This document shows, piece by piece, positions 1 through 64,000 of a stretch of 64,000 nucleotides of DNA; within the stretch, counting starts at the first letter, position 1, and each line of letters starts with the position of its first letter. The translations under genes and the position numbers were made by a program. Under the pieces are notes generated by a model. That model worked only from the letters and a program-made list of their open reading frames with translations, did no database searches and was not told the DNA's origin. This stretch comes from Dryococelus australis (Eukaryota > Arthropoda > Insecta > Phasmatodea > Phasmatidae): assembly GCA_029891345.1 (NCBI GenBank), contig CM057000.1, positions 140,414,163 through 140,478,162 on the forward strand, given 5' to 3'.

Positions 1-123
1 CCCAACCACCGCCTTTTACTATCACAACAATCAACCAATAAACAGTTGATACTGTATGAGAATATATAAGACTGTGAAGTCAAGACTACAGCTCACTTAA
101 CTCGCGAATTTCTCGGGTCACTA
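1..123. mobile_element. hM-D MITE, right half, cut by window edge
   Basis: The sequence matches the right half of the complete hM-D copy at 35,328-35,600 (same CCAAT-containing core, same 'GACTGTGAA' stretch) and ends in the terminal inverted repeat, read outward as CGCGAATTTCTCGGGTCACTA. The left half lies outside the window. Family assignment rests on visual similarity only. Confidence 0.7.
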
Positions 124-1200
124 CTAATAAGTGACCTGTATTGTGCTCCTGTCCTTACCAGCTCCAAGGAAGAGTAGATCCGGAAGAACTTCCATCGCCC
201 TAGAGAAGGGTCGAGGCAGTGCAGTGGGGCGGTTTATGCATCAGTCCGTCCTTCGAAAGTTAAAGTTTGGTAAATATTTCACTGATGGGCAAATAGAAAA
301 TAAAGTTGCTCAGAGATTTGTTGAACATCACGTGACCGCTGAACGGACGGACCACTAACGGATGACTCTGAATATTGTGGGTCCAGCCTAAGTCTGCGAT
401 TACCTGCGGAGATCAGACGTACCTCGATCCCCCTGCCCACTGGGAAGCCATCTTCACAAATAATTGCATGAATGGCAAGTGCTTGGGTGGCGTTAAAAGA
501 ACTGGACATTTTTCTTTTGCTCTTACTAATGTTGCATGAACCACCAAGAGTGTATAGTAAATTTAGACTGTAAGTGCGTGGTTACTAAGGAATATCTCTG
601 GGAGGTGCAATTGATGTGGACAATTTTGGGACGAAACGCAATGATCTACAAAATAAAAGTTCAGGAATAAGACATTCTTATTTGGGGTTCTTAAAATTTT
701 TAAGTGAATTATCATGTGAAAGTCTGTGTCTGAAATCCAGATAAATGGTTATGTATGGAAAGAATATTAAAGCAGGAAAGCAGGCAAGATCCATCTTCAC
801 TCTCTGTGCAGCAAGGCTTTGCTGGAATTTGAGACATTGCAACTAGAATATTCAGTGACAATGACTCCAGGTTTGTCACTGCTGTAAATGCATCGGAAGG
901 TGGCGTGGGCTGTGATAAATAGTTCTCCAAATAACTCGTTACAACGTTAATAACAGGATGCCGATTATCACAGTCGATGAAAAACATGATTTGCACCCTC
1001 TTTTTATACAGGTTGTCCGCAATGAAACATCCTTATTTCGTTAGGTTCTTGGGAGTGAAAGAATTGAAATGTGAGCAATTTGTTGATGCACATGAGTAGC
1101 AAATCATTTCAAGTTTTTCGGAGAAAATCAGGGTAATTCTACGTGAGCTCCTTTGGTGACATGCAGTAATTTCTCGTCTGTACTAGATTTCCGTCCATGA
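124..1200. other. unassigned intergenic DNA
   Basis: Short open frames of at most 100 codons are present, but none resembles a known protein or has convincing splice context. No repeat shared with the rest of the window was recognised. Confidence 0.4.
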
Positions 1201-1903
1201 CTGCACTGATAAAAATTTCCGTATATTTATGGAATGTTTTACAGAAATGTACATTGTATATACGGAAAGGCAATCCGTAATGACCGAAAACGGAGTTAAG
1301 TCCGTAAATACAAAATACAGAAAGTCTCTGTATTCCCTTTGGCTTCGAGTTATGGCGACAAATAATGCCGATTCTACACGAAGCTTTCTTTGCTACTGTA
1401 ACAAGAAAATTATCGTTTCTGTGGCAGTTAAGGTTATCCACGTGACTACGACCTATTCTTTCAAAAATTAAAAAATAGCATCAGGCATCTGTAACATTTG
1501 GCAACATTAAAAAATACACTAAATTTAAGAGAAACTTAATTTTTGCTTTCGCCTTTCGAATAGAAATATAAAAGTTATACCATGATTATGCTGTGAGAGT
1601 TGTAGGTGAATGGTTAGAGTCGAGGATAGGCAATCCAGTGACTCGGGTTGAAACCTTGCTTAAGTACGAAATATTTTTACTTTTTTAATATAATTTTGTA
1701 TACATGGTAGAACATCCAAATAACGAAAATTAAAGACATTTTCATTATCTATTTTTATTTTAAATGGAAAGTACAGAAAACTAATTCGGAAATCAACGAA
1801 GAGGTTCTGTGAAATTTGCGGAAAGTCCGTTTCTTAAAATCAATGTGTCCGTAATTTTACGGAGAGTTTACGGACACTTCTGGATAAATTTTTACCAGCA
1901 CTT
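1201..1903. mobile_element. probable TIR element with internal tRNA-like sequence
   Basis: The two ends are imperfect inverted repeats: left GCACTGATAAAAATTTCCG, right (reverse complement) GTGCTGGTAAAAATTTATCC. Both arms are rich in TCCGTAA/TTACGGA motifs. A tRNA-like stretch (about 1,598-1,662) sits inside, with an A-box-like GTAGGTGAATGGTTAGAG and a B-box-like GGGTTGAAACC. It is followed by an A/T-rich tract much like the one after the tRNA-like core of the element at 58,221-59,051. Exact ends and target duplication are not resolved. Confidence 0.4.
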
Positions 1904-2196
1904 TTCTGTAAAATGAAGGAAATTTTTTTTAACAGGGTGGAGTAACGGTGCGGATTGCTTCCACAATCCTGAAACTGAAGTATTCGCACTTCCGTGGTGT
2001 AAAGCTGCACCAGGAACATGAAAGGTGGCTTCGTCGGAAAGCATAACCTTGGTTAGACAGTCGTTGTCTCTGTCGATTCGCTCCAGCACCTCGCAGGGAA
2101 ACTGGTATCGCCATGGTTTGTCTTCTGGTGTCAGCTCCTGCAGAATCTGCGCCTTGTAGACATACAGACGCAACCGCTTTCGAAGCACCTTATGGA

Positions 2197-2491
2197 TATG
2201 GGCAACCGCATTTCGCAAAAATATTTCACGACCAGTTGTATTTCATAATACTTTAGCTCAGATCCACTTTTGGGATTGGGTGATCTAGGTGTCATGCGTC
2301 TTAGGTGACTGCCCCTCGAATCAGAGACGTACAGTATCGGAGTAACTTGAATCTCGATTGGCCGGGCAACTAAGAAAACGTCTTCTCACAGACATACTCC
2401 ACCAATAAGCAAAAGGGAACAGTTGGTGTGCTCGCAGGGCATTTAAATCTAGCATGTGCGGAAATATTTTCGCGAAATTCGGGTGTCCCTA
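2197..2491. mobile_element. hM-C MITE inside the transposase relic
   Basis: A 295-bp element. Right terminus (outward to inward) TAGGGACACCCGAATTTCGC; left terminus TATGGGCAACCGCATTTCGC. Flanked by an exact 8-bp duplication CTTATGGA (2,189-2,196 and 2,492-2,499). It carries no coding capacity. The length of the duplication and the TAGGG ends fit a non-autonomous hAT-like element; the superfamily is inferred. Confidence 0.9.
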
Positions 2492-2746
2492 CTTATGGAT
2501 AGTCTCTTGTGGCATCTGCAGTTCCCGGGAAGCCTGGCGAACTGACTCCCTCGGGCTGCGGGAGAATGCTTGCCTCGTGTTCTCAACGTGTTCGTTGGAA
2601 ATACGTTTCCAGCCTCCGCCTGTGCCTTTCAAAACATTTCCCGTGGCCAGAAACTTGCGGTGCCATTCCTCAATCCTCTTGGCACCAACTCGTCGAAACT
2701 CCCTTCGCACCCTCACGATAAACTTACACTCTGAAAACCTTACAAC

Positions 2747-3129
2747 CATACACTAAAGGAGAGGTGGACCACTTATCCGTCTTCTGCGCATGTACCCAAC
2801 ATTGACCTACCCCAAAGGAACACAACTGTCAGAGTCACGTGGTCAACAGCGATGAAAGGGTTCGTTTATGTCTTAATTTTTAAATGACAAGCACGATTAT
2901 ATAAATAAAATGCTTAAACCAATTCGAATTTAAACGAAATTCATTACAAATTGTTTAGAGAACGTACACATACATCTCAACGCATTCGTTTACAAATCAG
3001 TATTCTAACCTTAAATCCAAACCATGCCGTTTTCGCTAGACGTGTTGGCAGAAAAGCAGTTAAATGTTGGGACATGGAGATTGGTTTTGCGCAGCCAGCG
3101 AGATCGGTCTACCTCATCTTTAGTCTATG
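2747..3129. mobile_element. MITE family G, copy 1
   Basis: A 383-bp element. Left end CATACACTAAAGGAGAGGTG; right end, reverse complement, CATAGACTAAAGATGAGGTA. Exact 8-bp target duplication CTTACAAC at 2,739-2,746 and 3,130-3,137. It splits the N-terminus of the transposase relic. The reverse-oriented second copy is at 15,788-16,183. Confidence 0.9.
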
Positions 3130-3417
3130 CTTACAACTACCTGCGCTTTTTGCTGAACCGACGCCATCTTGGCGTAAACAAACTGCAGCTCTCCAGGCGG
3201 CAGTCGAGAGAAGTGGGAAAAATTTAGGCTGTAATTTGAACACCTACAGAACGTAGAAGAACGGGCACAACTGAGAAAAATTAATTTACCGATTTTTGCA
3301 ACACATCTCAAATCATGGCATTTCACTGTGGACATCCAGTATATATTAATAGGTATTATCTGTATTGACCAAAAACAAAATAAGCTGAAAATAATTTTGG
3401 TTAATTTTGTTTGTAGA

Positions 3418-3653
3418 GACCATTCACGGTAAAGTGAGCACTTATTAAGGACCTGCAAAAATTTTCCTTTCAGCGAATGTATATCTTCCCGCCACTCTTT
3501 AATATAAACATTGTCATGTAAGTATTAAATACAGTGTTTATATTTCACTAGTCTCAAAAATAAACGCCTAGCGCTGAAAAAAAAAAATTCATTAATGATT
3601 AATGCCTGATGGGAGAGCTTAAAAAAAGGGGCTCACTTTAACCGTGAATAGCC
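3418..3653. mobile_element. TA-A MITE, short form
   Basis: Ends are inverted repeats of the family terminus GGCTGTTCACGGTAAAGTGA (left GACCATTCACGGTAAAGTGA; right, reverse complement, GGCTATTCACGGTTAAAGTG). The interior is non-coding. A short TA-rich tract follows at 3,654-3,672. Confidence 0.75.
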
Positions 3654-3685
3654 TATTATATATATATACATAGATATAGTGAAAT

Positions 3686-3907
3686 GAAGAGATTTGTACG
3701 GCTCTTAACATCGAGGTAATGCGAGCCGATGAGGGTGAATGATATGAGTATGGAGTGATATGAGTGAATGATATGAGTATGCCGCCGTCAACGGCATCGT
3801 CCGGCACGATCTCTACATGCGAAAATCCTGAGTGACCCGGCCGGTGATTGAACCCGAATCGCCCTTGTCGGAGGCGAGCAGGCTAACCGCTCAGCCACCG
3901 TGGCCCC
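3686..3907 (-). mobile_element. tRNA-derived SINE (SINE-E), near full length
   Basis: Read on the minus strand: a tRNA-like head (A box about GTGGCTGAGCGGTTAG, B-box-like GGTTCAATC) at the right edge, then a body with the diagnostic GTGCCGGACGATGCCG, ending near GGTTCTCATCGGCTCG...AAATCTCT. The A and B boxes suggest the parent copies used an internal pol III promoter. It has no protein-coding capacity, although it creates spurious open frames. Confidence 0.85.
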
Positions 3908-6800
3908 TTGGGTACATATAGATTGCAAATCATCATTGGATTTTTACTAGTTACCCGTGAAAATATATCACCATGTCCTCTCTTTTTGTATTCTGGGAAA
4001 GTATCCGATTTTTCCCCCCCTTGGCTGTATATAGGAGCTACTCGTATATTCATGCTACGGTCACATCGCCACCACCAGTTCGCCTTTTGAACGGAGGTTC
4101 CTAACTTCCAGTGGCTCGGAGCTGTTTCTGCCTTATGGAAACCTCGGCCCTCCTGCGCGCGTCGTTCCTGAATTAAACAAGCCCCGAAGGAGACATCATG
4201 CAGAGCCGCTCCACGTTTACCCGAGGTTTAAATTGAAAACCGCCACGGATCGGTTTCGCGTCACTCGAGGGCGACTGCCTCGGAATTGAAACCGAGATGG
4301 AAGTCAATTGGACATTATGGAAATCTGGCAGAGGGGGTGGGTGGACTTGGCTTTGGAGGGGGGGGGGGAGAGGGTTGTGAAGAGACTGCATCGCAGCCCT
4401 GGCGTGAATCAAAAGGTAATTTGATCCCGCCCGGGGCAGGTGGGTGTGGTATGGGGTGTGGCGGGGCAGCGCGTTATAAACAGCGAGGGGTTGTGGGGGT
4501 TCCAAGGGGGGGGGGGGGGTTTGGAAATGTTTGGAGGGATGTTGTACACAACCACTGCGGGAAAATTGGCGCTAACTCAAAGGCGTGGAGTGGGAGGATC
4601 CCGGGCCAGGAAAATGTCGCCATGCTTGTAATACACCGGACGAGTAAAGGGCACGCAGCAACAACCCTCTTTCGAAATCCCTCTCCAAATTACCCACCCC
4701 GTTTCCATGGGGGAACTGAGGAAATAGGGAGCTGCCTGGGCAATTAGTTAGTCCTTCATTCCCGCTTGCCAAATCACAGAAACGACGCGTTACTCGCCTT
4801 GAGACTCTCCGACAATACTACGTTAATTTGGGAAACAATTCCAACTCCCTTGAAAATATTTTTCTAACGTGTTTTACTGTCTGTTTGCGAGATTTTCTCC
4901 TTGCCCCGAACTCCAAGGCGGGAAATAAGTTAAGCTAGAAAAAAATTGTTTAAGCGATGATTCATTTATTAAACAACACAACATGAAACATAGAAAATAA
5001 AATCAGTGTTTAAAATTTAAGCAGAATTAATGTGAACGTATTGAGAGAAAGGAAGAGTAGGAGAATTTTTTCGTTCGGATAGAGAAGGAACAAAAATATT
5101 CCTGTCATATCTGAAGTTGAGAGATTAAACTTGTTAGACTGAAACCTATATTTGTAGATTTCAGTTCATTTTAGATTAACATAAGTAAGTGAATAACCTG
5201 GTTTGTAAATGGGGAAGTAAAAACATTACGATACCTTACACTCCGAAAGCCTTCTGTCATGTAGTCCAAAGAGTGTCACGTTTCCAAAACATGGTGTACA
5301 CAATTTTCTCAAAAGTTAGTGGGCTAAACTAAGTTCGTTAAGGGATGGAAGTCCTGATTAAATATAAGAGTTAATTAAAATTTCCTAATTTATTTATAAT
5401 AACTACAAACAAGATTCTCTGGACGCAAAATCTCAAAATAAATTTATATCACTTGCTGTTTACAATTAATTACTTCAATCAATACAATTTACAATTACCA
5501 CAAAGAAAATAACACAGCAAATGATTAAAAATCAGTCCAAATAGACAGTGTGTCAAAATCTACTCAATTATCTTATCAATTATATGTCCATATCTGACAG
5601 TTCCAATATTTACCACAAAGTACGTATCAAATGATAATCAGTCCCTCCCCCCCCCTTTTTCTCAGTTTAATCCAGTTCGCACCAGTCCGCAATGTTCAAG
5701 AGTTCTCCGAGCGCCCTCATGCACAGTAGCTTTCACTCATCGGGTTCCACGCCCTCTCGTCCATTCACACCACGAACATCTCGTCCGCCGTCGTCTCGCA
5801 ATCTCCCGTCATAGCCCGTCCCTCGCCGTTACTTACTTCGCCCCCGCACTCAGCCAGATTGCATTCTCAAAAGACTGTCAGTCATTAGACCGCTGCAATA
5901 TTGATAGCGTCGTAGCCCAGAAATTCCTCTAAACGCCGCGTTGCGTCAAGCGCAATAATTCCCAGAATATTCTTGCGCGTCCTCTACTCTTGTCGGCTTC
6001 TCCAGCAGGGGTGAGGAGGAGGGTATGTGACGCCAGCTACGTTACCGCTGTCAGTCATTCCGTCGGCTTCCTGGGGGAGGGGGGATATGGCGACGAGGCA
6101 GCGAGTGGTTCTTCCTTGGGTAGGAGAGGCTGGAGCTTGCCCCCGCACGCACACACAAACACACACATACACAGAGAACAGAGCTCATGACCGGTGAAAG
6201 CTGCAGCGCATAACAGTACCATATCTACTTACCTTAGGCTCAAGATGCAGGATGATTAGTTATCCAGTTTGTATGTAAGTTTTCTACGTTTCTACTATTC
6301 CTTAATTAAGTACGTTTTAAACAATTTTCCTTCCATTGCATTTACCTCACCACAATATCCATCGTTTAAGCTTACTATGGACTAGTTTTATATTAATGTT
6401 TCTAGCTTAAGATACGAAAGTTGGATTTTTTTTTTTTTTTTTTTTAGTTTTTACCCGTCTTTGAATTTTTTTATATTAATTTCATTATTGTTATTTCCAT
6501 AATTGAACATAATTGACCCCTTTGTTGAAATTTTTACCTAATGATGTACATCCTGAAAAATATAAAAATATAGTGCGCCACTATGCGTTACCAGATTTAA
6601 CTCACTATTTACATTTTCTTTAAAGTATTTTACTTAATTTTGAGTGATTTCTAAAAAGGGTTAAGCTATTTTCAGTTAACTTTGTTTGTGTTTATCGTGT
6701 CCATTGCTAGTTACATAACCTCACATAAGCGCAACTAAACGTATGGAATCGCGTTTCATCTGCACGTGTAGATCAGCACTTATTCTGTTCGCAGCTCGAA
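3908..6800. other. unassigned DNA with G-runs and a GC-rich block
   Basis: Contains G-homopolymer tracts (about 4,359-4,370 and 4,506-4,520) that generate long glycine-rich open frames with no family likeness. An AT-rich stretch follows (4,930-5,640), then a GC-rich block (5,640-6,180) with pyrimidine-rich clusters and a short CA-rich tract (6,150-6,175). A T-homopolymer lies at 6,427-6,446. No gene was recognised. Confidence 0.4.
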
Positions 6801-6805
6801 CTTAA

Positions 6806-7037
6806 AGGCGCCTGGCGTTGTAGTGGTTACACGACTCGCCTCCCGGCGGGGTCACACCCGGATCTACACATGTGGGAATCGTGCCGGACTATGCCGCTGG
6901 TCAGCGGATCTCCTCGGGGATTTCCCGTTTCCCCCGCCCTTGCATTCCGGCACTGCTCCTTACTCACCTTGTTTCGCCCTCATATATAGACACCCAAATA
7001 TCTTCACTCACTTCAATTAAACTGCATAATCTAATCT
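6806..7037 (+). mobile_element. SINE-E copy, diverged head
   Basis: Plus-oriented copy. The head keeps GTAGTGGTTA and CTCGCCTCC, but the region around the B box is shortened. The body retains GTGGGAATCGTGCCGGAC, TCTCCTCGGGGAT and the tail CATTCCGGCACTGCTCC...TCTTCACTCACTT. Confidence 0.8.
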
Positions 7038-7098
7038 AATAATATATGCCCCGCGTGTACCCGCCTATCGAGTTATTGGTACTTAACTCCACGTACAT

Positions 7099-7522
7099 CT
7101 GAATGTTGTCCACCATAAAGTGAGCACTTTTGAAATAAACATTAGAAAAATGTCACTGCCACTGTCTGCAAATATTTTTATGGGTGCACTGAGTGATATT
7201 CGCCCAGTAATGTTGGTAACGATGGATAGAAAATATTTCCATATATTAACGTCGAATAAAGTATTAGGCAACCATCTCTGATGTCATAATTTATTTCTTT
7301 GGCTTTCTGTGTTTTTTTAATGCATCGTAGTATAAAAATGAGCAGTTTTGTAAAATATTTACTTTCCTAATAATTTCACAGTTTCACGTGACCGACGTAT
7401 AAATAAAGCATTGGGGCCCGTGGCAATGTTAATTTTACATAAGGCGGAAGAAGACACAACGTGCATACAAGTAGATCTTAAGCAGGGCTTTCAAAACTGA
7501 TCATTTTACCGTAAATGATGTA
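7099..7522. mobile_element. TA-A MITE, long form
   Basis: The left end CCACCATAAAGTGAGCACTT and the degenerate right end (...TGATCATTTTACCGTAAATG) face each other. Interior motifs shared with other long copies include GTCACTGCC, GGCGCACTGAG-like and AGTAGATCTTAAGCAGGGCT. Confidence 0.7.
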
Positions 7523-7664
7523 TAATTACGCGTGCGAGTACGGTGGTAATTTCGATTTTTTTTTGCGAATAAAAATATTTCATTGGCATGGTAATATCAA
7601 GTGCTAAGTCCCAGCACAAAGTAAATAAATACACAGAGATGTGGCGGTTCGTTTCATCCTCTTG

Positions 7665-7780
7665 ATTGGCTGCGCGAGGCTTTCGGAATGGACCTCGTGT
7701 CTGATTGGCTAGCGCGTACTTCGAAAGGTCCCCAATTGGCTGGGCTGCCAGCTGGCAATAAGTTACCAGGGACTGATTGG
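7665..7780. promoter_or_regulatory. cluster of four ATTGG (inverted CCAAT) boxes
   Basis: ATTGG occurs at 7,665-7,669, 7,704-7,708, 7,735-7,739 and 7,776-7,780, spaced 39, 31 and 41 bp, mostly in the context GATTGGCT. The spacing resembles NF-Y-type promoter arrays. Downstream (from 7,864) there is only a 70-codon open frame without family likeness. Because many MITEs in this window also carry such boxes, this may be an unrecognised repeat rather than a promoter. Confidence 0.3.
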
Positions 7781-8423
7781 CTTTCCAAGATGTTGCTGAC
7801 TACAGACGCCATTTTGCTTGCGTTTGAGACTGCAGCTCGGCACCTGTGGCGTTTATTTCGTAGATGAAAAGCAAGGAATGCTTACCCTATACGTACTGGA
7901 AAATGGAATCCGATTCGAGAAACAGAGTGTTAACGCCTGTACTGTACACGCATAGTGCTGCTATCTTGTATTTATTTCCACAAACGGGAACGACTAGTGA
8001 TGAATCGATATCGAACTCGCAAGCAAGAACACGCCACACGCTCGAGCTCACCAACTGCGTTGCTTCAGCAGGGTAAACATCGTTCTGTTTGCGTCCTCCA
8101 GTCCTACATTTTCCCTTGGAAAGTGTTCGGGAAAACGAGAGTTTTCTTATAATTTGTAATATGTTCTCTAAATTATATTCAGCTTATTATTTGTACAATC
8201 ATTTCGTTTACATTTTTATTAGGTATTATAAAACTGTAACTACACGTGGCGGGTAAGCAAAGATGGAAGTTGCTGTTGTTAGTAGAAATTACTTATCCTG
8301 TAAAAAAAAAAAACACACTACACGCCACTGGGGAAAAGCGCCTGATTCACCTCTGTATTGTTAAACGCTCTTTGGCCCTGGGTTCCGTGATTTAGGGTTG
8401 ACGCATGTATGCAGCCAAACAGA

Positions 8424-8650
8424 CGTTAAGGGTCCCGCCTGCCGGCATCGTTTTTTTTCCATCCTCGGCCGAGACATGCGGGAGCTATAAGGGTCGCACT
8501 GGCACGCGCTACACCAGAGCCATCGCCGCTACGCGCAGGGATCCGATGTTCTCGCAACACTGCTTGTACCTATTGGGACTTTCAGCGGCGACCCTATAGT
8601 TTTATTGATGAAAAGTCTGCAGCAATGTTCAATACAGGCTCCTATCGTAG
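8424..8650. repeat. dispersed repeat Q, copy 1
   Basis: Shares an ordered set of motifs (CCCGCCT, CATCGCCGCTA, GTTCTCG, TATGGGAC/TATTGGGAC, AATGTTCAATACAGG-like) with 57,908-58,115. A shorter likeness occurs near 25,528-25,600 (GGCGCCCGTCTACCTGGCG). Type of element unknown. Confidence 0.35.
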
Positions 8651-9035
8651 TTCGACTCGTGTCCGGCTAGTATGTTTTAAGATACGTATATTGGAGGCCA
8701 CCAAAATAATATTTACAGTGTGAGTGGTAACTTTAAAGTACCATTAATTCCTCGTCTGGGATATGATGTCATTTCGAAGGTAAACATACTGGTGGAACGT
8801 TTAATGTTTCAGTAGAAAAAAAAACAGGAAGATTATAGCCTACACCTTTAGATATATCATGCAGCAGACAAATATCTAACCTATGAATGCGTAACAATAT
8901 AAAAATGTATATAAAATTAAATATAATGTTTCGAGACGTTTTACTCCATTCGGATCCATGTCTGCACGATTGCATAAATAACGCTCATGAACGTTATTTC
9001 TGGTCAGTACGCCACAGTACGAGACTCAGTGCATA

Positions 9036-9215
9036 TAGTCGATTCACAATAATTAGTTCCAACTTTTCTGAAGCCCCGCTAAAGTTCTACTTTCAATATA
9101 TTCCTCCGCCTCATGCTAACAAAGTTAACCGATGCTTAAAAAAAATAATAAACCGCTGGGACAGCCCCCCGCATTCATGCGCACTCAGTATAATCATATT
9201 ATGCATTTGAACTAT
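9036..9215. mobile_element. TA-H MITE, 3'-truncated
   Basis: Begins with a diverged end and the family block CCAACTTTTCTGAAGCC, then AAAGTTCTACTTTC and ATTCCTCCGCCTC. Only the left ~180 bp is present. It abuts the TA-A element that starts at 9,227. Confidence 0.6.
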
Positions 9216-9226
9216 TTATTTCTATG

Positions 9227-9864
9227 GGCTGTTCACGTTAAAGTGAGCACTTTCTAAAGCCATATAATTTGGAATAATAGTCAATAAATTTAGGCCATAG
9301 ACGTTAACGTCTGAGTGTGGTGGAATATAGACACTGTATTTATTACTTACGCGGCAATATTTATTTAAAAATGCGGTTAAATGTAAAAAAAAAAAGATTT
9401 TTTTTTGTAACATTTGAACTTCCGTCATTTTGATGCAATAAGTTTGCATAAGTGTGGATGCCATGGTCAGGTTGCGGAGTACTGAAGCCCTGCCTAATAT
9501 CTACTTATATATGCACGTTGTGTACTCTTCCGCCTTGCGTAAGATTAGCATTGCATCCTTTATTCATGCGTCAGTTAAGTGAAAGTCTGAAATTATTAGA
9601 AAAGTAAACCTGTAACAAATCTAGTTTTTACGATTCGATAAATTTAAAAAAAAATCAGGAAGTGAAAGAAATAATTTTGAATGATCATAACTTGTCACCT
9701 AACACTTTTTATTCGACGTAAGATACGGAACTACTTCCCTTGCATCGTTACCAACTTTACTGGGCGCATTTCATTCAGGACGCCCGTTAAAATATATGCA
9801 GGTTTGGAGAAGTGACGTTTTTCTAAGGTTGATTTCAAAAGTGCTCACTTTATCGTGAACAGCC
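9227..9864. mobile_element. chimeric TA-A element (short-form left, long-form right)
   Basis: Left end GGCTGTTCACGTTAAAGTGA, right end GTGCTCACTTTATCGTGAAC. The left ~250 bp match the short subfamily (as at 53,405-53,635: GACGTTAACGTCTGAGTGTG), whereas the right part matches the long subfamily (CACGTTGTGTACTCTTCCGC, ...GTTACCAACTTTACTGGGCG). The junction is near 9,470. Template switching or insertion of one subfamily into another could explain it. Confidence 0.7.
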
Positions 9865-9867
9865 TTT

Positions 9868-10117
9868 ACAGATGCGAAACCACCGCTTACATCGCCAACT
9901 CCAGCCACACTCTCCAACAAAATGACGTCATTGGCCACCAAGATGTTTGAACGCCGCTCGCCTATCAGCGTCTGGTGATCTATTCCCGTCCAATAGAGAA
10001 ACTTCTGCAGCATGCAGCACACCAATCAGACGCAAAGCTCGTTCCCAGAGCCTCGTGCAGCCAATGAGAGAACATGTGCGCCCACATCAAAGATACCGCC
10101 ACGCTCCTTCGTCTCCA
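9868..10117. repeat. CCAAT-rich dispersed repeat P, copy 1
   Basis: Contains ATTGG/CCAAT motifs in fixed order: GTCATTGGCC, CCGTCCAATAG, CACCAATCAGACG and GCAGCCAATGAGAGA, followed by GCCCACATCAAAG. The same order recurs at 51,058-51,300 and partly at 28,678-28,840. No coding capacity. Probably a MITE of unknown ends. Confidence 0.5.
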
Positions 10118-10120
10118 TTG

Positions 10121-10366
10121 GGGGGGCCGCGGTGGTGTAGTGCTCAGACTACTAGCCTCCTACCGAGGCGAACCGTGCCCGATAACCGGCGGGATCGCAC
10201 GTGGGAATCAGTGCCGGACGATGCCGCTGGCTTTCTCCGGGGTCTCCCGTTTCCCCCGTTCCTTCATTCCCGCCCCGCTCCATACTCATCCCGCTTCATC
10301 CTCATCAGCTCTCAAGACCTCGACGTCAAGAGCATCCCAAATCTCGTCACCTCACTCAAGTCTACC
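10121..10366 (+). mobile_element. SINE-E copy
   Basis: Plus-oriented and near full length: head GGGCCGCGGTGGTGTAGTGC, body GTGCCGGACGATGCCGCTGG, tail CTCTCAAGACCTCGACGTCA...CTCACTCAAG. It directly follows repeat P. Confidence 0.85.
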
Positions 10367-10806
10367 ATTGTGGCAAGGTGGCGAAGCAAGGAATGAAACA
10401 TGTTTATATCACCGCCCGCTTTTTCATCCCCTCAGAAATGCGGCAAGTACTTCTCGAGGCAGAGCAACTGTTAACATTCCACTCGAACACCCTCTTTTTA
10501 GATCTCAATCGATGCCCTCTTTTCCCGTTGACCTAAGGAGGAGTTTTTTGTTAGTCGGAGGGAAGAATTGTTGACAAAAAGCACTGCGCATAGTGTTTTT
10601 AGACTCTCCAATTCTCAGCGTGCCGTCAGTGGTAATTCTTCTTAAATCGTTCAGTGTCCGTGTCCAAGATCGTGGACTCTCCAAGGCTTAGGGTACTCAC
10701 TAAGGCACTTATTTTCGAATGGCAGTAGTATAAATATTTTAGAATAATTTGCTGTATCTACAATACCGTTTAACCAACTTCGGCCAAACTTAGTAAGCCG
10801 AAAGTA

Positions 10807-11775
10807 CACTCTAAATTCAAATCAGTAGAAAACCACTGATACGCAGTGAAAATGGCTTCACTTATTATCAGCGAAAAACCACTTATTGTTTCAGTGAAAA
10901 AAAATTCATTCATTAAACTAGTGACGTTAAAACAATTTCACTGATTGAATAAGTGACGACCAACTACAGCAGTGAAATTAATATTACTTTTATTGAATTT
11001 ATCCAAATAATTACGTGAAATAAACATATTTATGATACTTTACTATTTATATTGCGCAATTTAAAGTCATTAAAAAAAAAATTTCCTGGTGGCCTTGATT
11101 GAACTTAACACGCCCTTTTCGCTTCGATTTTTAGCCGATGCCCTACCACCTGCGCTAGCACGCCAAGTTAAAATAACGACAGGAAAATATATGCCTTATA
11201 GTTTCGCATTGAAAACGTGAAGATTTAAATTATATGCTATTTTTTCTTTTCTTTTTGGTTTAATTGGTACCGTTAGGATCGTTAAAACGAATGGGAATAG
11301 TCTACACGAGTGCGCTCTTTTCACTACATTATATGCAGTTTAAACCTTCAAACAGAACGCTGTGATGATTACATGACAACGAAATGAAAGTAAAACCGGA
11401 ATGAAATGCTGAATGTTCTTATTATCTCGTAAAATGGCGTTTTGTAAGACGATACTTAGTTTAGAAAGTATTTATTATTGGTTTAATTAGTGTATTCGTT
11501 GTTATTTCACTTGATACACGCTGTTTAACGGCCATTTTAAAATGTTGTCTGGCGGCCATTTCTACAGGCTGTTTAACTTATTCATCAGTCAAAAAACAAA
11601 ACACTTAAAAACAATGAAAAAATGACCAATGAGTCAATGGAAAATGTCACTGTATCAATAAGTGAAGGAAATCTGGCATTTTGCACTGATTCATTAGTTA
11701 AATTCACTCGAGTGACTGATGGTCACTGTTAACTTATTGAAACAGTGTTATTCTCACTTATTCAAATTTAGAGTG
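10807..11775. mobile_element. TA-F element, copy 1 (969 bp, tRNA-like core)
   Basis: Terminal inverted repeats CACTCTAAATTCAAATCAGT (left) and CACTCTAAATTTGAATAAGT (right, reverse complement), with TA on both sides. The sub-terminal regions are full of short CACTGATT/AATCAGTG repeats on both strands. The interior holds a tRNA-like sequence on the minus strand (11,090-11,172). A reverse-oriented second copy lies at 58,221-59,051. No transposase frame is visible. Confidence 0.8.
11090..11172 (-). other. tRNA-like sequence inside TA-F
   Basis: On the minus strand there is an A-box-like TAGCGCAGGTGGTAGGGC and a B-box-like GTTCAATC, spaced as in a tRNA, flanked by partly complementary ends (TTGGCG.../...GCCACCAGG). 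The anticodon stem is degenerate, so a functional tRNA is unlikely. The other copy of the element keeps a similar feature. Confidence 0.5.
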
Positions 11776-11776
11776 T

Positions 11777-13119
11777 ATTTATTACAAGAATTAAATATGC
11801 TATTACAAAGACTTTTGCCTGCCATTTTGTAAGATAGCGCACCATAGATAAAAGTTATTGTCATATTTCTGATTTCTGCCAAATTTGGAAATCAAATGGT
11901 AGGCCATATAAAGTGATATGTTTTAAGTAAGTCATGCACTTATTTCCAAAATGAAGGCCGTATAAATATATGTCAGCTTGGTATGCTATTACTACGAAAC
12001 TATGTAACTCACTTCAACTTAACTTTTTATGCTGGCAGTTCATATTAAGAAAATTAAATATATCTACGTAAAGCCTCATTTGTCCGCCATTTTTTTGGTA
12101 GTGTAGCATGTAAATAATTAAATTTTTATATAATTTTTCGGGAAGCAATTAAACTTTTCCTCTAATTCAGTCAAAATGTTATACTTTTGTAGTCCATTAA
12201 AATTTATATTACATAAAGGGATAGTCACATTTTTAATGATCAGCCATGTATATATTTTAGGTAAGCATGCGTTTATGTCCAAACAAATTTCAACTAAACT
12301 CTATATGCTAGAAGTATCTGTGTCAAACATCGATTGTGCATTCGTCTGCCATTTAATAAGATAGCACCACATGATAAGTGTGGCTTTTATGCCATACCTC
12401 GGGAACCAATCAACTGATTCCCACCAAAGTTCGCACACAAGAAGTGCTACAGTAGTGTATGTAAACTTATATGCTTAAGTGATTCATTTAGTTGTTTTCA
12501 AAATGACTGCCTTGTTAACACTTCAGGTTAGTAAGCCCTTACTAACTACCAAAATATTAGATCGATTATTACAACAGAAGTCGATGTTCCAAATTATAAC
12601 TCCTTAGTTCAGTTTGTTACATAACAGCTTACAGTAAGAGATTTTCTGAGTTCGAGTCCCGGGTAACAAACACAAATGTGTAATTTGTAATCGTCCCATT
12701 ATTGTTGCATAGATTCCTAGTTACATCTCGTATGGCATCTCTTAAAACAATAAGTCAAGGCTTACACGTCTTCTAAGCTTTTAAGTACTTCATTAAATAC
12801 ACTTGCTGCCATGTAGAGGAAATCATGACCATTATATTCACCTGTGACTTCTTGGTATAGTGTGTGAAATTCTGATCTCTGAAGAAATGATAAAATTGTA
12901 GATTACTAATAAAAGGATTTTTTACGAGTGAATAAAGTCTAAAGAGCGACATGCTCCAGCTGTGCGCGGATCCAGTTCAGCAGATGTAACAAGCTTCTGA
13001 CATGAAGAGACTACACGTAAAGACGAATTTATTGACAAAGATAATTCCACCTTTGAAGCCCTAAATCCAGGATGAGAGACTGCACTCATGCTGGATTTGC
13101 AATGCCATGACGAGGTTGT
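11777..13119. other. unassigned AT-rich DNA
   Basis: No gene or shared repeat was recognised. A weak tRNA-like segment lies at about 12,602-12,675 (B-box-like GAGTTCGAGTCCCGGGT). Its upstream half has only a poor A box. Confidence 0.35.
12602..12675 (+). other. tRNA-like relic
   Basis: Good B-box sequence (GAGTTCGAGTCCC, about 12,649-12,661), but the A-box half (TTAGTTCAGTTTGTTAC) is diverged and the acceptor ends pair poorly. Probably a pseudo-tRNA or a SINE head. Confidence 0.25.
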
Positions 13120-14237
13120 CCCGACAGTCCGACCATTTCCGCCACCGAAATTAGTCCAGGGCTGTACAATACCCCGACAGTTTCCATCCGACAAGTGTTG
13201 CGTGGCTTCCAGCAAATTCTAGAATGGCCAACAACTTGTCATGGAATTGGTGGGGTCACCAGTAGCCAAGGCTGGCAAGCGACATGCTAGAGCCTAGGAT
13301 GGCGCGACCTCGACAAGCCAGCCCGGCTGTTATGAAAATATATCCCCTAGGAAGGGTGATGAGCCCAGGGTTGCCCCTACATAAGTCTGGTGCAATGGCC
13401 GCTCGCGGCCATCTATGATCCAGCCGCCCGAGGGACGACTACAAGCGAGGACCACCAGGCCCGTGGTCCCGGTTCGACGCCCGACTGCAGCCACCGTCGA
13501 GAAGGTTTTCCCGTAGACGTAGACGCGACCAGCCAGGGTAGATATACATCCAGTGGGGCGCTAAATGTCGTCGAGACTTAGGGATATTCGTGGCATTAAC
13601 TTGAACTCCTTGTGAGCCAAAGAGCACCTCAAGGAACCTAATACTCTTCTCGCCGTAATTGAGTTTGATATTGATACTTACCGTTCATAAAGTAACGCCG
13701 TGGGCGATCTTTGTAAGAATCTGTAATAGTTGTTGTGAGTTGGATAAAAGTAGTGTTTGTACATCGGAGTGCGTGCTCTATCCATCTAGCTGTCCTAACC
13801 ACCCTGATTAATGTGTGGCCTGATCGCCTCAGGACAGGCCACGGCAGAATGCAAATAAGACACAAATCATTGCACACTACCTTGTTTTGATAACATTATA
13901 AACGAAGTATTTTTGGATTTTGGAGCACTAATTTTCTCGCGAATATTTATTTCCGTCAATTCAACAGCTTTCTGTTACAAGATAACCATGTTGTACACAT
14001 AAATAACATATTTCTAGTGTGAAATTCGCACGAAATTTTGTTTTGTAAGGTTATGTTTATGTTCCCCCCCCCCCCACTCTACCAAGCGAGGCAGACCAGT
14101 CCTACGCCCGACGAAAGTAGAAAGAGGATCTACTTTTGTCGGGCTATAGCTGTTGTGATTTTGTCGGTGTTACCTTGCTGCTGATTGGTTGATGGAAATT
14201 TCTGTCGGTGTCGGGGCTGTTTTGTCGGACTGTCGGG
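13120..14237. mobile_element. possible TIR element bounded by a 14-bp inverted repeat
   Basis: CCCGACAGTCCGAC at 13,120-13,133 is the exact reverse complement of 14,224-14,237. CCGACA (left side) and TGTCGG (right side) recur several times just inside these ends. The interior has open frames of 60-80 codons but nothing recognisable. Target duplication is not clear. Confidence 0.35.
14106..14144. repeat. short hairpin
   Basis: 16-bp arms (14,106-14,121 and 14,129-14,144; one mismatch) around a 7-nt loop. The arms contain the TGTCGG/CCGACA motif that is repeated in this element, so it is probably part of its sub-terminal structure rather than a terminator. Confidence 0.6.
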
Positions 14238-14767
14238 TTATTGTAAATCCAGCTTCGCGCTTAAAATAGTTCGTCTTCTTACTGCACTAGAATGACGAAC
14301 TTGCAGTCCACTTAAAAGTTACGTGCTTGCGAAAAAAAAACATGTTGGTGATGTACAACATGTAATGTTGGCCGCAACTAAGACTTATAAAGATCTACGT
14401 CACTCTCAGTCTCATCCGTGGTTTTTGCAAAAATGGACAGCGAAATGTAAATATTCAGTTTTGCAGCACAGGTTCGGTGCGCCCGAGCAACGGACACGAA
14501 CTCCGCTCCAACGCAAGTACAGCCTGCTTTCCTTGAGGTAGTTACAATTACAAGATACCCTGAAAACAAACCGAACGGAATCACCTGCGGACGCCATTCT
14601 AGAAATACGCCGCTCTGCACTGTTAACGATGACACAACAACACTGTTTCTTCAGGTCTGGGCATTTATTACTAGCGATGAGCGCTGACGGCAATGGCAGC
14701 CCTACACTGAAGAACCTAACACGGTCGTTCTTAATGTCGAAGTCATGACCACCAAAAGTTCATATTG

Positions 14768-14911
14768 GAGAGGAGTGCAATAGAGATATTTGGGTGGCTC
14801 TTAACATCGAGGTCTTGAGAACCGACGAGGGTGAAGCGAGGTGAGTATGGAGCAGTGCCGGAATGCAAGACCGGGGGAACGGGAGATCCCCGAGAAAACC
14901 CGCCGACCAGG
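14768..14911 (-). mobile_element. SINE-E, 5'-truncated, with 13-bp target duplication
   Basis: Only the 3' 144 bp of the SINE is present; the tRNA-like head is missing. Flanked by an exact direct repeat AAAGTTCATATTG (14,755-14,767 and 14,912-14,924). Truncation of the 5' end plus a duplication of this length is the signature of target-primed reverse transcription by a LINE-encoded enzyme. Confidence 0.9.
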
Positions 14912-15787
14912 AAAGTTCATATTGTCACAAGACGCCTGAGATGCATATCAGAGTTCGTGAGGAATGGAGGTATTAATAAAAATAAAAGAGTTGAATATGA
15001 TATTTAATTCATTCGCACTGCTATTATTTACACAATTAAACTAACTCCACTATTAGGCCTACTCTTGTTCTCAGTTAGCGCAATATTTAATATCTATCTC
15101 AATTCTAAAGTAAATCGTTATCAATGTAATCCTCACTCAATATTTAGACATATTCAATCTGCCTGTTGTCATCATTCAAAATGTCTTACACTTACGGCCT
15201 GTCTACAATTGTGCTATCCCAACCTGTGTCTTACGACAAGGATGCGCTGATTGGTGCACGTGACCCTCTGACGTCATGGTGCTGTCACAAGCTGCCGTGT
15301 CCCGAGTCAACCTGTGTCCCAAGTTGAAGCATTCGGAAAACTGAACTTTTGTCCGAAGTTGTGTCCTAGGCTGATAGAAAAATAAGAAGACTACAAATAC
15401 TTTCGCGCGCATTCGTGCAATGTTTACGTTATTAATGTAAATATTGTATGCGTAAGGTGGGCTTTCTCAAACCAAATATCACGAAATGCTAATAAATAAT
15501 TAGCGATGTCTTCGTTTGCGTCTGAAAATCTTATTTGAACGATAAAACTTTTAAAAATAAAATTTGGATGTCAGTTGGCAAACATATTTAAAATAAGACA
15601 AGTAAGGAGTTTACTTGAAATAAAAATTCAAATCACACATTTCGTAAACCTTAAACAATCAACAATTCAGCAAATTTAAACATCACTACGTAATAACAAA
15701 TACTGTGCCGAATTTACTGACACCTAGTGTCAGATTCCGAAAGCTCTCTTCGGACAACGCATTTGTAGACCATATTCAGACTGCGTC

Positions 15788-16183
15788 CATAGACTAAACA
15801 TTAGGTAGACCGATCTCGCTGGCTGCGCACAACCTATCTCCGCGCTCCAACATTGAACTGATTTTCTGCCAACACGTCTAGCGAAAACGGCATGGTTTGG
15901 ATTTTAGGTTAGAATACTGATTTGTAAACAAATGCTTTGAGATGTATGCATACTTCATGTAACCAATTTGTAATGCATTTTGATTAAATTCAAATTGTTA
16001 AAAGTACTTCATTCATTTAATAGTGCTTGTCATTAAAAAAAAATTAAGATATGAACAAACACATTCATCACTGTTGACCATGTGATTTTGACAGTAGTGT
16101 TTTTTTTTTTTTTTGAGGTAGGTGAATGTTGGGGGTATATGCGCAGAAGACGAATAATCGGTCTACCTCATCTTTAGTCTATG
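15788..16183. mobile_element. MITE family G, copy 2 (reverse orientation)
   Basis: Reverse-complement counterpart of 2,747-3,129. Ends CATAGACTAAACATTAGGTA and, reverse complement of the right end, CATAGACTAAAGATGAGGTA. Flanked by ACTGCGTC (15,780-15,787) and ACTGCGTT (16,184-16,191), an 8-bp duplication with one substitution. Confidence 0.88.
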
Positions 16184-16648
16184 ACTGCGTTAATGTGACG
16201 TCACTTGACGCCGAGCTTCGGTCCGACTCAACTCGCCGCTGATCATTCTCGCCGCCACTAGACGCTCCGCTGGCTCGTCGGTTGCACTTGACTTCGCACG
16301 CCCCACACTCCAGGTCGCGCAATCCTCCAGATTCTCGACAGTGGGCCCTGAGGCCCGTCGCGGCTTAATGGGTCCTGTGAACTGAACTGAAAAGTTCTTT
16401 TTTTGAAATCGTTGTTTGCTCCTAAACGCGTGCCCCGGTAGATAAATGTTCTGGAAATACGAAGTTTTCCCAAAAAAAAAAAAAAAAAAAAAAAAACGAA
16501 TGTCTATATCGCTATCTTTTTACTTTTATCATATTTAATGTATTAATGGAGAAAAAATTGGTGAAAGTTGTCAAATATCCCATTTTTAAAGCTTGCTTAA
16601 GAAGTTTCTTTAATCATGATGAGAAATATACGATTATGCATAGGTATA

Positions 16649-16882
16649 GGCTGTTCACGATAAATTGTGCACTTTTTAAGGCCCTCCCAACAGGCACTAA
16701 CCACTAATAAATATGTGTTATTGCAGCCTCGGGCATTAAATTTTGAAGGTGGTGAAATGTTTACAATGCGTTTGTTGCTCAGATTGCAATGCTCATATTA
16801 AAAAGCAGCAGGAAGACGGAAATTGAACGACCGGAAAAAATTATAAGCGCCTTAAAATGTGCTCACTTTACCGTGAACAGCC
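16649..16882. mobile_element. TA-A MITE, short form
   Basis: 234 bp with ends GGCTGTTCACGATAAATTGT and, reverse complement, GGCTGTTCACGGTAAAGTGA. TATA lies directly on both sides, so a TA duplication is plausible. Confidence 0.8.
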
Positions 16883-19800
16883 TATAGTTCGATCTGTGTA
16901 ATTTTTATCGCGTGTAATAAATCCCCATAGCTACGGATATAGTTTACACAGTAAATCGTTATCTTCTTGTCTGTATTGAAAGCACCGATAAAACGTGAAT
17001 CATGTTATGAAATCACACTTATTTTTGGACGATGGATTAATATCGCATGTTAGATCAATGCTTATGAATGGGTGCGCGTTTGTGTATATGTTTGGGAGGA
17101 GGACTGATGAGATTAGCCTAGCACGTATATTATGTGCAGTTTATACACAACAAATTGAGATATTTTAATTGTTACAAAAGATGAATACAGAGATAAAATA
17201 GCAGTAAAAAATAACGACAATTGCTAAATATGAAGACAAATCTAGGTATTTGATGCGCATTATTTCATGAATTGAGCGAATGTATGTCGAATACAATACA
17301 GGAGATGTCTGAAAATTAAACTTCAAATGATGCAGGCAAATGTGGGTCAAATAACACACTCTCCGATTTGTTTTAAAACTATTTCAAAGATAGAAACTAC
17401 TACGGCTTCAAAGAATGAAACACTGCAAGTAGTATGTGAATGTAGGCCCACTTGTGACTTACAAGTGTTGAAAACTGGCACCAACAACCTCAATAATATA
17501 CGCGTCTCATATGAACCTGATTTTATTTACGCTATTTGAGCTGCGCCCGTTAATCGCCGGATTTACATATCCTAAATCTTGAGACCGCGAGTCTCGTGTA
17601 AAGAGGAAAAACTATCAACTACGCCCCAACTTGTCTGCGAGTGGCGCTACAACCGACCTCCCATGTGCTAGCTCGACCACCTGCTTGCCTTACCTACCAT
17701 CACCGGGAGACGCCTGGGCATGCGAGTCCCCTCCTACGCTCTAGGCTGCGGCTCGGCATGGACAGGTCTGCAGCGGACAGTATACGCGCGGACATAAAAA
17801 CATTCGGTGTTGTGCCTTGAGTAACAGCAAATGCAAAAGTGAACACGGAGACCTACGTTTCTGTAAACAACAGATAGCAGTGCTCTTGTGACAGTGCGCG
17901 CTGGATAATGTCTTTACCTTCTGCATGTGCTGTTCGACAGTAAATGTATTTATACCGCAACTGTCATATTTATAATATATTTTATATTAAACGTAAATAA
18001 AATAAAATAACAGGACTTCGAACCTGCAAGGTCTTGAGCACGAACGTGTGACCTTAACTTCAACGCCAACAAACAAATATACTATAATGATAGAGTTTGT
18101 TTCGAATCTGTTTGTCTGCACTCTACGATATTACTCGCAACATCCCGGGTAAGGCACAGGTGTTAATTTAAGTTAGGTTATGAGTCAGTCCGTAAGCCTG
18201 AAGATCTGCTTCAAGTCTGACACGCGTTTCAATCAGTAAACTCCATCAATTTTATGTGAGTACTCCTGTCCTGCCAAAAAAAACTGTCCTGACTGAACGA
18301 TTTATTTTTCGTCCCACCAGCTGGTGAAATGTCGTCCTCAGCCTGAGCAAGTGTGCAGTGTTCCTCTTCGAGTTGTGCTGGTTGGCCGACGATAGATCAT
18401 GTCTACAGCACTTCGTACTTAGGGGCTTCACCATGCTAGACGCGTTTTCGCGTAATATGAGTACTACTCAAATTAACTATTGCAATGAACATAGTTGTTG
18501 TTATGCTGGGGGTAGAGTTTCCCTTTTAGTAGCGTTTTTTTTTTTAGCGATTTTTGCGTACATGGATTTTTGCAGGGAAGTGTTTTTTTCACTGTTTTGC
18601 TTGTGTGGATTTTCAATATGGTATTTTTATGGGAATATTTGTAAGAGGTGGATTCTTTTTTTTTTTTTTTTTTTGGGTGCTGTGGGAATGGTCTCCTGCG
18701 CTACGATTTGCCAAAAGAATTTTACTGCCATGGAGTTTAGTGGATATTTTATGGCGTGCCTTTATGCTAATGGTTAAGTGCAATGAGGGTTTTTGGCTCC
18801 TTGCCAATAGTATTCTTGAAATTAATATTCCATATACTTTTTAATGAATCATCAGGCGTACTTTACTTTTAAAGTTGTAATGGTGTTTGATTTACTTAGG
18901 GAGTCATTTTACCTTTTTTTTAAATGGACTTTCACAAGTGTTTATTAGGTTGGGCGATTTCTCAGGATATATTAAAATTGTTTTTGTTTTCTGTTTGTTC
19001 CAGTGCATGGGTGTTCTCTCCTTCCCCTAGTTCACCGACTGGTAGCAAGCAGCAAAAAATTACAGATGCACTTTATATTTTTCAAATCAAGTTGCAAAAG
19101 TTTTTGTTCTTGGTGATAATGTATAGATGGACTTCAATATATTTGTATTGATTTTGGAATTTTTGTGTCCATGCTTTCTTGATTTCTTTTTAATGGTGTG
19201 CGTCCTTCTCCTTGACTTCCTTTAACCCTGCTGCGCCCTAAAGGGGCGTAACAAGCCGTTCCCTGATAAGCTTTCCAGTATAAAACCGGGGGACGTTAAT
19301 AGGCCCTATAAAATGCAATACAATATTCGCAACATTATCATATAGTTGTATACAAATAGTGGGAACCTGCGAATGGTAAACTATTGTCCCTTAAATCCAT
19401 GGTACTGATCCTACATTAGTTCACGAAACAGTCAAATGCGTAGGGACGTCCCCGACCTTGTATAGTAACGACACTCGACAGTCCTGTATTTGCCGTCTGC
19501 CATGTGGTATTATATCCGCACAATGTATCGGCTAAAGGCTTCCATTACGGAGCAGGATGTTTACAAGGTAGTTTACAGTGTAGTAATTTGGCAGGCATAT
19601 AATTTCAAACTGCCAATGTTGTAACATTTAATGCTTTTCAAATAGAGTTACATATTTGCACATTATTTGTTTAACACTCGCGAAAACGTTCACTCTCAAT
19701 GAACGTTGCGTTTGGAATAGCTTGTGCTGGCATAAATCAAAGAAAAAAAATGTTATTACGGACTGTTAAGTAAGTACGAACTATTTTATCGCAAAGGCTA

Positions 19801-22095
19801 CAGAAATGTTTTACAGTGATTCCATCGATTATGTGGGCACATATCTTTACGGGCGCCATTACATTTACACGTGATTCGGAGGTTTAGAAATAATACATTA
19901 ACTTTCGAAATCCTTACAGCCTTTGTACTAATATTAATATGTAACGATTTACTGTGATTTCCGTGTGCTTTTTAACCTACCATAACATACGAAAAAAATG
20001 GTTACACGCAGGTTAATTTAGTGGACGTTGTAAATAAATGGATATTAAGTTGTATGGTGTGTACTATGTTGTAACTGCGCCATTGCTTCATTCGTATTAT
20101 TTTATTTGGTTCTCTCACTAACCGCCGTGTATCTGGCTACGCCTGCAGATGCCCTTTGAAATGGCTCACGGTAGACAACCGTTTTTCGCCTCCTCATCAC
20201 AACATGTAATGACCGACTTTATAATTTCGCGTTCTCTACTGCTGACAACTTTTCCGTATCTCTGCGAACGTCATTCGTCCTCCATTGCCTCACGTATATC
20301 TGGCCCGCGTAACTGATGTTTGTGGAATAGATGATAGCACGGCCACACCTGCGCGCGCATGCCGTCCCCCCTTCCCAGGCTTCACGCTTCAGCACGTTGC
20401 CATGCCAGGACGTCTCGCCGCTATAGCACGGCGCAATATTACAGCGAAGTTTTATTTTTCCTAGAATTGTAAATACGCAAAGACTTGTGTGCTACTGTGC
20501 GACGTAATAACAATAAAGCACTTTTAGTTTAACTCGAACTGTGATGTACACGATGAACGATATACGTTTTTGTGTTGTTTATCGGGAGCTAGTGTCGCGG
20601 CAGACCGCCATGCTGTAAGTCTGCTGTTAATCTGAACGGACCGGAAAATTGGTTCATTGACTTGCCACCTTGGCCGCTAGTGTAGCGGAAGGAGTGTGTA
20701 CCAGCGTGTAATGCGCGTTATAGATGGCGCCACAAGGACCTTACTTCTGGGAAATTAACGACTTCTGGAAGGTGCCGAGGCTCACCATTGGTCGAAATTA
20801 AAAATTGACTGTTTGTTCTTCCAACTTGTAATATAAATTAAGCCAGCAGCCGACTGTTCCCCAGAGACTTGGCTGCTGGTTTCCAGCCGCATCTTAAGTT
20901 AAGTATGTCACATCATGTTGTAGGGCCCATATTGGCCAGGTTAAAAGCAGAAAAATCGACTTCTTGCCCGTCCATGTTGCTGGTAGAAAATTATCCTGGT
21001 AGGCCTAGATAAACGACTGGAGATGGCTATTCAATTTATTAAAAATTATTGACTAAAGGTTGTTAATTATAATAATAGTTTTGCTTCAGTCATAGTTTTG
21101 TATCCAAAGTCATGTTAAGAAGATGCGTTTTCAGCCTTGATGTAGGTTGGTAATCAAAATCATGTATTGAAACAAATATAAAAGAAAACATCTAGTCTTT
21201 TCTAGTTTTGCTTTGTCCTGAAAAGAAGTAACTCTGAAAGATATTTTAAGTACAGGAAATACAGTGAATACTTAGCGTTATACTTAAAATGAGAATGAAC
21301 ACTGACACGATTTTAATAAACACTAGTGAGAAAGAAAACAATTGTACCTGAAATAAATTGCAAATTGTTAGAATTTTACACAATTGTAACAAATATTTTT
21401 GGGAAGTACCCATACACATGAATTAATGGAACAGGTAATTTAGCATGACGTGCCATGAGAGACTTAGAAGGACTTATTGTTTTTAATATACTCTAAAAGT
21501 TGTGATTTCTCAGCCTTATGCAAAGTTTAAAATTCCATGCTGTATCATGATGTTTTAAGGGCTGTTTTAATCATCTTGCTTTGTTTAGCTTGGAAGTATA
21601 CTCTCTGTCTATAAACATATTGAATAGCCAAAATGTACTCAGTTTTAATGAAAGAATAAAATTTTGTAGCAGTATATTTTGCGAAAATAATGTTTCCTAA
21701 ATATTTGGTGCTTTTGCACGTTTTTATTTATTGAAATAGTCTTCAAATACAAAATCTTTTCCCTATACACAGGATGTGCGTTTCTAATTTCTATAGATGT
21801 AAACTGTAGTCAAAGTTTTGTTTGCTGGTTTTATATGGCAGTTGGTTTTCTTGGTCACGTGGCGTTTCTCGTGTCGCCCTGGTTTGCAGGACGTAACGAG
21901 CCCAGCAGGCCGCGCTCGCACTCTACTTCTTTTGACTATAGTCGCGCATGCAGTTTTCTCGGGAAGTTCGAAAAGTTGTGTCACAAATTAAAAAACGCAT
22001 GCCTCGTGTGGGGGAAGTTGTGGTGAGGTTGAAGGGTATAACAATTCTTGTCCAACTGAGATTGTATTTACGTATTTTGTTAGGAATTTTCGCAT
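16883..22095. other. long unassigned intergenic stretch
   Basis: About 5.2 kb without a recognised gene. A 139-codon frame at 18,358-18,777 is driven by T-runs (poly-Phe) and is not credible. A perfect 9-bp inverted repeat (CCAGCAGCC at 20,843-20,851, GGCTGCTGG at 20,871-20,879) could form a hairpin. The last part may include the 5' LTR of the retroelement that follows. Confidence 0.35.
17999..18073 (-). other. tRNA-like relic
   Basis: On the minus strand, a B-box-like GGTTCGAAGTCC and an A-box-like TGGCGTTGAAGTTAAGGTC at roughly tRNA spacing. Acceptor-stem pairing is poor. Most likely a pseudo-tRNA within an unrecognised repeat. Confidence 0.25.
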
Positions 22096-22102
22096 ATCAC
22101 AA

Positions 22103-24353
22103 TGGCGACAGGGTGAGTGCGAACTCTAAGCACGCCAGTCTTTTTTTTTGCAGCTATTGCGCGAGGCGGGGAAGAGCGCTCTGGACACAGAAGGGATTGA
22201 TGATCTTCGCGTCAAGGCCAGGGCTTCGGTACTAAAGGGAGACGGGCATGCCTGTGCTGGTCGCGGAGCCGATGGCGTGTGTGAGTCAACACTAGTTTTA
22301 AAAATATTGAAAAATTTGCCCGCTGGGCTCATGGCAAAGTTACCCGAGTTAAATAATTTGCAGTTAAATGCGGTAGTTCTGTTATCCGTATCTTTAAATG
22401 CTATTCTTTCATTGAATTTTTGTTCCCGTCAGGTAGTTTAGGTTGCTGCGACTTTTAAGGTCCCCGAGGAACTACAACCCATCTTTAGTTTAGCAAGAGA
22501 AGATAATTGGGACATTTCTCGGTTGCACAATACCATATTTCAAGTAGTAGAAAGTGAAATGGCACTTACAAAATTTAGGCTAAAGTTATTAGAAAAACAT
22601 CAGACGGTAGGCCAATCTATGAAGGAATTTGCTACTGAGGTAATTGGCATAGTAGGAGTAATTGGATTTTCATGTTCAGAAGATTACTTTACGCAAATAA
22701 CGTTGAGTAATGTCTGGCCTCAATACACTCGTATCTTTACCTTCGCCACGCGACCCTGTACGCTAAGCCAAATGTTAACTTTGGCATCGGAAGTTGGGAA
22801 GAACTTACAAGATTGTATAGTTACTCAACCTGTAAATGTTCAAGAGCAGAATTTAAGTGAGGACAAAAAGGATATACACCACGTTTTTTTGTTTGCGAAT
22901 GTAAAAACCATCTCGCAAAGGATTGTTTCTTTAAAAAAGCGGTGAATACAGTTTCTTAAGGAAGAAGATCAAAGGTTAGGCAAGGTAAAATAGCGAGTAC
23001 TCAGAGGGTGAAAGGGGATGTTCAGGTAAACAACTCAAGTGATAGGTTAATGGACATTATCTGTTTTTACTGTAAATAGCAAGGACACTTTCGAGCTCGT
23101 TGCCCACAAAGAGAGGAGGCGATCGGGAAAAACAGTATAAACAGTTTGTCATCTGAACGCAAATGTGGTTTCTTATATGTTCCTGTATTAATTGCAGACA
23201 AGATAAAGGTGTCAGCTTTTGTAGATTCTGGAGCTATTTGCTCCTTGATTAGCCAAACTTTTGTAATCAGTTGTTACGATGTTTTCATAAGGGTGAAATC
23301 TGTGTGCAAAAGCAGGAAACTATAGGTTTTTCTCTAGCAAATGGCGGAGTAATTAACTCGTGTTGTGTTGCAAAATTTGAAATTAAAATTTAATTTTTAC
23401 CAGGGCTTGTTTGAACGTTCATAAAAAGCAGTTGATTTTTTATTTTTGTAAAACTTTTCCGGTGGAAGTTGCATCAGAATGTTTTAAATTTCAAGGAGTT
23501 TCAGCTGCCAACATACCCACTGAACAGGAAAGTAAAATAGCAGAATTGTGTAAAGAATTTGAAGATGTAGTTACAGTTAAAATTGGCCATTATGTAAAGC
23601 AACCAATTATCTTACAGTTGAAAGACACTGAGCCTGTGTCATCAGTGCCCTATAGAGTGGCTCCTCCCAAATTAGAAATTTGAACACCTTAGTGTCAGAG
23701 TTACAATCCCAGAATATTTTATAGCCAACTAGTAGTCTTTATTCTAGCCCAGCATCTATATTACAAAAAAAAAAAAAAAAAAAAAAAAACGCCAGGGAAA
23801 TTTCGGATTATTTGTAGTTACAGAAAGGTGAACAAAAAAATATGCGTGGACCCTTATCCCCTACCCACTATTGAGCCTGTCTTTCACCACGTGGGTCAGG
23901 CCAAATATTTTTCTATTGTTGATTTAATTGTTGCCTTTTTGCAATGTGATCTGCATCCTGAATCACGTGATATTTTGGCTTTTGTGACCCCGTGGGGCCA
24001 ATATCGATGGAATTGAAAAGTTTACCAATGGGGACTGAATTGTGGGCCACAGGCCATGTCAAGAATTTTATTTCAAGTCTTAGGGCAATTTCAGTATGAA
24101 TTTTAGTTCACTTATATCGACGATGTTTTTGTGTACAGCGACACATTTGAGGAACATTCAACTTCATAAATTGTTTTTAGCCGGATTAAGAGATGCAGGT
24201 TTGACAGTTAACCCCGAGAAGGTGACGTGGGCTAGGACTTTTGTAAAGTATCTGGTGTCAGTGATTAGTGAAGGACACTTATTAATGGACCCGGAAAAAA
24301 TTAGACCTATTGTAAATTTTCCCGCCCGAAAAACTGATGAACGACTTAAGTAG
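22103..24353 (+). pseudogene. Ty3/Gypsy-type LTR retroelement relic (gag-PR-RT)
   Basis: Gag, protease and reverse transcriptase remnants occur in the right order on the + strand. A Gag-core-like frame runs 22,523-22,945. A CCHC zinc knuckle (about 23,065-23,106) has correct C-x2-C-x4-H-x4-C spacing but an in-frame stop inside it. A protease region around 23,160-23,260 carries the active-site V-D-S-G-A. RT pieces lie at 23,411-23,683, 23,828-24,016 and 24,096-24,353, with the YIDDV box at 24,113-24,127 and a DP-Y-PLP-I segment upstream. An A-homopolymer (23,765-23,789), frameshifts and several stops interrupt RT. RNase H, integrase and the 3' LTR are absent. The start given here is a candidate primer-binding site (TGGCGACAGGGT, 22,103-22,114). 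The element is dead; described as found. Confidence 0.85.
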
Positions 24354-24471
24354 TTGGCTCTCGGACCGAAAAGAATCCTCTTGGTTTGGGTCGGCTGGCT
24401 CAACTATACAAACTGCGATGTGCCTCTGAGTCTAGGTAGAGTCTGGAGTCTCGCACGACAATTAACGCCAG

Positions 24472-24640
24472 GGAGTGAGTGAAGAGATCTAAGCGGCTCT
24501 TAACATCGAGGTCTTGAGAGCCGATGAGGGAGAAGCGAGGTGAGCATGGAGCAGCGGCGGAATGAAAGGGCGGCATCGTACGGCACGATTCCCACATCCT
24601 GGGTCGACCCCGCCGGGAATCGAACCTGGTGAGATAACAC
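24472..24640 (-). mobile_element. SINE-E copy, head rearranged
   Basis: Minus-oriented. The tail (GAGTGAGTGAAGAGATC), body (GGTCTTGAGAGCCGATGAGG, GGCGGCATCGTACGGCACGA) and part of the head with the B-box region (GGGAATCGAACCTGG) are present; the A-box end is replaced by other sequence. It truncates the retroelement region just upstream. Confidence 0.75.
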
Positions 24641-24769
24641 AGTAACACGCGGTCCTTCGCTTCCAACCCGAGATGAGCGTTACGAGGTGTAAACCTCGGT
24701 GTTTTTTTTTTTTTTTAACATCTGACATTTATTTTTCGCGGAGCGGTAGGTGCTCATATCTCGAACCAG

Positions 24770-25075
24770 GACGAGCGATGAATGAGGCCAGCGAGGCGTG
24801 GGGGGAGAAAAAAAAAAACTGCAGCTGGAGGGAAGACGACGGGCATGCAAGCGGATGAAATAAACGAACCAGCGTCGAGACGTTCGCGGTGCCCGCGGGG
24901 AGGCGCGTGTTCTAGTGCTGCTATCTGTGGGCGCCCCGCGGAGTTGCGGCGCGGCCGCCATGTCCTCCTCGAGTGCGTGGAGGAGGCGCTGCCAATCATT
25001 TACACTGCGCTAACGAGACGCCGGTCGGCCGGCAAAAATTCCCTCGCCGCCACTTGAGCATGTTCCGAAAGGGGA
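24770..25075. other. CpG-rich block, no gene recognised
   Basis: A conspicuously GC- and CpG-rich stretch (NotI-like GCGGCCGC at about 24,951) in AT-rich surroundings. Open frames exist on both strands (up to about 90 codons), but none matches a known family and splice signals are unconvincing. It could be a promoter or first exon of an unseen transcript, or a GC-rich repeat. Confidence 0.3.
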
Positions 25076-25181
25076 GACGAACCTGCCAGACATCTCCCGG
25101 CGATCGAGGCAAACTTGCCCAATTATGGCGATGGTTTTAGAGCTTCGCAAAATGAAAAGTACGGGACGTTCACTATTTAGA

Positions 25182-25527
25182 GGCGGTTCGCGGTAAAATG
25201 AGCACTTTTGAAAGCCCTGCTTGATATCCACTTGTACACACGTCGCGTATTCCTCCGCCCTACGTAAAATTAACTTAATTCATGCGTCGGTCAAGTGAAA
25301 CTGAAATTATTAATAAAGTAAATTTGTTACAAATCTGTTCATTCTTATACTTAGACGCAATAAAAAAAAAATAAAAAAACTGAGAGGAGAAGAAATAATT
25401 TCAATTTGCACAAATGGTTACCTAACACTAGGCGCATGTCACTCAGTGCGCCCGTTAAAATATATGCTGGCAGGGTCAGTGACTTTTTCTAAGGTTGATT
25501 TCCAAAGTGCTCACTTCGTAAACAGCC
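25182..25527. mobile_element. TA-A MITE, long form
   Basis: Ends GGCGGTTCGCGGTAAAATGA and (right) AAGTGCTCACTTCGTAAACAGCC. The interior keeps CACGTCGCGTATTCCTCCGC and CACTCAGTGCGCCCGTTAAA of the long subfamily. Confidence 0.75.
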
Positions 25528-25875
25528 TTTGAGGCGCCCGTCTACCTGGCGCTTGAAGTGCGTTGCAGATGAAATACGCGTTTTTCTACGAAACTATTAA
25601 ACGTGCGTCCAGTGTACTGACCTATGAAAAGAACACACGTTTCAGACGAAGGCTGTGGAGTGTTTTCAAGACCTCGCGTTAGTTAGAAACGCCATTTCAG
25701 AGCCTAGCGCTTAGTGGCGATGTGGGACTTGATGCTCGTGGCATTTTCGCCTTTAACGCTCCCTCGCCTCTCGGCTTCAGACGCGGAAAACAGCTCTAGG
25801 TGGACGGGCGTCTTATGGATTCCGAGTGTTGCAAAACAATATATTTTTGGTGAGAAATTATTTGCGACTTTCTTA

Positions 25876-26255
25876 TATAGTTTAAAATTAGCATTTTTAA
25901 AAGCTCTGCTTAAAATATACTTTTAAGTACGTTGTGTATTCTTCCTCCTTACGTAAAATTAACATTGTCATGGGCCTCATCACTTTATTTATGCCTCGGC
26001 CAAGTGAAACTGTGAAATGGTTTAAAAAAAGTAATTATTTTACCAATATACTCATTTTTACACTTAGGTGCATTAAAAAAAAAAAAAAAAACAGAAAACG
26101 GAAGAATTAATGTGAATGATCACAAATAACCATCCATCGTTACCAACTTTACTGGGCGCGTGTCGCTCAGTGCGCCCGTTTAAATATACACAGGCAGGGG
26201 CAGTTACTTATTTCCAAAGTTGATTTAAAAAGTGCTCACTTTATCGTGAATAACC
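25876..26255. mobile_element. TA-A MITE, long form, decayed left end
   Basis: The right end GTGCTCACTTTATCGTGAAT is clear; the left end (TTTAAAATTAGCATTTTTAA) is strongly diverged. Interior motifs GTACGTTGTGTATTCTTCCT, GGGCCTCATCACTTTA and GTTACCAACTTTACTGGGCG confirm the family. Confidence 0.7.
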
Positions 26256-26261
26256 TTTAAG

Positions 26262-26454
26262 AAGTTGCAATATGGAACCCATGGACTGAGTTTCAGTAGA
26301 TCCATTGCACAAGAAGCAACCAATTAAAAACAATAGTTGCTGAGTCAGCGGCAACCAAGAGCATTGCCCAAGGAAAAATGAAGTCTATACTCGTGCTAGC
26401 TTCTGGGCTTGCGCAGCACCTGAGCGAGTATAATCGGAATAATATTTTAAGGGG
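26262..26454. mobile_element. PB-I element, left-truncated
   Basis: Matches the interior and right end of the complete copy at 37,796-38,379: TTTCAGTAGATCC, GCATTGCCCAAGGAAA, then GAGTATAATCGGAATAATAT and the terminus TTTTAAGGGG. The left end abuts a TA-A element, so target duplication cannot be tested. Confidence 0.7.
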
Positions 26455-26520
26455 TTGAGGGGAATCAGTCACAGACGTTTTGGATTTTTTTAAATTTTCG
26501 CAAAAAACCTGCATTATAGA

Positions 26521-26803
26521 TAAGGATAGGAAGATTTCTAGAATTCATTTCGGGACAAGATAGACGTCAAACACATATACAGTGAATTCACCTTTGCAAT
26601 TGGATCATAGTTTATGATACACGCCCTGGACTCCTCTGAGCCAATACCAGACTTGTAAGGAAACAATTAGCGAATCCCTTACTGCCAGGTGAGAGGCAAC
26701 ACTGAGGCAGCAGCCAATGGACAAACATCTGAGGCTCTGGTGTACACAGGACTGTGGAGTCTACCTTACAGGTCATTGAACTCGCGAAATTTCCCTATCC
26801 CTA
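26521..26803. mobile_element. hM-B MITE
   Basis: 283 bp. Ends TAAGGATAGGAAGATTTCTA and, reverse complement, TAGGGATAGGGAAATTTCGC. Flanks ATTATAGA and GTTATAGA form an 8-bp duplication with one mismatch. The interior has CCAATACC and CAGCCAATGGAC boxes. Confidence 0.88.
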
Positions 26804-27029
26804 GTTATAGATTTTGTATTAAATAATATACGGAACAACAGGAGACAGAAAAATCCCTTGTACGTTTTCTGAAGTTGGTATTGCTCGACTACAGTGGCTA
26901 ATTTAACTGTTCTAGTCACCCGCAAGGAAAATTTATTTATTTTCTCTCAGCTGTTACTAGTTACAAATCAATAACGTCGCTGAAAACATAACAACTTAAT
27001 AAAACTTGAGAAGTTATTATTTGTGCAGA

Positions 27030-27304
27030 TAGAGCCATGAGTATTTCGCGGGTTGATTTGTCCGCAGGCTAACCTTCACAGTCCTCTATATGTGTTATTA
27101 TTGGTTACTGCGATCTAGCGAGGCCTTTGTACAGAACTGTTCAACGCTCACTCGCGCTATCTCCGCCTGCTTGTTAGGCCTACTCGCTCACAGTTAAACG
27201 GGGCGTGACTAAGGAACTGCTGCCCAATCACAGCATTAGGAGAAATGAACAAGTGTTTGAAGTCTACCTCGACACCGAGTGAATTCATGAAATACTCGGG
27301 GCTA
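27030..27304. mobile_element. hM-J MITE
   Basis: Left end TAGAGCCATGAGTATTTCGC; right end (reverse complement) about TAGCCCCGAGTATTTCATGA. Interior resembles 53,113-53,398 (GGCGTGACTAAGG, CCCAATCACAGC). Target duplication is not clear. Confidence 0.7.
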
Positions 27305-27397
27305 TAATGTGATGTCGTGCAAAAAATTTCGTTAAATCAACTTAAAAGTAAGTTATGACGATAATTGGATGAATCCAAGATGGCGGGGACTGGTCCA

Positions 27398-27607
27398 CCT
27401 TAACAGCGAAGTCTTGAGAGTCGATGAGGGTGAAGCGAAGTGAGTATGGAGCAGCGCCGGAATTAATGGGCATGGGAAACGGGAGATCCCTGCGGAAACC
27501 CGCCGACCAGCAGCGTCGTTGTGAAAATCGGGAGTGAACCGGCCGGGGGATGGACCCCTTTTCGCCTTGCTGGGAGGCGAGCAGTCTAACCGCTCAGCCA
27601 CCGCGGC
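27398..27607 (-). mobile_element. SINE-E copy with intact-looking head
   Basis: Minus-oriented. Head GTGGCTGAGCGGTTAGACTG and CTCGCCTCC present; the region before the B box is altered (GGGTCCATCCCCCGGCCGG). The body matches the family, including CGGCGCTGCTCCATACTCAC. Confidence 0.8.
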
Positions 27608-27610
27608 ACC

Positions 27611-28025
27611 GAGAGAGTGAAGAGAGATGGGTGGCTCTTAAGGGGAGTGGTGGGCGAAAATCGCATATTTATATAATTTGGTCACAATTAGTTTTAAAGG
27701 AGATTTTTCGTAATTTTTTGGTTCGACAAGATGTAGACAACAATTTTGAACACCTTCTTACATGGTTAAAAATTCTCTGCGTTCGTTGTCTCGGAGATCT
27801 GATTGAAGATAAAAAAAAATTATTTTCTTTCTTCCATCAGTGCTCCGAGAATAGTGAAGGCAGTGGAAATCTCCCAACGTAAAAAGGTGTTGAAAATTAT
27901 TATTTACGTCTTGTCGAGTCAAAAATTTCGATAAACCCTTTGGAAAATTACTTATATCGAAAATAGGGTAGATATACTGCTTTCATGCACCATTCCCCTT
28001 AACAGCGAATTCTTGATAGGTTCCA
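27611..28025 (-). mobile_element. second SINE-E fragment, interrupted by PB-L
   Basis: Only the 3' tail is present: GAGTGAAGAGAGATGGGTGG up to 27,641, resuming at 27,999 with TTAACAGCGAATTCTTGATAGG. The two pieces join at TTAA as in other copies (GGCTCTTAACATCGAGG), so PB-L landed inside this SINE. Confidence 0.75.
27642..27998. mobile_element. PB-L: piggyBac-like MITE with TTAA duplication
   Basis: 357 bp. Ends GGGGAGTGGTGGGCGAAAAT and, reverse complement, GGGGAATGGTGCATGAAAGC. TTAA on both sides (27,638-27,641 and 27,999-28,002). TTAA target choice is the hallmark of piggyBac-type transposases. The interior carries no transposase. Confidence 0.85.
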
Positions 28026-28384
28026 ATAATAAAATAACACTATAGTGTATTTGCTGTTTCTTCTCACTTTCTTAATGAAACCTCCGAAATATTTTCTAAA
28101 TATGTAATGTATCGTCAACGGTTTATATTTATGTTAACATAAAAGTATGTTACTTTTGGTTGGATTGAAATTAGACTTATATTTTATTTACAAATTTTAA
28201 TATTTCATTTAGTATAAATATTAATAAAATTAGGAAGAAAATAGATGTGTTCTTAATGCCTAGAGTAACAAATAGTTCGCATGCAAAATATTAATATACT
28301 GAGTGCGCGCAAATGCGGTGCGTTGCCCCTTTGGTGTAATTTTATAGACTCGGTTAATCTTTGTTTGCATGATACGGAGGGATA

Positions 28385-28664
28385 TCCTGGAAGAAGAAAT
28401 TTAGCGTCAAATAAAAAAAGTTAGGCAACTATTTGTGATAACTTACTTCAATTCTTCCGCTTTCTGATTATTTTTAATGCATCTAAGTGTAAGAATGAAC
28501 ATAGAAAATAATTTTTTTTTCACAGTTTCACTTGATCGACGCGTGTATAAAGTGATGGGTCGTGCAACAATGTTGATCTTATATAAGGCGGAAGAACACG
28601 CAACGTGCGTACAAGTAGATCTTAAGCAGGGCTTTCAATAGTGCTCACTTTACCGCTAACAGCC
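28385..28664. mobile_element. TA-A MITE, left-truncated
   Basis: Right end GTGCTCACTTTACCGCTAAC is clear. Interior GTAGATCTTAAGCAGGGCTT and CGCAACGTGCGTACAAG match the long subfamily. The left terminal repeat is missing. Confidence 0.65.
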
Positions 28665-28677
28665 TGTACTTATATCC

Positions 28678-28840
28678 ACGAAAGCCCGTCCCCAGAGACT
28701 CGCACAGCCAATCGGAGGATGGGTACGTCCGCATCAAAGCAACCACCACGCCATTTCTGTTCTGTATGCTTATCTACTCTGTGATTCGGTATTCCAATGC
28801 ATTGTTTACTCCGTTCATTCACCGTTGCGTGTAAATTATA
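28678..28840. repeat. CCAAT-rich repeat P, partial copy
   Basis: Shares CCCAGAGACTCGCACAGCCAATC and GTCCGCATCAAAG with repeat P copies at 9,868 and 51,058. The left part is missing and the copy runs into TA-H at 28,845. Confidence 0.5.
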
Positions 28841-28844
28841 TTTA

Positions 28845-29280
28845 TAGTCCATTCTCGGTTACTTCCAACTTTTCTGAAGCCCTGCTAAAGTTCTAATTTC
28901 AGGATATTCCCCCGCCTCTTGCAAAAGAAGCTTAAACAAGTTAGGAAAATTACACCAAAGGGCAGAGTACCGCATTATGGCACAGACATTTAAATAATAT
29001 TTCACACAAGAACTATTCCTTACTAGACATTACCTCCAACACACGTGTTTTATCCCTGTTTTCACTGATATTAAATATTATATATATATATATATATATA
29101 ATAATCTATAGGAAAAATATAAGTAAATGTTCTGTTTAACCATAAATAAGATACTTTCGTGTCAACAAAAGTATACACGATTGTGAAACATGGCGTATTT
29201 AGGAAACAACCAAGAACGTTGCGTGTGTTGATTTTTAAAAAATTTGGATTCAGAAAGTTTAGAGAAAACGCGAATAAACG
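28845..29280. mobile_element. TA-H MITE
   Basis: Begins TATAGTCCATTCTCGGTTAC, then CCAACTTTTCTGAAGCCCTG; ends near GCGAATAAACG, whose reverse complement resembles the other terminus. A (TA)n tract (29,079-29,102) sits inside. Confidence 0.65.
29079..29102. repeat. (TA)n microsatellite
   Basis: About 11 TA units inside the TA-H element; the other TA-H copies lack it. Confidence 0.9.
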
Positions 29281-29377
29281 GTATGAACTGTATTGTACTC
29301 ATCAGGTGCCAGGGCCCTATCTTCCTTGTGGTTAGTATGATTCATGGACTGTTGTACACCTATTTGACATTAATGGT

Positions 29378-29600
29378 TAGCGACCTGCGAAATTCGCGTT
29401 ATTTTTCAGACTAAACTCCGGGGTGCTAGTGCTACTGACGGCCCTCAGTGGCTGAGGAGAATATCTGCGGCATGGCGTGAAACACTATTTTAACCAATTG
29501 TAACAGTTCAACGCCAGAGTGAACAATCGCCTGTAAGACTGTCACACTGGCCTACGACCTCGTACAGAAGCCATTATCCAACGAAATCACGAGTTGTGTT
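29378..29600. mobile_element. hM-K-like MITE fragment
   Basis: The left end TTAGCGACCTGCGAAATTCG fits hM-K (TAGAGACCTGCAAAATTCGC). The rest diverges strongly and no matching right end was seen. Confidence 0.35.
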
Positions 29601-29614
29601 CAGAAACTAACAGT

Positions 29615-29907
29615 TAGCGATAGGAATTTTTCGCGAGTTCATTTTTGGACGAGATAGACGTCAAACACGTGTACGCTAAAATTGACTTTGCAGTTGTATT
29701 GCAGTTTATTAGACACGCCCTGAACGACTCTGAGCCAATAACAGACTCGCAAGGAAAGAAGTAGCGAGTGCCATACTGCCAGGTGTGAAGTAACACTGGC
29801 TACTCTATGGGGCAGCAGCCAATGAACAAACATCTGGGCTCGAGTATACACGTGACTGTGGAGTCTATCCTACAGGTCATTGAACTCGCGAATTTTTTCC
29901 ATCCCTA
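29615..29907. mobile_element. hM-B MITE
   Basis: 293 bp. Left TAGCGATAGGAATTTTTCGC; right, reverse complement, TAGGGATGGAAAAAATTCGC. Flanks CTAACAGT and CTAATAGG agree at 6 of 8 positions, consistent with an aged 8-bp duplication. Confidence 0.82.
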
Positions 29908-29990
29908 CTAATAGGGCAATGACGTCTAGCTTATCCAGAAATAATAACGCGAATTATGCAGGTATTTATTAATGTTTAATGCCAGTATAC

Positions 29991-30350
29991 GATATGCACG
30001 GTAAAATGAACACTTTTGAAAGCCCTGCTTAAAATCTATTTGCATACACGTTGTGTATTCTTCTGCCATATGTAATATTAACATTGCTATGGGCATCATC
30101 ACTTTATTCATGCGTCGTTCAAGAGAAACTGTGAAATTATTATAAAAGTCAATATTTTACAAATCTGTTTTCATTTTTACACTTTGATAATAATAATAAA
30201 AAAACTGAAAGCGAAGGAAACAATTGAAGTTATGAGAAATGGTCTACTGGGCGCATGTCACTCAGGGCGCCCGTTAAAATATATTCATGTAGGGACAGTT
30301 ATTTATTTCTAAGGTTGATTCCAAAAGTGCTCGGTTTATTGTGAACAACC
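29991..30350. mobile_element. TA-A MITE, long form
   Basis: Left ATGCACGGTAAAATGAACAC, right (reverse complement) GGTTGTTCACAATAAACCGA. Interior keeps GTTGTGTATTCTTCTGCC and CACTCAGGGCGCCCGTTAAA. Confidence 0.75.
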
Positions 30351-30461
30351 TGTATAGTTGAGCACACAGGACATTGTTCAATGGCTACAAGACAAATGCT
30401 GAACACAAGTACAGAATGTACTAAAAATTACTCAATTGCAACACTTGGACTCCAAAACTAA

Positions 30462-30901
30462 CCCATTCTGATCCAGTGTACACAATTATGTACATTACTC
30501 GCGTGTGGGTAATTTTTTGTCTGCACTGCACACTACTAAGCTCAATGGCTGGGGGTAGTGAAATTTCGCGAAAAGATTTAAAGACAAGTTATATTTTTAA
30601 ACACTACAGGTTCGTTTACGTATATCGATTGGCTGAATAACTTTTCGACACGTGTCAACTGCCTGCACACGAATCGCGTAGGAGTCGTGCCGATGCTGCC
30701 GAATTCTGGGTGGCCCTGTCAAATAAGAAAACGCCTCCTCAAGCAGTCAGCAACCAATGGCAATAGAAAAACTTATGTTATGTGCTTATAGTATTGAAGT
30801 CTACCACGTACTAATATTTTTCCGCAAAAAATTACTAGCTTAATCAATGACCAATGATCTTACCTGTGGATGAATGATCCGCAAACCATCTTACTGGTCT
30901 A
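30462..30901. mobile_element. PB-U copy 1, split by a hM-C-like element
   Basis: The left piece (30,462-30,555: CCCATTCTGATCCAGTG..., TGTACATTACTCGCGTG) and the right piece (30,838-30,901: CAATGACCAATGATCTTACC, GATCCGCAAACCA) together match the 145-bp PB-U at 62,212-62,356. TAA precedes the left end; the right TTAA is decayed. Confidence 0.65.
30556..30837. mobile_element. hM-C-like MITE nested in PB-U
   Basis: 282 bp. Ends TAGTGAAATTTCGCGAAAAG and, reverse complement, TAGTAATTTTTTGCGGAAAA. Interior has CGATTGGCTG and CAACCAATGGC boxes and GAAGTCTACCACG-like family text. Target duplication was not resolved. Confidence 0.7.
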
Positions 30902-31206
30902 GGTCATAATTGGTCCATATAACTGTACCCGCACATATAGCCTGCAGTTCATTAGATGTGACAACGAAATAAGTGTTTTGTCGACTTGGGTACAGCACGC
31001 ATCATAACGTTCATTTTTTGCTTGTAACACCTGAAACAGTAGATTACGTTTAGTCTGAACTAGTTACTGAGTGACCGAATGGATTAAAAATTCGCTATAT
31101 GAATGTTAAGCCCCCCTCGATCTAAGTATAAGGTAACCGTGAATTAAATGCTTGCGAGCTATCGCAGCACCACAAGGGCATTTCAACTGCTGAGACATTT
31201 GACGTT

Positions 31207-31463
31207 GCTGGTGAGTGAGTGAAGAGATTTGGACGGCTCTTAACAACGAGGTCTTGAGAGCCGACGGGGGTGACTCATATGAGTATGGCACAGCGCCGAA
31301 ACGGTGGGGGTGGGGGGAGATGCCCAAGAAATTGCGCCGAACAACGGCATCGTCCGACACGATTCCCAAATTCGAAAATCCGGAGTGACCCGGCCGGGGA
31401 TTGAACCCGGATCGCCTTGGTGTGGGAGGCGAGCAGGCTAACCGCTCAGCCACCGTGGCTCCT
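31207..31463 (-). mobile_element. SINE-E copy, near full length
   Basis: Minus-oriented. Tail (GTGAGTGAGTGAAGAGATTT) at the left; at the right the tRNA-like head with A box GTGGCTGAGCGGTTAGCCTG and B box GGGTTCAATCCCCGGCC. The best preserved head in the window. Confidence 0.88.
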
Positions 31464-31469
31464 GAGCTC

Positions 31470-32545
31470 CAACGTTTCGTCAACACGTGCTAGTCTTCGA
31501 CATGGTGCCACTTTAATACGGCCAGTTAAATACTTAATATTTCTTCTATAAATAACATTTTTCTAACTCACTGAATACCACCGATATTCGTGGCCCAATT
31601 ATCACAAATACTTTAATTTCAGAGTTTTGACGGACTTAGGGACCCTAGCGATTAGAAAATCATACAAGACGATGCAGGTATCGGATTCTATGACAATTTC
31701 TTATTGAAATAAATAAATGATAAAATTGTAAAAGAAAGATTGAAACACGAAAACGAATAAGCACAGTGAGAAAATAATATAAAAAAGTGTTATTGTTAAT
31801 GTTGCGGTATTGTTCTTGATGAAGCGATGTTAATTATTCCGGCGTGAATTTTTATAGCATAAAAAACAAAATTAACAAAATGTAATTGAATTATTTTTTT
31901 TTTATTAGGAGGCCTACGTCCAGTCATCACGAACTCAGAAAAGCGCCTGTGGATGTAAACGGAGATCCAAAAATGGGTTACACACCAGCAATGTTTCTTA
32001 CTCCCTAACTGACTAACTGATATTGTGGTTTTTGGTTACGTACACACCATCCTCGGGTCTTTTTCGACCCGGTTTTTTTAAAGCACCATTTAGTTACTTG
32101 TTGGTAAAAAAAAAAAAATTACCGACATTATTTTAGCAATATCGAGGAATCCAAAAGTATGTTTGTACTAAGAAAATATTAAACACAGTTTTGAAAAAAA
32201 AAAAAAAAAATTTCTATGAACCCATGTCTGAAAAACAGTGTTTTAAATGTTTTTCCTAAGCAATGTTTCCTGGCGGAAACCGGGCCTGGGCCTAGCACCA
32301 CATCATACCAGTACCAATCCCCAGTGGGATTTGTAATTACAGTTAATTTATCAACTGCAGCTCGCACCGAATAAGACGCGATAGTTTAAACTCTACTAAC
32401 AATTCTGGTAATGTGTAAATGTTGTACAGACTGGTGCAGTGATTCACTGAAGCCACTCTAAGTACTTTTTCATAAATGTACCGGTGAAAGCATCATGTCA
32501 GGCACGGTGATTTAGATAGTGGAAATTAACATTTGAGATATATTT
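31470..32545. other. unassigned AT-rich DNA
   Basis: No gene or shared repeat recognised. A-homopolymers near 32,107 and 32,196. Confidence 0.4.
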
Positions 32546-32548
32546 ATA

Positions 32549-32959
32549 CTCTGCTCACGGTAAAATGGGCACTTTTGAAAACCCTGCTTAAGATCTACTT
32601 GTACGCACGTTGTGTGTTCTTCTACCATGTGTAAAATTATCATTGCCATGGGCCTCATCACTTTATCCATGCGTCGGTCAAGTAATACCGTGGAATTATT
32701 AGAAAAGTAAATATGGTACAAATTAGCTCATTCTTATATTTAGACGCATTAAAATCCGGAGATGAAAAGAAATAATTTCAAATTGTGTAAATGGTTACCT
32801 AACACTATTGACGTTAAGATATGGAACTATTTCCAAGCCACCGTCATCAACTTTACTGAGGGCATGTCACTCAGTGCGCCTGTTAAAATATATGCAGGCC
32901 GGGGAAGTGACTTATTTCTAAGGCTGATTTAGAAAGTGCTCACTTTATCGTGAACAGCC
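32549..32959. mobile_element. TA-A MITE, long form
   Basis: Left CTGCTCACGGTAAAATGGGC, right (reverse complement) GGCTGTTCACGATAAAGTGA. Good interior match to the long subfamily (ATCTACTTGTACGCACGTTG; CACTCAGTGCGCCTGTTAAA). Confidence 0.8.
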
Positions 32960-33197
32960 GTTAATGATGAGCACTGCACGCAGGAGGAAACATAGTTAGA
33001 TATGTGACATCAGTCTAGTGTGGGAGATATAATTCGTTATTTAGACTTAGTTTTGTTATCGCATTAACAACTGCTGCGAGCAACATTAAGCACAGACACA
33101 TCTCTATTGGTTCCGACAGGGTGTTATATTGATACCAGAACAGTTCTAAACAAGAAAAAGTTGTTCTTTGGAACACCTAAAATTGCGCTTTTATGCA

Positions 33198-33500
33198 TAG
33201 TTTATTCGCTGTTACTTCCATCTTTTCTGAAGCCCTCCTGAAGTTCTACTTTCGAAATATTTCTTCGCCTTGTGGAAAGTAAGCAAGCTTAACCAAGTCT
33301 AGGAACTAACACCAAAGGGACAATGCACTTGCGTTCTTCCGCAGTCAGTTAAACCATATTATGCATAAGAACTGTTTCTTACTAGGCACTGACGACACAT
33401 CTTTCTCTCTGTTTTCACAAATATTAATTAGAAATGAAATAATTTATTGTATACATAAAATATAAGTAAAAGTTCAATTTTACAATAAAAAAAATACTAT
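33198..33500. mobile_element. TA-H MITE, right part lost
   Basis: TAGTTTATTCGCTGTTACTT then CTTTTCTGAAGCCCTCCTGA; ends where hM-K sequence begins. Confidence 0.6.
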
Positions 33501-33785
33501 GTTAACAGATGTTCGCGTTATTATTTGGCATCCATCTGAACTTCACAGTACTGTATGCACTAGAGCCGGCTCGTTTCTCCATTGGCTGCTGCATAGATGT
33601 GAAGACACTCCCTCTCCGACTGAACTACACGTGATTGGAGGCACACAATTGTGAAGTGTTCCCTTACTGGCGCAGAGTCACCCAGGGTGTCGCATAAAGT
33701 ATGGTCCAATGACAAACGTATTGGAAAGTTACACGTGCTTCAAGTTTGACGTTCTCAGATAATAAACGAATTTGGCAAGTCTCTT
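33501..33785. mobile_element. hM-K MITE
   Basis: Matches 37,043-37,344 over most of its length (CTTCACAGTACTG, CCATTGGCTGCTGCA, TGGCGCAGAGT). The right end, reverse complement, is AAGAGACTTGCCAAATTCGT; the left end is decayed. Confidence 0.65.
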
Positions 33786-33797
33786 GTGATACATAAC

Positions 33798-34071
33798 AAG
33801 AGACCCCGAGAAATTCGCGACTGCAACGACCTTTAGGCTAGACTTCACAGTCTTGTATACTCTCATACGGATATCAACTGTTTGTTGGTTGATTGTTGTG
33901 GTAGTAAAATTCGGTGGTTGGGCGCACAATTTATTGCATGTTTTTTATTGGCTCATTTATCTCCAACGGGTGTCAAACAACGCGTCGACAAATTACAAAA
34001 GTAACATGAACGTACAAGTGTGTGAATTCCAACTTGTCTAGAAATGAACCCGCGAAATTCTCGGATCTTCA
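33798..34071. mobile_element. hM-D MITE
   Basis: 274 bp. Left AAGAGACCCCGAGAAATTCG; right, reverse complement, TGAAGATCCGAGAATTTCGC. Flanks TACATAAC and TACAAAAC differ at one of 8 positions. Confidence 0.85.
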
Positions 34072-34079
34072 TACAAAAC

Positions 34080-34376
34080 TAGGGAAACCCACATTTCGCG
34101 ATAAGATTTCACGACCAACCAGTTGTATTTCATAATACTTTAGCTCAGAGCCACTTTTGTGTTTGGGTTATCTAGGTTCTATGCACCTTAGGTGCCTGCC
34201 CGCGAATAAGAGACGTACAGTATCAGAGCAACTTAATTCTGATTGGCCGGTAAACTAAGAGAATGCCTTCTCACAGACACACGCCGCCAATAAGCAATAG
34301 GGAACTTTTGGTACGCTCGTAGGGTATCGAAACCTAGCATGCGCGGAAATCTTTTCGCGAAATTCGGGTATCCCTA
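34080..34376. mobile_element. hM-C MITE abutting hM-D
   Basis: 297 bp. Left TAGGGAAACCCACATTTCGC; right, reverse complement, TAGGGATACCCGAATTTCGC. Its left flank is TACAAAAC, the right duplication of the neighbouring hM-D, so it probably inserted into that octamer. Only 4 bp separate its right end from the next element. Confidence 0.85.
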
Positions 34377-34380
34377 CACA

Positions 34381-34663
34381 TAGGAATAGGAAAATTTCGC
34401 GAGTTCAATGACCTGTAAGCTAGACTCCACAGGCCTGTGTACACCAGAGCATCAGATGTTTGTTCATTGGTTGCTGCCTCAGTGCTGCCTCTCACCTGGC
34501 AGTAAGAGATTCGCTACTTGTTTCCTTGCAAGTCTGGTATTGGCTCAGAGGTTACCAGGGCGTGTCCCACAAACTGTGATCCAATTTCAAACGTGAATTC
34601 ACTGTATATGTGTTTGACGTCTATCTTGTCCCGAAATGAATTCGCGAAATTTTCCTATCCCTA
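34381..34663. mobile_element. hM-B MITE in the promoter-proximal cluster
   Basis: 283 bp. Left TAGGAATAGGAAAATTTCGC; right, reverse complement, TAGGGATAGGAAAATTTCGC. Interior ATTGGTTGC and ATTGGCTCAG boxes. Ends about 440 bp upstream of the homeobox gene start codon. Flanking octamers do not match. Confidence 0.82.
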
Positions 34664-34667
34664 CGTA

Positions 34668-34712
34668 TCGGACGTGAACGAGTATACCGGGATAATATTC
34701 TAAGGTGTTAAG
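34668..34712. mobile_element. PB-I right-end fragment
   Basis: GTGAACGAGTATACCGGGAT followed by AATATTCTAAGGTGTTAA resembles the right end of PB-I at 38,345-38,383. Confidence 0.5.
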
Positions 34713-34729
34713 TGCTCCGTGACTGAATT

Positions 34730-35103
34730 GTTCCGGTGGTGTGCGCGCTCTCCTGCTCGCGCAAAGCGCATTATGCGCACGAGGCGGTAAATGGCAGATT
34801 TCTACGATGTATCTCCCCACCCCCCCCCCCTTTCAACCCTCGCGTTGCGCGGTGATCGCGCCGCTAAACGCGGGGGGGTGCGCGTGTGCGGTCGGCGCCC
34901 CTCGACGCCGGGCGTCCCTGCCGCCCAATGAGCGCGCGGGCGAGCCGGCCACTTAGACGCGCCAATGGGGGAGCCGGCGCCGCGACGCGGGCCAATGGGA
35001 GCGCGGCGGTAGCCGAGGGGTCGAGAGAGGAAGCAGGCGGGTCTAGGGAGAGACGCCGAGGGGGCGAGGATCGGGCCGACGAGGGAGTTACTCGGGCGCC
35101 GGT
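34730..35103 (+). promoter_or_regulatory. CpG-rich promoter with three CCAAT boxes
   Basis: GC- and CpG-dense interval ending at the start codon of the homeobox gene. CCAAT occurs at 34,925-34,929, 34,962-34,966 and 34,992-34,996 (spacing 37 and 30 bp, contexts GCCCAATGAGCG, GCCAATGGGG, GCCAATGGGA), as expected for NF-Y sites some 110-180 bp upstream of a coding start. No TATA box is evident. The transcription start was not located. A MITE run occupies the DNA immediately upstream. Confidence 0.7.
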
Positions 35104-35167
35104 ATGCAGCAGGGCAAGTCGTTCCTCATCAGGGACCTGCTGGGCGACGTCCTTGGAGAGCCTGCAG
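35104..35167 (+). CDS. Bar-like homeobox gene, first coding exon
   Basis: Opens with ATG at 35,104 after a purine-rich 5' leader and encodes 21 codons plus one base. KSFLIRDLLGDVL is an eh1-type motif (F-x-I-x-x-L/I-L), which in Bar, NK and related homeodomain proteins binds the co-repressor Groucho/TLE, so the product is probably a nuclear repressor. The exon ends at CAG|GTGAGA (donor GT at 35,168) in phase 1. The homeodomain exon 21 kb downstream starts in phase 1 on the same strand, and the joined codon reads Glu. This phase match, the eh1 motif and the CpG promoter argue that the two exons form one gene. An additional intervening exon cannot be excluded. Confidence 0.75.
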
Positions 35168-35237
35168 GTGAGAACACAACACGGCAAGGACATGCCATCC
35201 ATGCAGATATTTCTATTTCTTCCGGAATATCTGTAGT

Positions 35238-35319
35238 TAGAGTCGCGATTATTTCGCGGATTGATGTGGCAGCACGTTAGACTTGTAAATCCTCTACACA
35301 CTCGAGAAGCTATCGTTTG
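35238..35319. mobile_element. hM-J MITE, left part, interrupted by the ladder
   Basis: TTAGAGTCGCGATTATTTCG opens it; the text then follows the reverse complement of the hM-J at 53,113-53,398 up to the internal words CACACTCGAGAA, ATCGTTTG and CTTATTGG, where the first of four further elements begins. The remainder of this hM-J was not found. It begins only 70 bp into the intron. Confidence 0.8.
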
Positions 35320-35327
35320 CTTATTGG

Positions 35328-35600
35328 TAGAGACCCGAGAATTGCGTTGGTTCATTTCTAGACAAGCTGGAATTCACACACATGTACGTTCATGTTACGT
35401 TTGTAATTGGCCGACGTGTTGTTTGAAACCTGCTGGAGATAAATGAGCCAATAAAAAACATACACTAAATTGTGCGCCCAATCACCGCCTTTTACTGCCA
35501 CAACAATCAACTAATAAGCAGTTTACATCTGTATGAGATTATATAAGACTGTGAACTTTAGCCTACAGGTCATTGACCTCGCGATTTTCTCGGGTCTCTA
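35328..35600. mobile_element. hM-D MITE, ladder element 1
   Basis: 273 bp. Left TAGAGACCCGAGAATTGCGT; right, reverse complement, TAGAGACCCGAGAAAATCGC. Internal boxes AATTGGCC, GCCAATAAAA and CCCAATCACC. Confidence 0.92.
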
Positions 35601-35608
35601 CTTATTGG

Positions 35609-35839
35609 TAAAGACCTGAAAAATTCGCGAGTTCAATTACCTGCAGGCTAGACTCTAAAGTATTATGTATGAATAGGCCTATATCAACTACACATTGGTT
35701 GTCTGCTGTCACAGTTGAAAGCGACAATTGGACATGAGGTGTCAAACACTGTGTGAGTTAATTGCTTAACTTATATAAACGCTCTTGTTTTGAATTCTAG
35801 CTTGACATAAAATGAATCCGCGAATTCCTCAGGTCTCTA
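35609..35839. mobile_element. hM-D MITE, ladder element 2
   Basis: 231 bp. Left TAAAGACCTGAAAAATTCGC; right, reverse complement, TAGAGACCTGAGGAATTCGC. Opposite orientation to element 1, judged by the GGCTAGACTCT/AGCCTACAG side. Confidence 0.9.
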
Positions 35840-35847
35840 CTTATTGG

Positions 35848-36140
35848 TAGGGACAGGTGTTTTTCGCGAAAATATTTCAAGACCAGTTGTACTACAAAAT
35901 ACTTTTGATCATATTCACTTTCGTGATTGGATGATTTAAAATGTCACGTGCCTCAAGTGTCTGTCCGCGAATCATGGATAATCAGTATCGGAATACGTTG
36001 TTACGATTGGCCCAGTCAAATAGGAGCATGTCTTCTCTCATGGACACGCTTCCAATAGCCAAAGGAAGTTGTAGTTGTGGACGTAGGATATTGAAGTCTA
36101 GCATGGTCATAAATATTTTTGCGAAAAACACCTGCCCCTA
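35848..36140. mobile_element. hM-C MITE, ladder element 3
   Basis: 293 bp. Left TAGGGACAGGTGTTTTTCGC; right, reverse complement, TAGGGGCAGGTGTTTTTCGC. The two ends match each other better (AGGTGTTTTT) than the family consensus, marking a subfamily. Flanked by exact CTTATTGG. Confidence 0.92.
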
Positions 36141-36148
36141 CTTATTGG

Positions 36149-36320
36149 TAGGAAAACGTGAATTTCGCGAAAATATTTCCGCACATGCTAATCTCAATAC
36201 CCCACGAGAGTGCCAACAGTTCCCTATTGCTTATTGGCGGCGTGTGTCTGTGGGTCAAATATACATGCGTTTGAAGTCTAGCTTGTCTCGGAATGAATTT
36301 GCGAAATTTCCGGGTCTCTG
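36149..36320. mobile_element. hM-C/hM-D chimera, ladder element 4
   Basis: Left TAGGAAAACGTGAATTTCGC and the next ~100 bp follow hM-C; after GTGTGTCTGTGG (about 36,253) the text switches to the right arm of hM-D (AAGTCTAGCTTGTCTCGGAA, ending CCGGGTCTCTG). No CTTATTGG follows. Deletion across two neighbouring elements would give this structure. Confidence 0.75.
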
Positions 36321-36788
36321 TCGATAATTTTAAAAATTTCTGAGACCCGCTCTAATAGGTCGGTTTACGATTAGAGACGTGTAAGTATTGAAATGAAAGA
36401 AGGCATTCTTACGGAATGGTTCATGGTTGTCGCGTTTCGTGTCGTGTAGGTAGATACTTGACGTGTGGATGTGTACAAAATGGCGACATTTTATTTCCTG
36501 CTTTTCACATAAGGCATTCAGCCAATAGAATTAAAGGAGAAAAGAAGAATGTGAAGTAATATATATTGTATTTATTCGAATACAGCGGATGTTTAAAAAC
36601 CGTATGCACAGCCTACAGGGGCGTCTAGAGGACAATGAAATAATTACGCAAGTCCCAGTAAACAAAGGTCTGGAAACCAGTGTCATTGCATTATTACAAC
36701 ATTGCTCATTCCTTGTGCTCCAGTTAACGGCCCTCGCGTTGAATGTCAACAGTGATGTGCACTCGTAGCAGCATTCGAAGCAGTTGCC

Positions 36789-37037
36789 ATGGCTCCTCAC
36801 ACATTTTATATCGTAGAGATGACCAACATCCATTTCGTGTACGGTCGTGCTAATGGCAACACAAAGGGAGACAGCATGACTGTACCACGAAGAGCTCCTT
36901 CCGGCTCTCTCGTTGTCTTCTGCGAGGGGAACACTTCGTGGTACAGTCATTTTGTCTCCCCTTGGGCCGCCATTAGCACGACCGTACATGATATGGATGT
37001 CGGCCGTCTCTTCGTTAAATCAAATGTGCGTGGAGCC
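36789..37037. repeat. long imperfect inverted repeat
   Basis: Left arm 36,789-36,892 and right arm 36,931-37,037 are near reverse complements. They pair through GGCTCC...CACACAT, GACCAACATCCAT, GTACGGTCGTGCTAATGG and GACTGTACCACGAAG. The 38-bp centre is not paired. Transcripts across it would form a hairpin of about 100 bp. It is not related to the MITE termini. The unassigned left flank (36,330-36,788) shows no recognised repeat. Confidence 0.85.
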
Positions 37038-37042
37038 ATGAC

Positions 37043-37344
37043 TAGAGACCTGCAAAATTCGCTTTATTATCTGAACCCGGGCTAAACTTCACAGTACTGC
37101 GTACGCTGCAGCCGGCGTCGTTTCCCCATTGGCTGCTGCAGAGATGTGAAGTCACTCCCTTTCTGACTGAAATGGACATGATTGAACTACACATTTGTAA
37201 AGTGTTCATTTATTGGCGCAGAGTTACCCGGGACGTGTCGAATAAAGTATGGTGCAGTGACCCAATGATAAACTTATTGCAAAGGTACATGTGCTTGAAG
37301 TTGAAAATGTCCTCAATTAACAACGCGAATATTGCACGCCTCTA
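37043..37344. mobile_element. hM-K MITE
   Basis: 302 bp. Left TAGAGACCTGCAAAATTCGC; right, reverse complement, TAGAGGCGTGCAATATTCGC. Internal CCATTGGCTGCTGCA and TTATTGGCGCAG. Flanking octamers match poorly (GCCATGAC, TTCAGGAC). Confidence 0.8.
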
Positions 37345-37795
37345 TTCAGGACCGAGGACATCTCGCACGAGAAGGACGCTCATGGTCGCAGCTGTACACA
37401 ACGAGGAATCAGTGGCCGGGGCTTTGCTAAAGTTTGTGCACCGTCTCATCTGCGAATGGTCGCCGCCGACATCGTAGAACGCGCAGTTATGTTGTCCACA
37501 GGTCGGAAGAAGCCCGCTTCACTCGAGTACAGCGCACGCCAGCAGAATTAGACTATTTCAACTCCCGAGCTCGGGGAAACCATTCGGGAATGAAAAAAAT
37601 AAAGTCGACATTACGCGTGTTTTGCTGTCGCAGCCAGTGGCTGTGACTCGTGTGGCTTCGCGTTTGGCTGTATTAATATTATAGCCCTTCACGCCCTTTA
37701 TAGTGTCCATCCTCGGTTATTTTACAACTTTTTTTGAAGCACTGGTATAGTTATACTTCCAGGATATTCCTCCGCCACGTGTAAACAAAGCTTAA

Positions 37796-38379
37796 CCCCT
37801 TAACGTATACTTTAATTTTTCGTTTAAGATGTAGCAAAAGAAGAAATTTTCGGTGTTAGGAGTACTTACAAATTCTTTACACTTTGGAACCAACGGGAAG
37901 GGTTTCAGTAGATCCATGGCTAGGGATAGGAAAATTTCACGAGTACAATGACCTGTAAGCTAGACTCCACAGCCCTATGTACACCAGAGCCTCAGATGTT
38001 TGTCCATTGGATGTTGCCTCTCATCTGGCAGTAAGGGATTCGCTACTTGTTTCCTTGCAAGTCTGTTATTGGCTCAGAGGCGCCCTGGGCGTGTATCATA
38101 AACTGTGATCCAATTGCAAAGGTGAATTCACTGTATATGTGTTTGACGTCTAACTTGTCCCGAAATGAATTCGCGAAATTTTCCTATCCCTGTCCATGGC
38201 GCAATATACAGTCAATCATTACATAGTGGATATGTCAGCACCAGCCAATAGCATTGCCCAGGGAAAGGCGATGCTCGCATTGGTGCTACTTCATGACCTG
38301 TACAGCACCGACTACGATTCCACATATTCTGCAACATTTCAAAAGTGAACGACTATACTCGGGCTAATATGTTAAGGGG
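37796..38379. mobile_element. PB-I piggyBac-like MITE nested in TA-H
   Basis: Ends CCCCTTAACGTATACTTTAA and, reverse complement, CCCCTTAACATATTAGCCCG; exact TTAA at 37,792-37,795 and 38,380-38,383. About 312 bp without its own insert (hM-B at 37,921). No coding capacity. Confidence 0.88.
37921..38192. mobile_element. hM-B MITE nested in PB-I
   Basis: 272 bp. Left TAGGGATAGGAAAATTTCAC; right, reverse complement, CAGGGATAGGAAAATTTCGC. Exact 8-bp duplication TCCATGGC (37,913-37,920 and 38,193-38,200). Confidence 0.93.
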
Positions 38380-38724
38380 TTAACCCAGTATAGAAAATTA
38401 TACCAACGACACATCGCACCGCATTCGTGAGCATTCAGTTTAATAATAGTTTGCATGAGGGCTATTTCTTACTAGGTATTACCAACATACCTATGTTCTC
38501 TCTTTTTATACTCATACCAACTGTACATAAAATATTGTAGTTTACACATAAAATATAGGCTATGTTAAAGTTCCAATTACCCGGAAATAGTTATTTTATG
38601 TCAACAGAAGTTCATAAAATGCTTGTGACAAAATTCATATTCAGGAAATAACCAACCATGTCAAACAAGACGTGATTTTTCAAAGGTTTGAGTCGAAAAG
38701 CGTGAATATATCGCAAATAGACTA

Positions 38725-39990
38725 TAGTCGGGAGCACCTGCTTTACCCGGGAAGACACCACGCGTTGCCGTACTGCAAAACACGTCAGTTCAGATCCACT
38801 TTTGTGATTGGATGATTTTCATTGTCCCGCGTCTTAGACGCGCGCCCGAACTGAAAGAAAAGAATTGTTAGTGGCTACAAAAACCGTTTGGTTGATGCTT
38901 TTCCGCGGGCGAAATTTTGTTGCTGGCAAAAAAACAGATTGCGTTGCCCAATAACACGTAGATTGACGCGTACCAACGCTATTTAGGGCTTACTAACATA
39001 TTTGTTTATTAACAATAAATTTATTTTGGCTGCCACCGAAACATTTAGTTGGCAGCAATAGCATTAATGTTATTCACAGTAATAACATTTTGCTGCGACT
39101 GCAAAACCACACCCATTATATTCTGAGCGTGCGCTCTGGCTGGCATTACTCGAAGTGGCCATCTTCTGTCTGGCCACTACGCCATATTGGTCCGTGTTCG
39201 TTTCTTGGTTGTTTTTTTGGTTAGTTTTATTGCGTCCGTAAGCTCTTTTTTCAATACAAGATATTGGACAAGACAAATTACAGTATACAAAGTTTATACA
39301 CTGAACATAGTAAACACACACACACTTTTATGTCAGATTGCACATACACGCTTCATATCTTTCTTTATAATGTGACTAATCTTCTTCCAACATGCCGTGG
39401 GGTGTCATCGTATTACTGGAACAGGGAGAAAGGAACGAGAAAAACCGGAAAAATAACTGCGTAAATGTTATACAGCAATGTCTTAATTTTTGTAGTTTAG
39501 TTATTCATCTACGCTATAGAATGCATAATCAATAAAGAATTCTTTCAGTTGTTATTTAAAGAGTTTTTGGTGAGAGAAGAAAATTTCTTGAAGGTGTTGC
39601 GGTAATCTATTGAAAAGTTGGCTACCAAAGCAGGACGGCCCTTTCTGGACTAGTTCTAAGTTAACTGAAGTCATGTGTAAGTGGTTTTTACTATAGCATT
39701 AGCTTACGAACTAATTAGTGAGGGATATTCCTAAGAACATCGTTTATATAATTCCTTTCCTTTAAACAGTAAATTGTACACGTAAATGATTCCGACCATG
39801 CGTACACCTCAGTAGCACGGTATACGAATGTTACCCGAGTACAAGGAGGAAAAAGAGGGGGGGGGGGGGGGTATTTAACCTCATAGTGGATAGTGCGGCC
39901 AAAAATTATCTTAATAAATGTTACTGTTTCTTTTGTTCAGTGTGCTCTAAAAATCGAAACCCTTGAAACTGCTCCAAATCAACGAATTTT
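38725..39990. other. intronic DNA without recognised feature
   Basis: Contains a G-run near 39,856-39,872. A weak hM-like text occurs near 38,765-38,860 (CAGATCCACTTTTGTGATTG as in hM-C). Otherwise no repeat or exon was recognised. Confidence 0.35.
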
Positions 39991-39994
39991 CGGC

Positions 39995-40042
39995 TGTCAA
40001 GACCTCGCTGTTAAGAGCCGTCCAAATATCCCAACTCAAATT
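39995..40042 (+). mobile_element. SINE-E 3' fragment
   Basis: CTGTCAAGACCTCGCTGTTA and AGAGCCGTCCAAATATCCCA match the 3' part of the SINE; only about 50 bp remain. Confidence 0.65.
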
Positions 40043-40257
40043 AAGGATTTTGACTGCAGATCTGTTGGAACCGACTAAGGAAGTTCTTTACAAATTGAGC
40101 ACGCCCAATATTTCGTCCCTTTAAACCCTTAATACGACACCGCTAATTCTATTTTGAATACAGGATTGCGTTCCAAGCAGTGTTCTCTAGTTTAGTAACA
40201 GGCAGGTGTTTCCGTCCAACCCACCTAATTTTGGCCTTAAGCCACAGCACTTATTAA

Positions 40258-40770
40258 CAGGGCCACCGCGTTCCAGCGAAAATAATTCCTGTCGAGTTGT
40301 GTTGCAGTACACTCAAACTCAAAATTCACTTGCGAGATCGGATGGTTTCAACCAACTGCTGCGCGCCTTGTAGGTACCTGCCCGTGAATCACAGATGTCC
40401 AGTGACTGAGTAACTTAATTCTCATTGGCCCAGTTATATACCACACTGTCTTCGTCGAAGGCACGTGGTCAATAACGAAATGAGAACTGCGGGTGTGCAA
40501 GGAGGATATTGAGTGAGTGAGTGAAGAGATTTGGGCGGCTCTTAACAGCGAGGTCTTGAGAGCCGACGCTGGTGAAGTGAGGTGAATATGGAACATCGCC
40601 GGAATGAAGGGACGGGGTAAACGAGAGATCCCCGAGAAAAACCTGCCGACCAGCGGAATCGTCCGGCACGATTCCCACTTGCAGTCTAACCACTCAGCCA
40701 CCGTGGCCCTGGATGATATATTGAAATATATCTTCCGTGGGATCATTTTCGCGAAAATAAGGTGGCTCTG
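40258..40770. mobile_element. hM-C-type MITE interrupted by a SINE
   Basis: Left CAGGGCCACCGCGTTCCAGC; right, reverse complement, CAGAGCCACCTTATTTTCGC. Exact 8-bp duplication CTTATTAA (40,250-40,257 and 40,771-40,778). Interior follows hM-C (GCGCCTTGTAGGTACCTGCC, TAACTTAATTCTCATTGGCC). About 313 bp without the SINE at 40,511-40,710. Confidence 0.88.
40511..40710 (-). mobile_element. SINE-E nested in hM-C, internally deleted head
   Basis: Minus-oriented with a GAGTGAGTGAGTGAAGAG tail. The A-box half of the head (GTGGCTGAGTGGTTAGACTG) joins directly to GTGGGAATCGTGCCGG, so the B box is deleted. Flanks GGAGGATATT and GGATGATATA agree at 8 of 10 positions, a likely decayed target duplication. 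Confidence 0.85.
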
Positions 40771-40885
40771 CTTATTAAATATGACGCTTGGAAGATATAT
40801 TTGCCTTCAGGCTTAACTTAATAGTTCCATATATACTGCAGCCGACGTCGTTTCGCGATACTCTCGTGACATTATACGTAATTAT

Positions 40886-41163
40886 TGGAGACACCCGAAC
40901 TTCGCGACAAGATTACCTCGCATGCTAGATTGCAATATCCTGCGGTCGCACCAGTAGTTTCCCTTTGCTCGTTGGCCGAGAGTCTTTGTGAGAAGACATT
41001 TTATTACCTGAAGGGCCAATCAGAATGAAGTAACTTCGATACTGTGTGCATACGCCTAAGTCGCGCGACAAGTAGATCATCGAATCAAGAATGTGGATCT
41101 GAGAGAAAGTGATATGAAATACAACTGGCCGTGAAATCTTTACGCGAAATTCGGGTGTCCCTA
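40886..41163. mobile_element. hM-C MITE
   Basis: 278 bp, reverse orientation to 2,197. Left TGGAGACACCCGAACTTCGC; right, reverse complement, TAGGGACACCCGAATTTCGC. Exact 8-bp duplication GTAATTAT (40,878-40,885 and 41,164-41,171). Confidence 0.93.
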
Positions 41164-41689
41164 GTAATTATCCTATTTAATTTTTTTCTCCTGGCATTAC
41201 TTTTTCTTAGGAATTGTTCAGTTACAGCGTGCAATTTCGAACCAACTCATTTAATTTTAATTTTAATTTATTCTGTAGTAACCTAATTCTTTTTTTTTTA
41301 ATGGCAGTGCACATTAAATTAAACGAGAATAGATAACTCGGAATAACAATTCAATATAGCATATCTATCTTATGGGCATGTCGAAGTTGCGATAACCTTT
41401 GCCCACCAAGTTACTCGTCTCCCCTTCAGGTGCTACGGTTACCAATTAAATATTTTAAATCTGTATATATAAGAAATTTGCAAAATTAAATTGGACTAAA
41501 AAAACTTTACCTCTTCATTCCCTCGAAGGGTAAACTTTGAAAAGTCCGTTCTTTGTGGATGACTGAGAGATCACGCCTAAAATTATATACAGTATTTCTA
41601 CGGCCAGCTGTAAGGGCTGTGAGTACGTGTTTATGAGTGAGAGATAGGGAGGTTAAAACAAAAAACTACCGAAATCGTATAGGGTCTAT

Positions 41690-42320
41690 GAGCTGAGAAA
41701 TCCTCGAAGACACATTTAACACCTTTTCAAAAGAGGATCACGGTATCTCATCGAGTTAATAAGCTATTGAGGAGTACTCGAAAACACACTTTATCCCTTT
41801 CACCTACTTAGGGGTCGAATATTAAAAAAATCCTGAAAATGTCTATGGGAATATCTATACATCACCGGGTTAATGAGCTATTGAGGAACACTTGAAGGCA
41901 CATTTTACTACTTTTTGTTCTCTTAGGGGCTGGATTTCAAAATATCCTGAGATTACTCTTTAGGTATTTATGTTGGTAGCTTTTCAAAAGAAAGAAAACA
42001 ACGGTATCCCATTAGGATAATAGCTATTTATGAGTCCTCAAAACATAATTCACGCCCTTTCACCCTCTTAGATATTTAATTTCAGAAAGTTCTGAAAATG
42101 TTTACAACGATATCTCATTTACAGGTTCTCGAAAACACATTTCACCACTTTTCACCCTCTTAAGGCTTGATAAATAAAAAAAAAATCTGAAACAGCACTT
42201 CAGAAATTTATATGGGTGGCGTTTTTATGCAAAAAGTTACGAGCTATAGAGGAGTACTCTAAAACACATTTTACTCTTTTTAGTCCTCTTAGGGGCAGAA
42301 CATCGAAAAATGCTTGCTTA
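41690..42320. repeat. degenerate ~150-bp tandem repeat N, block 1
   Basis: Several diverged copies of a unit with the ordered words TATCTCATCGGGTTAATGAG, GAGCTATTGAGGAGTACTCG, AAAACACATTTTACCCCTTT, CACCCTCTTAGGGG and GAATTTCAAAAATCCTGAAA. Copies vary in length. Block 2 lies at 45,030-45,440. Confidence 0.8.
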
Positions 42321-42329
42321 GCGGATGCT

Positions 42330-43100
42330 GGAATCCTAAGTGAAAGCGATTCGTAAATGTTTATAATTCTGCATCAAGCGGTTTGGGTTGTGCGTAGATC
42401 AACGTGTCATTCAGTCGGGGCACTTCATTTTGTAGACACACTAGCCTTCTGTCCGTCGTTTTTCCTTGTGAAGTATACGAAGCAGAAAATAATTTCGTTT
42501 GCCGAAGGCCTAATTTGTACACCAAAACTCGTGTTTCTGCTCTCAGGGTGCTAGATTGCTAAGTGATAGCCATGTAGAGCTGGCCGTGTGAGATCTTCAC
42601 TGAAGTATTTCCCTACTACCCTTAGCGACTGTCTGGTGCTACTCCATCCCCCAAAAAAATTATTACTACGCTCGTTTAAATATCATCCATTAATTTTTGT
42701 ACTTCAAAAATGATTTCGTAGGCCAGCTTTAAGCTTGTCTGCCAAACTGCACAAATTTTACATTCTTTTAACTTTATTTGCTAATTTTTATTAAACCGTC
42801 AACTTTTTCCTGCGTGGCGTCAATTACTAATGCTGTGTTAGTGAGATGGTTAGTTATTTATCACATAGTACATTTTGCAAACAAGATGTTATATAAAGGA
42901 CAGCCAGCATATTGCATCTCTGTTGTTTCATTTTACCCATTGAAATTAAAAAAAAAATGACATGAAACACGCACCAACATACCACATATGCATTCATTAG
43001 GAAAATTATGAAGATTGGTATTATTGTTTGGATGAAAATTATCATTGAAATTTAATTCATTTGACGAATTAACACATTCTGTGAAGTTATGTATACAGTT
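42330..43100. other. intronic DNA without recognised feature
   Basis: No gene or shared repeat recognised; short open frames only. Confidence 0.35.
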
Positions 43101-43101
43101 T

Positions 43102-44099
43102 GGGGCTGAATTCGACCAACCAACTTTGTGACGCGATTCCTTATATGCAAAATCAAGGGCCAAATGTAAAGGAAACTTTGTTCCTAAACTAAATATTAAG
43201 GGCCAAATGTAAAGGAAACTTTGTTCCTAAACTAAATATTAAGGGCCAAATGTAAAGGAAACTTTGTTCCTAAGCTAAATATTAAGGGCCAAATGCAAAG
43301 TAAACTTTGTTCCTAAACTAAATATTAAGAGCGTAATAAGTCCCCGGAAATGGAGACTTTGGAATTTATTTTTGCGAAATATCGGAAACGAGATGGGATG
43401 AAAGTACAATTCACGGAGCATTGTTTAATGTTATAGGGATCTTCAACATCAGAGAAAAGTCACATTAATAACACACCCCGTTAAGAAAATAACACAAATT
43501 TCCCGCTATGTTCCGCTGCAGCGATACAGCGCCTAGTATGCAGGCAGTAAAACATGCGCGTATGGCTACAGCACAGCCTATGGTGCCGGACAAGGTTAAC
43601 ACCTACTGTAATCAATGCGTGCCATAAAAGCATGTTTGCGCATTGCCTACGTACGAGGCACAGTATCGCGGCAAGGGAATCTTAGCGGAATATTTGCATG
43701 CGTTTTAAACGAAAACGGTGGGTCCTAGACAGTTGCAAGAAAGCGACCTTTTTTTGTTTCGTAGGTCATGCTGCTCGATAAACCAGTATTAAACGTTCAT
43801 AACGAAGTTGCCGGCAATAAGAAGGTGGCCACCCCCTGTTATTTTTCGTAACGGGGTGTGTTATTATTCTAACTTTGCTCTGGGGTTGAATACCCCGATA
43901 ACATAAAACAAAATTCCGCGAATTACACTTTCATCTCACCTGTTTTCCGATATTTCGCAAAAAAAATACATTACAAAATCTTAATTTTCGGGGAATTAAC
44001 CCACCTTTAATATTTAATTTAGGTACAAAGTGTCCTGCATTTGTTACTTAATTTTGCATCAGGAATCACCTCACGACGTTTGTCGGTCGAATTCAGCCC
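43102..44099. mobile_element. ~1-kb element with terminal inverted repeats of about 250-400 bp
   Basis: Left arm (from about 43,102: GGGGCTGAATTCGACCAACC) and right arm (reverse complement from 44,099: GGGCTGAATTCGACCGACAA) pair through GCGATTCC/GTGATTCC, ACTTTGT..CCTAAA..TAAATATTAA, TGCGAAATATCGGAAA, GAGATG..ATGAAAGT and AATAACACACCCCGTTA. The ~340-bp centre (43,500-43,840) is GC-richer and non-coding. The left arm is longer because of a tandem repeat (43,155-43,326). Target duplication was not resolved. Confidence 0.85.
43155..43326. repeat. 43-bp tandem repeat, 4 copies, in the left arm
   Basis: Units at 43,155-43,197, 43,198-43,240, 43,241-43,283 and 43,284-43,326, starting AAGGGCCAAATGTAAAGGAA and ending CTAAATATT. 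They differ at only a few bases (G for A in unit 3; C and T changes in unit 4). The right arm has one diverged equivalent, so expansion is recent and one-sided. Confidence 0.97.
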
Positions 44100-45025
44100 A
44101 ATTATGTCTAGTTGTTCATGTTGGTATGGGAATGAGTACGGTATTTTAAAAAACGCCAGGGTAAGGCATGTTCAGTGCTGTCGCCCTGTCCATGATCATA
44201 GTCACAGGGACTGAGCAGGCAACGCGAGTTATGCTAATTGTTTGTTATATTGTTAACGTTGCTCAATCCTAGTAACAACTTCTATAAGTTTTTTTTTAAA
44301 TTTTAGTCAATTATTGGTTCACTTAAAAATTATAAAGTGTGTATAAACGAGTTCTGCTTTATGAGCATTTCTAGTTGTAATGCTACTGGAATATATTCAT
44401 GTTACTTTTGATATTAATGTAGGGTATCAAATCTTAGGTTTGTTGTAAAAAAAAATTTTAACAAACGCCCTCGTCATTTTTATATTATATGAATATGGTA
44501 TTTTCCTAAGTTTTTCATAAGCTTATAGTTCTGATAGTTCTGTTTACAAACCACAAATTAAATGTTTCAACACAAAGACCGTTACTATGCAATGGGAATG
44601 AGCACTGCATCCCAATTCACTCCTCATCGAAAATATCATATGAATCTATTGACCGTAGTGTAGAATGTGATTTATACACGTACGCATAACTTCACTAGGA
44701 AAATAGCGTAGTGCGATGTATTTCACTGATCACGCAGTTTACGAGAAGAAACCATTTAATTATTGATCCTGCTCAGTTCTGACAACTTTTTGTGCGAGTG
44801 TAAGGGAAATTTATCAATTTTTTTTCTCATTAAAAGACGAGCTTTTATTTTTGTCCTTACTCGTTCGTTACATAAATTTTCACCAAACATGTTGATTTAA
44901 AGGTTACAGACGTATAAACGACGTAATAGAAGTAACATACCATCGAAAACGCATTCGAACTTCATAGGATTTGAAGTTACAATGATTGTAAAATGAGTGT
45001 TTATATACTGTCATAATTCTTTTAA
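44100..45025. other. intronic DNA without recognised feature
   Basis: AT-rich; no repeats or exons recognised. Confidence 0.35.
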
Positions 45026-45029
45026 AGCA

Positions 45030-45440
45030 AAAATTATAATGATATCCTATAGAGTTACTGAGATATTGAGGAGTCTTCTAAAACACATTTTACCCCTTTT
45101 CGCCCATTAGGGTTTGAATTTCAAATATCATCAAATTATTTTGTTAGATATTTATATAGTTCATCTTTTGATGCAAAGAGCATAACGAAATCTCATCGGA
45201 GTGATAAGTTATTAAGGAACCCTCGAAAAACGTTTCACCCATTTTCACCTCTAAGGGGTTGAATTTTAAAAAAATCCTTAAACTAATTTTTAGGTATTTA
45301 TATAGGCAACCTTTTCAAGCCAAGTGCACAACAAATCTCTTCGGGTTAATGAGCTATTGGAAAGTCCTCGGAAACCCGCTTTACAGCGCCTTTCACCCTC
45401 TTAGCGGACGAATTTCGAAAAATTCTTTCTTTATGGTTGC
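45030..45440. repeat. degenerate tandem repeat N, block 2
   Basis: Same ordered words as block 1 (GAGATATTGAGGAGTCTTCT, AAAACACATTTTACCCCTTT, ATCTCATCGGAGTGATAAG, GGTTAATGAGCTATTGG, CACCCTCTTAGCGG). The final unit leads into TTTATGGTTGCCTGCAACCT, echoing the sequence after block 1 (GCGGATGCTGGAATCCTAAG). Confidence 0.75.
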
Positions 45441-47335
45441 CTGCAACCTAAAGGGAAGCCATCCCTAAATCTTCATGTCTTCGCACTCATAAGTTTGAGC
45501 TGTGCGTTGGTAAGTGAGTGAGTCAGGCTGGACACTTAATTTTAAACATCGAGATATTCGATGCGAAATTCAGACATGATTTACTCTCTCGTTACACATA
45601 GACGACAAGTCAATAGATAAATACTGTACACATTATTTTTCAAATTTTGTATAAATAATACTTTATGTGACTAAATACGTTCAAAATATTTTGCGAAAAT
45701 ACTCACAGTGTTTTCATATTATATTCCAATTGTAAAAAATGCAGTAATATAATGATATTTCATTTTCGGCGAGTAAATACCTTTTGGTGTTTTTTTTACT
45801 AGTTAAATATTTTCTTAAGATATTCATTAAAACTTTTTACTGAACATTATATATCAAATCGGAAATATTAATTATATTGGAATTATAAGTTTAAGGACAG
45901 ATATATATTAACGTTCACAGAAATGTATATAAATAAGTTTTTAAAACCTTTTGAAGCGTTGGATGCTGCTGCAGTCACACAAACATACGGAACCGACCTA
46001 ATTTAATTCTCTTTCGTGCAGAATAAATGGGGTCCTGGGGATGGGAAAGTAAATCAATGCAAGGACGACTTATATCCACCCTCAGCTGTAAGATGCATAG
46101 AAAATTTATCTGCTGACTGCTTGGAGCGCATCATCGCCCTCTTTCTTTCTTTTAATATGTTATTATTTTGCTGGAAAATAGAAAATACAGGAAGAGTGAG
46201 TGAAGATACGAATGTAAAGAAATAAGGAATTAGATAAAGCAATAACATACAGTGTGCCATTTCATCAAAATATTATATGAACGCCCAAGTCACGCAACAC
46301 ACATGGCATAGAGCTAGCGCAAGTTGTTTAAGCAAAATTTTTACTCTTGAAAATGAGTTAGCATTAAAATTTTTATAACCTCTTGTAAACTGTATTCCCA
46401 GTACGCGAACGCTAGGTCTTGATGTAAGCGGCCAACGATGTTCTAAGAGATTCTTCTGGAGAACCCAAGCTGTATGAACAATGAGATATTGCTCACTGAA
46501 ATGCGCTATTTTCAGACTATTTTATTTCTAAAAAAAGCAGAAGATGTAAACATTTTGTTTATAACTTTTCTTTGGCCACTAATCGATCGTTTAACAAGCA
46601 ACTGAAAAATTCCACCATTAAGCCTATAACGAGTGACTATTTTTTTAGGATTAGCATCCATGTGACATCTTTTTCTGCTATTTGAATTTTTAGTTTTATG
46701 ATTTTGTGTACTTTAATTACACAGAGTTTCCCGAAGTCACGTTTGTAAAAATGACAAGAATTAAAAATTAATTAATTCCATGAATATAAAACCAACGTGA
46801 AATAATTATCATCGCGAGAACCAATTCTGCATTCTGCTTGTAGACACATCTTAAGTCGAACTTAGTTTAAGTTAGAAAACACATTTACTCTAAACTCTTT
46901 CTAACTTTTCTTTAGGCGCCGTGGTAAACATATTTGGAATAATCTGAGAAAATGCTGATTCTTCTTTGTGAAATCTCTTATCGATTGTTGACGGATAAAC
47001 AGCAACTCTTATTGTTCAAACGAACTATTTCTTTACAAAATCTTTTATTTTCCTTATGTTATGTACGAATACTTCTAATGAATGTAAAAGCTAAGCTCCA
47101 TTTCTCAATTTCTCAGTAACAAAAAAAGTGTTTTTACTCTGTAACGTCCATTCGAAATTTTAAAGCTGTCACGCTTATTCTGCAGCTCACGATTTCGGGA
47201 GGAAGCAACGGCTTCAATAAGAGAAACAATCGCCATTGCTGTGAAACGAAGAAGAAATTTCTGCAAGCATTAAGAGGATCTTTGTGAGTAGTTAAACCAC
47301 GAAACCGATTCAATTCTCTTAAAGTATGTTATCAC
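45441..47335. other. repeat-poor intronic stretch
   Basis: About 1.9 kb in which no element of the window's families was recognised and no convincing exon is seen. The segment 46,010-46,160 is less AT-rich than its neighbours. A reasonable place to test for conserved enhancer sequence; nothing here proves it. Confidence 0.3.
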
Positions 47336-47618
47336 TACGGGTAGGAATATTTTGCGAGTTCATTTTAGGACAAGATAGACGTCAAACACGTGTACACTGA
47401 AGTTGACTTTACAATTGGATTGCAATTTATTAGACACGCCCTGGACAACTCTGATCCAATAGCAGACTTGCAAGGAAACAAGTAGCGAGTGCCATACAGC
47501 CAGGTGTGGAGTAACACTGGCTACTCCATGGGGCAGCAGCCAATGAACAACCGTCTACACACATGACTGTGGAGTATAGCCTACAGGTCACTGAACTCGC
47601 AAATTTCTCCTATCCCTA
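47336..47618. mobile_element. hM-B MITE
   Basis: 283 bp. Left TACGGGTAGGAATATTTTGC; right, reverse complement, TAGGGATAGGAGAAATTTGC. Exact 8-bp duplication GTTATCAC (47,328-47,335 and 47,619-47,626). Internal GATCCAATAGC and GCAGCCAATGAAC. Confidence 0.94.
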
Positions 47619-48240
47619 GTTATCACTAACACATTGTAATTTTATTGTACATACATTCGTAGTTTTGCATTGAAGAAACGTTTTGGCACACATATGTAAA
47701 ATAAATTTTTGTACTGAATTATTTCAGTTTTTCCAGCAACTTACGCTTCCCGGAACTTAAAGTTTTTAAAGAGAGGAATAAGAAATGTCTACCACAGAAG
47801 GATGGCCACCGGCCAAGCCAAAGGGTTTCGACAGTTTCACATCAACACCGGCAAATTTCATGTGTGACCATAAGTAAACGATACATTTACATCAACATGC
47901 AAATTCACAAACACATGTTTTATCCTTCTTGTTTTTAACATCCTAGCTTTGTACTGGCATGATAATTGAGTGAGGGGGAGGGGGTTTCTTGCATATAAAA
48001 GCAACGTAAACACACTAATAAGAGCAGCTATGGATCATCCGAGACTCAAACCAGGCACAATATTACCACGTCCGGAAAACAAAGGAAATGTCCTTTATAA
48101 ACATTTGTTTATGACCTGCTGGATTTTTCGTAATGATGAAAAATAACCGGCTTTTATTGACCATATTAAAAAGATTTATTTGTCTACTGATTTTTTTTTT
48201 TCATTGTAAGTTGCTGTGCAACAAAAGTTGTTTATCACTT
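47619..48240. other. intronic DNA without recognised feature
   Basis: No repeat recognised. A short frame from ATG at 47,785 (about 30 codons) has no family likeness. Confidence 0.35.
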
Positions 48241-49250
48241 GACGCCTGCAAACTGATTCGTGCAGACCGACTCCTGCTAAAACTAACTCCTGTCAAAACT
48301 GACTCCTCCCGAAACTGACACCTACCAAGATTGACTCCTGCCGAGACTGACACATGCCAAGATTGACTCCTGCCGAGAGACTGACTCCTTCCAAGATTGA
48401 CTCCTGCCGAGACTGACACCTACCAAGATTGACTCCTGCCAAGATTGACTCCTGCCGATACTGACACATGCCAAGATTGACTCCTGCCGAGACTGACTCC
48501 TGCCAAGACTGACTCCCGCCGAGACTGACTCCTGCCAAGATTGACTCCTGCCGAGACTGACACCTGCAAAGATTGACTTCTGCCAAGACTTACTCCTGCA
48601 AAGATTGACTCCTACCGAGACTGACTCCTGCCAAGATTGACTCCTGCCGAGACTGGCGTCTGCCAAGTATGACTCCTACTGAGACTGACACCTGCAAAGA
48701 CTGACTCCTGCTGAGACTGACACCTGCAAAGACTGACTCCTGCCGAGACTGACACCTGCCAAGATTGACTCCTGCCGAGACTGACACATGCTAAGATTAA
48801 CTCCTGCCGAGACTGACTGCTGCCAAGACTTACTCCCGCCGAGACTGACACCTGCCAAGATTGACTCCTGCCAAGATTGACTCCTGCCGAGACTGACACA
48901 TGCTAAGATTGACTCCTGCCGAGACTGACTGCTGCCAAGACTTACTCCCGCCGAGACTGACTCCTGCCAAGATTGACTCCTGCCGAGACTGACACCTGCC
49001 AAGAGTGACTCCTGCCGAGACTGACTCCTGCAAAGATTGACTCCTGCCGAGACTGACTCCTACCAAGATTGACTCCTGCCGAGACTGACTCCTGCCAAGA
49101 TTGACTCCTGCTGAGACTGACACCTGCCAAGATTGACTCCTGACGAGACTGACTCCTGCCAAGATTGACTTACTCGTGCCGAGACTGACACATGCCAAGA
49201 TTGACTCCTGCCGAGAGTGACTTCTGCCAAGATTGACTCCTGCCGAGACT
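48241..49250. repeat. 16-bp minisatellite (about 60 units)
   Basis: Two alternating 16-bp variants, AAGATTGACTCCTGCC and GAGACTGACTCCTGCC, make a 32-bp higher-order unit repeated for about 1 kb. Common variants are GACACCTGCC, GACACATGCC and TACTCCCGCC. Units at the left edge (48,241-48,330) are the most diverged. Because 16 is not a multiple of 3, all three minus-strand frames read the same peptide cycle (GRSQSWQESVSAG...), giving several overlapping open frames of 60-120 codons. These are a by-product of the repeat, not genes. Confidence 0.95.
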
Positions 49251-51057
49251 TACCTCGTTTGCTGGTTAACTAACAAGTAACCCCAAAGGCATGGTTACAT
49301 CCATTTACATATATCTAGATAACTCAACGCGTTCACTACGACTCGTGCTGGGTATCAACCATTTTAACGCCCCTTAGCTACGCCTCTGTCACATGGTATA
49401 TGACCGACGCTGTTTGTGGTCTGTTTTTGTGTCCAGATTTTGGGTTCAGATTTTTGAGGTGTGATTTTTGGAGTTCGTTTTTGGATGTCTGATAGACTCT
49501 TTATCGCCCGAGGTTTGACTCATACATTCGACGTGTCAGAGCTATAGCACTCTTGGTTCTTAAATTACACCCAACTACGGCTACAAAGTTATTGGTATAG
49601 GTGCTTATCCATACCGTGACTATAACATGTCTTCGGCAGAGTGGTCGCTACTTGTATGATGGACTTGGTTTGATCATATATTCATAATCTAATTACATTA
49701 AAAAAAATCCGAGTTGCATACTTATTCCTACATGTGACAATTCAGGGAACGCGGCTGGGGAATATATGGTTTGTAGAAATTGTTATCGTGTAATAATTCT
49801 ACTTGAAGAGAGGAGACTAAGGATGTAGTACTAGAAATACACTTAAATTGTAACATATTGTTCAAACATTGGTATGTCTGTAGTAAAGTTTTAATATACC
49901 ATTAATAGTTTGTATTGAAGTTGATGAACTGAGTAATTAACAAGTTGTGATGACATGAATGTATTCGCTTGAAAGAAATGTATTCAATAATATGTCATGT
50001 GATATATATTTGTCTCCAAGATACTGAAAACATATAAAGCTAGTAAATGTTGTAGTAAATTTATATGAATATAGTTGTTGAAAGAGAGACTTCTGCAGGG
50101 TTCCACAGATATCTATGTAAAATTTCGGTACGAATTAGAAAATAGTTTTGTTTATTTAATTGGGTAGTAAATATTGATTTTACATTCGGCATACCCAATG
50201 CCTATAAAAGTAATATGGCCACCAGCTCACAAAAACAGATGGCTATGCGTATATAATCAGTGAATTAGTGGTCGTAACTGCTGAGCACATTCGGGTACAC
50301 ATTCGGAAATCTCAAGATGAGACGAAGTAGGAGGCCACAAGTCGAGCCGAAGGCTTCCACCCACAGCCACAGCGTCAAACACTCTGTATCACCATCACTA
50401 GTATCCCCTCACCATATCTGATATTAACTCGTCTCGTTTGTTTTACGCCTCCGCCATTACACTAACATCTCCTTAAACCCAAACGCATTTCCATAACTAT
50501 GGTCACTCGTTCAGACCTACGGATTCGCGGCCCGGCATAAACTAAATCCTATAGGAGAATACAGTTCCCCGCCAATAACAGATGTCGCTGTGTTCTGATT
50601 AGCTATTGCATCTTAACTTATATTAACACTAAGATCCGAACTTGTTCAGTGAAGTCTAGGACAACACTAAAGGAGCACCAGATGTAGGGGACTCTTTATT
50701 TCCACTTAACTACTGTACCACTGGTGTAACAAAATTGTATATTACAACAATAATTATTGGCTGATTATCAGCCTGGGATGCGCAGTAAATAATTTCCCCA
50801 ATCAAATGTTTTCTACTGTGTAAAGGTATTTATAATCAACCGTGTCAGTTTGACAAGTTGAAACAAAATGCTTTTAGTTAGAGAAAATATTATTTGTTGG
50901 GATTTTATGTTTAAGTATGATCTGTTAAAACCGTAACGGCACAATAAATCTTTATACAAGCAAATTTTTTTAATGACAAAGAAATTTTCTATTTTTTGTC
51001 GAACTACACTCGAGCAAAGAATAGTTAAAAGAGTACAGAGGTGAAATAGCAACTTAT
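49251..51057. other. intronic DNA without recognised feature
   Basis: AT-rich; no gene or shared repeat was recognised. Confidence 0.35.
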
Positions 51058-51300
51058 ACCGCGAACCCCAGATGCAAACACCAGCAAAATGGCGACACAG
51101 GACAGCAGAATATTGGAATCCCGTTCGCCAATCAGCGCCCGGTAAACTTCTCGCCAGCTGGAAGTCCAGACGAAAGAGAATTTCTCACTGCATGCAGTGG
51201 CCAATCCGTTCCCGGAACCTCGCGCGGCCAATCAGAGAGCGGGTACGCCGACATCAAAGGAACGGCAGCGCCAGGCCTCGCCATGTATGGGCGTACAGAG
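51058..51300. repeat. CCAAT-rich dispersed repeat P, best copy
   Basis: Ordered boxes: GAATATTGGAATCCC, TCGCCAATCAGCGCC, AGTGGCCAATCCG and GCGGCCAATCAGAGAGC, then GCCGACATCAAAGG. The same arrangement occurs at 9,868-10,117. No coding capacity. Confidence 0.55.
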
Positions 51301-51982
51301 AATCAAAGGCTAAATTCCGACTAACATCTCCCAGTCGTTTTTGTGATGGAATTTTCACCTAAGGTTATTTTGTTAAAGATGGAACGCATTTAAATTTTGT
51401 AAACCACTAAAACTGTAATTTTAAAATTTTAAATGCACTTTTTAATTATTTATGAAATGTCACGATATTATAAATAATGGAAACGTACATTTGAAATTAT
51501 GACATCAACATTTGGATGGTTTACGGATAGAGATGAGTCCAACCTCTAACAAAAAACTCCTAAGTTGAAAATTCTACCACAAAAAAACGATTGAGAGATC
51601 TTGGTCCGAATTTAGTCTTTAATTCCCTATACGCCCACGCACTATGAAGCCTGGCCGCGGAACCAGTCCTCGCTATCTTGGATTTACGTAATTTTTCGCT
51701 GCAACTTACCACACAAAATTTTGTATTTTATTTTGGGCATTGAAAAGACAATTGTTCTACGACATGTATTGGTAAACTTATGTTGCTAGGATCATTTCTG
51801 TAAACACCCGCAAGAGAAAATTACTTATTATTTGCCGGCAGTCACTTGTCAGAAATCAATGAACATGGTAGAGTTGTAATAGTTTGATAAAGTATCAGAA
51901 ACAATTATTTACGGCATGTCATGCGTAAAATTTCGTTAAACATTCTTAACTGGAAGTTGTGGCAAAAATAGCGAAAATTCAA

Positions 51983-52205
51983 TGAGGTCTTGAGAACCGA
52001 TGAAGGTGAAATGAGGTAATAATAAGGCAGTGCCTCAATGAAAGGGCGGGGAAACGGGAGTCCCCCGAGAAAACCCCGACAACCAACGGCATCGTCCGGC
52101 ACGATTTCCAAACTTGCGAAAATCCAGTATTAACCCGCCCGGGATTGAACTCGGTTCCCCTTGGTGGGAGGCGAGCAGTCTAATCGGTCATTTACCGCTG
52201 CCCCT
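51983..52205 (-). mobile_element. SINE-E copy
   Basis: Minus-oriented. Body GGTCTTGAGAACCGATGAAG, GGCATCGTCCGGCACGAT; head with CTCGCCTCCCACCAAGG and a B-box-like GAGTTCAATCCC. The extreme tail is missing. A C-homopolymer follows 200 bp later (52,404-52,418). Confidence 0.85.
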
Positions 52206-52845
52206 AGTTCACTAAGTATTAAGTTATAAGGTATAACCACATCTTAACTCAAGCACAGACCACACACGATAATCATAAACCAACAACCTTGTAAACACAA
52301 GAACATTATCCAAAGTACCTACGCGGAACTACGTCCTCTGGATCTAATATTCACATTTCACCTTATAATTTTTTAAGCCCAGAGAATGAAAACTCACGAA
52401 CACCCCCCCCCCCCCCCTTGCCCACGGTCCTATTTAATTTTCGTTGGTAACTTCTCCTAACGTAACCTTATATCACACAGCGATATACACAGATCGTTCT
52501 TTAAGGCAGACGTTTTCTGACAGAGAAGCTTACATGTGATCTAAATACACAAGTATAATAATAAACGAGCACATACAAATGCCTTTTATTGCTGACATTA
52601 CTATGAATAAAAATTACCCGTCAAGAACACAGAGCGTTTTGCTCCGAATGGTAACCGCCGCACAACTTTTACTCAAGATACAAAATATAAATATTTCTTT
52701 TAAGTCTTAAGAAAAACCCGAACCAAACACATAACCTGTTAATTTCTACCATGAACCAACACATTAAACAACATACACTCAATATGTACAGTAAACGACA
52801 CAATTCTTAATTAAATAGCTAATTTCTTCGTTGTAAACCCAGTTA
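52206..52845. other. intronic DNA without recognised feature
   Basis: Contains the C-run at 52,404-52,418; nothing else recognised. Confidence 0.35.
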
Positions 52846-52847
52846 GA

Positions 52848-53065
52848 GCCACGGTGGCGCAATGGGTAGAGCGCTCGCTTTGCACCAAGGCGAACAGGAT
52901 TCGACTCCCTGATTACTGGACGTGGTAAACATGCCGGACGGTGCCGTTCGTCTGTGAGTTTTCCCCGCTCTTGCATTCCGGTGCTGCTCCATTCTTAACT
53001 TATTTCACCCTCATCGTCTCTCAAAATCACTTTGTCAAGAGCAGCCCAATCGTCTCAGGAGTGGA
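52848..53065 (+). mobile_element. SINE-E, subfamily with a different tRNA-like head
   Basis: Plus-oriented. The head GAGCCACGGTGGCGCAATGG followed by GTAGAGCGCTCGCTTTGCAC has a better A box (TGGCGCAATGGGTAGAGC) than other copies, and a B-box-like GGATTCGACTCCC. The body (CATGCCGGACGGTGCCG, GCATTCCGGTGCTGCTCC, CTCTCAAAATCACTTTGTCA) is the usual one. It may show the ancestral head. Confidence 0.8.
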
Positions 53066-53112
53066 CTGTTTACCTATAAACTTGTTTGAGAAGTATTACT
53101 GCCCGTTATATG

Positions 53113-53398
53113 TAGAGCCCCGAGTATTTCGCGAATTCATTCGGAGGCGAAGTAGACTTCAACCACTTGTTATTTTCATCTACTGTTGTGATTGGACGAC
53201 AGTTCTTTGTACACGCCCCGTTTAACTGTGAGCCAGTAATAAGCAGGAAGCAGTAGGGTCAGTGAGTGTTTAACAGTCCTGTACAGAGGCCTCACTTGAT
53301 CGCAGCAACCAATAAGCAAACGATAAATTCTCGAGTGTGTGGAGGGCTGTCCAGCCTAGCTTGCTGCCAACTCAATCCGCGAAATACTCGTAGCTCTA
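53113..53398. mobile_element. hM-J MITE, complete
   Basis: 286 bp. Left TAGAGCCCCGAGTATTTCGC; right, reverse complement, TAGAGCTACGAGTATTTCGC. Flanks GTTATATG and GTTATAGG differ at one of 8 positions. Interior has GTGATTGGACG and CAACCAATAAGCAAACG; the reverse complement of the latter contains the CTTATTGG that became the ladder target at 35,320. Confidence 0.9.
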
Positions 53399-53404
53399 GT
53401 TATA

Positions 53405-53635
53405 GGCTATTCACAGTAAAGTGAGCACTTTTGAAAGCCCTCTAATCTGAAATAATAGTCAGCAAACAGATTTTATGTTAGCCATAGACGTTAACTTCCG
53501 AGTGTGGTGGAATATATACACTGTGTTTATTACTTATATGGCAATATTTATTTAAAAAGTTTGTTAAAGGAAAATGAGTGGTTGAAAGAAAAAGTAACTA
53601 GGGCCTCAGAAGTGCTTACTTTAACGTGAACAGCC
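53405..53635. mobile_element. TA-A MITE, short form
   Basis: 231 bp. Left GGCTATTCACAGTAAAGTGA; right, reverse complement, GGCTGTTCACGTTAAAGTAA. TATA on each side. Diagnostic interior GACGTTAACTTCCGAGTGTG and GCAATATTTATTTAAAAAG. Confidence 0.85.
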
Positions 53636-54265
53636 TATAACCTAACGACGCATATTTGCATTAAATTTAAAAATTGTGTGCATTCTCCTGCCAAGTGACA
53701 CTTTCTGATTGTCATGGAATTGTTACACCTCAGAAATGTTATTACCTTTACCATGAAAATATTTTATTCCGACAGTAAAACCTACATCAGCACAAAAAAT
53801 TTCCGTTCCAATGTATATTACTAGTAAACAGTTAACAGGGTTGAAGACATTTTTGGGAAATTTTACTTCCTTTTAACTAAACGAAGCATAAAATTATTAA
53901 ATATAAACATTGTAGACATACTTAGTTCATTTTACTTAACGCTCCCTGTTAAATAATTCATATACAGTGTTTTGTCTGATCATTCATTCATTTGTTTTCA
54001 TTCAGTTGACTGTACAAAGAAATGCAGTACTGGATATGTCAGGAAATATAAATCTCAAAGGATACTACATGCAGTAAGCATAACTAAGTTAATACACACC
54101 AAACTAAATTAACAGTAAACATACAAAAGTTTCAAGATTTTTTTAGGTTGGCCCCCTGGAGCAGAGCTCTAAAATGGGGTTCTTTTACAATGACAGTAAA
54201 ATGACAGTTGCATGGCAACTGATGTGACATAAAATATAAAATACCAAACAATAAAAATGATTAAA

Positions 54266-54730
54266 GGCTGTTCGCCATAAAGTGAGCACTTTTGAAATCA
54301 ACTTTAGAAAAATGTCACTGCCCCTACCAGCATATATTTGAATGGGCTCCCTGAGTGACATGCGCCCAGTAAAGTTGGTAACGGTGGATGGGAAGTAGTT
54401 CCGTAACTTAACGTCGAATAAAAAGTGTTAGGTAACTATTTGTTACAACTTAAATAATTTATTTCGATCTTTGTTTTCTTTATGTATCGAAGTGTAAAAA
54501 TGAGCATATTTGTAAAATATTTAGTTTTCCAATAATTCCACAGTTTCATTTGACTGACGCATCAATAAAGTGAAGAGGCCCATGACAATGTTAATTGTCA
54601 TGGGCCTCATCATAAGGCCTTCGCCTTATGTTCGCCTTTATGGCGAACATAAGGCGAAGGAATACACGATGTGGATACAAGTAGATCTTAAGGAGGTCTT
54701 TCAAATAAGCTCATTCTACCGTGAACAACC
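54266..54730. mobile_element. TA-A MITE, long form, with two new hairpins
   Basis: Left GGCTGTTCGCCATAAAGTGA; right, reverse complement, GGTTGTTCACGGTAGAATGA. The interior is as in other long copies except for 54,575-54,660, where two perfect hairpins replace the usual text. Confidence 0.85.
54575..54660. repeat. two adjacent perfect hairpins
   Basis: Hairpin 1: arms GAGGCCCATGACAAT (54,575-54,589) and 54,594-54,608, 4-nt loop. Hairpin 2: arms CCTTCGCCTTATGTTCGCC (54,618-54,636) and 54,642-54,660, 5-nt loop. Both are exact. In sibling elements this segment reads once (GGGCCTCATCACTTTA, ATAAGGCGGAAGAA), so the second arms are newly made copies. Confidence 0.97.
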
Positions 54731-54736
54731 TATAAG

Positions 54737-55020
54737 TAGGGATAGGAAAATTTCGCGAGTTCAATGACCTGTAAGCTAGATTCCACAGTCCTGTGTAAAC
54801 CAGAGCCTCAGATGTTTGTCCATTGGCTGCTGCCTCAATGTTACCTCTCAACTGGCAATAAGGGATTCGCTGCGTGTTTCCTTGCAAGTCTGGTATTGGC
54901 TCAGAGGTGCCCTGGGCGTGTATCATAAACTGTGATGCAAATTGCAAACGTGAATTCACTGTATATGTGTTTGACGCCTATCTTGTCCCGAAATGAATTT
55001 GCGAAATTTTCCTATCCCCA
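54737..55020. mobile_element. hM-B MITE at the edge of TA-A
   Basis: 284 bp. Left TAGGGATAGGAAAATTTCGC; right, reverse complement, TGGGGATAGGAAAATTTCGC. Exact 8-bp duplication CCTATAAG (54,729-54,736 and 55,021-55,028), which overlaps the last bases of the TA-A terminus. Confidence 0.94.
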
Positions 55021-55133
55021 CCTATAAGAGATTGTATTATGTACACACAATTTCAATGCATAAAAGAAACCAGGCTAAATATATGCTACCTGTATATCGT
55101 ATGAGCTGGGCTAGTACTGAAGATTCTACAGAT

Positions 55134-55489
55134 CAGCGCTGTCCCACTTGGAAGGGCTCGTGGGCCACAACTCAAATTCTAGTAAAGTCACGGGCCGTAC
55201 CATAGTTTTGGCAAATATCTTATATTGTACAAAGATAACAAGGTATTAAATTAGGCTAGGCCACTAGGCTACAGTTAAAAAAAACATGTTTTCATTGGAA
55301 ATTATTATTAAAAAACAATGTTTAATTGTTGAGAAATCAAAGTTGGTAAATATTTACGTACCAAATCAAATAAAGAATACATTAAGCAAAATTGATATGT
55401 CTATTAAGTTTGTAAAGCCATCGCGTGCCGTACAAAACGGCCTGCGGGCCGCATGCGGCCCACGGGCCGCCAATTGGACATCCCTGCTG
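55134..55489. mobile_element. hAT-type MITE with ggccg-rich ends
   Basis: 356 bp. Left CAGCGCTGTCCCACTTGG and GGGCTCGTGGGCC; right, reverse complement, CAGCAGGGATGTCCAATTGG and CGGCCCGTGGGCC. The 'CAG..TGTCCAA..GGC..GGGCC' start is typical of widespread animal hAT elements. The interior is AT-rich and non-coding. Flanks (CTACAGAT, TACATCAC) match only weakly. Confidence 0.75.
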
Positions 55490-56617
<1,128 letters not shown>

Positions 56618-56689
56618 TGAGCAGCGATGTGTAGACACCTGAAGAACTTGCGGCCGGGCCCCCTTCCCCAGTCAAGCTAGGATCCAAAA

Positions 56690-56879
56690 CACGAGTGTTT
56701 ATATAACTTTAGCCGTTGGTCCATACGGTGTTTGACACCTCCTGGAGAACGCTGGCCCAATCGTCGCCTTCCACTGTAACAGCAGACAACCAGTGTGCGG
56801 TTAATATCTGCATATTTGTACATAAGAATGTAGGGTCTAGCCTGCAGGTCATTGAACTCGCGAATTTTTCAGGTTTCTA
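56690..56879. mobile_element. hM-D MITE, left end missing
   Basis: Starts about 70 bp into the next intron. Right end, reverse complement, TAGAAACCTGAAAAATTCGC. Interior CCCAATCGTCGCCTTCCACTG and TAGGGTCTAGCCTGCAGGTC follow hM-D. Confidence 0.78.
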
Positions 56880-56883
56880 GTTA

Positions 56884-57078
56884 TGTGTCTTAGGTATCTG
56901 CCCACGTATCAGAGACCTACAGTATCGGAGTAACTTAATTCTGATTGGCCAGTCAACTAAGAGAATGTCTTCTCACAGACACACGCCGCCAATAAACAAT
57001 AGGGAACTGTTGGTACGCTCGTAGGGTATTGAGGTCTGGTATGTGCGGAAATATTTTCGCGAAATTCGGGTGTCCCTA
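56884..57078. mobile_element. hM-C MITE, left end missing
   Basis: Right end, reverse complement, TAGGGACACCCGAATTTCGC. Interior CTTAATTCTGATTGGCCAGT and CGCCGCCAATAAACAATAGG. Joined directly to the hM-D on its left, as if a deletion removed both inner ends. Confidence 0.82.
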
Positions 57079-57107
57079 ACTACTGAAAATGGTTTACGAG
57101 TTATTTA

Positions 57108-57366
57108 TAGAGACCTGAAAGTTCACTGACCTGTAGGCTAGACTCTACAGTCTTATTTACAATCCTACAGATATCAACTACCCATTGGTTACTTGATATC
57201 ACAGCGGGAAGCTATGATTGGGCCTGCATTTTGTTGTGTGTTTATTATTGGCACACAATTCAACAGGGGGTGTTAAATACCACATCGACCAATTACAAAA
57301 GTAAAATGAGCGTACGAATTTTTCAATTCTAGTTTGTCTCGAAATGAATCTGCGAATTTTTCAGTT
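57108..57366. mobile_element. hM-D MITE
   Basis: Left TAGAGACCTGAAAGTTCACT; the right terminus is decayed (GCGAATTTTTCAGTTCACCT). Interior CCCATTGGTTACTTGATATC and CGACCAATTACAAAAGTAAA. Confidence 0.75.
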
Positions 57367-57530
57367 CACCTCCTGAAGAACCCTGAACCAATGAGAAACA
57401 CGCAATAAAACGCAGGCCCAACCATCGCCTTCCACTGAGACAGCAGGCATGCAGGCAAGGGCGTTATTGTACAAAAGACTGTGCAGTCTAGCCTACAAGT
57501 CATTGCACTCGCGAATATTTCCGGTCTCTA
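57367..57530. mobile_element. hM-D MITE, right half
   Basis: CAACCATCGCCTTCCACTGA and GTGCAGTCTAGCCTACAAGT lead to the terminus, reverse complement TAGAGACCGGAAATATTCGC. Confidence 0.75.
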
Positions 57531-57611
57531 GCAATATGGCACTATCAGTCTTTCTAGAACTTTAATGACTCTTGAGTGTAGCGGCTAATATTACGTGGAG
57601 TGGAGTGTGAA

Positions 57612-57842
57612 GATATCAGTTTTGGCGGTCCTTAACATCGAGGCATTGGGAGCCGATGAGGGTGAAGCGTAGTGAGTATGGAGCAGCGCCGGAATGCAAG
57701 GGCTGGGGAAACGGGAGACATCCGAGAAAACCCTCTCGCCTGCGGCATTGTCAGACGCGATTCCCACATGCGGAAATCCCGGGTTGGCCCCCGCCGGGAA
57801 TCGAGAGGCGAGTAGTCTGACCACCAAACCACCGCGGCCCCT
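57612..57842 (-). mobile_element. SINE-E copy, B box deleted
   Basis: Minus-oriented. Body well kept (GGAGCCGATGAGGGTGAAGC, GAGCAGCGCCGGAATGCAAG). The head has GGGGCCGCGGTGGTTTGGTGGTCAG, close to a tRNA A box, but GAATCGAGAGGCGAG shows a deletion around the B box. Confidence 0.8.
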
Positions 57843-57907
57843 TTATTGGAATTTCAATCTGGATTGAAATCGGAGTGGACTGAAGAATTCGGATTGAAAC
57901 CTTACCT

Positions 57908-58115
57908 TAAGGAGCCCGCCTATCTGGTGTTACTTTCCTTGTCAGAGGGCTAGAAGCGTAGGAGCCGTAAGAGCTACAATGTTACGCGCTTCAAGCGCAC
58001 CATCGCCGCTAAGAGCAGTGTTCTCGTCGTGCTGCGTCTACGTATGGGACCTCAAGCGATGACCGTATCATATTATAGGTGGGTATTGTGGCAAGGTTCA
58101 ATGCAGGACTCTCTT
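57908..58115. repeat. dispersed repeat Q, copy 2
   Basis: Shares GAGCCCGCCTATCTGG-like start, CACCATCGCCGCTAAG, GTGTTCTCGTCGTGCTGC, TATGGGAC and GGCAAGGTTCAATGCAGGAC with 8,424-8,650. Element type unknown. Confidence 0.4.
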
Positions 58116-58220
58116 GTATTTTTGTTTATATGTAAGACGTATACAGCGCTTTAAAAAAATCATCATTAGCTATGTTTGAGTGCTCTGAAATTGTGTTTTT
58201 TATGTGTCTCGTATGGGGTG

Positions 58221-59051
58221 CACTCTAAATCTGATTCAGTTAGAATTTCACTGTTTCAATAAGTCAAACGTATCTGACTGATTCAAAAGTCACTTCAGTG
58301 AATTTAACTGATGAGTCAGTTTAAAGTGACAGATTTCCTTCACTTATTGATTCAGTGACATTTTCCACTGATTCGTCAGTCCCTTTTTTCAGTGTTTACT
58401 CAGTGGTTTATTGTTGGCTGATGGATAAGTTGGACAGCGTGTAAAAATGGCCGTCAGACAACGCGTATCAAGCGAATAAAAACGAATAAACTAATAAAAC
58501 CATTACAAAATACTTTCTAAAATATGTTTCGTTTTTCAAAACGCCATTTTACGAGGAAATATGAACACTCAGTCTTTCATTCCGTTTTTACGTCTTTCAT
58601 TTCGTTTCCATGTAATCATCACAGCACCCTGGTTGAAGTTTTAAGCTGCATATAACATGATGAGTGTGCACTCATATATATATATTCGTTTTAACAATCC
58701 TAACGGTTCCAATTAAACCCAAACGAAAAGGAAGAGCATAGAATTTACATCTTCGTGATTTTGCAGCGACACAGATAGCAAGATAACACCCTAAAAGCGA
58801 AGTGAAAAGGGTGTGTGAGTTCACTCCCGGCCACCTACAAATAATTTTTACTTTTTTAAATTACGGTAAATTGCACAATATGGATACTAAACTATCGTAA
58901 ATGTGTTCCTTTCGCGTGGTTATTTGGCTACATTCAATAAAAACAATATTTAATTCGCCACTCAAGTCGGCCGTCACTTATTCAATCAGTGAAATTTTTT
59001 CACGTTGATAATTCAATCAGTGACATTCCACTGATTCGAATTTAGAATGTG
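58221..59051. mobile_element. TA-F element, copy 2 (831 bp, tRNA-like core)
   Basis: Reverse orientation to 10,807-11,775. Ends CACTCTAAATCTGATTCAGT and, reverse complement, CACATTCTAAATTCGAATCA. Shares the block around ATGGCCGTCAGACAACGCG and the tRNA-like core at 58,762-58,838 (B-box-like GAGTTCACTCCCGGCC). A short (TA)n-like tract at 58,676-58,685. Confidence 0.8.
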
Positions 59052-59886
59052 TATGTTATTTTCGTAGATCAACACATCGGACGAACGTTTAGTATTTTTG
59101 GTGAGAAAATGTGTATTTCAAATTGCAAGGCAGTTCAAGCGACCGCCTTAAACATACCTGGACTGGACTAAAGTAGGACTGGAGTGAGACAATCCAGTCC
59201 TATCGTCGAGGTGGATTGGACTGTAGAATACGGATGGAAAGCTTACGCTAAACATTTCCGTTATAGGTATGACCAAGCATTGAAATCAAAACATGTTAGA
59301 ATACATTTTGAAGAAGCTTTCTTATGTTGTTTGTTTGTGGTTAATTTTTGAGTGAAGGAAAGAGGCAAAATGGAGCTGAGAAACGTATGGTCCATCCTGA
59401 ATATTCTCATCCGTCACCACCAAAGCAATAACAATGTTCAGCTTTCCGAAGCTTCAGTCGTTTTCTGTTTCAGCCAGTTGCCAACAGGCAGCTTTGCGAA
59501 ATTTTCAATCCACATTCAGTCTTGCAACACTTCAGTCCACGTTCTAAACTTCGCCTTAAATGCTTACTTTCGGTACGTGTTCACTACCTGTTGACTCCCA
59601 TCCGAAATTGGTGCAGTCAAAAATGCCATTCTTAAAGGATTGTAGACCTTAGTAGGGGAACTCTGGACTTTCAGGAACGGTAACGGAATCAGCCATGCCG
59701 GTATTAAGGCCGAGCGTCGCCCAACATATTGTGTTCTTTCTTTTCCGGCAGATTTAAGTTTTTGTGAAGTTAAATTTTAAAATATGCGATTACATATGTT
59801 TAGCTGTTTGCCTTTGCTATGCAATATAGCCATGAAATTCTCACTGTCAACGTAAAATTGTATAGTATGTAGATAACCTTGTTATA
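59052..59886. other. intronic DNA without recognised feature
   Basis: Contains a segment (59,211-59,253) directly repeated from 57,870-57,912 (GTGGACTGAAGAATTCGGAT / TTGGACTGTAGAATACGGAT). An 80-codon frame at 59,352 has no family likeness. Confidence 0.35.
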
Positions 59887-60118
59887 GGCTATTCATGGTA
59901 AAGCGAGCGCTTTTGAAAATGCAATCATTTAGAATGACACTGAATAAATATATTTCATTTTAGCCTTAGACATTAACTTGCGAGTGTGGGGGAATATACA
60001 CACTGTGTTTATTGCTTATATGGCAATATTTAGTTAAAAAGGTCGGTAAATGATAAAACACATCTTAAAGGAAAACGTAACGAGGCTGTCAAAAGTGCTC
60101 ACTTTATCGCGAACAGCC
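59887..60118. mobile_element. TA-A MITE, short form
   Basis: 232 bp. Left GGCTATTCATGGTAAAGCGA; right, reverse complement, GGCTGTTCGCGATAAAGTGA. TATA on each side. Interior as in 53,405-53,635. Confidence 0.85.
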
Positions 60119-60492
60119 TATAAAAGAAAGATTATCGATTCGTGAATTGTCAGCTAGGCTGATGATGCTGTAAATCCTTTTACGTGCTTGATTCTGCACT
60201 CTGCTTTTGTCCTCCTTAATATGTTCCCACCACTTGAATTACTGTTTATCAATCCACTGCTTCTTCATCGTACGCTTTTCTGACGCTTCCAGGTCACTTT
60301 TGCCTAACTTGGAACAAGATTCGTTAGCGATCCCTTGTCTTGTTATGGAAGCTACACTGAAAGTTCGTCCCGGCCAATAAGTTGTCCGTTTGTATAGGGC
60401 CAAAAAAAATATGTACTTGACGTAACAAAACATTTTGTTGAGTAAATAAAATTGAAAAAGCAACGAAATTAATTTTGTTCATCCAGCATAAC

Positions 60493-60787
60493 TAGGGACA
60501 CTCGATTTTCGCGAAAATATTTTACGACCAGTTGTATTTCATAACACTTTAGTTCAGATCCAGTTTCGTAATTGGATGAAACAGGTTGTTGCGCGTCATA
60601 TGTGCCTGCCCGCGAATCACAGACGTAACAGTTTTGGAGTTACCTAATTCTGATTGGCCATTCAAGTAGGAAAATCCCTTCTCACAAAGAAACGGCGCCA
60701 ATAACCAAATTGACACTACTGGCACGCCCGTAGGCTATTGGAATATAGCAAGTGCGGAAATATTTCCGCGAAATTTGGGCATCCCTA
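60493..60787. mobile_element. hM-C MITE
   Basis: 295 bp. Left TAGGGACACTCGATTTTCGC; right, reverse complement, TAGGGATGCCCAAATTTCGC. Flanks AGCATAAC and GGCATAAC differ at one of 8 positions. Internal TAATTGGATGAA, CTGATTGGCCATTC and GCCAATAACC. Confidence 0.9.
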
Positions 60788-61786
60788 GGCATAACACACG
60801 CTTGAATTAACGAAACCTTTTTGTTGGGCCAAAAGAAATTAGACTGTAAAAAAAAATTATTAGCTGAATCAACTGTACAGATGTGTTTGTCAATCCGTTT
60901 GATTGCCTTCGTTGAAAAAATACAGCTCGAGAGTTTGTTTGCATTTCCTGTGATCCAAAAATCGTAATGTAATCGTTACTTTAAATGGCATCTCTGAAAT
61001 TTCGATGCATAACGCTATTACTTAATTTTTATGTAATTTTTACTGTCAAGAAAGGTTCTGTTCATTCCCCGAAAGCGAATGGAGAATCGACATCGACCAC
61101 ATTCATTCATCTAGAACTTAAATAACTTGAATCTTTGAGATGAAAACGTGGGCACCTCACTTAGTAGTAGTTTTTTTTTACATACAAATTTTAAAATTTG
61201 CTATTGACGTCATTAATGCTTAACGTCATACTTAGTTATTTCTTATAAGTACGTTTTCAGTCTTCGAACAAAATCATAAATCATTTCATAAATATACAAT
61301 GTAGTAAATAAGCACCACATTTGGAGGAAAATGATTTCAGGAATAAAAGTCGCTTAAGTTGTACTTTACAGTTGCCACTGAAAAAATGAATACTTTGTGC
61401 CAGGCACAAAATATTTTGTTCGTATTCATCACCACAAAACAATTAGGCTGGGAGAAGAGAAAATGAAATTGTGGCCGCCACACAGAATTTTTATTATCCT
61501 TTACTGTGGCGCTGACTTTATTTTGATTCAACAAGCATATGTACTATGTATGTAGAAATTTACAGTAATATGCTAACCTAAATAAATAATAATATAATTT
61601 TAATAGTGCCAACTAAAATTATATTATTAGTTTAGGTTACCAGATTAATGTAAATTTCTAAATATTCAGTACAGACGTTTGTTGAATCAAAATAAAGTAT
61701 TTTCCACTGTAAAGGAAAGAGTATCAGAATAACCGTTCACTGTCCTCGCTTATAATCTAGCTTGTGAAGATAATACATTGATACCT
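60788..61786. other. unassigned AT-rich DNA
   Basis: An inverted-repeat-like pair (AACCTAAATAAATAATAATA near 61,576 and TATTAGTTTAGGTTACC near 61,623) is visible; element identity unknown. No exon recognised. Confidence 0.35.
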
Positions 61787-61970
61787 AGGGTCACCTGTAC
61801 TTCGCGAAAAGATTTACACGAGTGAGCCAATAAGAATTAAGTTTCTCCGATACTGACAGTCCGTGATTCGCGGGCAGACAGATACGACGCGTAACAATTA
61901 AAATGATCCAATAACGGGAGTGGTTCTAAACTAAAGTGCGTTAGAACAGAAATTGTTCTGAAATCTTTGC
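61787..61970. mobile_element. hM-C-like fragment, reverse orientation
   Basis: TAGGGTCACCTGTACTTCGC opens it; CAATAAGAATTAAGTTTCTCCG and GTCCGTGATTCGCGGGCAGA are the reverse complement of hM-C interior. Shortened; the right terminus is decayed. Confidence 0.65.
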
Positions 61971-62211
61971 CGAATAGCAAAGTTTTTTTTTTCTAAAAGG
62001 TAGTCAGGATTATAATTGAACTGGAAGCGAACACACACGTCTGATCACTGCGTAAGATTTTTTTGTAGTGTGTACCTACTATACTGTATTATTTTCAGAA
62101 ATATCGAAGTAATCAAATACGCGTTTCATGCAGAAAAAATATGTTTTCTTGATATATTCTTCGATTTGAGTGAGCAAACTGGTACATATAACATGCTAAT
62201 CGTGACATTAA

Positions 62212-62356
62212 CCCATTCATACCCAGTGTGCCCAACTGTGTACATGACGCAAGTGTAGGTAATTTTTGGTCCGTAGTGCACAATGTGAATCTCAGTGACC
62301 AATGACGTTACCTCTGGGTAAATGATTCGCAAACCAATTAAGTGCGTCTGAAAGGG
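62212..62356. mobile_element. PB-U: 145-bp TTAA-flanked MITE
   Basis: CCCATTCATACCCAGTGTGC at the left and, reverse complement, CCCTTTCAGACGCACTTAAT at the right, with exact TTAA at 62,208-62,211 and 62,357-62,360. One of the smallest elements here; copy 1 at 30,462 is interrupted. Confidence 0.75.
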
Positions 62357-62360
62357 TTAA

Positions 62361-63119
62361 GAAAATATTACTTGACCTAAACAAACGTTATTATTTTCGT
62401 CTACTTATAGACATAACGTTTTACTTACCTTGCACAGTCATAGGTGATGTTTTTGGATATTTTAATTATAGCTTGTACCGAATCAGTAAATTTCTGCATG
62501 AATTGCCATTTAAATGTTGCTTCATGTAACCCCTATTTTAGCGTCAGAAGACGCTGAGTATTGCAAAGATCACGCCTACATTAAGCATTCACATTCCAAT
62601 AAATTGATAACAAATCTTGAGTTTGAACCCATCGCTTCATTCCTTAGATTTATTATATAAAATTTCTTTTTACACGCTCTGAAAAAAAGATTTATATATA
62701 ATGCGACGTCACAATATTACTACACGAGGAAATATCAACTATAAACTAGGTGAACTACATCTGACTTAGAAGGAAATTAGCTTGCCGTAGTGGATATTCT
62801 GTTAGTAAAATTTTTATTTTCAATTTTCAGTAGAGAAATATTTTGTCCGCTAAAACACTAAACCAAATTTAAAAACGTTTAATAATTGTTAAATTTGAGA
62901 AGAGTCCAATTGAAGTTAAAATTAAAATTGCAATGAAACACAATTGAGATGTTGCTTTACTGAATGAATTTGCTGCTTGACTTCGACTTTAAAATATGAA
63001 CTTTTCGAAATCGTAAAGTGCTTGACTTTGCCTTTGAAGTTAGACTGTGTCAAATTCCATAAGACACATCATGTCAGAAACAATCGTAAAGTCAAATGTT
63101 AAAGTTTTCAATCGTTTAA
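62361..63119. other. unassigned AT-rich DNA
   Basis: No gene or shared repeat recognised. The missing last homeodomain exon was searched for by eye and not seen. Confidence 0.35.
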
Positions 63120-63215
63120 GGGTCTTCGAGCTTTGTTTGCTCGAGGTGGAAGAACATCCTGAAAACAGAACTTCAGCAGGGCTTCAGAAAAGTTGGGATT
63201 AACCGCGAATCGATT
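63120..63215. mobile_element. TA-H fragment, reverse orientation
   Basis: The reverse complement reads CCCAACTTTTCTGAAGCCCT, GCTGAAGTTCTG and CAGGATGTTCTTCCACCTCG, matching the left ~95 bp of TA-H. Confidence 0.55.
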
Positions 63216-64000
63216 CCACCTAAGGCACTTAATGTCTGGTGTGTTAGCTCTCTAAGGGGACTGCTTTGAAACAGCCGATTTGAAACCTTTGTTACGAAAT
63301 GGACTACCGCATTTTGGCGTGGAATTTCGTCGGTGACTCGTTTAATTGTGCTATTGTTACAGCTAAGAGTTCTACTGTGTCCTAGACAGGACTTAGTTTT
63401 GAGCTTCCTTTCGGGGAATACGTTAACCCCGAACTCGCACAAGAAAACACCGAGATAACTGTCACGTTAAAATAAGATGTAAAGCTGTTGTATTTATTTG
63501 CCCAGACGTACACTCTAGACATTTTTTTGTACTTTAACAAGAAAAATCCTTGGAAACCAAGTTGCTAATAAAATCGTTTGTGAATCTACAAAGAGTTGTC
63601 TTATAAAATATGCAAGACATTAATGTGCAATGTTACAAATTATATATTTATATTACAACTGATATTACTGAGAAGTGCACATAAATTACTTCCCCCCTCC
63701 CCCCCCTAGAAAACAGATGTGATAAATCAATAACAGAGAATAATGGGAAAAAATAATTCAAAATATAATTTACGAAAAAAATGACCTTAATATTGCCAAC
63801 ACAGGGAATTGAACACACACCCCTTGCATCATTAGCTTGCACTCTTATCAACAAGACCAACTTGACTTACGTAATTAAAACTTATTTTATTGTAAATACA
63901 GCCGCAAGTACCAGCGAAATATTAATGAAGTTATTTCGTTAGTAAGAAGAGGTACATATACTTAATTTTAGGAGTTCTGTTGTTGAGTTAAGATATTTGG
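63216..64000. other. unassigned AT-rich DNA to window end
   Basis: Apart from the tRNA-like segment at 63,785-63,857 and a C-run near 63,700, nothing was recognised. Confidence 0.35.
63785..63857 (-). other. tRNA-like sequence
   Basis: On the minus strand: A-box-like TTGGTCTTGTTGATAAGAGTG and a good B box GTGTTCAATTCCC at tRNA spacing, with partly complementary ends. A loop-free anticodon arm is not clear, so a pseudo-tRNA or the core of an unrecognised repeat is more likely than a working tRNA. Confidence 0.35.

Follow-up and report, generated by a model that had tools for sequence, protein, structure and literature searches.

A ladder of hAT-type MITEs around one repeated octamer in Dryococelus australis, probably built by serial insertion

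How can one and the same octamer come to stand between successive, different transposable elements? The question is raised by a 64-kb piece of the 3.4-Gb genome of Dryococelus australis (hereafter the window), in which CTTATTGG occurs four times in close succession, each time directly 5' of a hAT-type MITE (three complete, one truncated; Table 1). The run sits within an older MITE, hM-J, which is interrupted at its own word CTTATTGG. The ladder is real: all four octamer positions given in the original prediction, which was made from the letters alone, are exact. Counting both strands, CTTATTGG is found 10 times in the window against 2.6 expected, and this count was reached in 0 of 100 shuffles. 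We read the locus as a serial-insertion ladder produced by target preference and target regeneration, with little need for special recognition of termini, and give this reading a probability of about 85%.

Table 1 Features of the ladder and of related elements, in positions of the window.
Feature	Position	Strand	Remark
D element, TACAAAAC, hM-C element (second, weaker pair)	33800..34376	+	
Candidate left target duplication of hM-J, TCTGTAGT	35230..35237	.	directly 5' of the hM-J tip
hM-J, left part, to the octamer	35238..35319	+	
Octamer 1, CTTATTGG	35320..35327	+	hM-J position 83
Rung E1, hM-D, 273 nt	35328..35600	-	orientation opposite to that of the copy at 33799-34075
Octamer 2, CTTATTGG	35601..35608	+	one element tip on each side
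Rung E2, D-related, 231 nt	35609..35839	+	family separate from E1
Octamer 3, CTTATTGG	35840..35847	+	
Rung E3, hM-C, 293 nt	35848..36140	+	TIRs 28/30
Octamer 4, CTTATTGG	36141..36148	+	
Rung E4, inverted hM-C cut off after 104 nt, remainder missing	36149..36252	-	
Right terminus, most likely of the host hM-J	36256..36320	+	joined to E4 at about 36253
Candidate right target duplication of hM-J, TCGATAAT	36321..36328	.	
hM-J copy serving as empty-site reference	53113..53398	-	CTTATTGG uninterrupted at 53309-53316

Every rung starts with TA followed by three to four purines, and the complete rungs finish with the complement. Their terminal inverted repeats (TIRs) agree at 21/30 positions in E1, 24/30 in E2 and 28/30 in E3. 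Three of the four octamers are flanked by tips on both sides (TCTCTA or CCCCTA, octamer, TARRRA), and a simple tip pattern run over the window returned those three junctions and no other; unlike these, the first octamer is preceded by hM-J sequence. A further CTTATTGG at 36230 is a word internal to hM-C and marks no junction. Identity among E1, E2 and E3 is 58-67% in the same orientation and 58-68% in any orientation, and E4 is 67-70% identical to the other rungs. At just 58-70% identity the rungs are not copies of each other, which speaks against local duplication.

The assignment of the rungs departs in part from what had been predicted, namely two hM-D elements and one hM-C between the octamers, followed by a hM-C/D chimera. 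E1 is indeed hM-D (87% complementarity with 33805-34068, across 264 nt) and E3 is hM-C. E2 is only 67-68% identical to E1 whichever orientation is taken, and therefore belongs to a related family instead of repeating that hM-D element. The supposed chimera is instead a hM-C end fused at about 36253 to a right terminus: 59 nt of E4 show 92% complementarity with the hM-C copy found at 34272-34330, and two other loci match as far as query position 1014-1015, corresponding to 36251-36252.

The host is best seen at its left side, where positions 35238-35328 match the hM-J copy at 53398-53113 with 81% identity over 91 nt. That undisturbed copy has the target duplication GTTATATG/GTTATAGG, TIRs agreeing at 14/16 positions and a single, uninterrupted CTTATTGG at its position 83, in the context TTTG-CTTATTGG-TTGCTGC, bearing out the claim that the octamer is an internal hM-J word. 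At the other side, the final ~64 nt up to 36320 match the hM-J end with 78% identity over 63 nt (E 3e-9). Scores for this right terminus are close (hM-B 61, without the last 11 nt; hM-J 57, to the last-but-one base; E1 51), so that the family call is not firm; hM-J's own end is the likely, though not certain, identification. The simplest history would be a deletion that ran from within E4, across the fifth octamer, and through the middle of hM-J. The two candidate target duplications of hM-J are alike, by eye, at 5/8 letters, a weak match. Overall, the inner octamers equal the outer ones, the rungs are unrelated and the uninterrupted host site is known; the fifth octamer, to the right of E4, is missing.

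The TIRs of hAT elements begin with YARNG. The tips TAGAG, TAGGG and CAGGG fit this start, and the left tip of E2 is TAAAG. Exact 8-bp duplications, as in the hAT superfamily, flank many intact elements in the window, in a random sample and at loci fetched from elsewhere in the genome. Judged by these ends and target duplications, the rungs are probably non-autonomous hAT-superfamily elements. They fit MITEs in short, uniform length (mostly 231-300 nt), in TIRs and in high copy number, one 21-nt tip pattern alone giving 13,423 ends genome-wide against 0 in the control; non-coding status was judged by length alone. The Ac-type hAT duplication consensus is nTnnnnAn. In the junction octamers, T at position 2 has a frequency of 0.59-0.62 and A at position 7 of 0.45-0.59, compared with 0.41 and 0.39 in single insertions. 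AT at positions 4-5 outweighs both as a signal, and the Buster-type consensus nnnTAnnn, with TA at these positions, does not fit.

A second junction of the same kind had been predicted at 33798-34376 and is weaker than the first. The octamers around its D element, TACATAAC and TACAAAAC, are alike at 7/8 letters, but the next spacer, CACA (34377-34380), is just 4 nt long. The window contains further MITE sequence, including a nested pair at 29378-29968, where an element at about 29615-29908, flanked by octamers of about CTAACAGT and CTAATAGG, lies within another hM element (duplication TTAATGGT/TTAATGTT). In total, hM sequence makes up 6,641 of 64,000 nt here and 1,865 of 200,000 nt in the random sample, a roughly 11-fold excess that is favoured by an element library drawn partly from the window. 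We also observed a possible short first exon at 35104-35167 (MQQGKSFLIRDLLGDVLGEPAG, donor GTGAGA; by eye, with no Pfam match) and a homeodomain stretch at 56243-56620 (Pfam PF00046, E 5e-19). If the two belong to one BarH-like gene, the ladder lies about 70 bp into its first intron, adjoining a GC-rich stretch.

In the history that we propose, hM-J would have inserted first, bringing with it CTTATTGG, a good match to the palindromic target preference of these elements. An element would then have inserted at CTTATTGG within hM-J and duplicated the octamer; both duplicates would again suit insertion, each having gained the TA of a tip on one side. Three more insertions, of different families, would have followed, and a later deletion would have cost the ladder the fifth octamer, along with the right-hand portion of the fourth rung and some of hM-J. 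The agent would presumably have been a hAT transposase. The driving force would lie in target-sequence preference and in a target renewed at every insertion, in insertion-rich neighbourhoods; apart from a mild native preference for TA flanking the octamer, this history calls for no particular recognition of termini already in place.

Genome-wide, the spacing between facing tips carries a clear signal. A search for GGTCTCTA and TAGAGACC separated by 0-30 bases returned 221 places, compared with 61 for the reversed control, and the gap was exactly 8 in 32 of the first 50 of the 221 places. With a stricter tip pair, gap 8 gave 83 matches, reduced by hand to 59 distinct sites (control 0), and gaps 9-39 together gave 62 matches at 46 distinct sites (controls 0). 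Twelve of these 46 sites have a gap of 15, leaving 34 spread across the other 30 gaps, and gap 8 is enriched 52-fold (34-81) over its neighbours other than gap 15. The predicted junction of element end, octamer and element start is thus far commoner than chance. An apparent peak at gap 4 is an artefact, produced by octamers starting with TCTAT that overlap the query word CTCTA.

A second favoured spacing is 15 bp (12/46 sites, P ~3e-9 against the other gaps; for example G000:C9:28245412, C10:32959799 and C17:162505026). Here the two octamers overlap by one base, i.e. the targets are 7 bp apart. One of the 12 sites counted, GTCTCTACTAATGAG, proves to be a gap-8 site with its tip repeated, leaving 11 clean sites. 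Excision footprints were considered as the source of this spacing and rejected, as the two octamers are, by eye, not copies of each other.

Because a target duplication has already been selected once as a target, some excess at gap 8 is expected. We estimated the preference for target octamers at 22.0-fold (14.5-39.7) over a random octamer, using 93 octamers from outside gap-8 junctions, one of them counted twice; a coarse class-based estimate was 22.9-fold, and smaller sets of single insertions gave 12- and 20-fold. Estimates of about 173-fold (by hand, from 32 junction octamers) and 85-fold were left unused because junction octamers have been selected twice. The palindromic target motif has AT as its central pair, positions 4-5, in 85% of the 61 octamers from outside gap-8 junctions and in 78% of the 59 junction octamers.

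The preference extends to the flank. Of the 13,423 ends, 2,077 (15.5%) have TA directly 5' of the octamer against a background of 8.3%, whereas the control dinucleotide AT precedes 1,136 (8.5%) against 9.1%, both backgrounds being taken from the random 200-kb sample. CTA, the triplet expected from most element tips, accounts for 651 of the 2,077; the other three TA triplets number 1,426 against 945 expected (375+207+363), a native preference of 1.51-fold, part of which may stem from decayed tips. A small hand sample had TA in 8/76 flanks, near background, and an excess of T at the third base outside the octamer (36/76 flanks) was unconfirmed in other flanks (11/32). Multiplying the octamer preference by the TA factor of 1.51 predicts a 33-35-fold enrichment at gap 8. 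The observed 52-fold is 1.5-1.6 times this value, which is within error, although an extra factor of up to about 2-3 may operate at gap 8, as the observed value exceeds the predicted one. The suggestion that the junction of terminus and octamer is in itself favoured for insertion is mostly unsupported; what remains of it is that native sites prefer TA just outside the octamer by about 1.5-fold and that tips supply TA.

hM-J offers an internal control, because its CTTATTGG has no element tip alongside. The empty site, CGTTTGCTTATTGGTTGCTG, has 1,682 matches genome-wide, and the occupied site, which runs into an element tip, has 54, the window's own included. Three of the 54 lie exactly 90 bp apart on one contig (G000:C13:58226848-58227046), apparently in a tandem repeat, and were dropped. 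With 51 occupied and 1,682 empty sites, occupancy is 2.9% (2.3-3.9) at a site that was itself selected as a known target. The empty and occupied patterns are unequal in strictness, and an assumed twofold undercount of empty sites with 75% detection of occupied ones lowers the figure to 2.0%. Another CTA tip abuts 3.0-3.6% of ends, and half of this figure, 1.5-1.8%, is the rehit rate per target duplication, a measure that misses tips without a CTA end. The ratio of rehit rate to hM-J site occupancy is 0.5-0.6, in a comparison between families of different ages. Terminus-flanked duplications are hit no more often than the terminus-free CTTATTGG, contrary to the idea that an octamer beside a terminus is hit preferentially.

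If the genome is assumed to hold on the order of 100,000 elements, judging by the 7 stretches found in 200 kb, a uniform rehit rate of 1.5-1.8% leads very roughly to 3,000-3,600 runs of two rungs, 135-194 of three and 8-14 of four. A four-rung ladder is rare, not exceptional, at this rate. Runs of at least three rungs look commoner than a uniform rate predicts. At least four rungs were seen at three loci, the window, L044 and L037, the latter two of which came from a search with the four-rung block as query.

These figures bear on two readings in which the resident tip does more than our preferred history allows. The first, which we regard as doubtful, is that tips, ending in TA, rebuild the preferred target, that ladders outpace octamer preference alone, perhaps through steering by a bound tip, and that the 15-bp spacing reflects a capture complex. 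If true, TA-octamer sites left by an insertion would be slightly better targets than before, and the spacing would show the placement of the target-capture complex next to a duplication already present. The second, somewhat less probable still, holds that resident termini attract insertion, tip-bound transposase steering new copies into the target duplication in a positive feedback. The gap-8 enrichment above prediction, the TA flank excess at native targets and the several loci with 3-5 rungs point in this direction, and insertions 9-39 bp from another hM end seem, on a rough estimate, far denser than the genome average. Against it, the residual enrichment is only 1.5-1.6-fold with overlapping errors, and the terminus-free site in hM-J is occupied more often (~2.9%) than each terminus-flanked duplication is rehit.

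Could the block instead be a composite, moved or duplicated as one unit, as a whole or as pairs of rungs? Pairs resembling E1-E2 and E2-E3 do occur at many loci. In the genome search, no other match to the whole block was found among the 40 scored of 15,292 first-look candidates; within this set the next best locus after the window covered 550 of 1,083 nt, and beyond the window only rung pairs or smaller pieces were recovered. The loci that match the block mostly have octamers different from CTTATTGG. Three elements are surrounded by GTGATTAC x4 at L026 and by CCGATAAG x4 at L036, while L044 has CTTATTGG x4, its fourth element apparently ending before CTGATAGG. Two elements are surrounded by ACTATAGG x3 at L010 and by TCAATGAC x3 at L024, and at these two loci the middle octamer matches the intact local outer ones. 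A moved composite would retain its inner octamer; since inner octamers vary by locus, we reject the composite as highly improbable. Together with the low identity between rungs, the other ladders, each with its own octamers equal or nearly so, speak against a duplicated segment, and they lend good support to the predicted repeated insertion into a duplicated target.

The longest ladder seen, at positions 1-1520 of L037, has at least four rungs and the start of a fifth, and its octamer CTTATCAG decays to CGTGTCAG, CATATCAG and TTTATCAA; its second rung is a hM-J copy. The loci above were chosen by likeness to a four-rung query and thus yield no frequencies. In the random sample (20 stretches of 10 kb, 200 kb in all), 7 stretches match hM elements and two of the 7 form a ladder, the two-rung L067 (6088-6677), with GCTATAAG x3 and a decayed tip on the second element.

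Middle and outer octamers are alike at six or more of 8 letters in 51/124 comparisons, compared with 2.7% in shuffled pairs. The annotator behind these comparisons was permissive, and many of them score low partly because chance pairs and the locus L062 were retained. L062 has regular, near-identical octamers, GTCGTATA/GTCGTGTA, at about 9010-9800, in what looks to be an ~88-bp tandem repeat with no relation to the ladder. Without it the likeness is 43/110 against 3.2% in shuffled pairs, made up of 35/61 in the picked loci and 8/49 in the window and random sample, where the 8 come from the window ladder and L067.

Chance resemblance or an assembly artefact is just as improbable as a composite: the shortness of octamers and the degeneracy of the target motif speak for it, but the gap-8 peak is sharp with zero control matches, and ladders lie on several contigs and in the random sample. 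Circles joined tip to tip through a spacer as long as the duplication, or rolling replication, either of which would give tandem copies, have the least chance of all. The part of PMC9587614 used here describes IS3 and IS256 circles with abutted tips and spacers of about target-duplication length, but these routes would yield repeats of one element; the rungs are of mixed family and orientation, with inner octamers equal to the outer ones, and we reject circles, and also slippage, because the rungs are so heterogeneous.

Ladders built by serial insertion preserve, base for base, a natural history of elements returning to one site, come with an internal control, and permit target preference and attraction by resident elements to be measured by sequence alone. 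They also help to account for the formation of MITE clusters. For annotation they carry a warning, in that abutting MITEs with a common octamer are separate insertions and not one composite family.

A case of two insertions at one 8-bp target is the singed-weak allele of Drosophila, a double insertion of P elements of one system. These are two copies from one superfamily, unlike the mixed-family ladder. The following comparisons draw on excerpts of the cited papers. The Mar element of Drosophila willistoni is, like the rungs, a short hAT MITE with hAT-type terminal repeats and 8-bp duplications, and its Buster duplication consensus, nnnTAnnn, contrasts with the central AT (positions 4-5) of the octamers here; neither 'tandem' nor 'nested' appears in the main text of that paper as excerpted (PMC3517528). 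In D. melanogaster, the TIR and LTR families studied have palindromic target motifs that extend past the duplication, with a 14-bp motif for hobo (PMC3276498). The TIR elements among them share with the ladder a palindromic preference that reaches the flanks, and hATx-6 shares a flank bias (PMC8721813), each with a different consensus. The excerpts of these two papers do not describe re-insertion into a duplication, and those of PMC1562414 and PMC9674265 contain no case of it. MITEs also occur in arrays in the coral CMITE family, where the tandem copies are highly similar, have similar spacers and are ascribed to replication slippage (PMC2872659), in contrast to the different families and exact target-duplication spacer of the ladder. 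In carrot, DcSto MITEs cluster, insert into each other and show independent insertions at the same position, as in the ladder, but their target duplications are TA or TTA and form no octamer run (PMC3695323). Within the mainly open-access literature, as excerpted here, runs of at least three different hAT MITEs with one common octamer are unreported. Another parallel is provided by Dada-U1A_DR and Dada-U1B_DR of zebrafish, two families in tandem with one copy of the target duplication between them (PMC3706591). As in the ladder, different DNA transposon families share one target with a single duplication copy in between. Unlike the rungs, Dada elements go into fixed sites within small RNA genes and leave duplications of 6-7 bp, and the inverted repeats of Dada-U1 are sub-terminal only (PMC3706591). 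The ladder MITEs carry TIRs, their octamers vary by locus and their runs reach at least three rungs.
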